A DNA stretch of 64,000 bases from Bacteroidia bacterium (GTDB lineage Bacteria > Bacteroidota > Bacteroidia > M30B66). Below, piece by piece: positions 1 to 64,000 of the stretch. The notes under the pieces were generated by a model. The model ran no database searches. It had not been told where the DNA came from and was given only the letters and a program-made list of their open reading frames with translations. The translations under genes were made by a program, and so were the position numbers. Position 1 is the stretch's first letter, and the number at the start of each line of letters is the position of its first letter. The DNA is taken from positions 62,001 through 126,000 of the forward strand of contig JAGYKL010000005.1 of NCBI GenBank assembly GCA_018401705.1, read 5' to 3'.

Positions 1-1695
1 TCTAACCAGAGAAACAAAAACAGCATCTCTCTCCTGCCCCTGAAAAGAATCAACAGTTTGAATATCGATAGCTACACCATCAACAGCATTAAAGTCAGTA
101 AATAAATTTCGAATTAATTCTGTTTGCTGTTTGTAGGGAGAAATTATTCCAACGCTTAAATTTCTTGATTTCTGGCCTTCAATAAAGCTTAGCACCAGAT
201 TATGAAGAAACTCGGCTTCACCTAGATTACTTACGCTTTTCGATTCTGAACTTAAGCTTTCCTCCCAACCTGAGCCCGCGGTATCAATAAACGAGACGAC
301 TTGCTCATTATTTAACTTCCAGTCGGCCACATCATCATGAGCAATTAACTTTCCTTCGTAAAACCAGCGATTAGAAAATTCCATTATTTGCTTATTCATG
401 CGGTATTGATGATTAAGCAATTGTGTTGGGACTTTATTAAGTAATTTCTCCATTAAAGTAACAGTCAGGCCTTTATTGGCAGCTTCTTCAGACTTTACTG
501 TTGGTGGTAATTGAAAAGGATCACCTGCAAGGACTAAACGTTTAGCCTTTAATATTGGTACCCAACAAGCCGGTTCCGGCGATTGAGCTGCCTCGTCAAT
601 TATTACAGTTTCAAACTCAATGTCCTTCAATAAACGATGATTGGCGCCCATCAAAGTGCAGCAAATTATTTGAGCATCATTTATAATACTTTCTATAAGG
701 TAATCTTCGAGCATTCTTGCTTCATTTCCAATTGATTTCGCTTCCTGAAGGATTAGTTTTCTTTGCTCTCGCTCTGCCTTTCCAAACTGTCGTTTATATT
801 TTCCAGCCATGCGACGAAGTTCCGCCGACTGTTTTCTAAACCCCTTAATATCAGAATACTGAGGATGTGTCTTTAATGTTCCTTCAACAGTAATGCTCTC
901 GAGATTTTCATCAATTCTGGCAATATTTCCAATTCGCAAAACTTGCATGCCTTTTTCTTTGGCTTTAATTGCCAGCCAATCGGCAGCAGCATTACTTGGA
1001 GCACAAAGTAAAATCTGTTCCCCCTGTTCAATTAGTTTTGAAGCTGCTTCAACCAAAGTTGTTGTTTTTCCGGTTCCTGGAGGTCCGTGAACCAATAAGA
1101 CATCCTGAGCACCTAAAATTCTTGATACTGCTGCTTTTTGAGATTCATTAAAGTAGTTTGGTAATTCAGGTCTTTCGATTTCTTCTTCTAGGGCTGGGGA
1201 ATTTAAAAGTAAAACATCGCGCAATTCGGCAAGGCGACAATTTTTTGCATTACTAATCAAATTCAAAGCAGCTTCTTGCTCTTTAAACGCGTTTTCGTCG
1301 GGCATTAAAATCACTCCCAACTTAGCCCAATCAAGTAATTCAGGCTCATCATTCATGAAAAAAACCAGCTTTAGCTGATCTCCATTAACATATTGAATAA
1401 CAGCTTTAACAGCATCAGGCGAATCAGGGTCAGAAGAAAACAGCACTACTGGCTTTCCTGCAGAAAATTGGTGAGGCAACTCTTTAGCTCTAGTGCGCTC
1501 TAAAACTGCAAAGGGGTAATCGCCAAAACCAAATCCCGTCTCAACAATTCTCAATGGATGCCAGCAAATTCCCATCTCAACACGCTGAGAAACTGATGTC
1601 GATTGCATTAATTCTTGAAACTGTCTAAGCTCCTCCTGCTTTTCGAGCAGAAGTAAATCAATAAGATTAGAGAAATACTTTGCGGTATCGTTCAT
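1..1695 (-). CDS. SF1 superfamily DNA/RNA helicase, IGHMBP2/UPF1-like (C-terminus cut by window edge)
   Basis: An ATP-dependent nucleic-acid helicase; the sequence does not show whether its substrate is DNA or RNA. The reverse strand is open from ATG at 1695 to base 1, 565 codons with no stop, so the C-terminus lies outside the window. Motifs in order: Walker A GPPGTGKTT near residue 204, an IIDEAAQ Walker B motif near 367, GDPFQLPP near 390, an NHQYRM motif, and near the edge TVDSFQGQERDAV (motif V/VI region). The N-terminal part of about 180 residues resembles the accessory region of the IGHMBP2 group. It is transcribed away from the next gene across a 278-bp gap. Family assignment is firm from the motifs; the cellular role is not known. 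Confidence 0.9.
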   Translation of the reverse strand, partial: MNDTAKYFSNLIDLLLLEKQEELRQFQELMQSTSVSQRVEMGICWHPLRIVETGFGFGDYPFAVLERTRAKELPHQFSAGKPVVLFSSDPDSPDAVKAVIQYVNGDQLKLVFFMNDEPELLDWAKLGVILMPDENAFKEQEAALNLISNAKNCRLAELRDVLLLNSPALEEEIERPELPNYFNESQKAAVSRILGAQDVLLVHGPPGTGKTTTLVEAASKLIEQGEQILLCAPSNAAADWLAIKAKEKGMQVLRIGNIARIDENLESITVEGTLKTHPQYSDIKGFRKQSAELRRMAGKYKRQFGKAEREQRKLILQEAKSIGNEARMLEDYLIESIINDAQIICCTLMGANHRLLKDIEFETVIIDEAAQSPEPACWVPILKAKRLVLAGDPFQLPPTVKSEEAANKGLTVTLMEKLLNKVPTQLLNHQYRMNKQIMEFSNRWFYEGKLIAHDDVADWKLNNEQVVSFIDTAGSGWEESLSSESKSVSNLGEAEFLHNLVLSFIEGQKSRNLSVGIISPYKQQTELIRNLFTDFNAVDGVAIDIQTVDSFQGQERDAVFVSLVR

Positions 1696-1763
1696 TGCGC
1701 AAAAGTATGATAAATGAATCTGCCAAAAATGACATGTTATATGATGATTTGGGCAAATGCGCC

Positions 1764-1789
1764 TGAAGCGCACCGCGCTTTTCGCTTCA
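1764..1789. repeat. GC-rich inverted repeat in divergent intergenic gap
   Basis: TGAAGCG (1764-1770) and CGCTTCA (1783-1789) form a 7-bp stem. A competing hairpin pairs AAGCGC (1766-1771) with GCGCTT (1775-1780) around the loop ACC and is followed by T residues. The gap 1696-1973 has no ORF. It also holds a GC-rich patch around 1871-1900 that stands out from the AT-rich surroundings. No gene ends here, because the flanking genes diverge, so a terminator role is not obvious. Confidence 0.4.
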
Positions 1790-1949
1790 AGTCCTCCCCC
1801 GAAAGTCAGCCTGTAAAGAAAAGCTTCTAAACCCAACAATATATTTCAAAAACCCTTTTAACCTAAACCTGCTAACGGGCTCCGGGCTTTACGCTACAAT
1901 CACTTTTGCAAAATTTTCAAACAGATGCAAAAATTAAACTTTATCATGA

Positions 1950-1957
1950 TATATTTG
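1950..1957 (+). promoter_or_regulatory. Putative -7 promoter element TATATTTG
   Basis: It matches the Bacteroidota primary-sigma consensus TAnnTTTG and lies 16 bp before the ATG at 1974. I see no TTTG at the usual -33 distance, so this is a partial match. Confidence 0.35.
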
Positions 1958-1973
1958 AGCGCACATTCTTCTT

Positions 1974-2861
1974 ATGAGACATATTTATTCATTTAAAATT
2001 CTGCTTTTAAGCCTTATCTTATTCAATTCTTGCTCTAAAGAAAAAGATGAATTGGTTTTAGAAACAAAAGAATTCTTTAATCCTGAAGTTAATGAACCTC
2101 AAAACTTTATATATGCCAACCGAGGTGAGCATTTAATAAAGCTCAACAGGTACAACGGAGAAATTGATACTGTTCTTCAAAACACTGGAAGTGTTTTTTC
2201 CATTGAAAAAAGCCCTGATGGTGTTAATCTTGCGTTTATTAATTACGCTAAAGACTCAATTTACGTTTACGACCTGCCAAGCAATAACCTGCAACGATTT
2301 GAAAGGCAATCGATTAGCAATTTAGTTTGGAATTATAACAGCTCTACATTATTTGGCTATGCAACATCATCGAATACGCTTTTAACTATTTATGGAAATG
2401 AAACAATAAATCTGGGTTTAAATAGCAGCGCGAATATTTATTCTATTGATATAGCCGGTCCTCAATCATTTGCTGTAGCATATACTCAATGGCCAATAAG
2501 TAGTGGTTACGTTTTCAAAGTGGTAGAAGCAGGAACTCAGGTTTTTCTAGAGAATAGTAACTTCTACAGTTTTTTAAGTATTAAATACACTAAAGATTTA
2601 AAAAAGATTTATGCAGCAAGTTCAGTAGATGAGTTATATAAATTTACTATCAATACTAACATACTCAATAGAGTAAATCTTTACTCAAGTTATGAATGGG
2701 ATAGTTTTTCATATTCAAGTGAAAGAAATGAGTTTGCTGTAATTCAAGAGGATGTTTTTACTAATGATAATAGTCTTATCATTTTTAAAGAATCTGCGAT
2801 TGATGAGGGTATAAGTGCTAAAGCTTTTGAATCAACAAATTTCAACGATTATGAATGGTAG
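1974..2861 (+). CDS. Lipoprotein of unknown function, possible beta-propeller
   Basis: 295 residues. The N-terminus is a lipoprotein signal: a basic start, a hydrophobic stretch, and a lipobox ending at the Cys of FNSC near residue 20. The mature part has repeated short beta-rich segments with S/N/Y-rich turns, such as IEKSPDGVNLAF and LKKIYAASS. These recall TolB/YncE-like propeller blades, but I cannot assign a family. It is the first gene of a tight cluster: its last 11 bases overlap the M48 protease gene. An envelope role is inferred from the signal and the neighbours only. Confidence 0.8.
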   Translation: MRHIYSFKILLLSLILFNSCSKEKDELVLETKEFFNPEVNEPQNFIYANRGEHLIKLNRYNGEIDTVLQNTGSVFSIEKSPDGVNLAFINYAKDSIYVYDLPSNNLQRFERQSISNLVWNYNSSTLFGYATSSNTLLTIYGNETINLGLNSSANIYSIDIAGPQSFAVAYTQWPISSGYVFKVVEAGTQVFLENSNFYSFLSIKYTKDLKKIYAASSVDELYKFTINTNILNRVNLYSSYEWDSFSYSSERNEFAVIQEDVFTNDNSLIIFKESAIDEGISAKAFESTNFNDYEW

Positions 2862-4293
2862 AATCTTATCACTATTGTTCCTTTTGGGATTTGCATATTT
2901 TGTGAATGGACAAAACTTTCCAATTAAAACCAAGGGACCTTTACCCGATGATGTTATTGCAAGTCCTAAAGAAAGAGCCAAAACTCTCAAATCAATTAGT
3001 GATACTAAAACTAAAAAATCGAGTATTAAGGACTTTCAACTAGAAATTGTAACAGGCTCTACAAGTTTACTCAGAAGTGGAAATATCTATTTTAATGATG
3101 AAATTTCTGAGTATATTAAAAGTATTCTAGATCGTTTGATGGAAAACGAATCAGAAATTGCCGAATACACCAAAGTTTACTTAAGTAAAAATAGAGAAGT
3201 AAATGCCTTTAGTATGGGCGATGGTATTCTAATTATTAATGTAGGATTGATTTCTAGGCTTCAAAATGAAGCTGAACTTGCATTTATTTTAGGTCATGAA
3301 ATTACCCATTTCAAAAAGAATCATTCTTTTGATAAATATCTTGGTAACAAAGAAATGAAGAAAGAAATGACAAGATATTCAGGTAATCCTGATGATCTTG
3401 CCATGAAGCTAATGCGTTATTCAAGAGAATCAGAGTTGGAGGCTGATAAAGGAGGATTTCAGTTATTCACAGAATCGGGGTACCCAGCAAAAGACGCGAT
3501 TGGCGCATTAAAAATGCTTGAAATGGCTGATTATAGTCCATACACAGATTCGATTATTCTCAAAGATTTTTTCTATAAACCGTCTCCTAAATTTGATAGT
3601 ATTTTCAACAGATTAGATGAATTAAAACCCGTTAATTATGTTGAATTAAACAAAGAGAAAGAGGTTAAAAAGAAATCAAAAACAACTAGCAGGTTTAAAA
3701 AGCTTGAAGCTCTTAAAACCCATCCTGACGCAATAGAGAGAATTGAGAAAATACAAAAACAAATAGACAAAAAACCTGAATTGTCAGAATCTTCAAAAGG
3801 TACAAATCCTGAAATGTTTGAACGTATTAAGCAATTGGCCATTTTAGAGAGCATGCATTCAGCTGTTGATAATGGCTTATTTTCAGTCTCACTTTATGAA
3901 GCTTTACAAAGTATTCAAAAGAATTTAGAAGTTGAATATTCTTATTCAATCGCATGTGAGAGTCTTTTTTGGATTAATTACATGGGAAATAAACACGAAC
4001 GAGAAAAGACTTTAACGAAGCCCAAAAATTTAGGAGTTGTACCTTATCAATATTTATCCTTCCTTTTAACATCAAGTAAAGAAAAAGATTTACGGGAAGT
4101 ATCTGATGTGCTATTTGAAAAGGCCTTGCAATTATATCCAAACAATGAAGACATATTAGTTTTCTACGGCCGCCACGTAAGCGGATCAAACACCAGTAAG
4201 GCCATTGAACTTTATAAAAACTATTTAGAGCTCCACCCTCTGGGAAAGCATGCTGAATTTGTTAAATCCCAATTAAATCAATCAAAAGTATGA
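2851..4293 (+). CDS. M48-family zinc metalloprotease with C-terminal TPR-like region, exported
   Basis: 480 residues from ATG 2851. A longer frame opens at 2815, but only the ATG at 2851 puts a signal peptide (MNGRILSLLFLLGF, cleaved near VNGQ) at the N-terminus. The start lies inside the last codons of the upstream lipoprotein gene. Zinc site: H149-E150-x-x-H153 in GHEITH, with E197 in ELEADK as the third ligand, the M48/BepA-Loi-type arrangement. The C-terminal third has helical, TPR-like units (for example KALQLYPNNEDILVFYGRH). M48 proteins of this layout commonly act in envelope quality control. Here the substrate is unknown, and the partners are presumably the flanking lipoproteins. The stop overlaps the next ATG by 4 bp. 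Confidence 0.88.
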   Translation: MNGRILSLLFLLGFAYFVNGQNFPIKTKGPLPDDVIASPKERAKTLKSISDTKTKKSSIKDFQLEIVTGSTSLLRSGNIYFNDEISEYIKSILDRLMENESEIAEYTKVYLSKNREVNAFSMGDGILIINVGLISRLQNEAELAFILGHEITHFKKNHSFDKYLGNKEMKKEMTRYSGNPDDLAMKLMRYSRESELEADKGGFQLFTESGYPAKDAIGALKMLEMADYSPYTDSIILKDFFYKPSPKFDSIFNRLDELKPVNYVELNKEKEVKKKSKTTSRFKKLEALKTHPDAIERIEKIQKQIDKKPELSESSKGTNPEMFERIKQLAILESMHSAVDNGLFSVSLYEALQSIQKNLEVEYSYSIACESLFWINYMGNKHEREKTLTKPKNLGVVPYQYLSFLLTSSKEKDLREVSDVLFEKALQLYPNNEDILVFYGRHVSGSNTSKAIELYKNYLELHPLGKHAEFVKSQLNQSKV

Positions 4294-5039
4294 GACTGCT
4301 AATAGCTATTTTATTAATGTCGTTTTTTTTAGTTTCATGCAAAGCTGGTTATGTTAGCATAGAGAAAGACAAAGATTTTGCATTAGAAAAGTTAAGGTCA
4401 AATAAAATTGTCACAATTGACCCTCAGATTAGTGCTTATCAAATTAACTTTTCACAAAAAGTTAAACGAAAGGAAGTCTCAATTGGTAAAAAAAGACGTC
4501 TTCATAAATCAATTAAAAAAACTGGATCAATAAATGGCTTAGAGATAGAAATTCTTTCTGATTTGAATTTAAGTCCAAATGACACCGACTATTTCAATGA
4601 AACTCTGAGGCTAAAGGATGCCATAGTAAATGCTATGGTGTTGCAAAAAGCTATTGGAGAGGACGATGAAAAAAAGAAGAATTTTTTTCAGAAGCTATTT
4701 AATAAACAAAACATTGAAAAAATCAGATGGGAAAAATCTCCAATTATTTCCTCTGAGTTTTCATATTTGGCAAAGAAGTATAACACTCCCTATTTCAATA
4801 TTCAAGGAATTCTTCACTGGCGTCAACCAAACTTTAATTTTATATCTTGGATATTTCTTCCAATCGGATTGCTTTCTCATATCCAGAATGGAGACAGATC
4901 TTTAATCTATAATATTCTGGTTGATGTAGAGAAATCAGAAATCGTTTTTCGCGAATTTAGAATCACAGAAAGGAAAGCACGCATGGGAGTTATTTCGCCC
5001 ATGCTTTATGAGAGTTATTATTTTATGACCAATAATTGA
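4290..5039 (+). CDS. Lipoprotein of unknown function
   Basis: 249 residues. A lipoprotein signal peptide ends in the lipobox LVSC, with Cys near residue 17. The middle is rich in Lys and charged residues (KRKEVSIGKKRRLHKS), followed by a more ordered region containing a hydrophobic patch FISWIFLPIGLLSHI. I recognise no family. The gene overlaps the upstream protease gene by 4 bp (ATGA), which suggests translational coupling, and ends six bases before the barrel-protein gene. A role together with the M48 protease is inferred from context. Confidence 0.8.
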   Translation: MRLLIAILLMSFFLVSCKAGYVSIEKDKDFALEKLRSNKIVTIDPQISAYQINFSQKVKRKEVSIGKKRRLHKSIKKTGSINGLEIEILSDLNLSPNDTDYFNETLRLKDAIVNAMVLQKAIGEDDEKKKNFFQKLFNKQNIEKIRWEKSPIISSEFSYLAKKYNTPYFNIQGILHWRQPNFNFISWIFLPIGLLSHIQNGDRSLIYNILVDVEKSEIVFREFRITERKARMGVISPMLYESYYFMTNN

Positions 5040-5045
5040 TTTACC

Positions 5046-5705
5046 TTGAAAAAGATATTATTCTTCTTACTTCTTATAGCTGCTTCTGCTGTCAAGAGCC
5101 AAAACACAGGGTTTATGGGGAAACACTTTCTCTTAAAAGCCGAAACAATTTATTTAATCACAGGCAGTTATGATTTTAGTGCAGAATATGCATTCAAGAG
5201 AAATTGGAGTGCTACTCTAAATTACTCGTCACAAAGTGTTGAACCTTCTGCTGCAAGTATTTCTCAGTCAACTGCAGAAACATCTGAGTTCAAAGTTGGA
5301 TTGAGACATTACCTAACCCCAGAGCAGGCTGCTCCATCTGGAGGCTACCACTATTTAAATCTAGGATTAGGTAATGCAACAATGAGCGGAAAAACATTAA
5401 ATTCAAGTATTACCGAGGATGACTTGTTAATCTATTCTAAAGAGACTATTTATACTGTCAATAATATTCCTCTTTACAGAGGGGAAATTGGAATTGGTTA
5501 CCAGCAAATATATTTTGGCGTTTTAGCATTAGATATAAGCATTGGTGTAGGTTTCGGCTATCTAAATTCGGAGTACTATGATGAATATGAACTACACCGA
5601 GCCTATCGCAATATTGGAAATCAATGGCAATGGCAGTCAGATTATCGTTCAAAATTCAATTATGGAATGCGCTTTTTATTTCAAGCAGGTTTATTAATTT
5701 ATTGA
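5046..5705 (+). CDS. Predicted outer-membrane beta-barrel protein (TTG start)
   Basis: 219 residues. The start codon is TTG at 5046. An in-frame TGA at 5037-5039, the stop of the previous gene, excludes any start further upstream. The next ATG lies beyond the signal peptide (KKILFFLLLIAASAVKSQ), so TTG is the only start that keeps it. The mature part shows alternating, aromatic-rich strands (YLITGSYDFSAEYAF, YHYLNLGLGN, FNYGMRFLFQAGLL) and ends in an aromatic residue, typical of an 8- to 10-strand barrel. It is the last gene of the 1974-5705 cluster and abuts the convergent gene at 5706 with no spacer. Confidence 0.75.
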   Translation: MKKILFFLLLIAASAVKSQNTGFMGKHFLLKAETIYLITGSYDFSAEYAFKRNWSATLNYSSQSVEPSAASISQSTAETSEFKVGLRHYLTPEQAAPSGGYHYLNLGLGNATMSGKTLNSSITEDDLLIYSKETIYTVNNIPLYRGEIGIGYQQIYFGVLALDISIGVGFGYLNSEYYDEYELHRAYRNIGNQWQWQSDYRSKFNYGMRFLFQAGLLIY

Positions 5706-6806
5706 TTATTTTGTCCTAACAGTTACGTTAGTTGTTGAAGTATTGCCTCCTTTATTTCCTTCAATAGCTTTTATCTGTGCCTGAATTTGTGCTCTTCTTA
5801 ACTGCACATCTAATTCACGATCTTCTTTCTCTCTTTTGGCAACTTCTTCCAAAACAATTTTATAGTTAATATTTAAGGATAGGTAAAATTGAACAGTAGG
5901 TTCAACCATATCTGCATTGAGCACCAAATCAAATTGGCCATATGGCACTTTCTCGTAATAAACGGTAGTTTGTTTGTCTGCATAGTTGTATTCGATTGGT
6001 TTATCTTTAGACGATGGCTTGCTGAAGAATCGTTTAGGAGTACCGGTATTTGCAGCCAGATATTTCACATATCTCTCAACAGGATACACAGAACCTTTGG
6101 TAGTAGAATAATTTTGAGCTTCAAGATTGAAGCCCATACGGCTGTATGATTCAGTTTTCTTTAGAATTATCTCTTCCGCTTTAGCTAACAGTTGTGCGTA
6201 AACAGCATCCATGTCAGCTACGTTATAATCTATTTTAACTAAATCATAAATCTCTGCTTTTGCAGCAGCTGCAATTAAGTCATTGAGTCTATCATGCTCT
6301 TTAAATCGAACATGAATATTCTTTTTCATTTCAAAGCCTGTTGGTACTTCATTTAAGGTTTTTGAGTAACGTTTTTCAGTTAGTTCGAACTCATAATTTG
6401 GTAACATCGAAATAAAATCAACATGTGTATTCTCAATAGGAATCCCAACTAAGCGCAATTGATCAAATACATTATTTAATCTTATATCCATTAAAGAATC
6501 GGTTTGTATTATAGTTTCTCCTGTTTGAGTAATGCTGAGAATAGCTACATAAGAACTTGCTCTAACATTCATCATCACATCAGCCTTAACTGGAGTATAC
6601 CCTCCTGAAGATGAGGGAGTGTTTAGGTTTACGCCAGAGGGAGGATTATAAGGCACAAAATTAATATTCCCCGCCGAGAAGTTTTGAAGGTTTCCGTGTG
6701 ATTCAATCATATTTCCAGCAGAACTTAATGTTGCATTACCTGCCGATTGCGAATTCAATTGAAATGAGAAAGAACTGATGATGAGAAAAGAAAAGAATGG
6801 TTTCAT
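5706..6806 (-). CDS. Exported SIMPL (DUF541)-like protein
   Basis: 366 residues. An N-terminal signal peptide ends near QLNSQ and is followed by a low-complexity stretch with three copies of SAGN. From about residue 75 the sequence follows the SIMPL/DUF541 pattern: a repeated-strand opening (MMNVRASSYVAILSI), a central helix with Leu/Asp spacing, a second strand set (IHVRFKEHDRLNDLI), and a long helix with EEIILKKTESYSRMGF. The C-terminal end is a charged coiled-coil-like helix (KREKEDRELDVQLRRAQ) and a Gly/Thr-rich tail. Its function is unknown in this family outside a few stress-linked members. Start at ATG 6806; convergent with the barrel gene. Confidence 0.6.
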   Translation of the reverse strand: MKPFFSFLIISSFSFQLNSQSAGNATLSSAGNMIESHGNLQNFSAGNINFVPYNPPSGVNLNTPSSSGGYTPVKADVMMNVRASSYVAILSITQTGETIIQTDSLMDIRLNNVFDQLRLVGIPIENTHVDFISMLPNYEFELTEKRYSKTLNEVPTGFEMKKNIHVRFKEHDRLNDLIAAAAKAEIYDLVKIDYNVADMDAVYAQLLAKAEEIILKKTESYSRMGFNLEAQNYSTTKGSVYPVERYVKYLAANTGTPKRFFSKPSSKDKPIEYNYADKQTTVYYEKVPYGQFDLVLNADMVEPTVQFYLSLNINYKIVLEEVAKREKEDRELDVQLRRAQIQAQIKAIEGNKGGNTSTTNVTVRTK

Positions 6807-6930
6807 ATTTATAGTTTAGACCACGTCTTATGTGACAGTTGCTGATAGGTTCAAAAAAATCAAATACAAATTTTAAATTGCTCATATTCAATACAGTTAA
6901 AAATCTACAATGAAATTAAAACAGGCAAAA

Positions 6931-6963
6931 TTTGGAACAACTAAACAGTGTTTAGTACATTTG
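6931..6963 (+). promoter_or_regulatory. tetR promoter with embedded palindromic operator
   Basis: A -33 TTTG (6931-6934) and a -7 TACATTTG (6956-6963) are 21 bp apart, a good match to the Bacteroidota promoter. Exactly between them, at 6941-6955, lies the perfect 7-1-7 palindrome CTAAACA-g-TGTTTAG. The palindrome recurs in imperfect form before the efflux operon. The placement predicts steric repression of tetR by its own product. Confidence 0.7.
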
Positions 6964-6983
6964 CGCTGTTAATTAAAATAGTA

Positions 6984-7598
6984 ATGGGAATCACCGAAAG
7001 AAAAGAAAGAGAAAAGGCCGAAATGAGAGACCTCATTTTACAGGCTGCCTCTGACCTCTTTGTAGAACGTGGTTACGAACAAACATCAATACGCACAATA
7101 GCAGACAAGATTGAATATAGTCCAGCAACTATTTATCTGTACTTTAAAGATAAGCAGGAGTTATTTCATGCAATCATGGATAAGGCATTTGAAGTATTGC
7201 TTCACAATTTCAAGTCTGTAGAAAAAATAGCAGAACCCATTTCTCGAATGCGCGCTTTATCTGAAGTATATATGAAATTTGCATATGCTCACCCCGCTTT
7301 GTATGACTTAATGTTTATTATGACAAAGCCAATGGACCATGTAGAGCACGCTGAAGATTGGGATTGTGGTTTCCAGGCATTCAACTTCTTACTTGAGATT
7401 GTCGAAGAAAGTATCGAAGCAAAACTGGTCAATTTCAAAAACGCCCATCTTGGCGCTTTAACTGTTTGGAGCCATCTGCATGGCTTGATTGCTCTTCACA
7501 TAAGAGGCCGTTTACTTATGATACCAGAAGAAATGCATGAAGTTTTAATTTCAGAATCTGTTGATAGTATGATTGAATTAATCCAAATCAAAAAATAA
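6984..7598 (+). CDS. TetR/AcrR-family transcriptional repressor of the adjacent efflux operon
   Basis: 204 residues from ATG 6984. The frame is open from 6948, but that extension would start inside the promoter, so MGITERKE is chosen. The N-terminal helix-turn-helix is clear (residues about 15-60): ILQAASDLFVERGYEQTSIRTIA, then YSPATIYLYFKDKQEL, the classic TetR recognition region. The C-terminal part is the ligand-binding and dimerisation domain of the AcrR/TetR_C group. The ligand is unknown. It sits 64 bp before an outer-membrane factor, adaptor and RND pump set. The shared palindromes at 6941 and 7615 suggest that it represses both itself and the pump operon. Confidence 0.92.
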   Translation: MGITERKEREKAEMRDLILQAASDLFVERGYEQTSIRTIADKIEYSPATIYLYFKDKQELFHAIMDKAFEVLLHNFKSVEKIAEPISRMRALSEVYMKFAYAHPALYDLMFIMTKPMDHVEHAEDWDCGFQAFNFLLEIVEESIEAKLVNFKNAHLGALTVWSHLHGLIALHIRGRLLMIPEEMHEVLISESVDSMIELIQIKK

Positions 7599-7602
7599 TT
7601 TT

Positions 7603-7637
7603 TTTGTCTTTTCGCTAAACACTGTTCATTCAATTTA
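7603..7637 (+). promoter_or_regulatory. Efflux-operon promoter with second TetR operator copy
   Basis: CTAAACACTGTTCAT (7615-7629) repeats the tetR operator with five of seven half-site bases symmetric and a perfect left half. A TTTG at 7603-7606 and the weaker -7-like TCAATTTA at 7630-7637 flank it with 23-bp spacing, the same geometry as the tetR promoter. Confidence 0.55.
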
Positions 7638-7661
7638 CAACGTATAATAATAAATATTCAT

Positions 7662-8999
7662 ATGAAAAAATGTTCTTATATATGGCTCTTGTTGCTTATA
7701 AACTTAGGTAGTCTCTTTTCTCAATCAACATTAGATACACTTATAGAAATAGGAATAACGAATAACTCTGGACTGAAGCGAAAGAATTTAGATTTGAATA
7801 AAGCTCAGTTGGCTTTGAAAGAAGCAAGAGGGTTATTTTTACCTAATATTGCTTTTCAAGCTGACTATACATATGCAGATGGAGGAAGAACAATTGCACT
7901 TCCTGTTGGAGATTTGTTAAACCCGATCTATTCTACTTTAAATGCTTTAACAGCATCTCAAGCTTTTCCACAAATACAAAATGTTAATGAACAATTTCTC
8001 CCCAATGACTTCCATGATACACGCATTAGAACAACCCTACCGCTATTTAACTCAGAAATAATTTATTTAAACAAAATCAGAAAATTAAATATTGAAGGAA
8101 TTTCTGCGGAGATAATAGTATATAAGAGAGAATTAATTAAAGAAATCAAAGTAGCATACTTTAATTATCATCAGAGCAAACAAGCAGAAATAATTTATGA
8201 AAACGCAATTCAAACCTTAAATTCAAATCTAGCTATTACAGAAGCTCTTATAAAGAAAGACAAAGCGCTTCCTGTTGCAAGACTTAAAGCTCAAGCCGAA
8301 TTACTAAAAGTAGAAACAGACTTAGAAAATGCCAGGACCAATTCAAAAAACGCCCTTTCCTATATTAACTTCTTAATCAATAGACCATTAGACACACAAA
8401 TACAAACTAATTTAAAATCTGATATACCTGAATTAATAATTGAAGCAAAAACATCAAAAGGCAGAGAAGAATTAATTCAAATAAACTCTGGAATAGAACA
8501 AAAAAAGGGACAATTAAAAATAAATCAAGCCAAAAATCACCCTACTCTTGGCACCTTCTTCGACGCTGGCTATCAAGGATTTGGATATCAATTCGATGAT
8601 ACCCAGCAGTACTATTTTGGAGGATTCCGAATAAACTGGAATCTTTTCTCAGGTATGCAAAACAAACAAAAGACAAATCAGACAAAAATAGAAATACAGC
8701 AACTGGAATTGCAGTATGACGAAATATCTCGTCAATTAGAAATGCAATTAGAGTTAACAATTAGAGAATTCAATAATAAAATACTACAAATAAAATCAGC
8801 TAAAAAAGCTTTAGAACTTGCAAAAGAAGAATATCGCCTAACTAGCATAAGCTATGAGCTGGGCACTTCGCTACCAATAGAACTCAATGAGTCTTTCAGA
8901 AAATTAATGAACTCAGAACTACAGCTTGAAATATCTAGAACACAAGCATTAATAAGTTACTCAAAATATGAAAGAGCTGCTGCTTCTTATAATTTCTAA
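7662..8999 (+). CDS. TolC-family outer-membrane efflux protein
   Basis: 445 residues. A signal peptide (WLLLLINLGSLFS) is followed by two OEP (outer efflux protein) repeats made of long helices and short barrel strands. Recognisable features are LFLPNIAFQADYTY in the first repeat, HPTLGTFFDAGYQGFG as the matching strand of the second repeat, and FRINWNLFSGMQNKQK at the strand-helix junction. The protein forms the outer-membrane exit duct of the tripartite pump encoded with the next two genes; adaptor and pump follow on the same strand. Length is normal for the family. Confidence 0.9.
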   Translation: MKKCSYIWLLLLINLGSLFSQSTLDTLIEIGITNNSGLKRKNLDLNKAQLALKEARGLFLPNIAFQADYTYADGGRTIALPVGDLLNPIYSTLNALTASQAFPQIQNVNEQFLPNDFHDTRIRTTLPLFNSEIIYLNKIRKLNIEGISAEIIVYKRELIKEIKVAYFNYHQSKQAEIIYENAIQTLNSNLAITEALIKKDKALPVARLKAQAELLKVETDLENARTNSKNALSYINFLINRPLDTQIQTNLKSDIPELIIEAKTSKGREELIQINSGIEQKKGQLKINQAKNHPTLGTFFDAGYQGFGYQFDDTQQYYFGGFRINWNLFSGMQNKQKTNQTKIEIQQLELQYDEISRQLEMQLELTIREFNNKILQIKSAKKALELAKEEYRLTSISYELGTSLPIELNESFRKLMNSELQLEISRTQALISYSKYERAAASYNF

Positions 9000-9018
9000 C
9001 CTCAAATTAAAGAATAAA

Positions 9019-10056
9019 ATGAAATCCCTCTACCTATTAACATCATTAGCAATTTCTGTATTGCTTATTTCATGTTCCCAAGAACCTGAAACAAAGGAAA
9101 ACTTAAGTGACCCAATTGCAGTTTCGACATATATAGTTGCATCATCACCTGTGCAAATTCCAATTTCTACTTCAGGAGTTATAACTTCTAATTCAGAAGC
9201 CAGACTTTCATTTCTTAATTCAGGAATTATAGCCAATATGTATGTTGAGGAAAATCAGAAAGTGTATAAAGGTCAAGTCCTTGCTTCGCTTAATATGACC
9301 GACATTTCTGCTCAAGCCAACCAGGCCGAAGAGGCTTTGATAAAAGCTAAAAGAGACTTAGATAGGGTTGCGGCTCTCAGGAAAGACAGTGCCATCACAC
9401 TTGAACAATTACAAAATGCTACGACAGCTTTTGAAGTTGCAGAAGAAAACAAAAAAAGAGCTCAATATTCAGTGAATTACTCCACAATTACTTCGCCTGT
9501 AAATGGAACCGTTACAAAAAAGCTTATGAATAAGGGTGAGGTCGCCTCTGCAGGTTTGCCTGTTTACATAGTAACAGGTTCAGAAGAGACTGATTGGGTA
9601 ATGAATATTGGTGTTAATGATAAAGACTGGACTCAAATTAAGACTGGAGATTCTGCAAGCATTTTTCTTGATGCCTATGAAACAAAATATTTCTCAGCAT
9701 TTGTTGAAGAAATAGGAATTTCGGCAGATCCATTTACAGGTCTTTTTCCAATACGAATTAAACTACAAAAAAGTCAAACTCCTTTAGCAGCCGGTTTCGT
9801 CGGAAGTGTGAAAATATTCCCTGTCGCTAAAGAAAATAAAATAGCAGTTCCAATGTCAGCTATTGTGGAGGCCCAGGATGAGTTAGGATATGTTTTTATC
9901 GTTGATAAGAATAGAACAAATGTTACAAGGAAGCAAATTAAAATCGAGAAAATGCTCAGCAATAAAACGATTATCTCCGGCTTGGAAGAAGGTGCAGAAG
10001 TGGTTATTAAAGGAGCTTCATATTTATATAACAATTGTCCGGTAATTATTAAATAA
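9019..10056 (+). CDS. RND efflux periplasmic adaptor (membrane fusion protein), lipoprotein
   Basis: 345 residues from ATG 9019. The frame opens at 8968, but only the later start gives a signal with lipobox LISC near residue 18. Order of parts: lipoyl half-motif (SGIIANMYVEENQKVYKGQVLASL), a helical hairpin (QANQAEEALIKAKRDLDRV), a second lipoyl half (ITSPVNGTVTKKL), then beta-barrel and membrane-proximal domains. It should bridge the inner-membrane RND pump and the TolC-like duct, with the lipid anchor holding it to the inner membrane. It lies 10 bp before the pump gene in the TetR-controlled operon. Confidence 0.9.
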   Translation: MKSLYLLTSLAISVLLISCSQEPETKENLSDPIAVSTYIVASSPVQIPISTSGVITSNSEARLSFLNSGIIANMYVEENQKVYKGQVLASLNMTDISAQANQAEEALIKAKRDLDRVAALRKDSAITLEQLQNATTAFEVAEENKKRAQYSVNYSTITSPVNGTVTKKLMNKGEVASAGLPVYIVTGSEETDWVMNIGVNDKDWTQIKTGDSASIFLDAYETKYFSAFVEEIGISADPFTGLFPIRIKLQKSQTPLAAGFVGSVKIFPVAKENKIAVPMSAIVEAQDELGYVFIVDKNRTNVTRKQIKIEKMLSNKTIISGLEEGAEVVIKGASYLYNNCPVIIK

Positions 10057-10065
10057 AAATTAATT

Positions 10066-13000
10066 ATGAAATTAATTTCGTTTTCAGTAAAGAATTACCA
10101 ATTCACGATTATCTTCTTTCTGATGCTTCTTGGCTTGGGCATTACAGCCTTATTTACTATGCCTCGCGGGGAAGACCCTCCATTTAATGCACCTAACTTC
10201 TTCATTATCTCTGTTTACCCGGGTACAAGCCCAAATGATATGGAAAAGCTTGTTGCTGACCCAATCGAAGAAAAATTAAATGAACTCAACGATATAAAGA
10301 GAATCAGATCAACAATAGACGATGGACTTTTAGTTACACAAGTTGAATTTACTTGGGGGACAGACATTGAATCTAAATATAATGAAGTAGTAAGAGAAAT
10401 AAATGGAATAAGAGCTGATTTGCCTTCTGATTTGTTGAGCTTAGACATCCAAAAGGTTTCTTCTTCAGACGTAAGTACATATCAGCTAGCCCTTGTTTCA
10501 AGTGATGCGCCTTATGAATTATTGGAATTGAAGGCAGAGGATTTGAAAAAACAATTAGAAAAAATAAAAACCGTTAAAAAAGTTAAGATTCATGGTTTGC
10601 CTGAGCAATATGTTAGCATTAGCATTGACTTAGCTAAAATGGCTCAATTAAAAATTCCTTTAAATAAAGTAATGGCTGCAATCCAAAGCGAAGCTACAAA
10701 TATACCCGGCGGCAGTGTTGATGCAGGAGGAAAAAAATTCAACATTAAAACAAGTGGAGATTATCTTTCCATAGACGAAATTAGAAATACTATTGTAAAT
10801 TCAAATGGCAATCAATCAGTTAAAATTAAAGATATTTCCACAGTATCGATTAAAGATTCTGAACATAATTACAAAACCCGTTTTAATGGAAATAGATCAA
10901 TATTCATTTCTTTAACTGAAAAGGAGAGAACTAATATTGTTGAGAATTATGCACTTGTAGCACCTGTGATAGCAAAATTTTCAAATGACCTTGAATCAAA
11001 CATTGAGTTGAAACCAGGATTCGTTCAAGCTCAGGATGTTTCAAAAAGATTAAATGGCTTTAGCCGAGATTTTACAATAGCAATATTACTAGTTCTTATC
11101 ACTTTACTTCCTTTGGGCGGAAGAGCTTCCTTGGTGGTTATGATAAGCATTCCCTTATCGATTGCTATTGGATTAATGCTTTTAAATATGTTGGGCTACA
11201 CAATCAATCAATTGAGTATTGTAGGCCTTGTAATTGCATTAGGATTATTGGTTGACGACAGCATAGTTGTTGTTGAGAACATTGAGCGATTTTTAAGAAA
11301 AGGACTCTCAGGTAAAGAAGCTGCTATTCAGGCTACCGGACAAATTGCATTAGCCGTTGTAGGTTGCACTGCTACATTAATTGTTGCCTTTCTGCCAATT
11401 ATCTTTTTGCCCGAAGGCTCGGGCGATTTCATCAGAAGCTTACCGATGGCAGTTATTACAACAGTGCTTGCATCGCTTCTAGTTTCATTAACTATTGTGC
11501 CATTTATTTCAAGTAAAATTCTAAAACCTCACAAAAATCCTGAAGGAAACATTTTTCTGAGAGGTCTACAGAGATTGATTAATGGCTCTTACAGAAAATT
11601 GCTTCTTTATACATTAGCTCATCCTGTTATAACAATTGTTGGAGCAATAGTTTTGTTTGTTGGAAGCATCATGTTGATGCCGGTTGTAGGTTTCAGCTTG
11701 TTTCCAAAATCAGAAAAACCCATGTTTTTGGTTAATGTAGAAACACCATTAGGCACATCTGTTAATTCAACGGATAGTATTGCTGTTCAAGTTGAAAAGG
11801 TGCTTAATAATGTTGATGGTGTTGAAGCAGTCTTTGCAAATATTGGAAAAGGGAATCCTCGTGTTTACTATAACATTGCCGTTAAGAATGAATCGGCAAA
11901 CTTTGCCCAATTCTTTGTAAGGCTTAAAGAAATGGAATTGCCTGAAATTGAGGAGAGGGTTGAAAATTTAAGAAATGAATTTAAGGAAGTTGCTGGTGCT
12001 AAAATAGAAGTTAAGCAATTCGAACAAGGCCCTCCTATTGAAGCTCCTATCGCAATAAGAGTTTTTGGAGAAAACTTAGATTCCTTAAGATCGATATCGA
12101 AAAACGTGGCCTCTTTGATGAAGGAAACTAATGGAACTATTTATGTGAACGATCCACTCGAAACATATAAAACGGATATAAGGGTAAAAATCAATCGTGA
12201 TAAGGCAGCATTCTATGGAATAAATACCGCAGAAATTGATAAAACAATTAGGCTTGGAGTTGCAGGCTTAAATATTGCTTCCTACCGTGATGAAAGCGGA
12301 GATGACATTCATATCAGAATTGATATGCGTTCAAAGGATCATCAAACATTAGAAGCATTTGAAAAAATATACGTTAGTTCGGCAATGGGCAAACTTATTC
12401 CAATAAATCAGATAGCCGACTTGTCATTTGAAACCTCTGTCCCAACAATAAGCCACTACGACAAAAATCGATATGTTACAATAACTTCTTATATCCAAAA
12501 TGGATATAACACGATGAATGTAACTAATGACTTATTGCAAAAACTAGAACAATTAAGTTTACCTGACGGGTTTTCTTATGAAGCTGCCGGAGAAGTTGAA
12601 AGTAGTAAAGAAAGTTTCGGAGGCTTAGGAACAATATTACTTATTACTGTCTTTGGATTTCTTGGTATTTTACTTTTGGAATTCGGCACCTTTAAAAGCA
12701 CATTTATCGTATTGTCTGTTATTCCTTTAGGTGTTATAGGCGCCATTGGGATTTTGTTTCTTACAGGAAACACTTTGTCGTTTGTTGCTGTAGTAGGAAT
12801 GATAGCTCTCGCAGGTATTGAGGTAAAGAATTCCATTCTTCTGGTTGACTATACAAATTTGCTTCGCGAAGGCGGAATGGATTTAGATAATGCAATACAA
12901 GAAGCTGGCGAAACAAGGTTTTTACCAATCATCCTCACAACAATGACAGCCATTGGAGGTATGATTCCTCTTGTTCTTGAAAACTCTCCCTTATATTCAC

Positions 13001-13104
13001 CTTTAGCATGGGTGCTAATTGGAGGATTAATCAGTTCAACATTACTTACAAGGCTTGTAACTCCTGTAGTTTATAAATTACTAGCTCCTAAAATAAATAA
13101 GTAA
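10066..13104 (+). CDS. RND-family efflux transporter permease (AcrB/MMPL type)
   Basis: 1012 residues, normal for a hydrophobe/amphiphile efflux RND pump. There are two repeats, each with one N-terminal transmembrane (TM) helix, a large periplasmic porter loop and a block of TM helices. The proton-relay acidic pair is present as D397-D398 (LVDDSIVVVENI). The matching lysine of the second half is K921 (GIEVKNSILLVD). The TM4-equivalent motif and the FLPEGSGDF loop are intact. Substrates cannot be read from sequence. It is the last gene of the operon, closed by a strong hairpin at 13124, and is expected to be released when the upstream TetR binds its ligand. Confidence 0.93.
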   Translation: MKLISFSVKNYQFTIIFFLMLLGLGITALFTMPRGEDPPFNAPNFFIISVYPGTSPNDMEKLVADPIEEKLNELNDIKRIRSTIDDGLLVTQVEFTWGTDIESKYNEVVREINGIRADLPSDLLSLDIQKVSSSDVSTYQLALVSSDAPYELLELKAEDLKKQLEKIKTVKKVKIHGLPEQYVSISIDLAKMAQLKIPLNKVMAAIQSEATNIPGGSVDAGGKKFNIKTSGDYLSIDEIRNTIVNSNGNQSVKIKDISTVSIKDSEHNYKTRFNGNRSIFISLTEKERTNIVENYALVAPVIAKFSNDLESNIELKPGFVQAQDVSKRLNGFSRDFTIAILLVLITLLPLGGRASLVVMISIPLSIAIGLMLLNMLGYTINQLSIVGLVIALGLLVDDSIVVVENIERFLRKGLSGKEAAIQATGQIALAVVGCTATLIVAFLPIIFLPEGSGDFIRSLPMAVITTVLASLLVSLTIVPFISSKILKPHKNPEGNIFLRGLQRLINGSYRKLLLYTLAHPVITIVGAIVLFVGSIMLMPVVGFSLFPKSEKPMFLVNVETPLGTSVNSTDSIAVQVEKVLNNVDGVEAVFANIGKGNPRVYYNIAVKNESANFAQFFVRLKEMELPEIEERVENLRNEFKEVAGAKIEVKQFEQGPPIEAPIAIRVFGENLDSLRSISKNVASLMKETNGTIYVNDPLETYKTDIRVKINRDKAAFYGINTAEIDKTIRLGVAGLNIASYRDESGDDIHIRIDMRSKDHQTLEAFEKIYVSSAMGKLIPINQIADLSFETSVPTISHYDKNRYVTITSYIQNGYNTMNVTNDLLQKLEQLSLPDGFSYEAAGEVESSKESFGGLGTILLITVFGFLGILLLEFGTFKSTFIVLSVIPLGVIGAIGILFLTGNTLSFVAVVGMIALAGIEVKNSILLVDYTNLLREGGMDLDNAIQEAGETRFLPIILTTMTAIGGMIPLVLENSPLYSPLAWVLIGGLISSTLLTRLVTPVVYKLLAPKINK

Positions 13105-13123
13105 ATTAATAAGGAGACAATCC

Positions 13124-13155
13124 AAAAGTCGCAGTAAAATTACTGCGACTTTTTT
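13124..13155. terminator. Bidirectional rho-independent terminator
   Basis: A 14-bp perfect stem (13124-13137 with 13140-13153) has AAAAGTCGCAGTAA as one arm and a tiny loop, with T-runs on both strands. It ends the efflux operon on the + strand and, in reverse, the anti-sigma gene whose stop lies at 13154-13156. Confidence 0.85.
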
Positions 13156-14008
13156 AATAAATAGTTACTAGATTTTTTAAATCTGAAGGATTCTCTGCAA
13201 GGCTATATGATTTCTTTTTAGTAACCACTACCTTTTCAGTTCTTTTGCGTGAATCTTGCACTGTTACGCTTGATAGTGTGGTATTGGGAGAAAATGCAGA
13301 GGTATTAGAAAGGGTGCTAATTGCACCGATATTTTGCGAATCAATTTGAATTACACTAAGATCCTTTGCCTGAGCCATTCTGCTACTACTGATTTCTTTG
13401 GCAGCAATAGGCTCTTTTAAAGCGAAATCGACTTCTTCCCTGATTTGCAAAGCTTTTTCAGGGACATCTTCAGCAGCGACTACTAAATCAGCTTTTTCCA
13501 AAATATCTTCAGCTGCAGGAGCCGGAATATCATTAAGAACATTATTTTCCTGTGCGTCTGAAAGAGTAATTTCTTGATTAGATGCATTCTCGAAGGATTC
13601 TTCAGTTTGGGCAATTTCCTTTTGTTGCTTTTCAGGAATTTGTTGTGCTACTGGTGTTGAATTTTGATTGTAATCAGCCCCAGGTTTTAGGAGAAAGAAT
13701 GCAATTGCTAGAAGAGCGGCTATTGAAATCCCCGAAGTTATCCAAAAGGGAAAAGATATAATCAATCCTTTTCTCTTTGGTTTTTCATCAAATGCATCCA
13801 TGAGTTTGCTCTTGATGTTAGAGGAAGGCGCTATTGGTTCTTCTTGAATGCTTTCGAGAGCTTCCAGCGTTTTTTTAATGCTATGAAATTCTTCTTCAGT
13901 TATTCCTTCTGCTTCAAGTAATGCAAGTTCTTCTTTGCTTAAATCCCCAAAATCGCTTTTAAGAAGGAGTTTTTCAAAATCTTCAGAAAATTTATCAAAT
14001 CTTGTCAT
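13154..14008 (-). CDS. Single-pass membrane anti-sigma factor-like protein
   Basis: 284 residues. The cytoplasmic N-terminus (about 1-90) is acidic and helical with an LSKEELALLEAEG segment. One TM helix follows (FWITSGISIAALLAIAFFLL, about 93-112), then a long, low-complexity periplasmic part rich in Glu, Ala, Gln and Ser. The start overlaps the ECF sigma gene by 4 bp (ATGA), the usual sigma/anti-sigma coupling. I do not see the HxxxCxxC zinc motif of ZAS anti-sigma factors, so the role is inferred from position and topology. The C-terminal tail (residues about 240-284) is basic and Ser-rich and might receive a signal in the periplasm. Confidence 0.65.
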   Translation of the reverse strand: MTRFDKFSEDFEKLLLKSDFGDLSKEELALLEAEGITEEEFHSIKKTLEALESIQEEPIAPSSNIKSKLMDAFDEKPKRKGLIISFPFWITSGISIAALLAIAFFLLKPGADYNQNSTPVAQQIPEKQQKEIAQTEESFENASNQEITLSDAQENNVLNDIPAPAAEDILEKADLVVAAEDVPEKALQIREEVDFALKEPIAAKEISSSRMAQAKDLSVIQIDSQNIGAISTLSNTSAFSPNTTLSSVTVQDSRKRTEKVVVTKKKSYSLAENPSDLKNLVTIY

Positions 14009-14580
14009 GAGTTCAAATGTTGAAATTGAGGCATTTTAGATGCAATATTTCTCAAAGTGTAAAATATTCTTGATTTTACAGTCCCTTCACTGCATTCGTG
14101 AATTTGGGCTATTTCTTTCAATGATAGTTCATCAAAATATCTAAGCATAAATGTGCTTTTGTGAGGTTCCTTGATTGTCTCAAGCACCTCTTTAAGTTTT
14201 CTGGAGAATGCTCTCCTATCCACCTGTTCAGGAATTTTTTGTGAATTATCGGCAATTTCTGGCGCTTTATCTAAAGAAACCGAAGAAGCTCTTTTGCTTG
14301 TTTTCCTGTATTCCATTTTACATAAATTATTTGCCACAGCATATATCCATGGTTTAAACACTCTGGAGGTATCGAATAATTCTGGCTGTCTTGCAATTTT
14401 CATAAAGAGATCCTGAAGGAAGTCTTCTGATTTTTCTCTATCATTCCAAAGCATTCTCATAAAATAAGCCATCATCCGACCGCTGTATCGGTCGTATAAC
14501 TCAGAGAAAGCCATTTTATCTCTTTGGATAATTCGCTCCATCAAAACTTCGTCTGACAGAACTTTTAAATTACCTGTCAT
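14005..14580 (-). CDS. ECF (group 4) RNA polymerase sigma factor
   Basis: 191 residues. Region 2 spans about residues 22-90 (FSELYDRYSGRMMAYFMRML, DFLQDLFMKIARQPE, FKPWIYAVANN). A variable linker follows. Region 4 has a helix-turn-helix near the C-terminus (FDELSLKEIAQIHECSEGTVKSRI). Regions 1 and 3 are missing, as expected of ECF sigma factors. It overlaps the upstream periplasmic-protein gene by 11 bp and the downstream anti-sigma gene by 4 bp, so the three are probably one message. Its regulon cannot be told from the window. Confidence 0.92.
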   Translation of the reverse strand: MTGNLKVLSDEVLMERIIQRDKMAFSELYDRYSGRMMAYFMRMLWNDREKSEDFLQDLFMKIARQPELFDTSRVFKPWIYAVANNLCKMEYRKTSKRASSVSLDKAPEIADNSQKIPEQVDRRAFSRKLKEVLETIKEPHKSTFMLRYFDELSLKEIAQIHECSEGTVKSRIFYTLRNIASKMPQFQHLNS

Positions 14581-15730
14581 TATTTAAAGATTTTGAAGTT
14601 TTATTCCCAATAGCTGTTTCAAGATCTTTAAGGCGCCTTAATTCGCTGTCTGAAACGGTGTATGAATTTATTAGCGTTTTTAATCCCGGAAAAAGATTAG
14701 TAGCAAAGCGAGCGTATTTGTCACTACTCCAAGAATCGCCAAGCAAGTAATTGTAGATTTCATTATTTAAATAAAACTTCTTAAGCATATCAATATTTTC
14801 AATGCTTGTATTTGAAAGCTGAAGCATAGGCCCTACTGAGTAAAGCTTGGTTTTGAAGGCTTCTAATATGTCAGGTCGTATACCCCAACTCAAATAAACA
14901 GCCTTAGAACTATTTAGCAGGGCTCTAATGAACTCTTTCTCGCCAGGAATTTTCCTGAAGCTAACTGAGCTATTGGCATTCTTGAGTTTCTTGTTTATAT
15001 ATGCAACATCTTCAAGCATTGCAAGAGATATTACAGTGATATTCTTATTATTAGATAGGTACCAAAACGGATAAGTATCATTTTCACCGTTTGTAATAAT
15101 GATTGCATTAGGCTGAGCTTCTTGTAATATGAAAGATGAGATTTTCGTCAAGAAAGCGGAAATTTGATTTGAATTGTAAGCAGCGTTGATATTCGATTTT
15201 ACAAGAGTAGAATTACCATAACGTTCTGCTTGCCAAGCATTCTCAACATATAAATATGTATTGTTAGGTGATAATTCATTAGCCCTTCTGAGAAAACGAT
15301 AAGCTTGATCTGAATTTCTAGACTCTCTTAGTTTTATGTAGTTTGCTTCAAATGTATTCTCTGCATTTGCGATACCTTGATTAGCAAGATTAGTTAATTC
15401 ACTTCGCTCATTGTTATTTATAAATCCATCATCTAAAATGAAGCTATTTCTCTTTGAATTATAGATATTTAGCCAATATAAACCTGAGGAAGTAACAAAA
15501 GAATTATTCATCAAATTTTCATCTCTTGCAAGTTCAGAACCTTGTTCAACTTTTGACTTAGTAGTCTCCTCAAGAGTAGCATCTTTTTCCAATTGAGATG
15601 CCGACACACGATGATCTATAAATTCAACAGGCTGAATTCGCGTTACTTGAGGACTGGATTGTTGCGCTTGAGCAAAAAATGGCAAAGTAAATACTAGAGT
15701 ACTTATTATTTTGAGATACCGGTTAGGCAT
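14570..15730 (-). CDS. Exported protein with TPR-like and DUF2723-tail-like regions, unknown function
   Basis: 386 residues from ATG 15730. The frame is open to 15829, but MPNRYLKIISTLVF is the start that gives a clean signal peptide (cleaved near FFAQAQ). The middle contains a TPR-like helix pair (QAYRFLRRANELSPNNTYLYVEN). The C-terminal half has NGENDTYPFWYLSN followed by ITVISLAMLEDVAYINKKL. This closely recalls the NGDNDTYPxWYLQE / VVNLSLLNTDWYI segment I associate with soluble tails of DUF2723 membrane proteins. Here no membrane domain is attached. The gene overlaps the sigma gene, which suggests a partner or sensor role for the sigma system; that is inference. Confidence 0.6.
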   Translation of the reverse strand: MPNRYLKIISTLVFTLPFFAQAQQSSPQVTRIQPVEFIDHRVSASQLEKDATLEETTKSKVEQGSELARDENLMNNSFVTSSGLYWLNIYNSKRNSFILDDGFINNNERSELTNLANQGIANAENTFEANYIKLRESRNSDQAYRFLRRANELSPNNTYLYVENAWQAERYGNSTLVKSNINAAYNSNQISAFLTKISSFILQEAQPNAIIITNGENDTYPFWYLSNNKNITVISLAMLEDVAYINKKLKNANSSVSFRKIPGEKEFIRALLNSSKAVYLSWGIRPDILEAFKTKLYSVGPMLQLSNTSIENIDMLKKFYLNNEIYNYLLGDSWSSDKYARFATNLFPGLKTLINSYTVSDSELRRLKDLETAIGNKTSKSLNNDR

Positions 15731-15920
15731 ATTAAAGACGATTTGGCAGGGATATGCAATCACGACTGACAAGTTCATTAAAAGGTGAAATAAAATTTTA
15801 GCTAAGGTATTATTTTCCGAATGCCTCAAAAACAGGAATCTTGAAGCTTCTTGTTAATTAATTTACGAATATGTTGGTAAAGCAGTGTAGCCATAGTGTC
15901 ATATTTATAAAAAGCGGTCT

Positions 15921-15928
15921 TATCTTTG
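15921..15928 (+). promoter_or_regulatory. Putative trxA -7 element TATCTTTG
   Basis: A full match to TAnnTTTG, 32 bp before the trxA ATG. No convincing -33 TTG lies at the right distance. The rest of the gap 15731-15960 shows nothing recognisable. Confidence 0.4.
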
Positions 15929-15960
15929 AAAAACTTTTTGCTCACCAGAAATAATTTAAT

Positions 15961-16281
15961 ATGGCTTTAGAAATAACAGATGCGAATTTCGAGGAACTTG
16001 TTCTTAAATCAGACAAACCGGTTCTTATTGACTTTTGGGCGGAATGGTGTGGACCATGTCGCGTAGTAGGACCTATTGTTGAAGAACTTTCAAAAGACTA
16101 TGAAGGAAAAGCTGTTGTTGGAAAGGTTGATGTTGACAGCAATCCCAATATTTCAATGAAATATGGAATCAGAAACATACCTACACTCTTAGTTTTTAAG
16201 AATGGAGAAATCGTTGACAAACAAGTTGGAGCTGTTCCTAAAAACATTCTAGCTCAGAAGCTTGAAGCCCAAATGGCTTAA
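15961..16281 (+). CDS. trxA: Thioredoxin
   Basis: 106 residues, the canonical thioredoxin length. The redox site is W29-C30-G31-P32-C33 within FWAEWCGPCR. The cis-Pro loop RNIPTLLVFKNG is present, as is the C-terminal GAVPKNILAQKL helix. There is no signal peptide, so this is a cytosolic dithiol reductant for ribonucleotide reductase and other proteins. It is monocistronic: its own -7 element lies upstream and a strong terminator follows 17 bases after the stop. Confidence 0.97.
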   Translation: MALEITDANFEELVLKSDKPVLIDFWAEWCGPCRVVGPIVEELSKDYEGKAVVGKVDVDSNPNISMKYGIRNIPTLLVFKNGEIVDKQVGAVPKNILAQKLEAQMA

Positions 16282-16297
16282 GCTAAATAGTTTTACT

Positions 16298-16330
16298 AAA
16301 AAAACACAGTTCGATGAACTGTGTTTTTTT
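16298..16330 (+). terminator. Rho-independent terminator after trxA
   Basis: A perfect 15-bp stem (16298-16312 with 16316-16330), loop GAT, has an A-run on the 5' arm and a run of seven T on the 3' arm. The hairpin sits between trxA and the DUF58 gene, whose frame is open through it. Confidence 0.9.
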
Positions 16331-16346
16331 GTTTATTAGCAGAATC

Positions 16347-17276
16347 ATGCCTATAAATCGTCAGGAAATACAAAGGTTTTCTCATCTTGAACTTATGGCA
16401 AGGCAAGTTGTAGAAGGCTTTATTACAGGTTTACATAAAAGTCCATTTCATGGCTTCTCGGTTGAATTTGCTGAGTACAGATCCTATAACCCAGGTGAAT
16501 CTACAAGGTATATTGACTGGCGACTTTATGGCAAGACAGATAAACTGTACGTAAAAAGATTTGAGGAAGAAACAAATCTAAGATGTCAGATTGTAATTGA
16601 CCGTAGCTCTTCAATGTATTTTCCTGTTGATGCTCAAGAAAAAGGGCTAGACAGTAAATTAAGCTTCTCTGTGAAGGCTGCAGCAGCATTAATCAATATG
16701 CTCAATAAGCAAAGAGATGCTACCGGTCTGAGTGTTTTCGATACCGAATTACAAGTGCATACTCCAGCTAGATCGTCTGGTGTGCACATGGCTATGATTT
16801 ATGCCGAATTAGAGAAGCTCTTAGATACACCTTGGGACAAAACTCAAAGAAAAACAAAAACTTCAGAAGTCCTACATACTATTGCTGAGGCTGTTCATAA
16901 AAGAAGCCTTGTTATGTTGTTTAGTGACATGTTCGACGAATCGTCGGATGATGAACAATTGTTTTCTGCATTGCAACATTTAAAGCATAATAAGCATGAA
17001 GTAATTCTTTTCCATGTGAGTGATCACGCCAAGGAACTTGATTTTAATTTCGATAATCGTCCATATCGATTTGTTGACCTTGAAAGTGGAGAAGAAATAA
17101 GACTTCAACCAAATGAAATTAAAAACACTTATTTAGATAAAGTAAATGAAATATATCATGAACTTAAAATTAAGTGTGCTCAATATCATATTGATTTTGT
17201 TGAAGCGGACATCAATCTTCCTTATGATCAGGTTTTGCTTCCTTACTTGATGAAAAGGAGAAATATGAAAATTTAA
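16347..17276 (+). CDS. DUF58-domain protein
   Basis: 309 residues from ATG 16347. The frame opens at 16314 inside the trxA terminator, so that start is rejected. The DUF58 signature is clear: SPFHGFSVEFAEYRSYNPGE, then RYIDWRLYGKTDKLYVKRFEEE, then a VWA-like segment IVIDRSSSM with a DxSxS metal-site pattern near residue 90. There is no TM helix or signal. In other bacteria DUF58 proteins are usually encoded beside MoxR ATPases and VWA proteins. Here neither neighbour is a MoxR gene, so this is a stand-alone copy. The biochemical role is unknown. Confidence 0.88.
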   Translation: MPINRQEIQRFSHLELMARQVVEGFITGLHKSPFHGFSVEFAEYRSYNPGESTRYIDWRLYGKTDKLYVKRFEEETNLRCQIVIDRSSSMYFPVDAQEKGLDSKLSFSVKAAAALINMLNKQRDATGLSVFDTELQVHTPARSSGVHMAMIYAELEKLLDTPWDKTQRKTKTSEVLHTIAEAVHKRSLVMLFSDMFDESSDDEQLFSALQHLKHNKHEVILFHVSDHAKELDFNFDNRPYRFVDLESGEEIRLQPNEIKNTYLDKVNEIYHELKIKCAQYHIDFVEADINLPYDQVLLPYLMKRRNMKI

Positions 17277-17341
17277 ATTTAGCTTGTAAGGAATAGAAAA
17301 TGCCATCAACCATCTTCGGGTAAGTATAAAAAATATTTTCT

Positions 17342-17866
17342 ATGACCATCTTTAAATCCTTCAAGTTAATAACTAGCGCAGCTTTGTTTCTAATTGTTGC
17401 AATTCAACTTCCTTCCTGTAAAAACGATCCGCCTGATGGGATTGATTCACAGATGTATGAAATGGGAAGAAGTGAATCAGGATTTATTTGGTATAAAAAC
17501 TCTTCAGCTCAGTTAAATAGTAGCGGGCTCACAGGACATTCTGAGCCCAAGCAAAGAACTAGATATAATATGACTGCTGCATCGGTTCTAACTTCTGAAT
17601 ACAAAATTATGGAAGGAGCTGTTTTTCCAAATGGGTCGTTAATAGTTAAGGAACTTTATAAGAGCAACGGCAATCTGTCTACATTAGCTATGCTTTATAA
17701 AAAGCCTGATGCTCCAGAAGCCGATGCAGATGGCTGGGTTTGGGGCTACTTTAATGAAAAAGGAGGTGTTCGTGCTTCAGCATCAGAAAAAGGTTCACAA
17801 TGCAGAAGCTGCCACAGTCAAACAGGAGCAATTGATTTTAACCTAATGAACTTAGCACACCCATAA
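17342..17866 (+). CDS. Cytochrome P460-like lipoprotein with one c-type heme site
   Basis: 174 residues. A lipoprotein signal with lipobox LPSC (Cys near residue 26) predicts a lipid-anchored envelope protein. The body matches the cytochrome P460/DUF family pattern: a SGFIWYKNS opening, beta strands with a GAVFPNGSLIVKELY segment, a GWVWGYFNEKGG motif, and the C-terminal heme site C154-R-S-C157-H158. Known P460s oxidise hydroxylamine or detoxify nitrogen oxides. The Lys crosslink that defines true P460 heme cannot be confirmed here, so the substrate is open. It is an isolated gene with no electron-transfer partner nearby. Confidence 0.7.
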   Translation: MTIFKSFKLITSAALFLIVAIQLPSCKNDPPDGIDSQMYEMGRSESGFIWYKNSSAQLNSSGLTGHSEPKQRTRYNMTAASVLTSEYKIMEGAVFPNGSLIVKELYKSNGNLSTLAMLYKKPDAPEADADGWVWGYFNEKGGVRASASEKGSQCRSCHSQTGAIDFNLMNLAHP

Positions 17867-17985
17867 AACTTTAGGGTATGAGAAAAGCTTAGAACAGATA
17901 ATCAAGTATAATCTGGTAACTATATCTTATCCTTTTATTAAAAAGATCCAGAGATAAGCATGCGAATAAATCAATCTATTACAGA

Positions 17986-19515
17986 TTATTCTTCCCCAGC
18001 TTCTTCTTTCTTTTCGGGACGCATTTGAGGAAAAAACAAAACATCTTGAATAGAATTGCTATTGGTCATGATCATTGCTAATCGGTCAATACCAATTCCT
18101 AATCCCGCCGTTGGCGGCATACCATATTCAATAGATCTTAAGAAATCTTCATCAAGCATCATTGCTTCCTCGTCGCCTCGTTTGCCTAACTCAAGTTGCT
18201 CTTCGAATCTCTTTCTTTGATCAATAGGATCATTAAGTTCAGAAAATGCATTGCAAATTTCCTTTCCATTACAAATTCCTTCGAAACGTTCAACTAAACC
18301 AGGCTTGCTTCTGTGTTTTTTAGCCAAAGGTGACATTTCTACGGGGTAATCTGTGATAAAAGTTGGTTGAATTAAATGAGGTTCGCACATTTCTCCAAAA
18401 ATCTCATCAATGATTTTGCCTCTCCCCATGGTATCATCAATCTGGATTTTCATCTCGCGAGCAGCGGTACCCATTTCATTTTCAGACATTTCAGAAACAT
18501 CAACACCTGTAAAATGCTCAATAGCTTCATACATGGTATAACGTTTCCATGGACGTTGGAAATTGATAATATTTTCACCTACCTTAACTTCTGTTGAGCC
18601 ATGAATATCAATTGCAGCTTTTTCGACCATTTCCTCAACTAGGTCCATCATCCAACTGTAATCTTTATAGGCAACGTATAGCTCAACCTGAGTAAATTCA
18701 GGGTTATGGAAGCGACTCATTCCTTCGTTTCTAAAATCCTTCGCAAACTCATATACTCCGTCAAAACCACCAACTATCAATCGCTTTAAATATAGCTCAT
18801 TAGCAATTCTTAGATAAAGAGTCATATCCAAAGTATTGTGATGTGTTTTAAATGGTTTAGCAGCAGCTCCGCCATATAATGGCTGAAGTATAGGCGTTTC
18901 TACTTCAAGGTACCCTTTATTATTGAGGAAATTCCTAAGAGAATTTGTAAGCTGAGTGCGTTGAATAAAGGCCTTTTTAACATGCGGATTAACAATCAAA
19001 TCAACATAACGCTGACGAAATCTAAGCTCTGGGTCAGCAAATGCATCATAAATTTCACCATCCTTTTCCTTTACTATTGGAAGTGGCTTTAAGGATTTAG
19101 TGAGAAGTTTAAGAGAAGTAACATGGATTGTTAGTTCACCAGTTTGAGTGGTAAAAACATAACCAGTTACACCGATGATATCTCCAATATCAAGGTGTTT
19201 CTTGAATACAATATTATAAAGAGTTTTATCCTCTTCTGGACAAATGTCATCTCTTCTGATGTAAATCTGAATTTTTGAAACAGAATCTTGAATAACAGCA
19301 AAAGAAGCATTACCCATGATTCTACGGGTCATTATTCTACCAGCTATAGATACATTTTGAAAATTATTCTTCTCCTTATCAAATGATTTAAGAATCTCTT
19401 CTGTTGTAGTATTTACTTCAAACAATTCAGCTGGATACGGATTGATGCCCAGTTTATAAAGTTCTTCTAAGCTTTGTCTTCTCTGTATTTCCAATTCGGA
19501 AAGGTGCTCACTCAT
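17986..19515 (-). CDS. lysS: Lysyl-tRNA synthetase, class II
   Basis: 509 residues from ATG 19515. The frame extends to 19536, but [13 protein letters not shown] is the conserved N-terminus. It charges tRNA-Lys with lysine. An OB-fold anticodon-binding domain (about 55-150, [19 protein letters not shown]) is followed by the class II core: motif 1 near [13 protein letters not shown], motif 2 [14 protein letters not shown], and motif 3 [11 protein letters not shown] near the end. It is transcribed alone and divergently from rpsP, with a good promoter at 19534-19566. Confidence 0.97.
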
Positions 19516-19533
19516 ATTCAAAAATAAAGTCCG

Positions 19534-19566
19534 CAAAGGTAGTGCAATGATTTATTATTCTGACAA
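19534..19566 (-). promoter_or_regulatory. lysS promoter
   Basis: On the reverse strand a -33 TTG (19566-19564) and a -7 TACCTTTG (19541-19534) are 22 bp apart. The -7 element ends 18 bases before the lysS ATG, giving a short leader as is common in this phylum. Confidence 0.55.
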
Positions 19567-19675
19567 TATTTAGCCCATGTTAAAGGATTTGAGCTGCTAA
19601 AAAACACTAGTGTCCGAATTGTTAATAAAGGGTTGAATTAAAGGGTAAAAAGGTAATATCATGTTCTAAAATTCA

Positions 19676-19683
19676 TATCTTTG
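19676..19683 (+). promoter_or_regulatory. Putative rpsP operon -7 element TATCTTTG
   Basis: A full match to TAnnTTTG, 34 bp before the rpsP ATG. I see no -33 TTG at standard spacing. Confidence 0.45.
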
Positions 19684-19717
19684 CCGCCCAATTTTAACCA
19701 ATTACATACAGAAAAAA

Positions 19718-20479
19718 ATGCCTGTAAAAATTAGATTACAACGACATGGAAAGAAGGGATACGCTTTCTTTCATATCGTGATTGCCGATGGTCGTGCACC
19801 TCGAGATGGGAAGTTTATTGAGAAATTAGGCACGTACAATCCAAACACGAATCCAGCCACTATCGAATTAGATCATGCGAAAGCATTGACGTGGTTGAAG
19901 AACGGGGCTCAGCCCACAGATACAGCTCGTGCGATACTTAGTTATCGTGGAGTAATGATGAAACTTCATCTTGACAAGGGTGTAGCAAAAGGCGCACATA
20001 CACAAGAAGAAGCTGATGCTAAATTCGAAAAATGGTTAGCTGACAAAAGTTCTCGTATTGATTCGAAAATCAATAAACTAGCTGAAGGCAGATCTGATTA
20101 TTACAAGCGTCGCATGGAAGAGGAAACAGCTAAGAATGCTGCACGTGCTGCTGCTATCGCTGCTAAGAACTCACCAGTTGCTGAAGCTGTAGAAGCGGAT
20201 TCTGCGGAAGAAGTTGTTGCTGAAATCGCATCAGATGTCGTTGAAACAGTTGAAGAAGTTGTAGCTGAAGTAGCTGAGGTTGCTGCAGATGTAGTTGAAG
20301 CAGCTCAAGAGGTTGTTGCTGAAGAGGCACCTGCTGCTGAAGTTCCTGCTGAAGTTCCTGCTGAAGAGGCGCCTGCTGCTGAAGTTCCTGCTGAAGAAGC
20401 TCCGGTTGCTGAAGCACCTGCAGAAGAGCCAACTGCTGAATCAAAAGAAGATTCTGCAGAAGAAGCTAAAGGAGAATAA
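19718..20479 (+). CDS. rpsP: 30S ribosomal protein S16 with long acidic C-terminal tail
   Basis: 253 residues, about three times the usual 80-90 of the S16 core. Residues 1 to about 85 are standard S16 (MPVKIRLQRHGKKGYAFFHI, DGRAPRDGKFIEKLGTYNP, ARAILSYRGVM). A helical extension with KWLADKSSRIDSKINKL follows; such extensions are common in Bacteroidota. The last 85 or so residues are a low-complexity tail of Ala, Glu, Val and Pro with repeats of the type PAEEAPAAEV. Base composition rises in GC there and throws open spurious frames on both strands. It is followed by rimM, the usual rpsP-rimM pairing. Confidence 0.96.
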   Translation: MPVKIRLQRHGKKGYAFFHIVIADGRAPRDGKFIEKLGTYNPNTNPATIELDHAKALTWLKNGAQPTDTARAILSYRGVMMKLHLDKGVAKGAHTQEEADAKFEKWLADKSSRIDSKINKLAEGRSDYYKRRMEEETAKNAARAAAIAAKNSPVAEAVEADSAEEVVAEIASDVVETVEEVVAEVAEVAADVVEAAQEVVAEEAPAAEVPAEVPAEEAPAAEVPAEEAPVAEAPAEEPTAESKEDSAEEAKGE

Positions 20480-20489
20480 TATCCTGAAT

Positions 20490-21044
20490 ATGAAGCACGA
20501 TTTGTGTTTTCAGTTAGGGACTATTATAAAAAAAGTAGGTCATGATGGCAGAGTAAGTATTGAATTAGATACTGACTCTCCTAAGAGATATACAAAGGTG
20601 GAATCAGTTTTCCTTGAAATTCATGGAAAACTGATTCCATTTTTTTTGGAAAATTTCAGTATCCAACACGATAAACTAGCTCATTTGAAATTTGAGGATG
20701 TTGATAATGTTGAAGATGCTGAAGCTCTTGTTGGTTGTCCAGTTTTATTACCCCTTGAACTTTTACCTCCATTAACAGGAAACAAGTTCTATTATCATGA
20801 GGTTATTGGTTTCGAAATAAAAGACCATAACTCTGGAGAGTCGGCAGGTACTATTGAAAGTATTTTCGAAAATGGGCCTAACGACCTCTTCGTTTCAAGT
20901 TTGTTAGGTGATGATATTTTGATTCCTATTTCAGACGATTGGATTATAAAAGTTGACCGAGACAGCAAAGTAATCCTAATGGATTTGCCTGAGGGCCTGT
21001 TGCAAGTAAATCAGAAAAGCGGTCCTACAAAAGAGTCTGAATAA
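20490..21044 (+). CDS. rimM: 16S rRNA processing protein RimM
   Basis: 184 residues from ATG 20490. The reading frame continues upstream through the rpsP tail, but that part is an out-of-frame shadow of the repeats. The N-terminal RimM barrel is seen as CFQLGTIIKKVGHDGRVSIE. The C-terminal PRC-barrel is seen as YYHEVIGFEI through GDDILIPISDDWIIKVD. RimM helps mature the 30S head by binding S19. It follows rpsP by 10 bp, the conserved order, and precedes the methyltransferase by 7 bp. Confidence 0.93.
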   Translation: MKHDLCFQLGTIIKKVGHDGRVSIELDTDSPKRYTKVESVFLEIHGKLIPFFLENFSIQHDKLAHLKFEDVDNVEDAEALVGCPVLLPLELLPPLTGNKFYYHEVIGFEIKDHNSGESAGTIESIFENGPNDLFVSSLLGDDILIPISDDWIIKVDRDSKVILMDLPEGLLQVNQKSGPTKESE

Positions 21045-21051
21045 TCAGCTC

Positions 21052-21772
21052 ATGGCAAATACCTGGTTTAAGTTTAAGCAATTCACAATTAATCAAGAGC
21101 GATGTGCCATGAAAGTTGGCAGCGATTCGGTATTGCTTGGTGCTTGGACCGAAACAAAAGGAATTAAAAAAATTGTTGATTTAGGATCAGGCACTGGCAT
21201 TTTGGGTTTGATGCTTGCTCAACGATGCAAAGCTCGAATTACTGCAATTGAAAGTGATATAGATGCCGCAGCTCAGGCTGCCGAGAACTTTAATCATTGT
21301 CCCTGGCCTGAATTGTTTGATTCGGTTTGTGCTAATGTACATGATTTGAGAAAAGAGTATGCGGGTGTATTTGACCTAGCTATTTTTAATCCCCCGTATT
21401 TTGAAGGACATGTTGAAGCTGCCTCAGAAGCAAGAACATCTGCGAGACACTTGAATTTGAAAGCTAATTCAAGAGAAGACTGGTTAAAAACTGCATTTGA
21501 GTTTACTCACGAAAAAGGAGCTGCATCGATGATAATTCCATTTGAGAATTCAGAAAAATGGCTCAAAGCAATGGAGAATACTAAATGGTATGTTGAAAAG
21601 CAATGCTATGTTAAAGGTCATGAAAAAGCTTGGCAGTGAAAAGAATCATGTTTTTCTTAAAAAAGCCCCTGGTGATTGCGAAACCAACAGCTTAATAATT
21701 GAAAAAGAAACAAGAGGACAATTCACTGATTCTTACACGTTACTCACAAAAGACTTCTACTTGAATCTTTGA
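21052..21772 (+). CDS. tRNA1(Val) (adenine-37-N6)-methyltransferase, TrmN6/YfiC-like, frameshifted as sequenced
   Basis: Frame 1 (21052-21639) encodes an SAM-dependent methyltransferase: motif I VDLGSGTGILGLMLA, acidic motif II AIESD, and the N6-adenine catalytic NPPY in FNPPYFEG. It stops at TGA 21637-21639 just after GHEKAWQ. The missing C-terminus continues one frame over to TGA 21770-21772, with the family-typical ending YTLLTKDFYL. A single-base shift between about 21619 and 21640 restores a protein of about 239 residues, close to the roughly 245 of E. coli YfiC. One extra base, or two lost, would explain it. Its position after rimM suggests an RNA-modification operon. Confidence 0.82.
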
Positions 21773-21882
21773 TGAAAAATGAAGTGTTAATTAATGAGCT
21801 TAAGAAATTAAAACTATTGCCGATTTTGGCTTATTTTCGCCGGCAGATCAGAACGAACTGATCTTCAAGATTAGCATGCATT

Positions 21883-23271
21883 ATGAATTACGATCTAATT
21901 GTTTTGGGTAGCGGCCCCGGAGGATATGTTGCCGCGATTCGTGCCTCTCAGCTGGGTTTGAAAGTAGCGGTTGTTGAAAGAGAAGAATTAGGAGGCATTT
22001 GCCTTAATTGGGGATGTATCCCAACGAAAGCTTTGTTAAAGAGCGCTCAGGTATATGAATATTTAAATCATGCAGCCGATTACGGCATTAAGGTTCAGGG
22101 AGCTGAAGCGGATTTTAGTGCAATGGTTCAAAGAAGTCGAGGTGTTGCTGATGGTATGAGCAAAGGAATTCAATTCTTGTTTAAGAAAAATAAGATTGAT
22201 GCAATCTTCGGTACAGGAAAACTAACTAAAGACAAAAAGCTTCAAGTTACTGCTGCCGACGGGAAAGTGACAACATATACTGCTAAAAGCATTATTCTTG
22301 CTACCGGAGCAAGAAGTCGTGAATTGCCCAATCTAAAACAAGATGGTAAAAGAATTATTGGTTATAGAGAAGCTATGACTTTGAAAGAACAACCTAAAAC
22401 TATGGTTGTGGTTGGCTCTGGTGCTATTGGAGTTGAGTTTGCTTATTTCTACAATGCAATTGGCACCAAAGTAACTATCGTTGAATACTTACCTAATATC
22501 GTACCTGTTGAAGATGAAGAGGTTAGTAAGCAACTCGAAAGAACTTTCAAGAAAAGTGGCATTAGCATAATGACAGATTCATCTGTTGAATCAGTTGATT
22601 CATCAGGAAAGATGTTGAAAGTAAAAGTAAAAACTAAGAAAGGAGAAGAGATACTCGAAGCTGATGTAGTTTTATCGGCAGCTGGTGTTGTTTCTAATAT
22701 TGAAGGCATAGGCTTAGAGGAATTGAAGATCAAAACCGACAAAGGCAAGGTGGTTGTTGATGAATTCTATAAAACATCTGTTGACGGAATTTATGCAATT
22801 GGAGATATTGTTCCTGGTCCTGCTTTAGCTCACGTTGCTTCTGCAGAAGGGATTATATGTGTAGAAAAAATTACAGGTCACAATCCAGAGCCATTGAACT
22901 ATGGTAACATTCCTGGATGCACTTATAGCAATCCAGAAATTGCATCTGTGGGTATGACTGAAAAAGCAGCTAAAGAAGCTGGATATGAAATTAAGGTTGG
23001 TAAATTCCCTTTTTCAGCATCAGGAAAAGCATCCGCCGCAGGCGCAAAAGATGGCTTTGTTAAAGTAATTTTCGATGCTAAGTATGGCGAATGGCTGGGT
23101 TGCCATATGATAGGAGCCAATGTTACAGAAATGATTGCCGAAGCTGTTGTAGCAAGAAAACTTGAAACGACTGGGCATGAAATTATTAAGGCTGTTCACC
23201 CTCACCCTACAATGTCAGAAGCTGTGATGGAAGCAGCCGCAGCAGCATATGGAGAGGTTATTCACCTTTAA
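21883..23271 (+). CDS. lpdA: Dihydrolipoyl dehydrogenase (E3)
   Basis: 462 residues. It reoxidises the dihydrolipoyl groups of 2-oxoacid dehydrogenase complexes or the glycine cleavage system, using FAD and NAD+. The FAD-binding GSGPGGYVAA is at the N-terminus, with the redox disulfide C40-LNWG-C45. An NAD-binding VVGSGAIGVEFAY is in the middle. The C-terminal dimerisation domain carries the catalytic His-Glu pair in HPHPTMSE. There is no complex subunit nearby, so it may serve several complexes. The stop is followed by a short terminator. Confidence 0.96.
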   Translation: MNYDLIVLGSGPGGYVAAIRASQLGLKVAVVEREELGGICLNWGCIPTKALLKSAQVYEYLNHAADYGIKVQGAEADFSAMVQRSRGVADGMSKGIQFLFKKNKIDAIFGTGKLTKDKKLQVTAADGKVTTYTAKSIILATGARSRELPNLKQDGKRIIGYREAMTLKEQPKTMVVVGSGAIGVEFAYFYNAIGTKVTIVEYLPNIVPVEDEEVSKQLERTFKKSGISIMTDSSVESVDSSGKMLKVKVKTKKGEEILEADVVLSAAGVVSNIEGIGLEELKIKTDKGKVVVDEFYKTSVDGIYAIGDIVPGPALAHVASAEGIICVEKITGHNPEPLNYGNIPGCTYSNPEIASVGMTEKAAKEAGYEIKVGKFPFSASGKASAAGAKDGFVKVIFDAKYGEWLGCHMIGANVTEMIAEAVVARKLETTGHEIIKAVHPHPTMSEAVMEAAAAAYGEVIHL

Positions 23272-23279
23272 TTATTAAG

Positions 23280-23301
23280 ACCCGTTTATAGCGGGTTTTT
23301 T
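23280..23301 (+). terminator. Rho-independent terminator after lpdA
   Basis: Stem ACCCG (23280-23284) pairs with CGGGT (23292-23296), loop TTTATAG, followed by a T-run. It lies 8 bases before the asnB ATG. Confidence 0.7.
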
Positions 23302-23308
23302 CGTTTCT

Positions 23309-25198
23309 ATGTGCGGCATTACCGGCTATTATTCATTTACCGAAAGTGGTAAAACCAATCTCGATAAAATCGATGATTCACTTGATTCCTTGAAACACAG
23401 GGGGCCTGATGGTCATGGAATTTACAAAAGTGAGGATGTGGTTTTAGGACATGTTCGCTTATCGATTATTGATGTTAGCGAAGCGGCTTCGCAGCCATTC
23501 TTTTCTCCTGATAAGAATTTCGTGCTGATTTTTAATGGTGAGATTTTCAATTTTCCTGAATTGAAAGATGAGCTCGTTAAGCAAGGAGTAAAATTCAACT
23601 CACAAAGTGATACAGAAGTTCTTCTTCACTTGTTCATTCTTCATCGAGAAAAGTGTCTTGACAAACTAAACGGCTTTTTTGCATTTGCAGTTTATAATGT
23701 AGAAACGAATGAAGTGTTTATTGCTAGAGATCGTTTTGGGGAGAAGCCCCTACTCTATTGTAAAAATGAAGATGGTTTAGCTTTTGCCTCTGAATTGAAG
23801 GCTATTCTTCCTTTTATACAAGCTTCTGATTTAGATATTGTATCTGGAAAAATATACAGCCACCTAAATTACATTCCATCGCCCGAATCAATTTTTAAAG
23901 GAGTAAATAAACTTGAGCCAGGCACATACTTAATATGCAATAAAGAGGGAATATCAATTAAAAAATGGTACACATTAGGCAAAGAATGTGGTCAAAACCC
24001 TAAGCATTTAAGTTATGAAGAAGCTTGTAAGGAATTAGTTCGGTTAATGGATGCTTCTGTTAAGAGAAGGTTGATTTCGGATGTGCCATTAGGAGCATTT
24101 TTAAGTGGTGGAATTGATTCATCTGTAGTGGTAGCATTAGCTTCGAAGTATACCGAAAAGCTGCATACATTTTCTATCGGTTATGCCGATGAACCTTTGT
24201 TTGATGAAACACGTTATGCCAAACTTGTAGCTGAAAAATACAAAACGGATCATACTGTTTTTTCATTAACAAATGCTGACCTATTCAAACATCTATTTGA
24301 TTTTCTTGATAGTATTGCTGAGCCATTTGCTGATTCTTCAGCATTACCGGTTTATATTTTATGTAAAGAAACACGAAAGCATGTAACAGTTGCCCTTTCG
24401 GGCGATGGAGCCGACGAACTTTTTGGCGGATATAGAAAACATCAAGCAGAATGGAGAGTTCGCGAAGGAGGAGTTAAATCTAATATGGTTAAGCTTCTAT
24501 CTCCTTTATGGAAGGCTTTACCTGCTTCAAGAAATTCAAAGTCTGGTGATGTTATAAGGAAGTTGAGAAAATTCAGTGAAGGCGCCAGCTTAACAAATCG
24601 GGAGAGATATTGGCAATGGTGCGGTTACGGAGATGAAGCATATACTGAAAAGTTATGGCTTCAGAATACTTCAAAAGCCGAGTTTGACAGAAGAAAGCAA
24701 TATTATACCGCAGATATAGGTATTACTAATGACCTGAATGAAATGTTGCTAAACGACATGCATTTGGTTTTGCCTAATGATATGCTAACGAAGGTTGATC
24801 TTATGTCGATGGCAAATAGTCTTGAAGTAAGGCCCCCATTTTTAGATGTAGAGGTGGTAGATTTTGCATTTCGCCTTCCGGCGGATTATAAAGTGAATGG
24901 ATCAGGAAGAAAAAGAATTGTGCAGGATGCTTTCCGATCGATACTACCTGAAGAGCTATATAATAGACCAAAACAGGGTTTTGAAGTTCCTCTATTAAAT
25001 TGGTTTAGAAATGAACTCAACTCTTTGATTTTCGAAGATTTGCTTTCAGAAAAAAATGTAGTTGAACAAGGACTTTTTAACGTATCTTCTATCAATGAAT
25101 TAAAGATACAATTGCATTCAAATTCACCTGGAGATTCAGCAGCTAGGATTTGGGCGCTTATTGTATTTCAATGGTGGTGGAGAAAATGCATGAAATAA
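23309..25198 (+). CDS. asnB: Asparagine synthetase (glutamine-hydrolysing)
   Basis: 629 residues. Cys2 (MCGITGYY) is the glutaminase nucleophile; the class II amidotransferase domain runs to about 200 (FNGEIFN, RDRFGEKPL). The synthetase domain has the PP-loop LSGGIDSSV near residue 267 and the acidic SGDGADELFGGYR. It converts aspartate to asparagine, but copies next to glycosyltransferases often amidate sugar or acyl groups of surface polysaccharide. It lies 28 bp before a glycosyltransferase and seven same-strand genes of the polysaccharide type follow, which favours the second role; that is inference. Confidence 0.9.
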   Translation: MCGITGYYSFTESGKTNLDKIDDSLDSLKHRGPDGHGIYKSEDVVLGHVRLSIIDVSEAASQPFFSPDKNFVLIFNGEIFNFPELKDELVKQGVKFNSQSDTEVLLHLFILHREKCLDKLNGFFAFAVYNVETNEVFIARDRFGEKPLLYCKNEDGLAFASELKAILPFIQASDLDIVSGKIYSHLNYIPSPESIFKGVNKLEPGTYLICNKEGISIKKWYTLGKECGQNPKHLSYEEACKELVRLMDASVKRRLISDVPLGAFLSGGIDSSVVVALASKYTEKLHTFSIGYADEPLFDETRYAKLVAEKYKTDHTVFSLTNADLFKHLFDFLDSIAEPFADSSALPVYILCKETRKHVTVALSGDGADELFGGYRKHQAEWRVREGGVKSNMVKLLSPLWKALPASRNSKSGDVIRKLRKFSEGASLTNRERYWQWCGYGDEAYTEKLWLQNTSKAEFDRRKQYYTADIGITNDLNEMLLNDMHLVLPNDMLTKVDLMSMANSLEVRPPFLDVEVVDFAFRLPADYKVNGSGRKRIVQDAFRSILPEELYNRPKQGFEVPLLNWFRNELNSLIFEDLLSEKNVVEQGLFNVSSINELKIQLHSNSPGDSAARIWALIVFQWWWRKCMK

Positions 25199-25226
25199 AT
25201 ACATTTGTAAACACTGAAAGCTAAGG

Positions 25227-26453
25227 ATGCCTAGAGTTTTACGTATTATTAATAGATTTAATTTAGGAGGACCAACCTACAACGCTGCTTATTTGTCGCG
25301 TTATATGCCACCTGAATTTGAAACACTTTTGGTAGGAGGAGAAAAAGATGATTCGGAAGATAGTTCTGAGTTCATTGTTAAGAGCCTTGGTTTAGATCCA
25401 ATCATTATCCCTGAGATGAAAAGGGAAATTGACTTAAAAAATGATTATGAAGCTTACCGTAAAATGGTGAACATCATTAAAGAATTTAAGCCAGATATAG
25501 TTCACACACATGCATCAAAAGCTGGAACCATAGGCAGATTAGCTGCTTCGAACATGAATGTTCCTGCTATAGTTCACACATTTCACGGACATGTATTTCA
25601 TTCCTATTTTGGAAAGATGAAAACTGTGATGTATAAGAATATTGAACGAAACTTAGCAAGACGAAGCTCCACAATCATTGCCATAAGTGAAAAGCAGAAG
25701 ACAGAACTATGTCTTATACATCGCATTTGCAAACCTGAGAAAATAAAAGTGATACCCTTAGGGTTTGACCTTTCAAGGTTTAATGAAAACATGGATGAAA
25801 AGAGGATGCGTTTCAGGTCGAGGTATCATCTTGAAGATGATGAGATTGCGATTGGAATCATTGGAAGAATTGTTCCTGTAAAGAATCATAGATTGTTTCT
25901 TGAAGCAATGAAGATTGTCATGCAGCAATCAAAGAAAAAGCTCAGATTCTTTATTATTGGTGATGGAGAGGATCGTTTGAGAGTTGAAGGAATAGCTAAA
26001 GATTTGGAATTAGACTTTGTTGATGCAACATTAAGTAATGAGATAAAGCCACTTACATTTACCTCATGGATAAAAGAAATAGATGTGGCATGTGCTGGAC
26101 TTGATATAATTGCGCTGACCTCTTTAAACGAAGGAACTCCAGTTAGCTTGATTGAAGCACAAGCAGCTAACAAACCAATTGTAACAACAAATGTGGGAGG
26201 TATAGAGAATGTAGTTATTGATGGAGTAACCGCTTTGCTATCTCATTCAAAAACCGATGCTAAACAATTCGCAGACAGGCTGTTAGAAGCAACAGAATCT
26301 GATGAGAAAAGGCAAGAAATGTCTCGAGTTGGTTGGGACCATGTAAGAAACAAGTTTCATTATACTCGTTTAGTTAGAGATATGACTGATTTATATTATG
26401 AACTATTGGCTTCAGATAAGCAGGAAATAAACGTTGATGGTCATATATTTTAA
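25227..26453 (+). CDS. Glycosyltransferase family 4 (GT-B fold)
   Basis: 408 residues. The N-terminal acceptor domain begins RVLRIINRFNLGGPTYNA and contains DIVHTHASKAGTIGRLAA and VHTFHGHVFHSYF, typical of GT4 enzymes acting on sugar-lipid acceptors. The C-terminal domain has IGIIGRIVPVKNHRLFLEA and the donor-binding ALTSLNEGTPVSLIEAQAANKPIV, with the EX7E glutamates. No TM helix. Sugar donor and acceptor are unknown. It is placed between asnB and the export lipoprotein of the polysaccharide cluster. Confidence 0.9.
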   Translation: MPRVLRIINRFNLGGPTYNAAYLSRYMPPEFETLLVGGEKDDSEDSSEFIVKSLGLDPIIIPEMKREIDLKNDYEAYRKMVNIIKEFKPDIVHTHASKAGTIGRLAASNMNVPAIVHTFHGHVFHSYFGKMKTVMYKNIERNLARRSSTIIAISEKQKTELCLIHRICKPEKIKVIPLGFDLSRFNENMDEKRMRFRSRYHLEDDEIAIGIIGRIVPVKNHRLFLEAMKIVMQQSKKKLRFFIIGDGEDRLRVEGIAKDLELDFVDATLSNEIKPLTFTSWIKEIDVACAGLDIIALTSLNEGTPVSLIEAQAANKPIVTTNVGGIENVVIDGVTALLSHSKTDAKQFADRLLEATESDEKRQEMSRVGWDHVRNKFHYTRLVRDMTDLYYELLASDKQEINVDGHIF

Positions 26454-26467
26454 TAAATTTGCAGCAT

Positions 26468-27217
26468 ATGAATATCAATAGTTCTAGGGGCCTACCCTTT
26501 TTACTTGTCCTGACATTTGCGATTATGTTTGCTTCATGTAATAATAGAGCAATCATGTTTAAAACAGGCTTGAATTATGATTACAATGAACTAAGTGAAT
26601 TACCTGAATCTCAACAATACAAAATAGGTAATAATGATGAGCTTCAAATTGTTGTTGTTACAAATAACGGAGCTGCGTTGTTAGAAGCGGGATCAGGTCA
26701 GCTTAATGCAGGAACTAATGCGATAGTTGAGTTTGATGGTTCATTAAAATTGCCAGTACTGGGAAGTGTTTATGTCAAAGGTTTAACAATTCGAGAAGCA
26801 GAACTCCTGCTAGAAGAACGGTATAGAGAATTCTTCATAGATCCATTTGTAAAAGTAGGTATTTCTAACAAGAGGATAATATTATTCCCAGGCAACAACG
26901 GTACTGCGAGGGTTTTAACTCTAAAAAACAATAACACAACACTTTTAGAGGCGATTGCACTTGGAGGAGGTATTTCAAATAATGCTAAGGCTAGAAAGGT
27001 TAAGCTAATAAGAAAATATGATAATGGAGAAATAAAAGTGTTTAAGATAAATTTAGCTAAAATAGATGGGATTTATCCAGCTCAATTGATACTTCAAGGA
27101 AACGACATCATCTATGTAGAACCAAGAAATGATTATCTCCTAAATTTTGCTCAAAGAACTTCAGGTCTTTTCTTTGTCTTTAACCTGTTGCTAATTGCAA
27201 ATAGCTTCATTAACTAA
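26468..27217 (+). CDS. Wza-like polysaccharide export lipoprotein
   Basis: 249 residues from ATG 26468; a TTG at 26459 is possible but not needed. A signal peptide with lipobox FASC (Cys near residue 27) is followed by the polysaccharide export (Poly_export) domain: YKIGNNDELQIVV, then FDGSLKLPVLGSVYVKGLTIREAE, then a SLBB-like repeat with VLTLKNNNTTLLEAIALGGG. A hydrophobic C-terminal segment (LFFVFNLLLIANSF) may be a membrane helix. It should form or feed the export channel, partnered by the BY-kinase encoded 3 bp downstream. Confidence 0.9.
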   Translation: MNINSSRGLPFLLVLTFAIMFASCNNRAIMFKTGLNYDYNELSELPESQQYKIGNNDELQIVVVTNNGAALLEAGSGQLNAGTNAIVEFDGSLKLPVLGSVYVKGLTIREAELLLEERYREFFIDPFVKVGISNKRIILFPGNNGTARVLTLKNNNTTLLEAIALGGGISNNAKARKVKLIRKYDNGEIKVFKINLAKIDGIYPAQLILQGNDIIYVEPRNDYLLNFAQRTSGLFFVFNLLLIANSFIN

Positions 27218-27219
27218 TA

Positions 27220-29642
27220 ATGGTCGAAAGAAAAATTTCTAATCTGAATGACGAGTTTGACTTTAGGCTTTTTGTTAAAGTCACAAGGAAGAATGTTGCC
27301 TGGATAGTTCTATTTTTTATAATTTCTTTCTTAATGGCCTTCCTCTATTTGAGGTACACATATCCTATTTATGAGGCTAAGTCGATTATCCAAATTGGGC
27401 TTGCTGATAAAAGCTCGAGAGTATTGTTTGGAGATGTAAAGTCCTTAAAAAGTGACCTACCAAGTAAAATTGAGTTATTAAGATCCCCTACTTTTCTAAA
27501 TAGAGTTCTAAACAATCTGCCTCTAGACATTAGCTATTATCAAATTGAAATGTGTTAATTATGAGATGTACAGAACATCTCCGTTTGAAATTGAATATAA
27601 AAATCCAGTAAATGAAATATACAATATTCCAATTTACGTATCATTTACAGATGAAAATAATGCTACCATCTCTGTCAATCTAAATAATAAAGAGACCGTT
27701 TACCGATTAAAAACAGATAGATGGGAAAGGCTGCCAATTATCGATTCTTTAAAAATCACCTTAAAAAACTATGAGAAGATTCGAAGCGATATGCTCGGAT
27801 TAAATGAGAATCCCTATTATGTACTACTTCATAAAAAAGAAAATTTAGTAAGAACATATTCTTCGAATATTGAAATCACGGCTGAGAATGAAGCTGCTGG
27901 AACAATTAAAGTTGTTTTTTATGAACGTAATCCATCTAAAGCATCGGATATTTGCAATACAATAGCTGAGGAGTTCAAAATTTATGATATTGAGAAACAG
28001 GCTCAAAGTGCAAACAACACAATTAAATTCATTGATGGGCAGCTTAAATCAATATATGATAAGCTATACGATAGTGAAGTAGAGTTGCAAAACTTCAAAA
28101 CTAAAAATAGACTTGACGATGAGACGCCCCTCCCCGATTTTGGTTCAAGAATTAATGACTTAGAGGCATCATTTAATAAAATTGAACTTGAAGAAGCTGC
28201 TTTAGAAACTATACAGGATGCTGTAAGTATTGACAAAGACATTGATGTTTATAAGCTTGTGGCATTGTTATCAGGAACCAAATCTGAAGGAATTTTGGCG
28301 AATATGCTTTCCGAATTAAGGACACTAATGTCAAAGAGAGAGCAAACTCTTTATTCAAAAACAAAAAACAGCAGTGAAATTGCTCAGATTGATTATCAAA
28401 TTGATATTCAGCGTAAAATGCTGGTTGAAGCGCTGAGTGCTTTTAAGAAAAGTTTAAATAATCAGAAGGAAGAAGTTCTTGAGAGAATTAAAAACTATGA
28501 AGAAGAAGTTAGAAGCTCTACTTTGAATTTTGACAGGATAGAATTCATACGACTTTCTAAACTTAATGAAATCAGCCAAAATTACTACAATAGATTAGTA
28601 ACGATTAAATCGGAATTAACTATTTCGAATGCAGGTATTACTTCAGAAAACACAGTACTCGAGGCTTCTTCAACACCGGCTTCACCTTATTTTCCTAGCC
28701 GAAGAATAGTTGCATTAAGCGCCTTTCTGGGTTGGCTTATTGTGAGCTTAGCCTTAATTGTTATTAGATATTTATTTCACAATGAGATTACTTCTTTAAA
28801 TGAAATTATGAAGTATCTCGAAGTTCCAGTATTAGGTATCGTTCCAAACTACAAGGATGTAATTCCAATTTCTCAGCTTCTGGTTGATAAAAAGCCAAAG
28901 TCAATTATTGCCGAATCATTAAGATCAATTAGATCTAATCTTGAGTTCCTTTCTACAAAGGATGGCCCCAAAGTTCTGGCCATTACTTCGACAATATCTG
29001 GTGAAGGAAAAACATTTGTTGCTTTGAACCTAGCTGGAATCATTGCATTCTCTGAAAAGAAAGTGATTATCATTGACCTTGACATGAGGAAGCCGAAAAT
29101 CCACGTTGGTTTCGGTGTTCCTAATGATAAAGGGATGAGTACAATACTAATTAATAGGAATACTATTGATGACTGTGTTTTTAAATCCAGCCTCAACAAT
29201 TTGGATTTCATTACCGCAGGACCTGTTCCACCAAACCCATCTGAGCTAATCATAAGCGGAAGAATGCTTGAGGTTTTGGAAGAGCTGAAAACACGATATG
29301 ATGTTATTGTGATTGATAACCCTCCTGTAGGAATTGTAACTGATGGAATTAGAGTTATAAAGTTGGCAGATTATCCAGTATATGTATTTCGCGAGAACTT
29401 CTCTAAAAGAAATTTTGTTCAGAATGTTAAGAAGTTAATACGCGATAACAATATCAAGAACTTGTCAATTATATTGAATTCAGTAGATATTAAGAAATCA
29501 CGCGGGTATTGAGTACGGGTTCTCATTCTATGATTATGATTACGGTTATGGATATGGTTATGGATTTGGATATTATGATGAGGATATTAGGCGCGAGAAA
29601 TTTAGTATTAAAGAATTCCTAAGAAAATTGATTAGTAAGTAA
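27220..29642 (+). CDS. Wzc-type polysaccharide co-polymerase / BY-tyrosine kinase, twice frameshifted as sequenced
   Basis: The whole gene spans three frames. Frame 1 (27220-27558) gives the N-terminal Wzz domain with one TM helix (IVLFFIISFLMAFLYL). Frame 2 (about 27545-29512) gives the periplasmic coiled coil, the second TM helix, and the kinase: Walker A STISGEGKT, Walker A' VIIIDLDMRKPK, Walker B YDVIVIDNPP. Frame 3 (about 29511-29642) gives the Tyr-rich tail (FYDYDYGYGYGYGFGYY), the autophosphorylation cluster of BY-kinases. First junction: restoring a G and an A in runs near 27547 and 27558 would give QIGNVLNYEMY, the family pattern. The repaired protein is about 807 residues. It controls chain length and export together with the Wza-like protein. 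Confidence 0.85.
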
Positions 29643-29644
29643 AG

Positions 29645-30199
29645 ATGACGTTTGAAGATATTTTTATTGCTGGCTTAAAAGTTATTCAACCAAGAGTTTT
29701 TGAAGATTCTAGAGGTTATTTCTATGAGTCTTATAATCAAAGTGCATTTGAGAGTGCAGGCATCAAAGATAACTTTGTTCAAAGTAATCAGAGTCTTTCT
29801 CAGAAAGGAGTATTGAGAGGGATGCATTTTCAAATCCCTCCAAATGATCAATCTAAATTAGTAAGGGTTATTAAAGGAGCTGTATTAGACGTGGTTGTTG
29901 ATATAAGAAAAGGCTCAGCAACCTACGGTAAGCATTTCTCTATAGAATTGTCGGAAGAAAATAAAACAATGCTTTATATACCGACTGGTTTTGCTCATGG
30001 CTTTCTTACTTTGAGAGATGAAACTTTGTTTTCCTATAAATGTGGCAATTTCTACAATAAGCAAGCAGAACAAGGCTTAATGTGGAATGATCCTGAAATT
30101 GGGATAGAGTGGAACATCGATAATCCGATTTTGTCTGAAAAAGACACACAAAATGAATTGCTTAGAGATTTTAAATCGCCATTTATTTTCAAATCATAA
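29645..30199 (+). CDS. rfbC: dTDP-4-dehydrorhamnose 3,5-epimerase
   Basis: 184 residues, the family length. It epimerises dTDP-4-keto-6-deoxyglucose on the way to dTDP-rhamnose. Signatures: RVFEDSRGYFYESY, SKGVLRGMHFQ-type catalytic His (QKGVLRGMHFQ), VVDIRKGSATYGKH, and YIPTGFAHGFLTL with the second His. It lies 3 bp after the BY-kinase stop. The partners rfbA, rfbB and rfbD are not in the window, so the sugar pathway is completed elsewhere or a different dTDP-sugar is made. Confidence 0.93.
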   Translation: MTFEDIFIAGLKVIQPRVFEDSRGYFYESYNQSAFESAGIKDNFVQSNQSLSQKGVLRGMHFQIPPNDQSKLVRVIKGAVLDVVVDIRKGSATYGKHFSIELSEENKTMLYIPTGFAHGFLTLRDETLFSYKCGNFYNKQAEQGLMWNDPEIGIEWNIDNPILSEKDTQNELLRDFKSPFIFKS

Positions 30200-30202
30200 A
30201 GC

Positions 30203-31288
30203 ATGATAGATCTTTCTAACTTCTCTCTACCAGTTATCTATTTAGTTTTTTTCGCAGGAATGATTTTCATTTCTGCTGCTATAAATGGGTTATTATTAAA
30301 GTTTTCAACTAATCTTGGTGCTAAGAATGAGATGCAGCAAGTAAGGTGGGCTTCAACTACTAAACCTGCATTTGGAGGGGTTTCGTTCTTTATTATTTTT
30401 TTAGCGTCGATTGTTTTCTATGCCATCTTTTTTGGGAATAGTCAGATTTTATTAAATATTAAATTCCTAGGTTTATTGTTAGCGTCTTCCTTAGGTTTTA
30501 TGATGGGCTTGGCTGATGATGCATATAATACAAAGCCATTCTTAAAGTTTGCAGTTCAGTTTTTATGTGCCCTCATTTTCATCTTTACCGGCAATGTTAT
30601 TCAGACATTCTCTTATGAATGGTTAAATATTGTTTTAACATTTCTTTGGGTTGTTGGCATGATGAATTCAGTGAACATGCTTGATAATATGGATGGAATC
30701 ACTGCAAGCGTGTCATTGATAATTTGCAGCGGAGCTGCGATGATTTTAGTTTTCACTGAACGCTTCAGTGACATAGATTTGGTACTAATAATGGGAGTGA
30801 TTAGTTCTATAGGAGGTTTTCTATATTATAACTGGAATCCATCTCGCATGTATATGGGCGACAGTGGCAGTCAGTTTCTTGGGACATTCTTAGCAGGAAT
30901 AGGCATTACTTATTTTTGGAATGCTCCTGATTATTATGGTCAAATGATTCCTGAGAAGCAAGTACTGATTGTTGCTTGCATGTTTATTGTGCCATTAAGT
31001 GATACAACTACTGTTTCAATAAATAGAGTTCTTAAAGGTCAATCGCCATTTGTTGGAGGTAGGGACCATACCACGCATCACCTGTCATATATGGGATTAA
31101 GCGACCGACATGTAGCAATGATTATGATTCTTATTTCTGTGGTTTTCATGTCTTTGTCGGTGTTGATAATTAATAACATCGAAACCTGGTCGCTTAGCTA
31201 TACGTTAAGCTTTGGGGTACTATTTTTGTTAGTAAGCGGAGGATTGTACTCCACAACAAAAATTAGTAAACCCAAAATGAAAAAGTGA
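30203..31288 (+). CDS. WecA/MraY-family polyprenyl-phosphate sugar-1-phosphate transferase
   Basis: 361 residues with about 10-11 TM helices. It joins a sugar-1-phosphate from a UDP-sugar to undecaprenyl phosphate, the first step of lipid-linked glycan assembly. Conserved acidic loops: MGLADDAYNTKPFLKF, NMLDNMDGITA, YMGDSGSQFLGT, and the His-rich GGRDHTTHHL. It belongs to the WecA/TagO-like side of the superfamily rather than MraY, judging from the NMLDNMDG and HTTHHL loops. It follows rfbC by 3 bp and overlaps the next gene by 4 bp. Confidence 0.92.
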   Translation: MIDLSNFSLPVIYLVFFAGMIFISAAINGLLLKFSTNLGAKNEMQQVRWASTTKPAFGGVSFFIIFLASIVFYAIFFGNSQILLNIKFLGLLLASSLGFMMGLADDAYNTKPFLKFAVQFLCALIFIFTGNVIQTFSYEWLNIVLTFLWVVGMMNSVNMLDNMDGITASVSLIICSGAAMILVFTERFSDIDLVLIMGVISSIGGFLYYNWNPSRMYMGDSGSQFLGTFLAGIGITYFWNAPDYYGQMIPEKQVLIVACMFIVPLSDTTTVSINRVLKGQSPFVGGRDHTTHHLSYMGLSDRHVAMIMILISVVFMSLSVLIINNIETWSLSYTLSFGVLFLLVSGGLYSTTKISKPKMKK

Positions 31289-32322
31289 TAAAGAAACTCC
31301 CCAAAAAGCTCTTGCCTTCTGCTTCATGGAAGATCCTTATATCTTTCGTTTTTCTCTTTGGTTTATTAGGGATGAGCAGGTTATTTAATTATTCTGCAAA
31401 GATTAAGACGAATGATGACCTCTACCAGAAGTACTTCAATGACAACTATAAGATTTTTGCAGTCAACGTACCTGACGATTTAAATTTTGCAGGAGAGAAA
31501 GTTCCTTTGCAAGATTTTGAGGTAAGAGAAAGAATTGATAGAGAATTCCTGGTTAATACTTATTGGCAATCCTCTACCCTGCTTCTGGCCAAAAGGTCTA
31601 ACCGTTGGTTTCCTGTTATAGCACCCATACTCAAAAGAAATAATATCCCAGAAGATTTCAAATATCTGGCAGTTGTTGAGAGTGGATTTTTACATGGAAT
31701 ATCTCCCAAAGGAGCTGCAGGCTATTGGCAATTTATTCCTTCTACTGCAAAAGCGTATGGTTTAAGAGTAGATGATGATATCGATGAAAGGTATCACGTT
31801 GAAAAATCAACGGAAGCCGCATGCAAGTATTTTAACGATTCATATAAGCAATTAGGCAGTTGGACCTTAGTTGCAGCGGCATTTAATATGGGTGTAAGTG
31901 GGGTTCAAAAACAGCTCATTAGGCAGCAAGTGAGCAGTTATTATGATTTGCTTTTAAACGAAGAAACAGCCCGTTATGTCTTTAGAATATTGGCAATGAA
32001 AGAGATACTGAGCAATCCGCGAAGATACGGATTTGTATTTAGGAAGAAAGACCTCTATCCGAAAATCCAAACAACAAAAGTTAAAATAGATACTACTATC
32101 AAAAACCTTCCTTCTTTTGCCGAATCTCAAGGGCTGAATTATAAGCTTCTTAAATACTTCAATCCTTGGATAAGGACAGATGAATTAAAAGTAGGAGCCA
32201 ATGAATCCTTTACGATTTCACTTCCACACGAAAGTGTGAAAGACTATGATTTACTAATGAGAATGGCTAATGCTGAAATGGGTGAGCCCGCTATACCATC
32301 AACTGAAACAGATTCATTGTAA
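31285..32322 (+). CDS. Membrane-anchored lytic transglycosylase (Slt/MltD-type), GTG start
   Basis: 345 residues, started by GTG at 31285 that overlaps the upstream stop (GTGA). One N-terminal TM helix (ILISFVFLFGLLGMS) is followed by the SLT domain: FKYLAVVESGFLHG with the catalytic Glu, GAAGYWQFIPSTAKAYGL, and AAAFNMGVSGV. The C-terminal part is short and lacks LysM repeats. It cleaves the glycan strands of peptidoglycan, perhaps making room for export or insertion of the polysaccharide machinery; that link is inferred from the operon alone. It ends exactly where the convergent CBM48 gene begins to end, with no spacer. Confidence 0.9.
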   Translation: MIKKLPKKLLPSASWKILISFVFLFGLLGMSRLFNYSAKIKTNDDLYQKYFNDNYKIFAVNVPDDLNFAGEKVPLQDFEVRERIDREFLVNTYWQSSTLLLAKRSNRWFPVIAPILKRNNIPEDFKYLAVVESGFLHGISPKGAAGYWQFIPSTAKAYGLRVDDDIDERYHVEKSTEAACKYFNDSYKQLGSWTLVAAAFNMGVSGVQKQLIRQQVSSYYDLLLNEETARYVFRILAMKEILSNPRRYGFVFRKKDLYPKIQTTKVKIDTTIKNLPSFAESQGLNYKLLKYFNPWIRTDELKVGANESFTISLPHESVKDYDLLMRMANAEMGEPAIPSTETDSL

Positions 32323-33801
32323 TCATTTTTCAACCCAAAGCAAAGAATTTCCATTTCCAAACTCGTTTTCTTCCCACAGCTCATTTGCTGGATCTTTTAT
32401 CCAATTACCGTCAACGATAAACTTATAAGTGTACTTTCCTGGATCCAAATGAAGTTCAAAGGTCCATGCATCTTCATGCTTCTCCATTTTGAAGGCTTGC
32501 TCATTCCATCCGCAAAAAGAACCTGTTAGAATGACCTCTTTGGCATTTGAAAAACCATTCAACTTAAAGGTGTAATTAGGTTTAACCACAAGAAATGAAT
32601 TCTTATTTCCTGCTCCATCATCTATTGTTATCGGATTCTTAGGGTCTAACACCCACTGTTCATCAACCACAAACTTGTATTGATAATTACCTGGTGATAA
32701 AACGTAAGGCAATTGCCATTCTCTACCTACTTTACTTAATGCAAGTTCAGATGGGTTCCAATCATTAAATTCACCAGATACAAATACATTTCTGGCATCG
32801 GGATATTGATCCACAGTAAAAAGTTGAGGTTTTCCTAAAGCTAAAACAGAATTAAACCCTCCATTCCCATCAGGGACTTTTTGGCTATTTGATGTATCAG
32901 TAATCCAATCACCATCGGCAACAAACTTATATGTGTAGGTTCCTTCTACTAAATACACCGGAAGCATGAATATGCCATTTTTAACTTTATTCATCCTTAT
33001 TTTCTTAGGATTCCAATCGTTAAATGAACCGCTTAGAAAGACCTTCTTTGTCTCGTAATCTCCTGTAAAGCTGAATTCGTGATTAGTGACATAATAAACT
33101 GAATTATTCCCATTGTAGCCGTCATCCTCACTAATATTATTACTCTTATCAGAGATCCATTTGCCATCAACAATGTATTTGTACAGGTACTTTCCCGGCT
33201 TTAGGTCTAACTCAGTTTCCCAAGCATTTCCTTTTCTTTCAAGCTTCAATTTTTGTGTGCTCCATTGATTGAAAGAGCCGGACAGAAGTACTTCTGAGGC
33301 TGATTCATAGCCTTCTAATCTAAAAATCGTTAACCCATTATTTGATGTCTTTGGGAATTCTCCTTTCAAATCATTAACTCCAATTTTACCATGCATTATA
33401 GGAATGCCTGGGTGATTTTCAGAAACGAACATTGAAGAAAGGAGCATATGAGAATTAGGATTCGAGAAATCAGCTACCGGCTCCAAGCTACGTCTAAGTT
33501 CAATTCCTTTTTTACCTCTGTCTTTAACTATCCACCCGTTATTTGTGAAAGATGAATAATCTCCTTGAAGCAAAGCCTTTATTGGCTCCGGTGTTTCAAT
33601 GCCAAACTTAGACAACACCGAATCTTGCATACTGGCAACCATCGCCTTATCAAAACGGATTACAATTTGACCATCTTCAAAGAAATATTCTGGGCTATAA
33701 CCCTTCCCAGTTTGCCCCAAACCATCAGTTTGAAAACATACAAAGCTCAGGAATATCAAAGCCAATTTGAGCAAGGTTGAGGTGGCAAAAGTTTTCACCA
33801 T
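32323..33801 (-). CDS. Exported protein with four tandem CBM48 / AMPK-type glycogen-binding domains
   Basis: 492 residues with a signal peptide (LLKLALIFLSFVCF). After an N-terminal unknown part of about 160 residues come four E-set modules of about 80 residues. Each has the pattern (V/L)SGSFNxW, then LxPGxYxYKFxVDGxWxxD. Examples: LLSGSFNQWS, FLSGSFNDWN, FVSGEFNDWN, LTGSFCGWN. CBM48/AMPK-beta domains bind alpha-glucans or act as protein docking modules. No catalytic domain is present. It overlaps the aspartyl protease gene by 7 bp, so the two are co-expressed. Possible roles are glycan binding at the cell surface or scaffolding; neither is shown. Confidence 0.85.
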   Translation of the reverse strand: MVKTFATSTLLKLALIFLSFVCFQTDGLGQTGKGYSPEYFFEDGQIVIRFDKAMVASMQDSVLSKFGIETPEPIKALLQGDYSSFTNNGWIVKDRGKKGIELRRSLEPVADFSNPNSHMLLSSMFVSENHPGIPIMHGKIGVNDLKGEFPKTSNNGLTIFRLEGYESASEVLLSGSFNQWSTQKLKLERKGNAWETELDLKPGKYLYKYIVDGKWISDKSNNISEDDGYNGNNSVYYVTNHEFSFTGDYETKKVFLSGSFNDWNPKKIRMNKVKNGIFMLPVYLVEGTYTYKFVADGDWITDTSNSQKVPDGNGGFNSVLALGKPQLFTVDQYPDARNVFVSGEFNDWNPSELALSKVGREWQLPYVLSPGNYQYKFVVDEQWVLDPKNPITIDDGAGNKNSFLVVKPNYTFKLNGFSNAKEVILTGSFCGWNEQAFKMEKHEDAWTFELHLDPGKYTYKFIVDGNWIKDPANELWEENEFGNGNSLLWVEK

Positions 33802-34757
33802 ATTATCAATTCTTTATTATAAAGATTTATCGACATCCGGCCGGAGGCCAAAAAATCATAACCAAGCATGCCATCTATACGAGTGCCATATGATGTGCTC
33901 AAACCATTTAGATTAGCAACGGTAACAGGTACAGAATTCAGTTTAAAATCATCGAACGATAAATCTCGAAGTTTGCCACTAAGCACCTCTATGGTCTTAC
34001 CTCCAGAACCTATCAATCTTCTACTTCCGGTAATTTCGATATTTTCGAAAGCTTTCTTTGGAGCTCCTGAATTAATAACACAACTTTCTGCACCAGTATC
34101 GATATACATCCTCAATTTTTTGCTATTTAAACTTCCCATAATTATGAGAACTCCCGACTGATCCTCGATTTTTATAATCTGTTTTGGTTTTGCAGAATGA
34201 GTTTTGTCAAGCATCAAAGTTTCGCCTTTGCGGTTTAACCTATATAGGGTTAGTGTGCTTTGTTCAATGTCAATCAGCATTTCCAGGTTTTTAAAGAGAT
34301 TTAGTCCTAGCAAACCAAGAATCTTTAGGCCTTTCTTCTCTTCTAAATGAGAGAGAGAAATCATATCTGCATCAACATCGTCAAAAAAGAGTCCGCCAAA
34401 ATCAAGTTTCCCTAACCTAATCTCGGCCCCAGGACTCGCCGAACCTGTTATTCCTGAGGCATATACAGAGCCAAACGTTGGATAATTTCTAAAATAGGTT
34501 TTGTTAAGCACCAAATGAGGAGCTCCAGTGTCCAGAATGAAGTTCCCAGATAAAGAGTCGGCTTTAACTTCTAGCATTAAGAGATTTCCTGCTCGCTTAA
34601 TTGGTAATGTGAGAATTAATTCATCTCCCTTTGGTTTAGGATCAGGGTATGTAGAAACATGAGGGAATTTTTTCTTCAGCAAATCGCCTTTGTAAAATTC
34701 GCCATTCACAGCAAAAACTGTAGCGAACAACAAGCATAGTAAGCTGAGTAATCTCAT
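33795..34757 (-). CDS. Exported retropepsin-like aspartyl protease with two DTGA sites
   Basis: 320 residues with a signal peptide (LLSLLCLLFATVFAVNG). Two Asp-protease folds are joined in one chain: the first catalytic motif is FILDTGAPHL (Asp near residue 76), the second MYIDTGAESCVIN (Asp near 220). Each is followed by the flap and hydrophobic-hydrophobic-Gly segments of the family (IKILGLLGLNLF, GMLGYDFLASG). The pair of active Asp on one chain suggests a self-contained enzyme rather than an obligate dimer. No PDZ domain is present. It heads a two-gene operon with the CBM48-repeat protein, a plausible substrate or partner. Confidence 0.85.
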   Translation of the reverse strand: MRLLSLLCLLFATVFAVNGEFYKGDLLKKKFPHVSTYPDPKPKGDELILTLPIKRAGNLLMLEVKADSLSGNFILDTGAPHLVLNKTYFRNYPTFGSVYASGITGSASPGAEIRLGKLDFGGLFFDDVDADMISLSHLEEKKGLKILGLLGLNLFKNLEMLIDIEQSTLTLYRLNRKGETLMLDKTHSAKPKQIIKIEDQSGVLIIMGSLNSKKLRMYIDTGAESCVINSGAPKKAFENIEITGSRRLIGSGGKTIEVLSGKLRDLSFDDFKLNSVPVTVANLNGLSTSYGTRIDGMLGYDFLASGRMSINLYNKELIIW

Positions 34758-34765
34758 AAGAAAAT

Positions 34766-34773
34766 CAAAGATA
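34766..34773 (-). promoter_or_regulatory. Putative -7 element TATCTTTG for the protease/CBM48 operon
   Basis: A full match to TAnnTTTG on the reverse strand, starting 16 bases before the protease ATG at 34757. No clear -33 element. Confidence 0.4.
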
Positions 34774-34825
34774 CAAAACGATTATTTGTCCTAGCTGTTT
34801 ATAAACTCTAACCAATTAAATTAAC

Positions 34826-34833
34826 TAATTTTG
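34826..34833 (+). promoter_or_regulatory. Putative uvrA -7 element TAATTTTG
   Basis: A full match to TAnnTTTG, 15 bases before the uvrA ATG at 34849. A TTG start at 34831 would lie inside this element, which supports the ATG. No -33 TTTG at standard spacing. Confidence 0.4.
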
Positions 34834-34848
34834 CCTCTTTATTTTTCG

Positions 34849-37709
34849 ATGCAAAAAAAGGATAGCTCTAAGGATTCATTTATTGAAATTTATGGAGCAA
34901 GGGAACATAATTTAAGGAATATAGACCTCAGCATACCAAGGAATAAATTGGTAGTGATTACAGGTTTAAGCGGGAGCGGAAAGTCGTCGATTGCGTTCGA
35001 TACTATTTATGCAGAAGGTCAGCGACGTTATATAGAGAGTTTCTCTGCATATGCAAGGCAATTCCTTGGCAATATGGAAAGACCTGATGTTGATAAGATT
35101 ACAGGGCTTAGTCCAGTAATTTCTATTGAGCAAAAGACTACAGGTAAAAACCCTAGGTCAACTGTTGGCACAATTACAGAGATCTACGATTTCATGCGTT
35201 TACTTTTTGCACGAGCAGGAGATGCGTTTTCGTATAATACTGGCGAAAAAATGGTCCGCTATTCTGAGCAGCAGATTCTTGAACTCATTCTGAATGACTA
35301 CGAAGGAATGCGCATTAGCATGCTTGCTCCACTAATTAAGGGTAGAAAAGGTCATTATCGCGAATTATTTGAGCAAATAAGCAGAAAAAGGGCTTCTGAA
35401 AGTTCAAAGGATGGTGAACAGAGACATTACCTTCGGTATGAAACTAGACCGATATAAGGTCTATAGATATTGAGATAGTAATTGATAGAATTGGAAGTAA
35501 ACGAGAAGCAAAAACTGAAGAGTTTTAGACTCGTTTAACCCTGCTGGCCATGAAACATGGCAAGGGAAGCATAATGATATTAGAAGCTGAGTAAGAAAAC
35601 AATCAGGCATTTTAGTAAATACCTCATGTGCCCAAGTACAGGTATTTAGTGATTTGTTTCAGCTCCTAACCTATTCTCATTTAACTCACCTTATGGAGCT
35701 TGTCCACACTGTCATGGTTTAGAAAAGTTGCTCAAGTTGATATTCATAAAATAATTCCAGACCCTAGAATATCCATTAAAAAAGGAGGTATTGCTCCGTT
35801 GGGTGAATATAAGAACAATTGGATTTTCGCCCAGGTTGAAGCAATAGCTGATAAATACGGTTTTAAAATCAGCGATGCGATTGAGGATATTGATGAATCT
35901 GCCATAGATGCAATTCTTTATGGTACAGAGGAGATTCTGAAAATTAAGAACCCAAGCTATAATTCAAATGGTTATGCAATGCAGTTCAATGGAATTGTAA
36001 ACTTTATCGCAGATCAGCATGAAGAGCGTCATACCGAAGGCACTAAATCTTGGGCCGAGGAATTTATGAACGACGTAACTTGTCCTGAATGCGAAGGCAA
36101 CAGAATAAAAAAGCAAGCTCTTTGGTTTAAAATAGGCGATAAAAACATCGCTGATTTGGCTAAGCTGGATATTTCTGACCTTGAAACATGGTTTATGCAT
36201 GTGGAGGAATCGATGCATGAACGCCAATTGGCTATTGGACAAGAAGTTATTAAAGAAATTCGGACAAGAATCGGATTTCTGATGGATGTTGGATTAGATT
36301 ATCTCACGCTTAATCGAAGTGCAGGAAGTTTATCTGGCGGTGAATCTCAGCGAATTAGACTGGCAACTCAAATTGGGTCAAAACTAGTTGGAGTTTTATA
36401 TATCCTTGATGAACCAAGCATTGGTTTGCATCAAAGAGACAATGTTAGACTTATAAAGGCTTTGCAAGATTTGAGAGACGCTGGTAATTCGGTAATTGTT
36501 GTTGAGCACGACAAGGACATGATTATGGCAGCAGATTGGGTGATTGATGTGGGGCCTGGCGCAGGAGTTCACGGTGGTAAAATTGTTGCACAGGGCAGCC
36601 CAGAAAGCCTTTACGCTGGAGATTCTACTACATCTTTATATCTTAGAAACGAGAAGCAAATTGCGTTACCTGAAAAAAGAAGGGAAGGAAATGGCAATAG
36701 TTTAAAATTACTTGGTGCAAGTGGCAACAATTTGAAGAATATAAATGTGAGTTTTCCTTTGGGAACCTTTATTTGTGTTACAGGAGTTTCAGGAAGCGGG
36801 AAATCTACATTGATTAATGAAACCTTGTACCCAATACTTAATCACCATATTTACAGGTCATTAAAAAAACCTCTTCCATATAAAAAGATTGAAGGGCTGA
36901 AGCATATAGACAAGGTAATTGACATAGATCAAAGTCCGATAGGCAGAACACCACGTTCGAATCCAGCAACTTACACAGGTGTATTTTCAGATATTAGAAG
37001 TTTGTTCGCTTCTTTGCCAGAGGCAGCGATTAGGGGTTATAAGCCTGGAAGATTTTCTTTTAACGTTAAAGGCGGACGATGCGAAACCTGTTCAGGTGGA
37101 GGCATGCAGGTTATTGAGATGAATTTCTTGCCTGATGTTTACGTTCAATGCCCAACATGCCAGGGTAAAAGATATAATCGTGAAACGCTTGAGGTACGCT
37201 ATCGCGGGAAGTCAATAAGTGATATTCTTGCTATGACTATAGATCAAGCAGTTGAGTTTTTTGAGAACATTCCAAGCATTCTGCATAAGATAAAAACAAT
37301 TCAGGAGGTTGGTTTAGGATATGTTTCACTTGGACAATCTTCAACTACTCTAAGCGGAGGAGAAGCTCAGCGCGTTAAACTAGCAACTGAACTTTCAAAG
37401 AAGGATACTGGAAATACCTTTTATATCTTAGACGAGCCTACAACCGGTTTGCATTTTGAGGATATTCGTATTTTGCTTGATGTACTTCAAAAATTAGTAG
37501 ACAGAGGCAATACGGTGCTAGTGATTGAACATAATATGGATATGATTAAAGTTGCAGATTACATTATTGACATTGGGCCAGAAGGCGGCGAACGAGGGGG
37601 AACTTTAATAACAACGGGAACTCCAGAGAAAATTGCTGAGCATAAAAGCAGTTTCACATCTGCATTTTTAAAACAAGAATTAAACGAATTAAAAGTATAT
37701 GGACAATAA
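34849..37709 (+). pseudogene. uvrA: Excinuclease ABC subunit A, internally frameshifted as sequenced
   Basis: UvrA finds bulky DNA lesions and loads UvrB. The N-terminal part (34849-35457) has Walker [10 protein letters not shown] and the conserved [16 protein letters not shown]. The C-terminal part (about 35722-37709) has the signature LSGGESQRIRLA, the second Walker A GVSGSGKST, the zinc finger CETCSGGGMQV / CPTCQGKRYN, and LSGGEAQRVKLA. Between about 35391 and 35724 the conserved sequence hops between frames: [11 protein letters not shown] in frame 2, DIEIVIDRI and MKHGKGSIMILEAE in frame 0, YLMCPSTGI and [14 protein letters not shown] in frame 1, [13 protein letters not shown] in frame 0. 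Total span (about 953 codons) matches the family (E. coli 940), so net loss is small. As written it cannot encode UvrA. Confidence 0.9.
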
Positions 37710-38424
37710 CCAAAAAGGAGGACACGAAGATAAAATCATCGAAGCCTTTAAAGAAAAAGACAATTTTGAGATAAAGACCACGAATTCTTGGCAAATCTTT
37801 AAGATTATGGCTGAGTTTGTTGAAGGATTTGAAAAACTTGGAAAGATTGGACCCTGCGTTTCAATATTTGGCTCGGCTCGTTCAAAGCCGGAAGATCCTT
37901 ATTATGAAATGGCTGAAGAAATTGCTTATAAGCTAACTCTTGAAGGCTATGGAATTATAACAGGGGGTGGCCCTGGGATTATGGAAGCTGGTAATAAAGG
38001 AGCGCACCGAGGAGGTGGAAAATCGGTAGGATTGAATATCGTTTTGCCTCACGAGCAAGAAGGAAACAGATACATTGACAGAGACAAAATCATAAATTTC
38101 GATTACTTTTTTGTGCGTAAGGTAATGTTTATGAAATATGCTCAAGGCTTTGTTATTATGCCAGGTGGCTTTGGAACCTTAGATGAATTTTTTGAAGCAA
38201 TTACATTAATTCAGACTAATAAAATTGCTAGGTTCCCACTAGTTCTAGTTGGAAAAGTATTTTGGGGAGGCTTGGTTGATTGGGTTAAGCAACAACAATT
38301 GGCTGCAAATCCATTTATTTCTGCTGAAGATTTAGACTTATTTAGTTTGGTTGATAATGCTGATGAAGCAGTTGAAGCGATAAATGATTTTTATAACAAA
38401 TACATGTTTCGTCCTAATTTCTGA
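37699..38424 (+). CDS. LOG/TIGR00730-family Rossmann-fold protein
   Basis: 241 residues. Members hydrolyse nucleoside 5'-monophosphates to base and ribose phosphate (the plant LOG cytokinin-activating type), though many bacterial ones are untested. Signatures: SIFGSARSKPED, then GYGIITGGGPGIMEAGNKGA, and the catalytic PGGFGTLDEFFE near residue 155. It overlaps the 3' end of uvrA by 11 bp and its last base is the first of the ClC ATG, so the three are probably one transcript. No TM helix. Confidence 0.88.
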   Translation: MDNNQKGGHEDKIIEAFKEKDNFEIKTTNSWQIFKIMAEFVEGFEKLGKIGPCVSIFGSARSKPEDPYYEMAEEIAYKLTLEGYGIITGGGPGIMEAGNKGAHRGGGKSVGLNIVLPHEQEGNRYIDRDKIINFDYFFVRKVMFMKYAQGFVIMPGGFGTLDEFFEAITLIQTNKIARFPLVLVGKVFWGGLVDWVKQQQLAANPFISAEDLDLFSLVDNADEAVEAINDFYNKYMFRPNF

Positions 38425-40298
38425 TGCGAAAGCTCAGAGAGAACATAAGTGAATTTTTAGCTTCGCCCGATTATAAAGAAATTCGGGAAAGGATAAGGCA
38501 ATTGCGCTTTCCTCTGACAAAAGAATTGGCCGACAGGTACCTGTTCCAATTTCTAAAATGGAGGATTAAGTATATCTCAAACAGGAATTTCTTAGTTTTC
38601 CTAAGTGTTCTTGTGGGAATTATCTGCGCAATAGCTGCCGTGGTTCTTAAGGCTTCAGTGCATTATATTGAGGCCTATCTGCAAAATGATCTTAATCTTC
38701 CATACAAAGGAACTTTGTATTTTGTATTCCCTGTAATTGGTATACTTCTAACGGTATGGTTTGTAAAGCGTTTTCTTGGAGGTCATTTAGGAAGAGGCAT
38801 TAGTCCTATTCTATTTGTAATATCAAGAAAGGGGTCTAAGGTTGAGAGACATAAAACCTGGTCGCATTTAGTTACTTCGGCAATCACAGCTGGTTTTGGA
38901 GGGTCGGCAGGACTAGAAGCGCCGATTGTTGTTGCTGGTTCGGCAATTGGTTCTAACGTTGGTCAGATGCTTCATTTAAATTATAGAGAGCGAACGCTTT
39001 TGCTAGGTTGTGGAGCTGCTGCAGGAATAGCAGCTGTGTTTAACTGTCCAATTGCGGGGGTGATTTTTGCTTTTGAAGTTTTACTTGAAGGGTTTACGAT
39101 TCCAGCATTTATTCCTTTACTGATTTCAGCGGCAACAGCTGCGGTAGTTTCAAGGGTGCTTTATAGTGGTCAATTATTTTATTTGATAACCGATGGTTAT
39201 CAAATGAGTAGCTTACCCTTTTATGTTTTGCTTGGAATTCTATGCGGAATGATATCTGCATACATGACCCGAATGACTTTGAGGATTGAAGGGAAGTTTG
39301 AAATGTTTACAAAGCATTTTCCGAAAGCACTTGTTGGAGGAGCTATGCTGGGTTTTTTGATTTTCATGATGCCATCTCTTTATGGGGAAGGTTACACAAC
39401 AATTCAGGCTCTTTTTAATGGAGATCACTCAAGCCTAACAGCATCATTTCTTTTTTCAACAATTGATGATAATGTTTGGATTGTTTTGGGAGCTGGAGCT
39501 GCGATCACTTTTTTAAAGGTTATAGCCACTTCACTAACATTAGGCTCAGGCGGTAATGGAGGAATCTTTGCTCCTTCCCTATTCTCAGGCTCAGTACTTG
39601 GATATACAATGGCTTATGGAGTAAACCTCACTTCCTTTATACAGTTACCGATAGCAAATTTTGTTGCTTGTGGAATGGCTGGAGTTTTAAGTGGTGTGGT
39701 ACATGCTCCTCTAACGGCAATCTTCTTAATTGCAGAAATCACTGGTGGATATTCTTTGTTTGTTCCATTGATGATTGTATCAGCTTTATCATATTTCATT
39801 GCAAGGATTTTTGAACCGTACTCGGTTTATACCACCCGATTGGCGAAAAAAGGATTATGGTTTCAACAAAATAGAGACTATAGTGTACTTCGTTCTATGC
39901 GTTTAAGAGCATATATTAGAAAACATCAGGAAATACTCACAATGGATATGAATCTTGAGGCCCTTATTCATGTTGTTTCTCATTCACACAGAGACATTTT
40001 TCCTGTTTTGGGCCCTGAAAACAGACTTTTAGGAATGATTTATATGGATGATATTCGAGAAGTTCTATTTCATAAGGAACAATATCCAAATCTTTCCGTA
40101 AAGGATTTAATGAAAAAACCAAGGGCTATTGTGGATATGAGAGATTCTATGCCTACTGTAATGGAATGCTTTGAAAAGACACATGAAGATGTGCTTCCTG
40201 TTACTGAAGGAGGAAGCTTTAAAGGGGTTGTTTTGAAGTCTGATGTCTTTACAGGCTATCGCAATAATCTCATCCGTCAAGCTCAAGAACTAAGTTAA
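38424..40298 (+). CDS. ClC-family chloride channel/transporter with CBS pair
   Basis: 624 residues. The membrane domain (about 50-470) shows the ClC signatures: GSAGLEAPIVVAGSAIG (the GxEGP-like stretch, keeping the gating Glu) and GSGGNGGIFAPSLFSGSVLG. The C-terminal cytosolic part (about 490-624) holds two CBS-type segments, for example HRDIFPVLGPENRLLGMIY and EDVLPVTEGGSFKGVVL, which usually bind adenine nucleotides. The missing Gly-Ser-Gly-Ile-Pro motif in its standard form leaves ion selectivity open. Start ATG 38424 overlaps the upstream stop by one base (TGATG). Confidence 0.9.
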   Translation: MRKLRENISEFLASPDYKEIRERIRQLRFPLTKELADRYLFQFLKWRIKYISNRNFLVFLSVLVGIICAIAAVVLKASVHYIEAYLQNDLNLPYKGTLYFVFPVIGILLTVWFVKRFLGGHLGRGISPILFVISRKGSKVERHKTWSHLVTSAITAGFGGSAGLEAPIVVAGSAIGSNVGQMLHLNYRERTLLLGCGAAAGIAAVFNCPIAGVIFAFEVLLEGFTIPAFIPLLISAATAAVVSRVLYSGQLFYLITDGYQMSSLPFYVLLGILCGMISAYMTRMTLRIEGKFEMFTKHFPKALVGGAMLGFLIFMMPSLYGEGYTTIQALFNGDHSSLTASFLFSTIDDNVWIVLGAGAAITFLKVIATSLTLGSGGNGGIFAPSLFSGSVLGYTMAYGVNLTSFIQLPIANFVACGMAGVLSGVVHAPLTAIFLIAEITGGYSLFVPLMIVSALSYFIARIFEPYSVYTTRLAKKGLWFQQNRDYSVLRSMRLRAYIRKHQEILTMDMNLEALIHVVSHSHRDIFPVLGPENRLLGMIYMDDIREVLFHKEQYPNLSVKDLMKKPRAIVDMRDSMPTVMECFEKTHEDVLPVTEGGSFKGVVLKSDVFTGYRNNLIRQAQELS

Positions 40299-40331
40299 AA
40301 AGTTTACATTTACTATCTGAATAATTGATAA

Positions 40332-40694
40332 ATGAGCTATCAGATCCCAGACGAAAAATTATACAATCTCTCTATGATTCAGGAGATTGCGCATGGAAAC
40401 ATGGATTTTGTAAATAAAATGATGTCCCTTTTTATTGAAACTATGCCTCCTGCTATTAATGAAATAAGAGAGCATTTTAACAACTCAAATTGGAGTGATT
40501 TAGGAGCTGTTGCTCACAAGATTAAGCCTTCGATAGATACAATGGGCATTGATCATCTTAAAGAAGATATCAGACTTATTGAACGCTATGGCAAAGAGGC
40601 AAGCAATTTAAATGAGCTACCTGCATTAATTGAAAAGCTAGAGGCGATTATCGGAAAGATAATCTCTGATTTGCAAGCAGAGTTAGACGCATAA
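40332..40694 (+). CDS. Stand-alone histidine phosphotransfer (HPt) domain protein
   Basis: 120 residues, a single four-helix HPt domain. The phosphoacceptor is H62 in AVAHKIKPS. Helix pairs FVNKMMSLFIETMPPAINEI and LIEKLEAIIGKIISDL frame it. Such proteins carry phosphate between hybrid histidine kinases and response regulators. No kinase or regulator is in the window, so its partners lie elsewhere. It follows the ClC gene by 33 bp and is closed by a terminator. Confidence 0.88.
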   Translation: MSYQIPDEKLYNLSMIQEIAHGNMDFVNKMMSLFIETMPPAINEIREHFNNSNWSDLGAVAHKIKPSIDTMGIDHLKEDIRLIERYGKEASNLNELPALIEKLEAIIGKIISDLQAELDA

Positions 40695-40718
40695 AAAATC
40701 CTGCGATTGCAGGATTTT
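40695..40718. terminator. Rho-independent terminator
   Basis: Perfect stem AAAATCCTGC (40695-40704) with GCAGGATTTT (40709-40718), loop GATT. It lies between the HPt gene and the convergent FKBP operon and can serve both. Confidence 0.85.
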
Positions 40719-40740
40719 AGAATTACTTATCATTCACTTC

Positions 40741-41535
40741 TTATTTAACTGAAATCAATTCAACATTGAATATCAGTTTTGATTTGGCAGGGATTAATGG
40801 AGGTCTTCCATTTTCTCCATAAGCCAATTCATAAGGGATTATGAGTAAAGCCTTGCTTCCTTCGTTCATGTATGAAATACCTTCATCCCATCCGGGAATA
40901 ACCATTCCTGCTCCTAAGCGAAATGAAATTGGTTTTCCTCTAAGAACAGATGAATCAAATATATCGCCGTTCTCAAGAAAACCCGTATAATGAACTTCAA
41001 CTGTTTTACCTCGTTCGGCTTTAGCACCTTTGCCGGGTTCGAAAATATTATAAACCAGATTAGTTTCAGTAGTAACGTTATTTTTTTCTTTTACCACAAA
41101 TTGCTTTGGTGCGAAATCTTTAAAAACGTCGAGCACCTCAATATCAAAAATCAGGTAAGACCCTGTTGGAATCTTGGGCATTGGAGTATCGCCATAGCCT
41201 AATGCTGGGGGAATTGTTAAAGTAGCTCTATCGCCAACTTTAAGGTAAGGTAAAGCCTCATCCCAACCAGCAATCACTTGCTTCATTCCAACAACAAATT
41301 CGAAAGGTTGGTCTCTTTCTCGAGAACTATCAAATGTTCTATCGTCAACTAAAGTGCCTGTATAATGGACTTTAACTTTATCGCCTTTCGCTACATTCTT
41401 ACCTTTTCCTGGCTCTATAAGTTTAATTTTCAAGCCAGATTCTGTAGTAATCTCCTCGTCTTTCTTGAGTTTAACTTGCTGCGCAGATAAGGAGGCGGCA
41501 AAGAAAAGTAGCGTGAGTATAGTGGTAGATCTCAT
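40741..41535 (-). CDS. Exported peptidyl-prolyl isomerase with two canonical FKBP domains
   Basis: 264 residues with a signal peptide ending near SAQQ. Domain 1 (about 25-135) and domain 2 (about 150-264) both keep the FKBP pocket: VHYTGTL, FDSSRERDQPFEF, VIAGWDEAL, PALGYGD in the first; VHYTGFL, FDSSVLRGKPISF, VIPGWDEGI, ELAYGENG in the second. The active-site Tyr, Phe, Asp, Trp and Tyr are all there. It should isomerise X-Pro bonds of envelope or secreted proteins. It is last in the five-gene FKBP/DHH run on this strand. Confidence 0.92.
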   Translation of the reverse strand: MRSTTILTLLFFAASLSAQQVKLKKDEEITTESGLKIKLIEPGKGKNVAKGDKVKVHYTGTLVDDRTFDSSRERDQPFEFVVGMKQVIAGWDEALPYLKVGDRATLTIPPALGYGDTPMPKIPTGSYLIFDIEVLDVFKDFAPKQFVVKEKNNVTTETNLVYNIFEPGKGAKAERGKTVEVHYTGFLENGDIFDSSVLRGKPISFRLGAGMVIPGWDEGISYMNEGSKALLIIPYELAYGENGRPPLIPAKSKLIFNVELISVK

Positions 41536-41543
41536 AGATTAAA

Positions 41544-42458
41544 TTATTCGTAGCTTATTAATTCAACTTCAAAGATTAGAGGCGAATTAGCAGGAATTGA
41601 TCCAACACCTCTTGCACCATAAGCCAAGGCAGATGGGATTCCTAAAATTGCTTTTTCTCCTGGCATAAGCTCAGCTATGCCAAGATCCCAACCTTTAATA
41701 ACCTGACCAACACCTAGTTGAAAAGAAAATGGTTCTCCTCTTTCAACGCTAGAATCGAAAACGGTTCCATTTAAAAGGCGTCCGGTGTAATGAACTTTGA
41801 CTGACTTTCCGTTTTGTGGCTTTTCGCCTGTTCCCGGTTGGGTTTGAACGATAAACATTCCTTTTTCATTAGGTTCTGCGTTATAGCCATTCTTCACGAA
41901 GTACTCTTTGATCTCCATGATTTGTTTTTCTGTGATGCTCTTCATTTCTTCTTCTTGCTTGGCTAGAACTTCTGCTTGCTTTTGTTGCATTTCTTCAATC
42001 GAAAGTACTTCATGCACACCAATATTAAAAAAGATTTTTTCTCCACTTTTAACAAAAGGAGGAATCTTATCCACTCTAACGGTTTTAATGAAAAATGAAT
42101 CAGCAATTACACTAAATCTTGCAGAATCATTTAAGCTCAGCATTCCAATACCTTCGAGAATATCTCCTGGGTATTCAGATTCGGTTATTTGTAAAACCAT
42201 TTTTCCATCAGCTGCGGCAGTGGCTGATTCAAATATAAGAGAATCAGCATTGTTACGCATAACACCATAAGAAAGATTAAGAATAACAAAATCATCCTTC
42301 ATGATTTTTCGAGAGGATTCGTCATGCCTGATTATATTATACTCTAAACCATTGGCAGTTTTCTTCATTTTTTTTCCATCCTTCTGAGCGAATAGCGAAG
42401 AAGAAATGCAAAAAAGTAAGACTAGACTAAGTCGTGCAGTGAGGTTAAATTGAATCAT
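41544..42458 (-). CDS. Exported FKBP-type peptidyl-prolyl isomerase with degenerate first domain
   Basis: 304 residues with a signal peptide (LSLVLLFCISSSLFA). The N-terminal half is a worn FKBP-like fold (DFVILNLSYGVM, ILEGIGMLSLNDSARFSV) that lacks the pocket aromatics. A Gln/Glu-rich linker follows (about 150-180). The C-terminal half is canonical: VKVHYTGRLLNGTVFDSS, VGQVIKGWDLGI, SALAYGARGVG. It lies 8 bp upstream of the two-domain FKBP gene and 2 bp downstream of the next. Isomerase activity is expected only from the second domain. Confidence 0.9.
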   Translation of the reverse strand: MIQFNLTARLSLVLLFCISSSLFAQKDGKKMKKTANGLEYNIIRHDESSRKIMKDDFVILNLSYGVMRNNADSLIFESATAAADGKMVLQITESEYPGDILEGIGMLSLNDSARFSVIADSFFIKTVRVDKIPPFVKSGEKIFFNIGVHEVLSIEEMQQKQAEVLAKQEEEMKSITEKQIMEIKEYFVKNGYNAEPNEKGMFIVQTQPGTGEKPQNGKSVKVHYTGRLLNGTVFDSSVERGEPFSFQLGVGQVIKGWDLGIAELMPGEKAILGIPSALAYGARGVGSIPANSPLIFEVELISYE

Positions 42459-42460
42459 GA

Positions 42461-43393
42461 TTAATCTACTTTAAGTAATTGTACTTCAAATACTAATGGA
42501 GCAAAAGGCGGAATAGTTCCAGAACCATTAGAACCATATCCAAGCACAGATGGAATTATAAAAGTTGCTGAACTTCCAACATTCATCATGCCTATTCCTT
42601 CATCCCATCCGCCAATAACTTCTCCTTTACCTAAAGTAAAAGAAAAAGGTTGATCGCGGTCAAAACTCGAATCAAACTTTTTACCATTTAGTAAATAGCC
42701 AGTATAATGAACTGTCACTTTTTGGCCCGGCTTAACTTTGGGACCACTACCTTTCTCTGTCTCAATATAATACAATCCAGAAGCTGTTGGCTTGGTTGTT
42801 ATTTCTTTCCTTTTAACATAATTAGCAATGTCTTCAGGCTCTTCAGCCATTAACCTATCCATATCTTGTTTCTTCTTCATACTCATTTCAGAGCGAAGAT
42901 CTGAAAGCTTCTTCATGGTTTCTTCTTCAGACTGAATGTCGACCAAACCTATATTAAATAGAAGTTTTTGTCCAGCTTTAACTCCAGGAGGCAGGCTTTC
43001 CATTTTATTTGAAACGAGAAAAAACGAATCAGCCGAAACAATGAAAGAAGCGCTATCACCGATATGCATCATCGAAAGGCCTTCCATCATATCTCCTTTA
43101 AACATTGGATCAGAAAGCTGAATAAATTTGATTCCGCCAGGATAATCAGGAAAAGTTTGAGAATCAAACAAAAGTGAATCGCCATTTTCACCTCTCAGGC
43201 TAAGTGCCATGTGGGTAAAAAGTATTTCTCCTTGCTTGGGGGCTTTACCGTCTTCGTTTTCGATATGAAATTTATACGACAATCCTGTATCGGTGGATTC
43301 GAAATCACCATTCGGGTTATCAGAACAAGCAGAAAGGAGCAAAAAAGAGCCAATTACTATGGCTGATGAAAATTTAGAAAACGTCTGAAACAT
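42461..43393 (-). CDS. FKBP-type peptidyl-prolyl isomerase lipoprotein with degenerate first domain
   Basis: 310 residues. A lipoprotein signal with lipobox LSAC (near residue 23). Architecture mirrors the neighbour: a degenerate FKBP-like half (ILFTHMALSLRG, MMEGLSMMHIGDSASFIV), a Met/Lys/Glu helix linker, and a canonical half (VTVHYTGYLLNGKKFDSS, EVIGGWDEGI, SVLGYGSNG). It is probably a paralogue of the 41544 gene, from which it is separated by two bases. The membrane anchor would hold it at the envelope. Confidence 0.9.
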   Translation of the reverse strand: MFQTFSKFSSAIVIGSFLLLSACSDNPNGDFESTDTGLSYKFHIENEDGKAPKQGEILFTHMALSLRGENGDSLLFDSQTFPDYPGGIKFIQLSDPMFKGDMMEGLSMMHIGDSASFIVSADSFFLVSNKMESLPPGVKAGQKLLFNIGLVDIQSEEETMKKLSDLRSEMSMKKKQDMDRLMAEEPEDIANYVKRKEITTKPTASGLYYIETEKGSGPKVKPGQKVTVHYTGYLLNGKKFDSSFDRDQPFSFTLGKGEVIGGWDEGIGMMNVGSSATFIIPSVLGYGSNGSGTIPPFAPLVFEVQLLKVD

Positions 43394-43918
43394 TTAATTT
43401 AAGTGAGTTAATTCAATATTATAAACTACGGGTGAACCAGGAGGTATTTTATTATGATCTCCAGTAAGCCCATGAGCAAGGTGCGAAGGTAAAATAAAAA
43501 TGGCATGCTCGCCTTCCTTTAGCAGTTTAACACCTTCATGTATTCCTGATTCAATTTGATCATGATCAATTATAAAGGACTTTAGTCCAAGTGAATCGGA
43601 TGAATAACATACTGTTCCGTCTAATAAAGAAATAGAATACTTTAGAGTTGCAGTCATGCCGGAGACGGCTTGTTTACCATCATTCTGTTTGGTAATCAAG
43701 TACCTAAGCCCTGTTCCTGTTCGTTCAACAGATAAATTTCTCCTTTTTATATAATTGTCAATTTCTTTCGACTCTGTTTGAACATGAGCTTTATTAGCAT
43801 CTAAAATACGTTCACGAATTCGTGCAATTTCTTCTTCAGAAATTTCTTCTTTATTTGTTTCTTCTCCGCCGCATGAACTAAATGATATCAAAAGAAATAG
43901 GTATAAAAATATTTTCAT
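43394..43918 (-). CDS. gldI: GldI-like FKBP lipoprotein with degenerate active site
   Basis: 174 residues with a lipoprotein signal (lipobox FSSC near residue 16). A charged helix is followed by one FKBP-like domain: LRYLITKQN, LKYSISLLDGTVCYSS, GIHEGVKLLKEGEHAIFILPSHLAHGLTGD. The last block strongly recalls GldI, the FKBP-like lipoprotein needed for Flavobacterium gliding, which also sits near a DHH phosphoesterase. The FKBP pocket positions Phe-Asp, Trp and the late Tyr read Cys-Tyr, Ile/His and His, so catalysis is doubtful and a chaperone role is likelier. The start overlaps the upstream gene by 4 bp. The name is by resemblance, not proof. Confidence 0.75.
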   Translation of the reverse strand: MKIFLYLFLLISFSSCGGEETNKEEISEEEIARIRERILDANKAHVQTESKEIDNYIKRRNLSVERTGTGLRYLITKQNDGKQAVSGMTATLKYSISLLDGTVCYSSDSLGLKSFIIDHDQIESGIHEGVKLLKEGEHAIFILPSHLAHGLTGDHNKIPPGSPVVYNIELTHLN

Positions 43919-44934
43919 TGTTGGGAAAGTTGATTGTAGCTGGGGAGAATTGACTTAAACTTCTCAATAGTTTCAGGCAATCCTAAATAAGAAACGCCTC
44001 CAGCAGCGTTCAAGTGCCCTCCCCCTTCGAAGTTATCTCTAGAAAGTTCATTAACGGGGAATTCGCCAATTGACCTAAAAGAAATCCTGATTTTACCGCC
44101 ACGTTCACTAAACAATGCAGCAACAAGAACACCTTTTATACTCAAGGCATAGTTTACAAGTCCTTCTAAGTCACCTTCTTTATAGTTATACTGCTTTAAA
44201 TCTTGCTCGCTGAGAGCGATGAAAGCTGTTCTGAATTCAGGCATATAAACCAGTTTTTCATGCAAAGCTAATCCCCATAACTTTAATTTATAGAAAGAGT
44301 TTTGGTTTGAAATAGCTTCATGAATAAGCCAATGCTGCACTCCTTTTTCAATGAGGACACCTGCATAATGATAGGTTGTTGCAGTTGCAGCCTGAAAACG
44401 GAAAGATCCTGTATCAGTCATCATTCCAGTGTATAAACAAGAAGCCGCATCCTTATCAACATAGCTTTCTCCTTTTTTATGTAAAATCCATCTCAGAACC
44501 AATTCGCAAGTTGAACTTGCGGATATGTCACTTAGCATAGCATCGCAGAAATTGTCTGGCTCACGATGATGGTCTATCATTACTTTATAAGCTTTACTAT
44601 TTATGATAGATTCTTCAAGTTGATCAGTTCTGGCCGGATGATTAAAGTCTAGACAAAAGATTAAATCGGCTTGTTGAAAAGCCAAATTTGTCTCTTCTTT
44701 TTGCTTGTTGCCAATTATAATCGTTTCAGAACCTGGCATCCAGTCTAAAAAGTCGGGAAATGGATCTGGAACAATGACTTCAGCATTAATCTGAAACGCA
44801 TTTCTCAGATATTTTTGAAGGCCAAGCGAGGATCCTAATGCATCTCCATCTGGATTTCGGTGAACAACAATAACAACTTTACAGTTGGATGATAATAATT
44901 CTGAAATTTTAAAGTCCTGATCGGTAGTAAACAT
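43915..44934 (-). CDS. DHH/DHHA1-family phosphoesterase (NrnA-like, nanoRNA/pAp phosphatase)
   Basis: 339 residues from ATG 44934; an in-frame TTG at 44943 is rejected. It degrades 2- to 5-mer RNA and pAp in the NrnA group. Motifs: VVIVVHRNPDGDALGSSLGL (DGDA), FCLDFNHPARTDQ, VMIDHHREPDN (DHH), LYTGMMTDTGSFRF, and the C-terminal DHHA1 glycine-rich EGGGHLNAAGGV. It is first in the run with four FKBP genes and overlaps the GldI-like gene by 4 bp. The catalytic residues are all present. Confidence 0.93.
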   Translation of the reverse strand: MFTTDQDFKISELLSSNCKVVIVVHRNPDGDALGSSLGLQKYLRNAFQINAEVIVPDPFPDFLDWMPGSETIIIGNKQKEETNLAFQQADLIFCLDFNHPARTDQLEESIINSKAYKVMIDHHREPDNFCDAMLSDISASSTCELVLRWILHKKGESYVDKDAASCLYTGMMTDTGSFRFQAATATTYHYAGVLIEKGVQHWLIHEAISNQNSFYKLKLWGLALHEKLVYMPEFRTAFIALSEQDLKQYNYKEGDLEGLVNYALSIKGVLVAALFSERGGKIRISFRSIGEFPVNELSRDNFEGGGHLNAAGGVSYLGLPETIEKFKSILPSYNQLSQQ

Positions 44935-45044
44935 AGGAGACAAACCTACCTAATATTTGCGAAAGCTATTTAATCCAATTGAATTGTTTGACGAAAAATA
45001 AATATCTTTATGGTTCCAAAATAACAAGAGAGAAATATCAATTT

Positions 45045-45560
45045 ATGGCAACTGCATCAAGATTTTTTTACCGGGGTATTATATTGTTGTTCTTGCTTGT
45101 TTCTTTTTCATGCAAAAAAGAGGAAACGCCCGAAGAAGATACTACTGCAATTGCAGTTGGTTCTGCTGTTCTAAACAATGTTTACACTTCTTTTTCTCGA
45201 GGATATTATTACGTGTCGGATGCAAACGGATGGTATAATTATGTTACACTTTATAGAACCGACAACAGTGAAATCCGAATCATTTTTGCCGAACAAGGTG
45301 AAGGACTTAGGACAATAGCTCCAGGCGATACTTCAATTAGGGAAATCAGATATAAAGATGCTGGACAAAGAAATTACATTGCTGACTCTGGTAGTGTAAA
45401 CATCACCAGTTTTAAAGTAAGGGATGGAGTGTTTATTATTTCGGGAGGTTTTGCATTCAGGGCAAAAACAACTCCGATATTCTTACCTGATAGCACATCT
45501 TTTGCAACTACAATTAGGGTAACTGACGGAGGCTTTGTTAATTTGCAGTCAGAAGACTAA
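45045..45560 (+). CDS. Lipoprotein of unknown function
   Basis: 171 residues from ATG 45045, chosen because it starts the signal (FFYRGIILLFLLVSFSC, lipobox SFSC near residue 24). The mature part is beta-rich (YYVSDANGWYNYVTLYRTD, FIISGGFAFRAKTT) with Asp/Thr/Ser turns. It resembles small calycin-like or jelly-roll envelope proteins of Bacteroidota, but no family is assigned. It lies 21 bp before the saccharopine dehydrogenase-like gene. Confidence 0.75.
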   Translation: MATASRFFYRGIILLFLLVSFSCKKEETPEEDTTAIAVGSAVLNNVYTSFSRGYYYVSDANGWYNYVTLYRTDNSEIRIIFAEQGEGLRTIAPGDTSIREIRYKDAGQRNYIADSGSVNITSFKVRDGVFIISGGFAFRAKTTPIFLPDSTSFATTIRVTDGGFVNLQSED

Positions 45561-45581
45561 TCCCAAATTCAATTAGTATTT

Positions 45582-46952
45582 ATGATTTCAATTGCAGTGC
45601 TGGGGGCTGGGCGCTCCGCTGGATACTTTATAGATTATACAATTAATTTATGTAAAGACAGAGGCTGGCGATTGACTATCGCAGATATGCAAACTTCTCA
45701 TCTTGAAAAGTATCAAGCAGATTATCCTTCACTTGCATTGATGAATGCTTCTTTGAACGAGCAGAATGAACGCTTGCGGGTTATTGAAGGTGCTGATTGG
45801 GTTGTTTCTTTATTACCTGCTTTCATGCATGTTGATGTTGCAAAAGACTGTTTGATTAAGGGATGCAATCTTGCAACTGCCTCCTACGTAAGTGAAGAAA
45901 TGCAAGAACTTGGAGCGGAAGCGGAAAAAAAAGGACTTATATTTTTAAACGAATGCGGTCTAGATCCGGGAATTGATCATATGTCGGCTGTAAAGATTAT
46001 TAATGACTTACGAGCTAATGGGGCAGAAATTATTGGATATAAGTCATATTGCGGTGGCCTAATTGCTCCGCAGTTTAATGATAACCCATGGAAATACAAA
46101 TTCAGCTGGAACCCTAGAAACGTTATTTTAGCCGGAAATGGAGTGTCAACAGCGCTTTTAGATGGAGAAATCAAGGTTATTCCATATCATCATAATTTTC
46201 AGAGACCTGAAGAAATTTTGATGCCTGATGATTCGGCTTATGAGGCTTATATCAACCGTGATTCGCTTAGTTATCAATCTATTTATGATTTAGAAGATGT
46301 TAAAACAATGGTTAGAGGTACATTGAGGTATCCTGGCTATTGCCGAGCTTGGAATATTCTTATACATCTAGGCCTAACAGATAATAGCTATAAATATCCC
46401 TTAAGTGAAGGGATGACATACAAAGAATTTCTTTGTTCATTTTTATTAGGAAACAACCATACTGACATTAGCGATAGCATAAGACAGACTATCGGAATGC
46501 CTGATTATGAACAAGATGCAATTGACAAGGTTCTATGGACAGGCTTAAATAGTAATGAAATAGTTCCTACTGATACTCAAGGAAGTCCAGCTGCAATTCT
46601 TCAAAACCTGCTTGAAAAGAAATGGTTACTTAAGGAAGATGACCATGATCTGGTGGTGATGCAGCACCAGGTAAAATTTACACTCGAAGGGGAAACTAAG
46701 ATGTTTGTTAGCTCACTTCACCTTGAAGGTGAAGGACGTGTATCAACTGCAATGTCAAAAACAGTTGGTCTTCCGCTTGCAATTGCGGTGAAAACACTAA
46801 TTGATAATCCAAGTAAAAAGAAAGGCATTGTAATTCCAATTTACAAAAGCATTTATGAGCCTGTTCTAGAAGAATTAAAAAGCTTCGGGGTTGAGTTCAG
46901 TGAAAAGGTTATTTCGCTATCAGAACCTGTAACCGAAAGCAAACCAGAATGA
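45582..46952 (+). CDS. Saccharopine dehydrogenase-like oxidoreductase (Lys9/LYS9-type)
   Basis: 456 residues. The NAD(P)-binding motif VLGAGRSAGYFIDYT is at the N-terminus. The saccharopine-dehydrogenase C-terminal domain follows (GLIFLNECGLDPGIDHMSA, YKSYCGGLIAPQFNDNPWKYKFSW, GTLRYPGYCRAWNILI). The family acts in the saccharopine route of lysine breakdown or synthesis; in bacteria related proteins are also used in other amino-acid pathways. The lysine-ketoglutarate reductase half is not in the window. Its end overlaps the convergent gene by 33 bp. Confidence 0.87.
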   Translation: MISIAVLGAGRSAGYFIDYTINLCKDRGWRLTIADMQTSHLEKYQADYPSLALMNASLNEQNERLRVIEGADWVVSLLPAFMHVDVAKDCLIKGCNLATASYVSEEMQELGAEAEKKGLIFLNECGLDPGIDHMSAVKIINDLRANGAEIIGYKSYCGGLIAPQFNDNPWKYKFSWNPRNVILAGNGVSTALLDGEIKVIPYHHNFQRPEEILMPDDSAYEAYINRDSLSYQSIYDLEDVKTMVRGTLRYPGYCRAWNILIHLGLTDNSYKYPLSEGMTYKEFLCSFLLGNNHTDISDSIRQTIGMPDYEQDAIDKVLWTGLNSNEIVPTDTQGSPAAILQNLLEKKWLLKEDDHDLVVMQHQVKFTLEGETKMFVSSLHLEGEGRVSTAMSKTVGLPLAIAVKTLIDNPSKKKGIVIPIYKSIYEPVLEELKSFGVEFSEKVISLSEPVTESKPE

Positions 46953-47684
46953 AGCGGTTGTAACCGTGTTTCTGTTATTAGGAGAAGCGTCGAAATATCT
47001 TCTTGAGCCTAAACCTAAAGAAGATGTTATAGTTAGTTCTTTAACGGGATTCCAGGTGAAACCACCTTGAAACAGTATAGAAGCATAAGCTGATGAAGTG
47101 ATTACGGATTGATAATTAAATTCATCATAAACTTCATAACGAAATCTGGCTAATCCTGATCTTATAGCAGGACCAATGTAAAAGCTAGCCTGACGCTGTC
47201 CAAAAGGATAAAAATTCAAGTCAATTCCTGAATAAAAGACATTGTAGCTGTTAAATACTATATCATTAAGAGTATTACCGTAAAGGCTAAAACTAACAGG
47301 CACACGAAGACCTAATTTACCTTGTTCTCCAACGATTCGTTCATATCCGAGAGTTACATTTTGAAAAAGAATATCAATTACATTTAAGTAGATATGGTTA
47401 TTACCTAAGTCAGAGGGCGTCACTTTGAAAGAGGAACCCGAATTTTTTTTCATTTCATTAAAAACATCAACAGCTCCACTTTCATAAGCTATTCGATTAA
47501 CATCTTCGATGTACATTCTATAATCAGGACCAGTGAGATTACTGAATTTCTTGTATTTGATCTCCTTTCTTCCAATCTCAATTACCTTAGCCTCAATGGC
47601 ATCACCTTTCAAAGTATAAATCATATCCTGAGCGAAAATAAAAGCAGGACTGATGATGAGCATGATGATGAATAGATGTTTCAT
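46920..47684 (-). CDS. Predicted outer-membrane beta-barrel protein
   Basis: 254 residues from ATG 47684. The frame extends to 47762, but MKHLFIIMLIISPAFIFAQ is the first start that gives a signal peptide. A short region with IYTLKGDAIEAKVIEIGRKEIKYKKF (strands typical of many Bacteroidota envelope proteins) comes first, then a barrel of about 180 residues with alternating strands (IYLNVIDILFQNVTLGYE, FWFAFGYRF) and a C-terminal Phe. No family is named. The 3' end overlaps the saccharopine gene on the other strand. Confidence 0.75.
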   Translation of the reverse strand: MKHLFIIMLIISPAFIFAQDMIYTLKGDAIEAKVIEIGRKEIKYKKFSNLTGPDYRMYIEDVNRIAYESGAVDVFNEMKKNSGSSFKVTPSDLGNNHIYLNVIDILFQNVTLGYERIVGEQGKLGLRVPVSFSLYGNTLNDIVFNSYNVFYSGIDLNFYPFGQRQASFYIGPAIRSGLARFRYEVYDEFNYQSVITSSAYASILFQGGFTWNPVKELTITSSLGLGSRRYFDASPNNRNTVTTASFWFAFGYRF

Positions 47685-47750
47685 TTTCTGTAAGTATATA
47701 TCGGATAACGAAGATTGCATATTATTGTTATATATAAAAGCGGTAAACAA

Positions 47751-47781
47751 AAAAAGCCTCACTTAAAGGTGAGGCTTTTTT
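47751..47781. terminator. Rho-independent terminator
   Basis: Stem AAAAAGCCTCAC (47751-47762) with GTGAGGCTTTTT (47769-47780), loop TTAAAG. On the reverse strand it follows the M43 protease stop at 47799 and separates that gene from the barrel-protein gene. Confidence 0.85.
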
Positions 47782-47798
47782 GATAATAAAAATTTGCT

Positions 47799-49925
47799 TT
47801 AGTTCTTAACCAGCTTTTTATGGTATTTAACACCCTCAATTTCAAGCTCAACCATGTAAATACCTGAAGAAATAGAAGAAATATCAAGATTGAAATTTTG
47901 AATTCCATTTTGAACTTTAGTATTAAGTGGGGTTAGCACATTTTTGCCTAACATATCTAGCAAACGAATTTGTGCAAAGCCAGGTTTCTCCATATTAAAC
48001 TCTAAGCTTAAGCTTGAAGAAGCAGGGTTAGGGAAAATATTTAAGTCAACTAAATTAGCTAGAGAACCAATTGCAAGAGCTTCACCAATTCTAATATCAT
48101 CGAGATAAAGATTGTTACTTCCTACTTCTCCAGCAATAAATTCAAACTTGAATCTTACATTATCTTGGGATGAAACACCAGATAAACCAACAGCAAGTTC
48201 ACTCCATTGAGAAGTTTCGGTAGGAACAAATTCACTACTATAGTATCCCGCTGTAATTAGATCATCTCCAGTCCATGATTTTCTCAAAATCCAGGTTTGA
48301 CCACAATTATTAGAGGTATAAACTCTTAATTGATCATTTGGCTCTCCGCCGCGCTCTGCAGCAGAAATTCTAAAAATCATACTTGGTGTTGAAACACTTG
48401 AGATATTGTAAGAGGGAGTTATAAACACATCGGCTTCACTGGTTGTGTTGTTAAAATTCCTCATTCGTATGCAACTATTGTAAGGTCCAAAACCTGTCCA
48501 AGGACTAAACTCCCATTTGTTAGCGGTATTATCGGAATTTTCAATTCTATATTTGCTTTCAAAATCAGCCTGGATATCTAAACCATCCCAGAAAGGCCCT
48601 TGAGCATTCTCAGCAGCATCCTCGCTAATAATTACCCAGCCAGTTTTTTCAATAACATCTGAACCAAGGCTATTGGAAACAGTTAGTTTCACTTTGTATG
48701 TGCCTGGAACATCATAAGAAACAATAGGACTAGCTGCTGAAGAAGTTGCAGGATCTCCACCTTCAAATTCCCAAGCTCTTTCGTAATTCTGTGCGTTGTA
48801 GGATACATCAGAAAACGTGATTGTACTTCCCGCGCAAACTAAATTTCTATTCTCACAGAAATTTGCAAACGGCTGACAAACTTGAGGGTTCAACAGATCT
48901 TCATCTCTTGTACCAGTTGCAGCTAGGTTAACATCAGACCAAATAAATGCCCGTATTGCAGATAAAGTTGCATCCATCACTTCTTTTTGTCCCATCGTAA
49001 ACATCCCCATACAGTTGTCATCAGAATAGTCCATATAGTTCATGAACATTTCGCCATTGATAGTATCACCTCCAGCACAGCCACCAACATTATAAGGATA
49101 ATCATCCCAGCAAACTCCGTAATTAGGAGCTTCGGCAATAGGAGTATCATCAATTCCATCGCTACCGCAGTCAGCATCACCCCAAATATGGCGAAGTCCG
49201 AGCCAGTGACCAATTTCATGAGTGGCTGTACGTCCTACTCTACCTGCAGCAGTTCCGATACTTCCAGTATAGTCGTGTCTCAACACGATACCATCAGTTG
49301 AAAGCAATCCTCCTAAAGGAAATTGTGCATATCCCAGCACTGTTCCTTGCGTTGTAACGAATGAAGCAATTGATTTAACAACCCAAACATTTAAGTATTT
49401 GTATGAATTCCAATGACTAACAGATTTAACACCGTTATCATTGCTTGCATCATTCGTTTTTGGAGAATATACTCTTACAATACCATCAGTACAGTTGCCT
49501 AAATCATCTTTGGTTGCAAGGCGAAATTCAATTTCACAATCAGCAGCTAGTTCACCAAAAGCGTTTGGAACTAGACTGAAATTAGCATTATTCAAACTAA
49601 AATCCTCATTCAGAATTCTAATTTGATCTTCTATCTGAGCTTTTGAAATATTTTCGGGACCACATTCATGAATAACATGAAAGACCACTGGAATAATTCT
49701 CTTCTCCCCTGCTTTAGCTCTTTCCTGAGGATTTTTTGCTAAATACGTTTGAAGCTGTGACTGAAATTCAGCCTGTTGAGCTCGTATTTCAGGGTGGAGT
49801 TGCATTTCCTTTTCAAGCACATCCATAGTGGAGCACTTGTTTGGATTATGCTGAGATTGAGCAGATGCACTAAAGCCGATGATAGCCATCAGCATGATAA
49901 GTAAAACACTTTTAAAACTTCTCAT
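47799..49925 (-). CDS. Secreted M43 (pappalysin/cytophagalysin) metalloprotease, T9SS cargo
   Basis: 708 residues. Signal peptide (VLLIMLMAIIGFSASAQ) and pro-region with IPVVFHVIHECG. The zinc site is H236-E-x-x-H240-x-x-G-x-x-H246 in HEIGHWLGLRHIWGD, and the Met-turn region is MNYMDYSDDNCMGMFT. After the catalytic domain (ends about 335) come a PKD domain (FEGGDPATSSAASP), a jelly-roll adhesion-like domain, and a type A T9SS sorting domain (LNIFPNPASSSLSLEFN ... GIYMVELEIEG ... KKLVKN). It should be exported by the T9SS and fixed to the surface or released. A paralogue lies at the window end. Confidence 0.92.
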   Translation of the reverse strand: MRSFKSVLLIMLMAIIGFSASAQSQHNPNKCSTMDVLEKEMQLHPEIRAQQAEFQSQLQTYLAKNPQERAKAGEKRIIPVVFHVIHECGPENISKAQIEDQIRILNEDFSLNNANFSLVPNAFGELAADCEIEFRLATKDDLGNCTDGIVRVYSPKTNDASNDNGVKSVSHWNSYKYLNVWVVKSIASFVTTQGTVLGYAQFPLGGLLSTDGIVLRHDYTGSIGTAAGRVGRTATHEIGHWLGLRHIWGDADCGSDGIDDTPIAEAPNYGVCWDDYPYNVGGCAGGDTINGEMFMNYMDYSDDNCMGMFTMGQKEVMDATLSAIRAFIWSDVNLAATGTRDEDLLNPQVCQPFANFCENRNLVCAGSTITFSDVSYNAQNYERAWEFEGGDPATSSAASPIVSYDVPGTYKVKLTVSNSLGSDVIEKTGWVIISEDAAENAQGPFWDGLDIQADFESKYRIENSDNTANKWEFSPWTGFGPYNSCIRMRNFNNTTSEADVFITPSYNISSVSTPSMIFRISAAERGGEPNDQLRVYTSNNCGQTWILRKSWTGDDLITAGYYSSEFVPTETSQWSELAVGLSGVSSQDNVRFKFEFIAGEVGSNNLYLDDIRIGEALAIGSLANLVDLNIFPNPASSSLSLEFNMEKPGFAQIRLLDMLGKNVLTPLNTKVQNGIQNFNLDISSISSGIYMVELEIEGVKYHKKLVKN

Positions 49926-50126
49926 GTTTGTTATTTTTATTCCAATATTTTACAGGCGCACAAGAATAATAAATAATTCCTGTAGATGCTCATAAAATTT
50001 AACGAATTATTAAATTAAGCATTCAAATTTACTTGAAAATTATTCGGACAGCAATAACAAAAATTCAGGGTTGTCGGAAATACAAGTTTACGTTATCCCA
50101 ATACCCGGGCTGGACATATGATATAT

Positions 50127-52154
50127 TCAGCTAATTTTCAACGCATTGCAAACCTCCCAATTCCAAATTGCCAGACCTTTAAGAGTGCAATATTGCTGAA
50201 GTTTCATCTGTTCTGAAAAAGAAAGACTAGCATCTACACTTATAATCATAGGACGCAGCAAATTAATCCATTGGTCTATATACTCTATGTTAGATGATTG
50301 AACATGAATCATCCATTTACAGGACGTAGGAGGAGCAATAACTTTCATCCCATCCTTAAGGATGAAAAAACCTTTGTTTTGATTTACCATAATTAACTTC
50401 TGATCATTGATAGTATTCTCCCAATTTCTAGTCTTGATTTGTGTTTCCCAAATTTTATCGCTTCCACAATAATACATAAACCGAGTTTGTTTGTTTTTTA
50501 ATGTTGCATACATCATACTAGACGTAGAAAACCGTGTTCGTTCAGAAAAGCCAACTAATAAAGAGAATCCTAAAATAGAAATCAGGATAAATCTGAGCTG
50601 AACAAGGCTATTCATTTGATGAAGATTTAGCAAGAAAAACACAATGAGCAGCAAAATCAGTGCATTCTGGAGTGAAAAATCATTAAACAATATTGTGGAG
50701 TGTGGAATATTTGAAATAAGGTCTGAAAGCTTAATAAGAAACTCGATGCATATCATACATACAGTCAAGAAAATCTCACCCAGATATGGAATAAATTGTA
50801 AACTCAGAGCTAGGAAACCAGTAAATGTTATAATGGAAGCTAGTGGAATTGCAAACAAATTAGAGATCATAAAAAAGGCAGGAAACTTACCGAATATATA
50901 AAGGCTCAAAGGAGCCGTTGCGATTTGAGCCGATGTTGAAATGAGTAAACTGAGCAGTACCCATTTAACAGGTTTTATTTCAATTCGATTAATGATTTGT
51001 GAATATGGACTGATTGATAGAATACCATAAACTGCCAAAAAAGAAAGCCAAAAACCTATGTCATTAATCATCAACGGATTTAAACAGATTAGTATTATTG
51101 CAGTTCCGAAGAGAGTATTGAAAGGCTGTTTATGGCTTTTGAGCAAAATTGCTAGAGAAGTGATAGAAAGCATAGTTGCTGCGCGACAAACTGAAGGGCT
51201 GAGCCCTGTTATAAATGCATAGCCCCATAAAACGATTATTGTGATAAAAAAAGCAACAAGCTTGTTATTACGGCTATTAAGTAAGACATCTAGAATAAAG
51301 GAGAGTAGCTGATATATTAAGCCTACATGCAATCCACTTACTGCAAGTAAGTGGATAATACCACTGCTTGAGAATGATTCTTTTAAATCTTCATCTAAGT
51401 TTAGCTTATCTCCTAGGAGAAGTGCTCCTGCTAACTGCTTATTCTTTTCTGAAAATTCAGAATCGTATATATAACCTAATAAATCTTTTTGAAGGTCGCC
51501 AGAAAGGCGTTTGGAATAAAGTAAGTCAGATGCAAGAAACAGCCTTTTCGACGTGAAATTTATAATGCCACTGTATCCATTTGAGACTAGCCAAGATCTA
51601 TAATCAAAATCGGCATTTGGTTCTGAAATTGGTGGATTACTGATTTTTGTTTGAAGAATGTAATAATCACCAGCCTTAATAAACTTCAAATCATCCTTTT
51701 GAAAGCTATTACATTTTAACTTGGCACTCGTTGCTAACCAAGTGGAGTTATGGAATACCGATATGAGATCAGCGTCAAATTTGACTATCCCATTTTTTGA
51801 GAATCGAGGATGGCTTGAAATTTTTACTTTAAGCAATAAATCTTGATCTAGCAATTCTGATGAAAAGAATGACTTATCATCAAAAGAATTACTCACCTGA
51901 GACATGAAAATACCTGAAAAGAAGATAGATATTAATAAGAAGGCGGCAGAAAGTCTTTGAGCTTTGAATTGATGAGCCCGACAAAATTTAGTCAATGCAT
52001 TAGAACATAAAATAAGGGAGAAAACTACTATGATACTTAGGTCTGCACTAACATAAGAAACATACTCTGCTACTTTAATACCAGCAAGAAAGAATAATGC
52101 TGGTCGCACTAAAGGATTGACTTTCCAAAATGAAAGTTTGTGAATTGGCTTCAT
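50127..52154 (-). CDS. comEC: ComEC/Rec2-family DNA uptake channel
   Basis: 675 residues from ATG 52154; a TTG two codons upstream is possible. It brings single-stranded DNA across the inner membrane during transformation. An N-terminal DUF4131-like region with an OB-like stretch (DYYILQTKISNPPI) is followed by the competence domain with many TM helices: LLAVSGLHVGLIYQLLSF, FITGLSPSVCRAATMLS, and FWLSFLAVYGILSI are the ComEC hallmarks. The C-terminal beta-lactamase-like domain of long ComECs is missing, as is common in Bacteroidota. No other competence gene is here. Confidence 0.9.
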   Translation of the reverse strand: MKPIHKLSFWKVNPLVRPALFFLAGIKVAEYVSYVSADLSIIVVFSLILCSNALTKFCRAHQFKAQRLSAAFLLISIFFSGIFMSQVSNSFDDKSFFSSELLDQDLLLKVKISSHPRFSKNGIVKFDADLISVFHNSTWLATSAKLKCNSFQKDDLKFIKAGDYYILQTKISNPPISEPNADFDYRSWLVSNGYSGIINFTSKRLFLASDLLYSKRLSGDLQKDLLGYIYDSEFSEKNKQLAGALLLGDKLNLDEDLKESFSSSGIIHLLAVSGLHVGLIYQLLSFILDVLLNSRNNKLVAFFITIIVLWGYAFITGLSPSVCRAATMLSITSLAILLKSHKQPFNTLFGTAIILICLNPLMINDIGFWLSFLAVYGILSISPYSQIINRIEIKPVKWVLLSLLISTSAQIATAPLSLYIFGKFPAFFMISNLFAIPLASIITFTGFLALSLQFIPYLGEIFLTVCMICIEFLIKLSDLISNIPHSTILFNDFSLQNALILLLIVFFLLNLHQMNSLVQLRFILISILGFSLLVGFSERTRFSTSSMMYATLKNKQTRFMYYCGSDKIWETQIKTRNWENTINDQKLIMVNQNKGFFILKDGMKVIAPPTSCKWMIHVQSSNIEYIDQWINLLRPMIISVDASLSFSEQMKLQQYCTLKGLAIWNWEVCNALKIS

Positions 52155-52165
52155 GTACAAATAAA

Positions 52166-52194
52166 AAAAAAGCCTCGCATTGCGAGGCTTTTTT
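52166..52194. terminator. Rho-independent terminator
   Basis: Stem AGCCTCGC (52171-52178) with GCGAGGCT (52182-52189), loop ATT, extended by A- and T-runs on either side. On the reverse strand it follows the PorE-like gene stop at 52220 and precedes comEC. Confidence 0.85.
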
Positions 52195-52219
52195 AAATAC
52201 TTGTATACGTTTAAAACGA

Positions 52220-54109
52220 TTATTCAATCACCTTAAATTCTGTTCTACGATTTAACTGATGCTCTTCTTCAGAACAAGATTCACAAGCGCATGCAGCTTT
52301 AGGCTGTGATTCGCCGTAACCTTTGTACGTTAATCGTTTAGCATCAATATCTCTTAAAGTACAATACTTAACAACAGATTTAGCTCTATTTTCAGATAGC
52401 TTCTGATTGTAAGCATCATCACCGCGACAGTCTGTATGTGAACCGAACTCAACTTTGTAATTAGGATTGTCGATAAGCATTTGAACCATTTTATCTAATT
52501 CAAGAGCTGCATCAGGACGGATATCCCATTTATTATAATCATAATAGATATCAAGAACGCGAGGTCCAGTTGTTCTTTCAAGTGCAATAATTTTTCCTGC
52601 TTCGCAAGATTTAATTACATCAGAACAAGGCTTGTCAACTGTAGAGATTTCAATGGAATTAGTTAATGTTTGATCGAATCTTGCATTAACCGTGAAGTTA
52701 TGTCCACCAGGAAGACGGAAATAAGCAATACCAGCAGCATCAGTAGTAGTTGAATCAATAGCTCCAGTTTCATTGTTCTGGGCATAAACCATTGCTCCAA
52801 CAAATGCTTCCTTAGTTTCTTTGTCTTGAACGCAAATTTCTGCGGAGATAACAGGATCCTTATAAATTACTTCATACAATTTATCAACTCCTGATCTTGA
52901 AGAAGTAAGATTTCCAATTTTTCCATCTGAATCAATGTTAAAACTAAAGTCATCTCTAGATGAGTTGATTGGAGATTTCATATTTATGGGCTGAGTCCAA
53001 GAGTCTCCATTTTTAGAAGACTTGAAAATATCAAGACCTCCCATACCAGCATGACCATCTGAAGAGAAATAAAGCTTTTCATCAAAACCCATTTGAGGCA
53101 TCATGTCACGACCTGCTGTATTAATCATTGGACCTAAATTTTTAGGTTCTCCCCAAGAATCTCCATTAGCAGCGCATACATATATATCTGTTTGACCATA
53201 ACCACCTTCTCTATCTGAAGAAAAGTAAAGTAATTTACCATCAGGGCTTAATGCTGGATGACCGTTTGAATAGTCATCACTATTATAAGGGAACTCTTCG
53301 ATGTTAGTCCACTCACCTTCTAAGAATACAGCTTTATAGATTTTCAAATTAACCACATCGGAAGTGTTCTTCTTCACTTTTCCCTTAGTTTGGTTAGTTC
53401 TAGTGAAATACATTGTTTGACCATCGGCAGAGAACGTTGCAAAAGCATCATGAAACTCACTGTTAACACCACCTTTTAGGTAATCAGGTGCAAGCCATGC
53501 ACCAGCTTTATCTTTCTTAGTGTAATACAAATCCATGTATGACATTCCTGAATAAGGATCTCTTTCTGATTTGCCTTCAACTATGCTTTGAGCAGTAAAC
53601 ACATAACCATAGTTATAAGGAGAAGCGCCGAAAGCTGTAGTAGTTCCGCTTAACTCTATAGGCTTAATAGAATAAGCACAAGTGTCAAGTTGATTATCAA
53701 ACTTCTGTGGATTTTCGCAAGCATCGATTAGACCTTTAACGATTTTATCATCAGGAACAGAAGCTGCGTACTTTGAAAAAGCAGCTTTAGCTTCACCATA
53801 TTTCTGGTTTTGCATAAGAACTTTTCCATAAAAGAACTGATCTTCCGGAGTGCTTTCATCCATGGCAACTACATCCTTGTAAACTTCCTCAGCAGCGCTG
53901 AGATTATTCATTAGGCGGTAAGAATTAGCCAATTTAGATTTAGCTTCATATAGAGGTTCTTTATCGATAGACTTATTATACTGAGTTACTGCATCAGAAT
54001 AAGCATACGAGTCATATTTTTTATTTCCTTGATTCAGGAAATACTTGGCACCGCATCCACTGAAGAGCAGACCAAGACTTAAAAGAAGAACTGGGTATGT
54101 TTTTTTCAT
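52220..54109 (-). CDS. PorE-like OmpA-family lipoprotein (TPR, beta-propeller, carboxypeptidase-regulatory-like, OmpA)
   Basis: 629 residues from ATG 54109; the open frame to 54133 is not needed. Lipobox FSGC (near residue 19). Order: TPR units (about 30-140, SKLANSYRLMNNLSAAEEVY), a PD40 propeller (about 190-430, HPALSPDGKLLYFSSDREGG, PQMGFDEKLYFSSDGHAG), a carboxypeptidase-regulatory-like domain (about 435-505), and a C-terminal OmpA domain (DIYYDYNKWDIRPDA, VEFGSHTDCRGDD, LSENRAKSV, NRRTEF) that should bind peptidoglycan. This is the layout of PorE, which anchors the T9SS to the cell wall. It follows the PorP/SprF-family gene on the same strand. Confidence 0.87.
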   Translation of the reverse strand: MKKTYPVLLLSLGLLFSGCGAKYFLNQGNKKYDSYAYSDAVTQYNKSIDKEPLYEAKSKLANSYRLMNNLSAAEEVYKDVVAMDESTPEDQFFYGKVLMQNQKYGEAKAAFSKYAASVPDDKIVKGLIDACENPQKFDNQLDTCAYSIKPIELSGTTTAFGASPYNYGYVFTAQSIVEGKSERDPYSGMSYMDLYYTKKDKAGAWLAPDYLKGGVNSEFHDAFATFSADGQTMYFTRTNQTKGKVKKNTSDVVNLKIYKAVFLEGEWTNIEEFPYNSDDYSNGHPALSPDGKLLYFSSDREGGYGQTDIYVCAANGDSWGEPKNLGPMINTAGRDMMPQMGFDEKLYFSSDGHAGMGGLDIFKSSKNGDSWTQPINMKSPINSSRDDFSFNIDSDGKIGNLTSSRSGVDKLYEVIYKDPVISAEICVQDKETKEAFVGAMVYAQNNETGAIDSTTTDAAGIAYFRLPGGHNFTVNARFDQTLTNSIEISTVDKPCSDVIKSCEAGKIIALERTTGPRVLDIYYDYNKWDIRPDAALELDKMVQMLIDNPNYKVEFGSHTDCRGDDAYNQKLSENRAKSVVKYCTLRDIDAKRLTYKGYGESQPKAACACESCSEEEHQLNRRTEFKVIE

Positions 54110-54132
54110 AGTGTTGTTTGCTTGATACGGCA

Positions 54133-55047
54133 TTAGAAATAACGTGGGTTTTTAATCTTAACAAGTTTTTGAATAAAGTCGTATGCTAACATGATCTCAT
54201 GAGATCCGTTTTGAAATTGCCTTATAGCAGTAGTAGTATAGTCGTATGCATAACCTGCTCTTAGATTAGGAGTGATTTGAAACTGAACCATCCCTACAAC
54301 AGCAGCATCATATCTGTATGAAACACCAAGCCATAAACGCTCATTGAATAAGAAGTGAGCATTTATATCTGCGCTAAGAGGCGCTGAAGGTTCATATTTA
54401 ACTAAGAAAGAAGGCTTAAAGTCAATAGAGTTGCTAAGCTTCCAAACATACCCACCGTTTAGGTAAAAATGTCTTCTTAACCCAGCATCCGAATTATCTT
54501 TCTTCCTAGAGTCGATAGTTATAACGCTAGGAACAGATAAACCTAGATACCCTCTTTCGGTGTAGTAATAAACACCAAAATCGAAACGTGGAGTCCAAAC
54601 ACTTTGGTTAGCATTATAAAGTGGATCACCAGCATCAGGAATATTCTGAAGATCATTTACATTGAAAGTTTGGTTTCTAATACCAGCTCTCAATCCAAAT
54701 GATAGTTGACCGCCCTTACTACCGGTTTTAATGCGGTATGAGTAGGCGGCAGAAATATCATTGATTTGTGTAAGTCCAATATTATCATTGGCGATTACAA
54801 AACCAAGCCCCATATTCTTGTCTTTTATAGGACCGTCAACGGCTAACAAATTTGTTCTTGGAGCTCCGGGGAAACTTACCCATTGGCTTCTATGCAACAA
54901 CGTTGCTCCCCAATAAGGGTGTGTTCCGGCATAAGCTGGATTCAGAAACAGCCCATTGAACATGTACTGGCTGACCTGTAACTCCTGCTGAGCAAAGCTT
55001 GATAAGGAGAAGGCCAGCAGGCCCATAAGTGTAACTATTCTCTTCAT
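54133..55047 (-). CDS. PorP/SprF-family type IX secretion membrane protein
   Basis: 304 residues. Signal peptide (LMGLLAFSLSSFAQQ) followed by the PorP/SprF barrel: QVSQYMFNGLFLNPAYAGTHP, WGATLLHRSQWVSFPGAP, MGLGFVIANDNIGLTQ, SFGLRAGIRNQTFNV, and the strand ending FNERLWLGVSYRYDAAVVG. SprF-type proteins help deliver SprB-like adhesins to the outer membrane. It sits between the giant repeat gene (43 bp upstream) and the PorE-like gene (23 bp downstream), the usual order of such modules. Confidence 0.93.
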   Translation of the reverse strand: MKRIVTLMGLLAFSLSSFAQQELQVSQYMFNGLFLNPAYAGTHPYWGATLLHRSQWVSFPGAPRTNLLAVDGPIKDKNMGLGFVIANDNIGLTQINDISAAYSYRIKTGSKGGQLSFGLRAGIRNQTFNVNDLQNIPDAGDPLYNANQSVWTPRFDFGVYYYTERGYLGLSVPSVITIDSRKKDNSDAGLRRHFYLNGGYVWKLSNSIDFKPSFLVKYEPSAPLSADINAHFLFNERLWLGVSYRYDAAVVGMVQFQITPNLRAGYAYDYTTTAIRQFQNGSHEIMLAYDFIQKLVKIKNPRYF

Positions 55048-55089
55048 TTTATTTGGATTTGATGCAGTTCGTTTTTAGTGTTATAGCGA

Positions 55090-58000
55090 TTATTTTCTTC
55101 TTAAGTCAATGTAACCATTAATATCTCCTTGTCCTTCTACATTAAGATCAACGACGATGAAATACGTACCATCTGGTAAAACGTTACCATTATTTCCAAT
55201 TCCATCCCAATTATTTACATAACCGTTGGCACTGTATACTAGATTTCCCCACCTGTTGAAGACATTAATTTGATTATCTGGGTAGCCTTGAATTCCTTTA
55301 ATGACGTAGAAATCATTGAATCCATCTCCATTTGGAGTGAAGCCATTCGGCAATACAATATTACCTGGTTCAATTAAAGTTATTGTATCCTGAATTTCAC
55401 AACCAAACTCATCACTAATTGTAACTGTGTAGAAACCAGCAGACAAATTAAACAAGTCCTCATTTGTTGATGTGAAGCCTTGAGGCCCAGACCATGAAAT
55501 ACCTGTAGGGAAACCATTACCGCCAATTGACAAATCAATTGAACCATCAGTTCCTCCAATTACAGAAACGTTATAGTTATCATAAATCACAGGACTAGTT
55601 AAATTAGTTTCAATAGTAGGCGCTAAGATAATATTAATGGTAGCAGTTGCATCGCAACCATCCTGATTTACTGCTGTAACAGACCATAAACCAGCTCCAT
55701 CTGCTGTAATTGTTTGACCATCCCCATTTGGAGACCAAGTGTAAGTTTCAAATCCATCACTAGCTGTAAGTACTACTTCTACAGGCACGTTACCACAAAC
55801 GATAGTATCAGGGCTAGCAGTTATTTCAAGAGGTGAAATTGGTTTAACAGTAACTAGTACACTTTCAGATTCCGAAGAACAACCAGCTCCATTAGTAACA
55901 ATAACAGAATATAGAGCTTGCTGATTAGTTACTAGTGTATTGTTTGTTTCGTCTTGAATTTCATTACCATTAATTAACCACTGATTTCCCGTAGCATAAT
56001 TACTAACTAAAGTTGTTGTTTGATCTTCGCAAATAGATTGAGGACCATCAAAAGTGATAATTGGTTGTTCAGGAGAATCTACAATAGTTACATCTACGGA
56101 GTCTCTTCCAACACAACTGTTAACGGTATTGGTTAGGATGTAAATACCAGAAACACAAGCTTCGATTGATGCATCTGTATTTAAAGAATTGTCAGGTAAT
56201 ATCCATTCAGGAGTTGAACCTGCATTTGAAGTAAGTGTAACACATTCGCCTTCGCATACCGTAGTTAATCCAGAAGAAATAATTGTTTCAGGTAATGGTG
56301 TTACTTGAACTGATATTATATCAGATGTTGAGGGACAAATACCATCGGTAGAAGTAACAGTATAGTTACCTGATTCAGTAACTAAGATTTCATCGAAATT
56401 CTCTAAACCATTGCTCCAAATAACAAAGTTACCAGTAGAAGACTGAAGAATAACACTCTCTCCTTCACAAAAGGTTGTAGCACCTAAAGCAGTAATTGTT
56501 GGTGGCTCAGGAACTGCATTCAAATTAATTGTTACAGTATCTGTGGAGACACATCCGTTTACGTTTGTAACCTGAACACTTACAGTTGTTACCCCAATAA
56601 CCTGAGTACTAAATGTTGGATTAACATCGCTTCCAAGGAAGCCAGAAGTTGAATTCCATTGATAAGTGGCTCCAACAACTTCTTCAACAGAAAACTCAAG
56701 AACTTCACCAGGACAACCGTTGAAATCAGGTCCTAAGTCAACATTAATAATTGGATTAACTGTTACCACAATCGTATCGGCACCAATACCACAAGCATTT
56801 GTGCCTGTTACAATGTAAGTAGATGTTTCAAGAGGCGTACAAACTGGATTTGCAATTATAGTTCCTGAAAGGTAAATAGAAGGACTCCATAAAAATTCGT
56901 CAGCACCAGTTGCATTGAAGAAGATTTGTTCTCCGGCACAAACAGTTGTATCATTTCCAACAAATACGTTAGGAACGTCAATTGAAATAACTTCTATCGT
57001 TTCAGATGTATCAGTACATCCAAAAATGTTGGTCACTGAAACGAAATAAAGACCACTTTCAGAAACAGTTATAGACTGGTTAAGTTGATCAGGTCCTAAA
57101 AAGCTCCAAACATTTCCCGTTGGAGAACTAGATGTTAAAGTAACACTTCCTGGAGCACAGAAAGATAATGGTCCATTAGCAGTAATTGTAGGTTGAATTG
57201 GACTTGGGTTAACCAATATAGTTGCGCTCTCAATAGGGAAACTTCCCTGACAAGTAGGGTCACTATCAGATACAACAGAAACTAAAGTGTATGTTGTGTT
57301 AACAGAAGGATTAATTGAGGTAGTGAAGACATCTCCATCAAATGCAGATACAACAATATCTATATTTCCATCATTGTAAGTAAACGTGTATGGCGCCCCT
57401 CCAGTTAGATTAATTGTTAATTGAACACTAGTTCCAGAACAAATAGTATCAGAAGATAGGCTAATAGAAGCAGTTGGGCCATCAGCATTGATAACAGTAG
57501 CGCTTCCATTAACAACGCAGTTACCAGATGTTACTTCTACATCATATGTACCTGCTACTAGACCAGAAATGTCTTCAGTAATTTCATTGAGAGCATTTGG
57601 CCCGCTCCAAACAAATGAAGGAACTCCAGTACCACCAACAACTGTTAAGTCAATTGATCCTGTTGGTGAACCACATCCAGCCTGAACAACTGCAAATTCT
57701 AACGTAGGTTCATCAGAGTTTGTAATAGTTACAGTTGCGGTTCCTTCGCAACCAGTAAAATCGGTTACAATTAAAGTATATGTTCCAGCAGCAAGATTTG
57801 ATAAATCTTCTGAATTAACATTTATAACACCTGGACCATTCCAGCTGAAAGTATAAGGCTCAATTCCTCCTACAATTGAAACATCAATTGAAGCATTTGA
57901 TTCTCCACACAAAGTATTATCAATAGTAGTAGGCTCAATTACAATTACAGGAACTTGACCTGGCAGTATAGTTGCATCAATAGACAATTCGCAACCATTG

Positions 58001-61000
58001 CCATCTAATACAGTAGCACTGTAGTCACCCGGACATAAGTCAGTGATAGTTGATGAACTTTGACCTGTATTCCAAGAAACAGTTACAGGCACAGCAGCAT
58101 CTGTTAAAACAATTTCTATTATACCATCACATGCGTTGCATGATGCATTTGTGATATTAGTAGTAAATGAAGGGGAAGGGCTAAGTGGAATTTCAAAGTC
58201 AAAAGTAACCTCGCAACCAGATCCATCTGTAATAACAACTTGACAAGCACCCGCCGGTAAATCAGTGATATTTTGAGTATTCACTCCGTTACACCATGCA
58301 AATTCAAAAGGCTCAGTTCCTCCTATTAAAGCTAGAATTACAGAACCATTATCAAGTCCACAAGTTGCTGGATTAATAACTGTATTGTCAAAGTCTATAC
58401 TGAAGTTGTTATTCTCGATAAGTGTAATTGAAGTTGAATCAAGGCAATTGCTTTGATTATCAGTAACAACAACAGAATAATCTCCTGCTTGCAAATTAGA
58501 CTGATCTTCTGCGGTTTCAATTACATCTGCGCCAGTCCATAAATAAGTATAATCTCCGGAACCACCACTAACAATAAGATCTATTGAACCTTCTCCATTG
58601 CCACAGGCAGGATCAACAGTAGTAAATGTTAATTGAGGCCCTGCAACTGTTTCAATAGTAAACTCAGCACTTACTTCACAATTTACGTTATCTGTAACTA
58701 GAACAGTGTAAACGCCTGGGGCAAGATTCTCAATCGCATCAGTATCTTCTCCTCCTGGACTCCATGCGTATGTATAAGGACCAACTCCATTAGAAACAAT
58801 TAATGAAATAGAACCATTATTAGCATCACCGCAATCAGAGTTTTCTTGCTCTGCATTAACTGTTGGAATTCCTGTATTTGAAATCGCTACCGAATCGGTT
58901 GTTTCACAACCATTGTCATCAATAACAAGAAGTACATAAGTATCAGCACTCAAATCAGTAATAAATGTATCTGTTGAAGTAATCCCATTCCAAGAAAGTG
59001 TATAAGGTTCAACTCCGCCTGATATTGCTGCGCTAACTAATCCATTATCTTCGTTGCAAGAAGCATTTGTTACAGTAAACTCAATTTCAGGTGCATTAAG
59101 ATTTCCAACACAAGCTTGAGTTGAAACTTCACAACCATTAGCATCTGTAACAGTAACAGTGTAACAACCAAAGGCTAAATCAGCAATGTCTTCAGTTGTT
59201 TCGTTGAAGCCAGATTCATTTTCCCATAAAAAGCTGTAATCTCCAGAACCTCCAGAAACAGTTAAGTCGATCTCACCAGTTGCTAATCCACAAATTGTTC
59301 CTGTAACAAGAGTTTCAAGCATTGGTTGATCTGGGTAGATTAGCACTGCTGTATCTCTAACAGTGCAACCATTACCATCATTAGCAGTTAGAATATATGT
59401 ACCTGCAGCTAAATCTATGATATTAGCAAATGAAGCAAAAGGAGCTCCATTGAAAGTCCAATTATAAGTAACTGGCAATGTTGCATTTGTTAAAGTAGTA
59501 ACTACACTACCAGTATCATTACCACAACTAGGATTTAGAATTGCCAAATCAGAACTAGGCGCTAAGCTAGGAGCGATAACAAATGTTGAATCGTCTGTAC
59601 ATCCATTAATATCAGTTACTGTTAAAGTATATGATCCTGAAGCCAAATTAATTTGATCTAAGGAACCTGCAGCATTACTCCAAACAAAGTCAATCGGAGC
59701 AGATCCTCCTTGAATTTCAATATCAATAATACCATTTGCTTGACCACAAGTGGTGTTTACTTTAGTTGCCGAAATGTTAGGTGGATTATTAAAACCAACT
59801 GTTGCTGACTCAGTAACTTCGCAAGTTGTTATTGGGTCAGTTATTACAACATCGTAAGTTCCAATTGCAAGCCCCGAAATATCTTCTGTTGATGCTGAAA
59901 ACAAATCTGGACCAGTCCAGCTAAAATTGAAAGTTCCAGACCCTCCAGTCAGTGTAAGCTGAACAGCTCCATCATTTGCAATACAAGAAGAGTTAGTAAC
60001 TTCAACTTCAACTAAAGGCTCATTGCTATTAACAATGGTAACCTGCTCGGTAGCTACGCAAGAATTATCTACAGAATCAACAACAGTAACTGAATAAGCT
60101 CCGGCTGTTAGTCCAGAAATGTCCTCAGTGTCACCACCATTACTCCAAGTGTATGTATAAACACCTGAACCACCACTTACACTTAAGTCTATTGAGCCAT
60201 CAGCATTTCCACAAGTAGCATCTTCTTGAGTGGAAGCAAGTTCAATGGTATTAATTGGAGCAATTACTGATTCTACAGTTTGTGTACAAGTTTCGTTATC
60301 TGTTATAACAACAGTATAAGTGCCCGAAGGAAGATTATTTACAGTAGCAGTAGTTGATGCAGTATTGGGCGACCATGCAAAAGTGAAAGGTGCAGTACCA
60401 TTCTGAATAGCGATTGCAATTGAACCAGCTGAAGGATCAGCACAAGTTGGATTTATGACAGTAGCATTTGCTGTAAACTGGTTCTCATCAATGACCTCCT
60501 CATTAATAATCAGTTCGCAATTATTTTCATCAGTAATTGTAACAGAATAATTACCTGCTTCTAATCCACTGATTGAGGGAGTTGTTTCTCCAGTATTCCA
60601 TTCATAGCTAATTGTTCCAGTGCCCGTTCCGTCAATAATAGATATTGTGATTGAACCAATAGCCTGTCCGCATAATGAATTCTCAACAGCAACATTGGCT
60701 TCTGGAGCATTTGCATTATCAACATTAGCTGAAGATGAAACAACACATGTAGTAACTAAGTCAGTTACTTGAACCGAATAATTTCCATCGGCTAAGTCAG
60801 ATAAATCTTCTGATGTTTCATTATTAGGGCTCCAAAGATATTCGTAAGAACCACTTCCTTCAGTAACTGTTAAATCAATTGAACCATTATCTGAACCACA
60901 AGTAGCATCAGAAGAAACAAGTTCTAATACTGGCTCATCATCATTAACAACCGTAAATGTTGAATCGTCAGTACATCCGTTATCATCAGTTACTGTAACG

Positions 61001-62699
61001 GTATATGAGTTAGCTACTAAATTGGTAATTGAATCTGTAGTTTCATTGTTAGACCATAAGAAAGTATATTCAGGTGAACCTCCAGAAACAGTTGTTGTGA
61101 TTGAACCAATGGCATCAGCGCAGATTGTATTAACAACAGTGCCATCAATTTGAGGACTTTCAAGAGTAGTTACTTCAGCAAAGCTACTTGCTTGACAAAC
61201 TCCATCAGGTGAAGTGTAAGTAACAGAATATGTTGTATTGCCCTGAGCTTGAGAAATAATACCTGTATTGGGATTAATTATAGCTCCATCGGCAGGATCA
61301 GTAGTAAATGAATAAATTCCACCAGCTGCAAAACCTCAATTACACCTGTAGGTGCAAGAGATTCATTGTTTGAACAAAACGATTCAATTGAGAAATCAGT
61401 TATATCAGATGTATTAACAGTAATTTCTGCTGTTGAAGCTGCTTCACAAAATTGACCTTGAGCAGTGTACCTTATTATATATGTACTACCGTTTACAGCT
61501 CCAGAGATAACTCCTGTTTCTGCATCAACGGTTGCACCATCGGCTGGATCAACATCAAAAGTATAAGTTCCGCCTTCCAAGAAATCTGGCGCTGGAATAG
61601 GTTCACCTGAAACTGGACCACAGAATGGAATATAAGAAAAATCTGTAACAGGTCTTGGAGCCGTTTGAATTGTTACCAGACCCGAGTTTCCATTTGAACC
61701 GCAATTTGTTGGGAAGTTATCGGTAATACCAATAATTTGATAGAAGCCTGGATCCTGAGTATAGAAAGTATATGTATTTGTATTTGGAGCACTTGGTGTT
61801 CCAACATCATTAACGGTTACAAAGTTAAAGCCGTCAGGAGTATAAAATATATCAAAAGGAGCAACACCACCCTCGATGATAACACCTAGTTGAGCAGAAT
61901 CTCCTTCACAAATAGTAACCGTTGTATCAACAGTTGTTACTAATTGATTATTTTCAAAATATCCAAGGAAAGTAAAGATAGGTGTATTAACTTCAATACA
62001 AACAGGGTTTGAAGAAGTAGCACAACCATTTTGACCTGTAACTTGAGTATAGTAACATCCACCAGAAACAACTCCTAAAAAAGGATTGGTATTTACACCG
62101 CCTGGGAACCAAAGATTTCCAGTTGCGGCGCTTGAAGAAATGAATGTTGTTGCGGAACCAAAACAAAATGCTGTTGGCCCGTTAAGATTAACACTAGGAA
62201 TTGGAGGAGCTACATCTGTTTTTATGGTAAGTCCAGTTCCATTGTCTGAACCAATAATTGCGGGATCAGTGCTAATAACACGAATTCTATACTCAGTTCC
62301 AAAAGGCAAGCCATTTGGAATTAATGAATAAACATAGGATTGATTAATAACTCCAACTAAAGAAGTTGAACCTATATTAATAGGAGCCGCAAAACTTCCG
62401 TTTAAGTCTGATAACTGTGCTATGAAAGTATTTGAAATACCAAAAGCGTTGCCATTAGCATCAAAGTTTACGACCACAGTTGAGCCTGCACAAAAAGTAC
62501 CTGTAATTGGAAGGGTAACTAAATTACCTCCTTCTACTTTAGCCAGCTCATCAATTGAATTTACGTCAGAACAATTAAAATCATCCGAAGCCAAAGCTTC
62601 GTTTGAAGGAATATTATTTTCAATAGCGTTATCGGCCTTCAGTGAAACTGAAGTTAAAAAGCCTATTGAAAATAAAATCAAGTAAATACTTCTTTTCAT
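55090..62699 (-). CDS. Giant SprB-like repeat protein with gliding-motility C-terminal domain, one frameshift as sequenced
   Basis: About 2536 residues if repaired. The N-terminal part (62699-61278) has a signal peptide and Ig-like domains and stops at 61278-61280. From about 61332 the family sequence continues in the next frame without start codons to 59904 and on to 55090. One lost G in GAGG(G)TTTT (about 61333-61337) joins the two, restoring EGFAAGGIYSFTTDPADGA. The body has at least 16 SprB-type repeats of about 70-90 residues, each with YTFxWS and a closing GTYTVTVTDxNGC. Several Ig/PKD-like domains follow, and the end is the gliding-motility type CTD (LPNGFTPNGDGFNDFYVI, FNRWGNLVY). Likely a surface adhesin exported by the T9SS with the downstream PorP/SprF protein. 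Confidence 0.88.
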
Positions 62700-62721
62700 G
62701 GAATTGTGTTTATGCGACGGG

Positions 62722-62729
62722 CAAAAATA
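62722..62729 (-). promoter_or_regulatory. Putative -7 element TATTTTTG before the SprB-like gene
   Basis: A full match to TAnnTTTG on the reverse strand, 22 bases before the ATG at 62699. No -33 element at standard spacing; the rest of the gap 62700-62887 shows nothing else. Confidence 0.4.
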
Positions 62730-62887
62730 ATCAGATATCTGAGATAAAAAAAAGTTCTAACACGCCAAAGTTCGGTATTTAAGAGGATTTTAATGTAGCA
62801 TGATTAAGTTAAATCATATTAGATTGTTAACTACGCCACAAATAAAACACATTGCACTGATTACCAGAATGTTAAATTACAACGAGC

Positions 62888-64000
62888 CTAATTTTTTAAA
62901 AATTTATTAACAAACGAATTTCCTCTAGAAACAAACTCCATCGTGTAAATACCGGAATTCAAAGTAGAAACATCCACAGATTCAGTTTTTCCGCTTACTT
63001 CATTTACTTTTCTTCCGAACATATCACGAATTATGATGCGTTCATATTCATTTCCAGGAATACTTATATGAAGAACCGATTCTACGGGATTAGGGTAAAC
63101 ATGCACTTGTTTGTCTAAAGGAACTTGAGCATTGCTAAGCAGCAAGCCTTGACGGAAATTCTCGACAACGAATCTCATCGCAGAAATCTGCTGAGATGTG
63201 AACATGTTCATACAATTCTCATCAGAATAATCCATATAATTCTCAATCATATCCGGCAAATCAATTCCAGAGTCGGAGCATGAATTTGAGCTTAAGTCGC
63301 ATGTTTGTTGAGATGCCTGAGCAGCTGTAGGAGTGTCTTGGAGACCATCATCTTCTGTACAGTCACCATCGCCCCAGATATGACGTAAGCCAAGGTAATG
63401 ACCTACTTCATGAGTAGCTGTTCTTCCTTTATTAACAGTAGCAAGCGTTCCTGAAGCTCCAGGGTCTGGTCCGAATACTTCATAATGAACAACTACCCCA
63501 TCCTCGTCTGCTGATTCGGCGGCACTTCCAGAGGGCCAATTTGGTGCTCCGTCGGGAGGAGTTGCAAAACCCAACACGGCAGGGAAACCGAAAATAGCAA
63601 GGTTACAAACCCAAATATTCATGTATTGGTTAGTATCCCATGCATCTGAACCTCCATCACTCGAGTGCTTCATTTTGAAGGAGCCATCAAAAAGAGAAAG
63701 AATAAACGACGTTTCACTTGTTTGTGTGCGAACAATACCATTGGTAGGATTACCCTGTGGGTCGAATTCGGCTAAATAAAATTCAATTCCAGCATCAGCT
63801 GCTACATCTAAAAACTCGCTTCGTGTTAGTGAAGCATCAGAGTTTTGTCTTCTATAATCCTGATTTAGGACTTCTATCTGGTCGAAAATCTTTTGATCAG
63901 AAATGTTTTGAGCTTCATTATTATAAACAACATGCACAACAACCGGAATGCGGTAAACATCGCCCGTGAAACGGGCTGAAGTATTTCTAGCATATTGCTC
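62888..64000 (-). CDS. M43 (cytophagalysin-like) metalloprotease, T9SS cargo, N-terminus cut by window edge
   Basis: 371 codons to the window edge (the frame is open to base 64000). The pro-region/catalytic opening RIPVVVHVVYN is followed by the zinc site HEVGHYLGLRHIWGDGDC and the Met-turn MDYSDENCMNMFT, closely matching the protease at 47799. Unlike that one, it has no PKD or jelly-roll domain: the catalytic part runs almost straight into a type A T9SS sorting domain (VHVYPNPVESVLHIS ... GIYTMEFVSRG ... FVNKFLKN). The signal peptide lies beyond the window. Confidence 0.9.
   Translation of the reverse strand, partial: EQYARNTSARFTGDVYRIPVVVHVVYNNEAQNISDQKIFDQIEVLNQDYRRQNSDASLTRSEFLDVAADAGIEFYLAEFDPQGNPTNGIVRTQTSETSFILSLFDGSFKMKHSSDGGSDAWDTNQYMNIWVCNLAIFGFPAVLGFATPPDGAPNWPSGSAAESADEDGVVVHYEVFGPDPGASGTLATVNKGRTATHEVGHYLGLRHIWGDGDCTEDDGLQDTPTAAQASQQTCDLSSNSCSDSGIDLPDMIENYMDYSDENCMNMFTSQQISAMRFVVENFRQGLLLSNAQVPLDKQVHVYPNPVESVLHISIPGNEYERIIIRDMFGRKVNEVSGKTESVDVSTLNSGIYTMEFVSRGNSFVNKFLKN

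Follow-up and report, generated by a model that had tools for sequence, protein, structure and literature searches.

The minus strand of the window, by which we mean the whole 64,000-nucleotide stretch of the Bacteroidia bacterium contig JAGYKL010000005.1 that was analysed, encodes an exported-type bilobal aspartic protease and, directly downstream of it, an exported-type non-catalytic protein with four CBM48/AMPK1_CBM modules (Table 1). This pair is tightly linked and near-obligate across many orders of Bacteroidota. Because the linkage extends over so many orders and the key residues of both proteins are kept, the two very probably work together. We tentatively read them, with a probability of about 0.38, as a dedicated two-component adaptor-protease module for α-glucan-targeted proteolysis in the cell envelope. 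The pairing would tie α-glucan recognition to proteolysis and hints at what a group of exported proteases in Bacteroidota may do. The parts themselves are of known kinds; what sets the system apart is that the pair is conserved, that the protease takes the form of a tandem retropepsin and that the exported-type CBM48 protein has four modules. A literature search covering open-licence papers found none, among those listed, that paired a retropepsin or aspartyl protease with CBM48, which fits the remark in an earlier note on this DNA, made from the sequence alone, that no such system had been described.

Table 1. Positions of the gene pair in the window and of the domains and sites in its two products
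Feature	Window position (bp)	Strand	Residues	Remarks
Protease gene	33795-34757	-	320 aa	Exported-type bilobal aspartic protease
Hydrophobic N-terminus of protease			~1-20	
Protease lobe 1			~44-176	D76-TGA
Protease lobe 2			~190-320	D220-TGA
Overlap of protease stop and CBM gene start	33795..33801	-		7 bp; overlapping ends conserved in relatives
CBM gene	32323-33801	-	492 aa	Exported-type, non-catalytic; directly downstream of protease gene
N-terminal domain of CBM protein	33487..33690	-	~38-105	Conserved G89-W90
Poorly ordered linker, N-terminal domain to CBM array	33367..33486	-	~106-145	pLDDT < 50 at 109-133
CBM48 module 1	33082..33333	-	~157-240	W180/K208/W215/N233; kept W 69, K 70, W 71, N 71 of 71
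CBM48 module 2	32836..33081	-	~241-322	W263/K292/W299/N317; kept W 69, K 39 (R 29), W 67, N 68 of 71
CBM48 module 3	32581..32826	-	~326-407	W348/K376/W383/N401; kept W 71, K 44 (R 17), W 51, N 61 of 71
CBM48 module 4	32326..32574	-	~410-492	W432/K460/W467/N485; kept W 67, K 68, W 69, N 71 of 71

The earlier note had described two genes overlapping by 7 bp, signal peptides on both products, a duplicated aspartyl protease with two DTGA sites, and four CBM48 modules without a catalytic domain. All of these features were recovered, the signal peptides as hydrophobic N-termini that fit them. Beyond that account, the CBM protein was found to have an N-terminal domain and a low-confidence linker ahead of the modules. 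With longest-ORF starts assumed, the ends of the protease and CBM genes overlapped in 68 of 76 homologous pairs, mostly by 10 or 4 bp.

Pfam analysis of the protease revealed Asp_protease_2 (PF13650) in two stretches (65.7 bits against a cut-off of 24.3), and each lobe alone exceeded this cut-off. Elsewhere in the genome Asp_protease_2 was found in one other place, a 157-aa frame. Profile comparison of lobe 1 with lobe 2 using hhalign showed that the two are homologous (probability 98.5, E 2.5e-15, 20% identity). Both catalytic aspartates were invariant (84/84 at each site) in an alignment of 84 proteases from which three loci repeating set A1 members were left out, and the second motif varied past the Asp in these sequences (DTGA, DSGA, DCGA, DCAA and similar). 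The profile TIGR02281 (clan_AA_DTGA) scored 33.7 bits, below its curated cut-off of 57.95, and the pepsin profile PF00026 was absent from the matches of 80 protease members at E<=0.01. A phmmer search with the protease against solved structures found no relative. Its AlphaFold2 model (pLDDT 91.6) was closest in fold to 9iy9 from Bacteroides fragilis (Z 22.3 over 261 residues, rmsd 3.2, 16% identity), with pepsins and renins next at Z ~18. By its profile and catalytic Asp motif the protease is a predicted retropepsin-like member of clan AA. As it has two homologous lobes in one chain and is not a homodimer of one-lobe chains, it is related to the retropepsins yet atypical of them, a tandem retropepsin in one chain that is shaped like a pepsin and falls outside the pepsin Pfam model. 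It is a natural example of a form intermediate between the dimeric retropepsins and the pepsins. Lobe 2 also matched the PADLOC candidate defence model PDC-M08B at 1.5e-13, which probably reflects only the shared protease/retropepsin fold; the CBM protein matched no PADLOC model.

In four stretches the CBM protein matched AMPK1_CBM (PF16561; 207.1 bits, cut-off 26.8) and CBM_48 (PF02922; 79.6 bits, cut-off 22.4). The AMPK1_CBM/CBM48 profile was matched by 69/69 homologues, and Pfam revealed no catalytic glycan-active domain in the window protein or its homologues. When 17 genomes were scanned, the best PF16561 matches all fell in this CBM protein (33/33). The four modules were confidently placed in its AlphaFold2 model (pLDDT 88.0), and a fold search, which was dominated by these modules, aligned them with the glycogen-binding domain of AMPK beta1 (1z0n_B; Z 14.5, rmsd 1.1, 78 residues). 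Their folds resemble AMPK beta CBMs solved with cyclodextrin. All 16 positions equivalent to W, K, W and N, which we take to be the sugar-contacting residues of the AMPK beta CBM, were present in the window protein; the aromatic binding residues, whose loss the earlier note would have held against its proposal, were thus found in all four modules. Among homologues the module 3 site was the least conserved, its weakest position being the second W, and module 4 bears a conserved WEENE..GNS..W strip. Truncated, two-module and duplicate rows were excluded, so that residues were counted on 71 sequences and Pfam was run on 69.

The N-terminal domain of the window CBM protein had no Pfam match, and no family was common to many homologues in this region. 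It was predicted with moderate confidence (block pLDDT about 66-84) to consist of strands and short helices, and is the least conserved part of the protein. The linker that follows is variable in sequence among homologues, and we infer it to be a candidate cleavage region; a hydrophobic cleavage-type strip was found there in only 24 of 71 homologues when each was compared with its own shuffles. Shorter CBM partners of about 313-340 aa with 2-3 detected modules were present at L115, L120, L124, L126, L128, G314, G320, G205, G576 and G272, and their last two modules keep the binding residues where aligned. One pair-bearing genome, G291, encodes several further ORFs of considerable length (589 to 1308 aa) that are clustered and have weaker AMPK1_CBM matches (G291:C1:1052248-1060189 and 1554893-1555783).

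By a simple hydropathy test, which is not a trained predictor, the N-terminus was hydrophobic in 73 of 80 homologues of the protease and in 71 of 73 of the CBM protein. In most CBM proteins the N-terminus is followed by an A-Q type cleavage site, which is typical of Bacteroidota signal peptidase I. A cysteine at the cleavage site in a few of them (L116, L123 and G126) suggests that these are lipoproteins; the lipobox was absent from most homologues. No T9SS C-terminal sorting domain was found by Pfam in 69 CBM homologues at E<=0.05, or by NCBIfam in the window proteins. Given the lack of this domain and the scarcity of lipoboxes, the periplasm appears, from sequence features, more likely than the surface for most members. 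The surface scaffold that the earlier note envisaged was therefore not borne out, and a surface location would hold in few members at best. Assignment as the type IX secretion plug protein (NF052315) was rejected at 46.8 bits against a cut-off of 100, and the genome's own plug is encoded elsewhere.

A search of an 84,980-species collection with the protease profile alone revealed at least 148 relatives, of which the best 80 were kept as named loci. Among these best 80 of at least 148, the CBM gene was immediately downstream of the protease gene in 77, fused to it in one and absent from two (L114 and L130). In 76 of the 80 a CBM-array ORF followed on the same strand no more than 400 bp downstream; at the 77th locus, L108, the start of the CBM gene was present and the contig then ended. 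The best 80 relatives included members of Chitinophagaceae, Mucilaginibacter, Rufibacter, Cyclobacteriaceae, Saprospiraceae, Owenweeksia and 'Bacteroidales' MAGs. The pairing, for which the earlier note had proposed a co-occurrence search, is conserved far beyond close relatives, and a pair confined to such relatives, which the note would have counted as refuting its idea, was thus not what the search showed. As cultured hosts (Rufibacter, Mucilaginibacter and Terrimonas) carry the pair, direct testing is possible. The fused locus (L125:6001-7818) is a single 605-aa ORF in which the protease sequence runs until shortly after the second catalytic site and is there joined to the CBM-protein linker/array; the rest of lobe 2, the CBM N-terminal domain and part of the linker region are missing. 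This ORF may be a real deletion/fusion or an assembly error. Downstream of the partnerless protease at L114 (L114:1347-4519) is a large ORF that on inspection was sensor-kinase-like with propeller-type repeats.

Six of the 80 genomes near that of the window, besides its own, had a long protease match (>=37% identity), and the CBM protein adjoined the protease in 6/6, one of them from another family. Among 395 evenly sampled Bacteroidia genomes the CBM protein was detected at E<=1e-40 in 19, six of which belong to the window's own family, and it lay beside a protease match in 19/19; G272 carried a twentieth pair with a weaker score. Protease matches at E<=1e-10 were present in 119 of the 395 genomes, mostly as partial matches in other aspartic proteases, and the next ten protease loci of this sample by score (L151-L160) had no CBM array within a 1.5 kb flank. 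In a phylum sample, the spread of which over other classes was not given, 8 of 296 genomes matched, all from the window's class.

The flanking genes differ among loci while the pair persists. No third gene was conserved around the pair among the 80 loci, and as the commonest neighbour cluster besides the pair was present in 8 of them, the module looks self-contained. Membership of a fixed polysaccharide-utilisation cluster was rejected for want of a conserved neighbour in the 80 loci, with neighbours compared as ORF clusters. Distances in the protease and CBM trees correlated with r 0.911 (permuted maximum 0.23; 66 pairs, species tree not controlled for), and 20 of the 31 well-supported splits of the protease tree recurred in the CBM tree.

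Genome context was compared between 19 pair-bearing and 28 pair-less genomes that were hand-chosen from the same families where possible; less complete genomes were omitted (pair-bearing G001, G007 and G254; pair-less G002, G009, G230 and others). GlgA exceeded its cut-off in 10/19 pair-bearing and 15/28 pair-less genomes, and the host's own glycogen synthesis was rejected as a discriminator. At least one GH13 was present in 18/19 versus 21/28 (p 0.12), and at least three in 18/19 versus 16/28 (p 0.007, with a threshold chosen afterwards and genomes that are not independent), so the association of GH13 with the pair is weak. The pair-bearing genome G126 had no GH13 match at E<=1e-15, and its CBM protein has four near-complete W/K/W/N sites, with one K to R change. 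Given the GlgA and GH13 results and the pair in G126, neither storage of glycogen nor feeding by amylases simply accounts for the pair. Presence of T9SS was also rejected as a discriminator, the plug being found in 19/19 pair-bearing and 26/28 pair-less genomes.

Several known systems share parts of this arrangement. SusE and SusF are Bacteroidota surface starch-binding lipoproteins with several modules and no catalytic domain, encoded in the sus operon, whereas the window CBM gene is paired with a protease gene and has no conserved third neighbour. The window CBM protein resembles two non-catalytic CBM48 adaptors, the AMPK beta glycogen-binding domain and plant PTST (PMC4339375), in having the AMPK-type CBM48 fold, the W/K/W/N site and no glycan-active domain of its own. 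It differs from them in being bacterial and exported-type, with four tandem modules, and in having an aspartic protease as its partner where theirs is a kinase or starch synthase. The nearest solved structure to the protease, 9iy9, is titled a putative endopeptidase and has a 420-residue chain; the aligned part begins at entry residue 137, and the two are compared here by structure. RloA1-3 of P. aeruginosa are secreted retropepsin-like proteases encoded with partner genes, and they show that enzymes of this type can contribute to envelope physiology together with the products of their operons (PMC12239564). The window protease is likewise an exported-type bacterial retropepsin-like enzyme encoded with a partner. 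RloA, however, is dimeric, each chain contributing one lobe, and its partners RloB and RloC are an inactive transglutaminase and an ATP-grasp protein, with no CBM48. Shewasin D and other bacterial pepsins are, like the window protease, pepsin-like aspartic proteases in bacteria. The title of PMC4814920 describes shewasin D as intracellular, whereas the window protease has an exported-type N-terminus and both of its lobes match retropepsin-type Pfam models, without PF00026 in 80 members.

In the reading of α-glucan-targeted proteolysis, the overlapping gene ends would couple translation, and the two products would be synthesised together. The CBM protein would bind the protease, perhaps through the N-terminal domain, and its four modules would anchor the complex to an α-1,4-glucan, be it glycogen, starch or maltodextrin, either in the periplasm or on envelope material that has been released. 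By tethering or gating the protease, the multivalent CBM protein might confine proteolysis to glucan-bound material or let that material switch it, much as the CBM48 adaptors AMPK beta and plant PTST place an enzyme on glucan, with a protease as the cargo here. The near-obligate pairing in both the 80 loci and the class sample, the lack of any other neighbour cluster in more than 8/80 loci, the invariant aspartates, the retained W/K/W/N residues (G126 included), the restriction of the 33 best PF16561 matches to this protein, the correlated tree distances and the likeness of the modules to cyclodextrin-bound AMPK beta CBMs all argue for this reading. Against it, contact between the two proteins is something we infer, the tree correlation lacks a species-tree control, and the N-terminal domain proposed for the contact is the least conserved part of the CBM protein. 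The pair also shows no association with the host's own glycogen synthase and only a weak one with GH13, which one pair-bearing genome lacks, and the source of an exported α-glucan is left unexplained. A bolder proposal, which we hold to be doubtful, is that of a glucan-gated protease, in which α-glucan binding to the four-module CBM48 receptor would switch the activity or target choice of the retropepsin; if true, it would amount to a bacterial switch, hitherto undescribed and common across Bacteroidota, that senses sugar and acts by proteolysis.

The protease might instead cut the linker of the CBM protein, freeing the CBM array from the N-terminal domain, either for maturation, close to what the earlier note had in mind, or as a glucan-responsive switch. 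This is a possible though not a probable account that remains close to the best explanation. It draws on the same near-obligate pairing, on the poorly ordered linker, which lies exactly where the N-terminal domain gives way to the CBM array, and on PMC10414592, which deals with a bacterial peptidase that matures surface proteins by proteolysis. The linker nevertheless varies in sequence and has no hydrophobic strip beyond composition, and the fused ORF at L125, if real, is without part of the linker region and the N-terminal domain. It is unlikely that the CBM48 modules bind a non-α-glucan ligand or a protein, the pair being an envelope-homeostasis protease with a regulatory subunit, as in RloA; the pair does occur without GlgA over cut-off in 9/19 genomes and without GH13 in one, but the AMPK beta sugar-contacting residues are kept at all four sites, and a purely structural role would need none. 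Also improbable is a nutritional role in which the CBM protein would concentrate the protease on starch or glycogen particles, where bound proteins would be stripped and the glucan exposed to amylases. The multivalent α-glucan-type modules and the presence of GH13 in all but one of the pair-bearing genomes would suit such a role, but how the proteins reach particles outside the cell is unexplained when no homologue has a T9SS sorting domain, and neither the absence of a conserved neighbour gene nor the lack of GH13 in G126 favours it. Merely inherited gene order of two functionally unrelated genes is very improbable: plain vertical descent would give the same agreement of trees, but the pair stays while its flanks change between loci, and the overlap is kept in most pairs.

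In the window, the pair sits between uvrA and an exopolysaccharide-type cluster that runs towards it. Neighbours were named by inspecting translations, except the adjoining transglycosylase, which was identified by Pfam. The uvrA gene (34831-37709, plus strand) is present as two frames of 208 and 669 aa, with the stretch between them in another frame, whereas in the relative L046 uvrA is one 955-aa ORF; the broken frames in the window are likely assembly or sequencing errors. An exopolysaccharide tyrosine-kinase-like gene (27220-29512, plus strand) similarly falls into two pieces of 112 and 655 aa that lie in different frames, and its counterpart in L045 is one 807-aa ORF.
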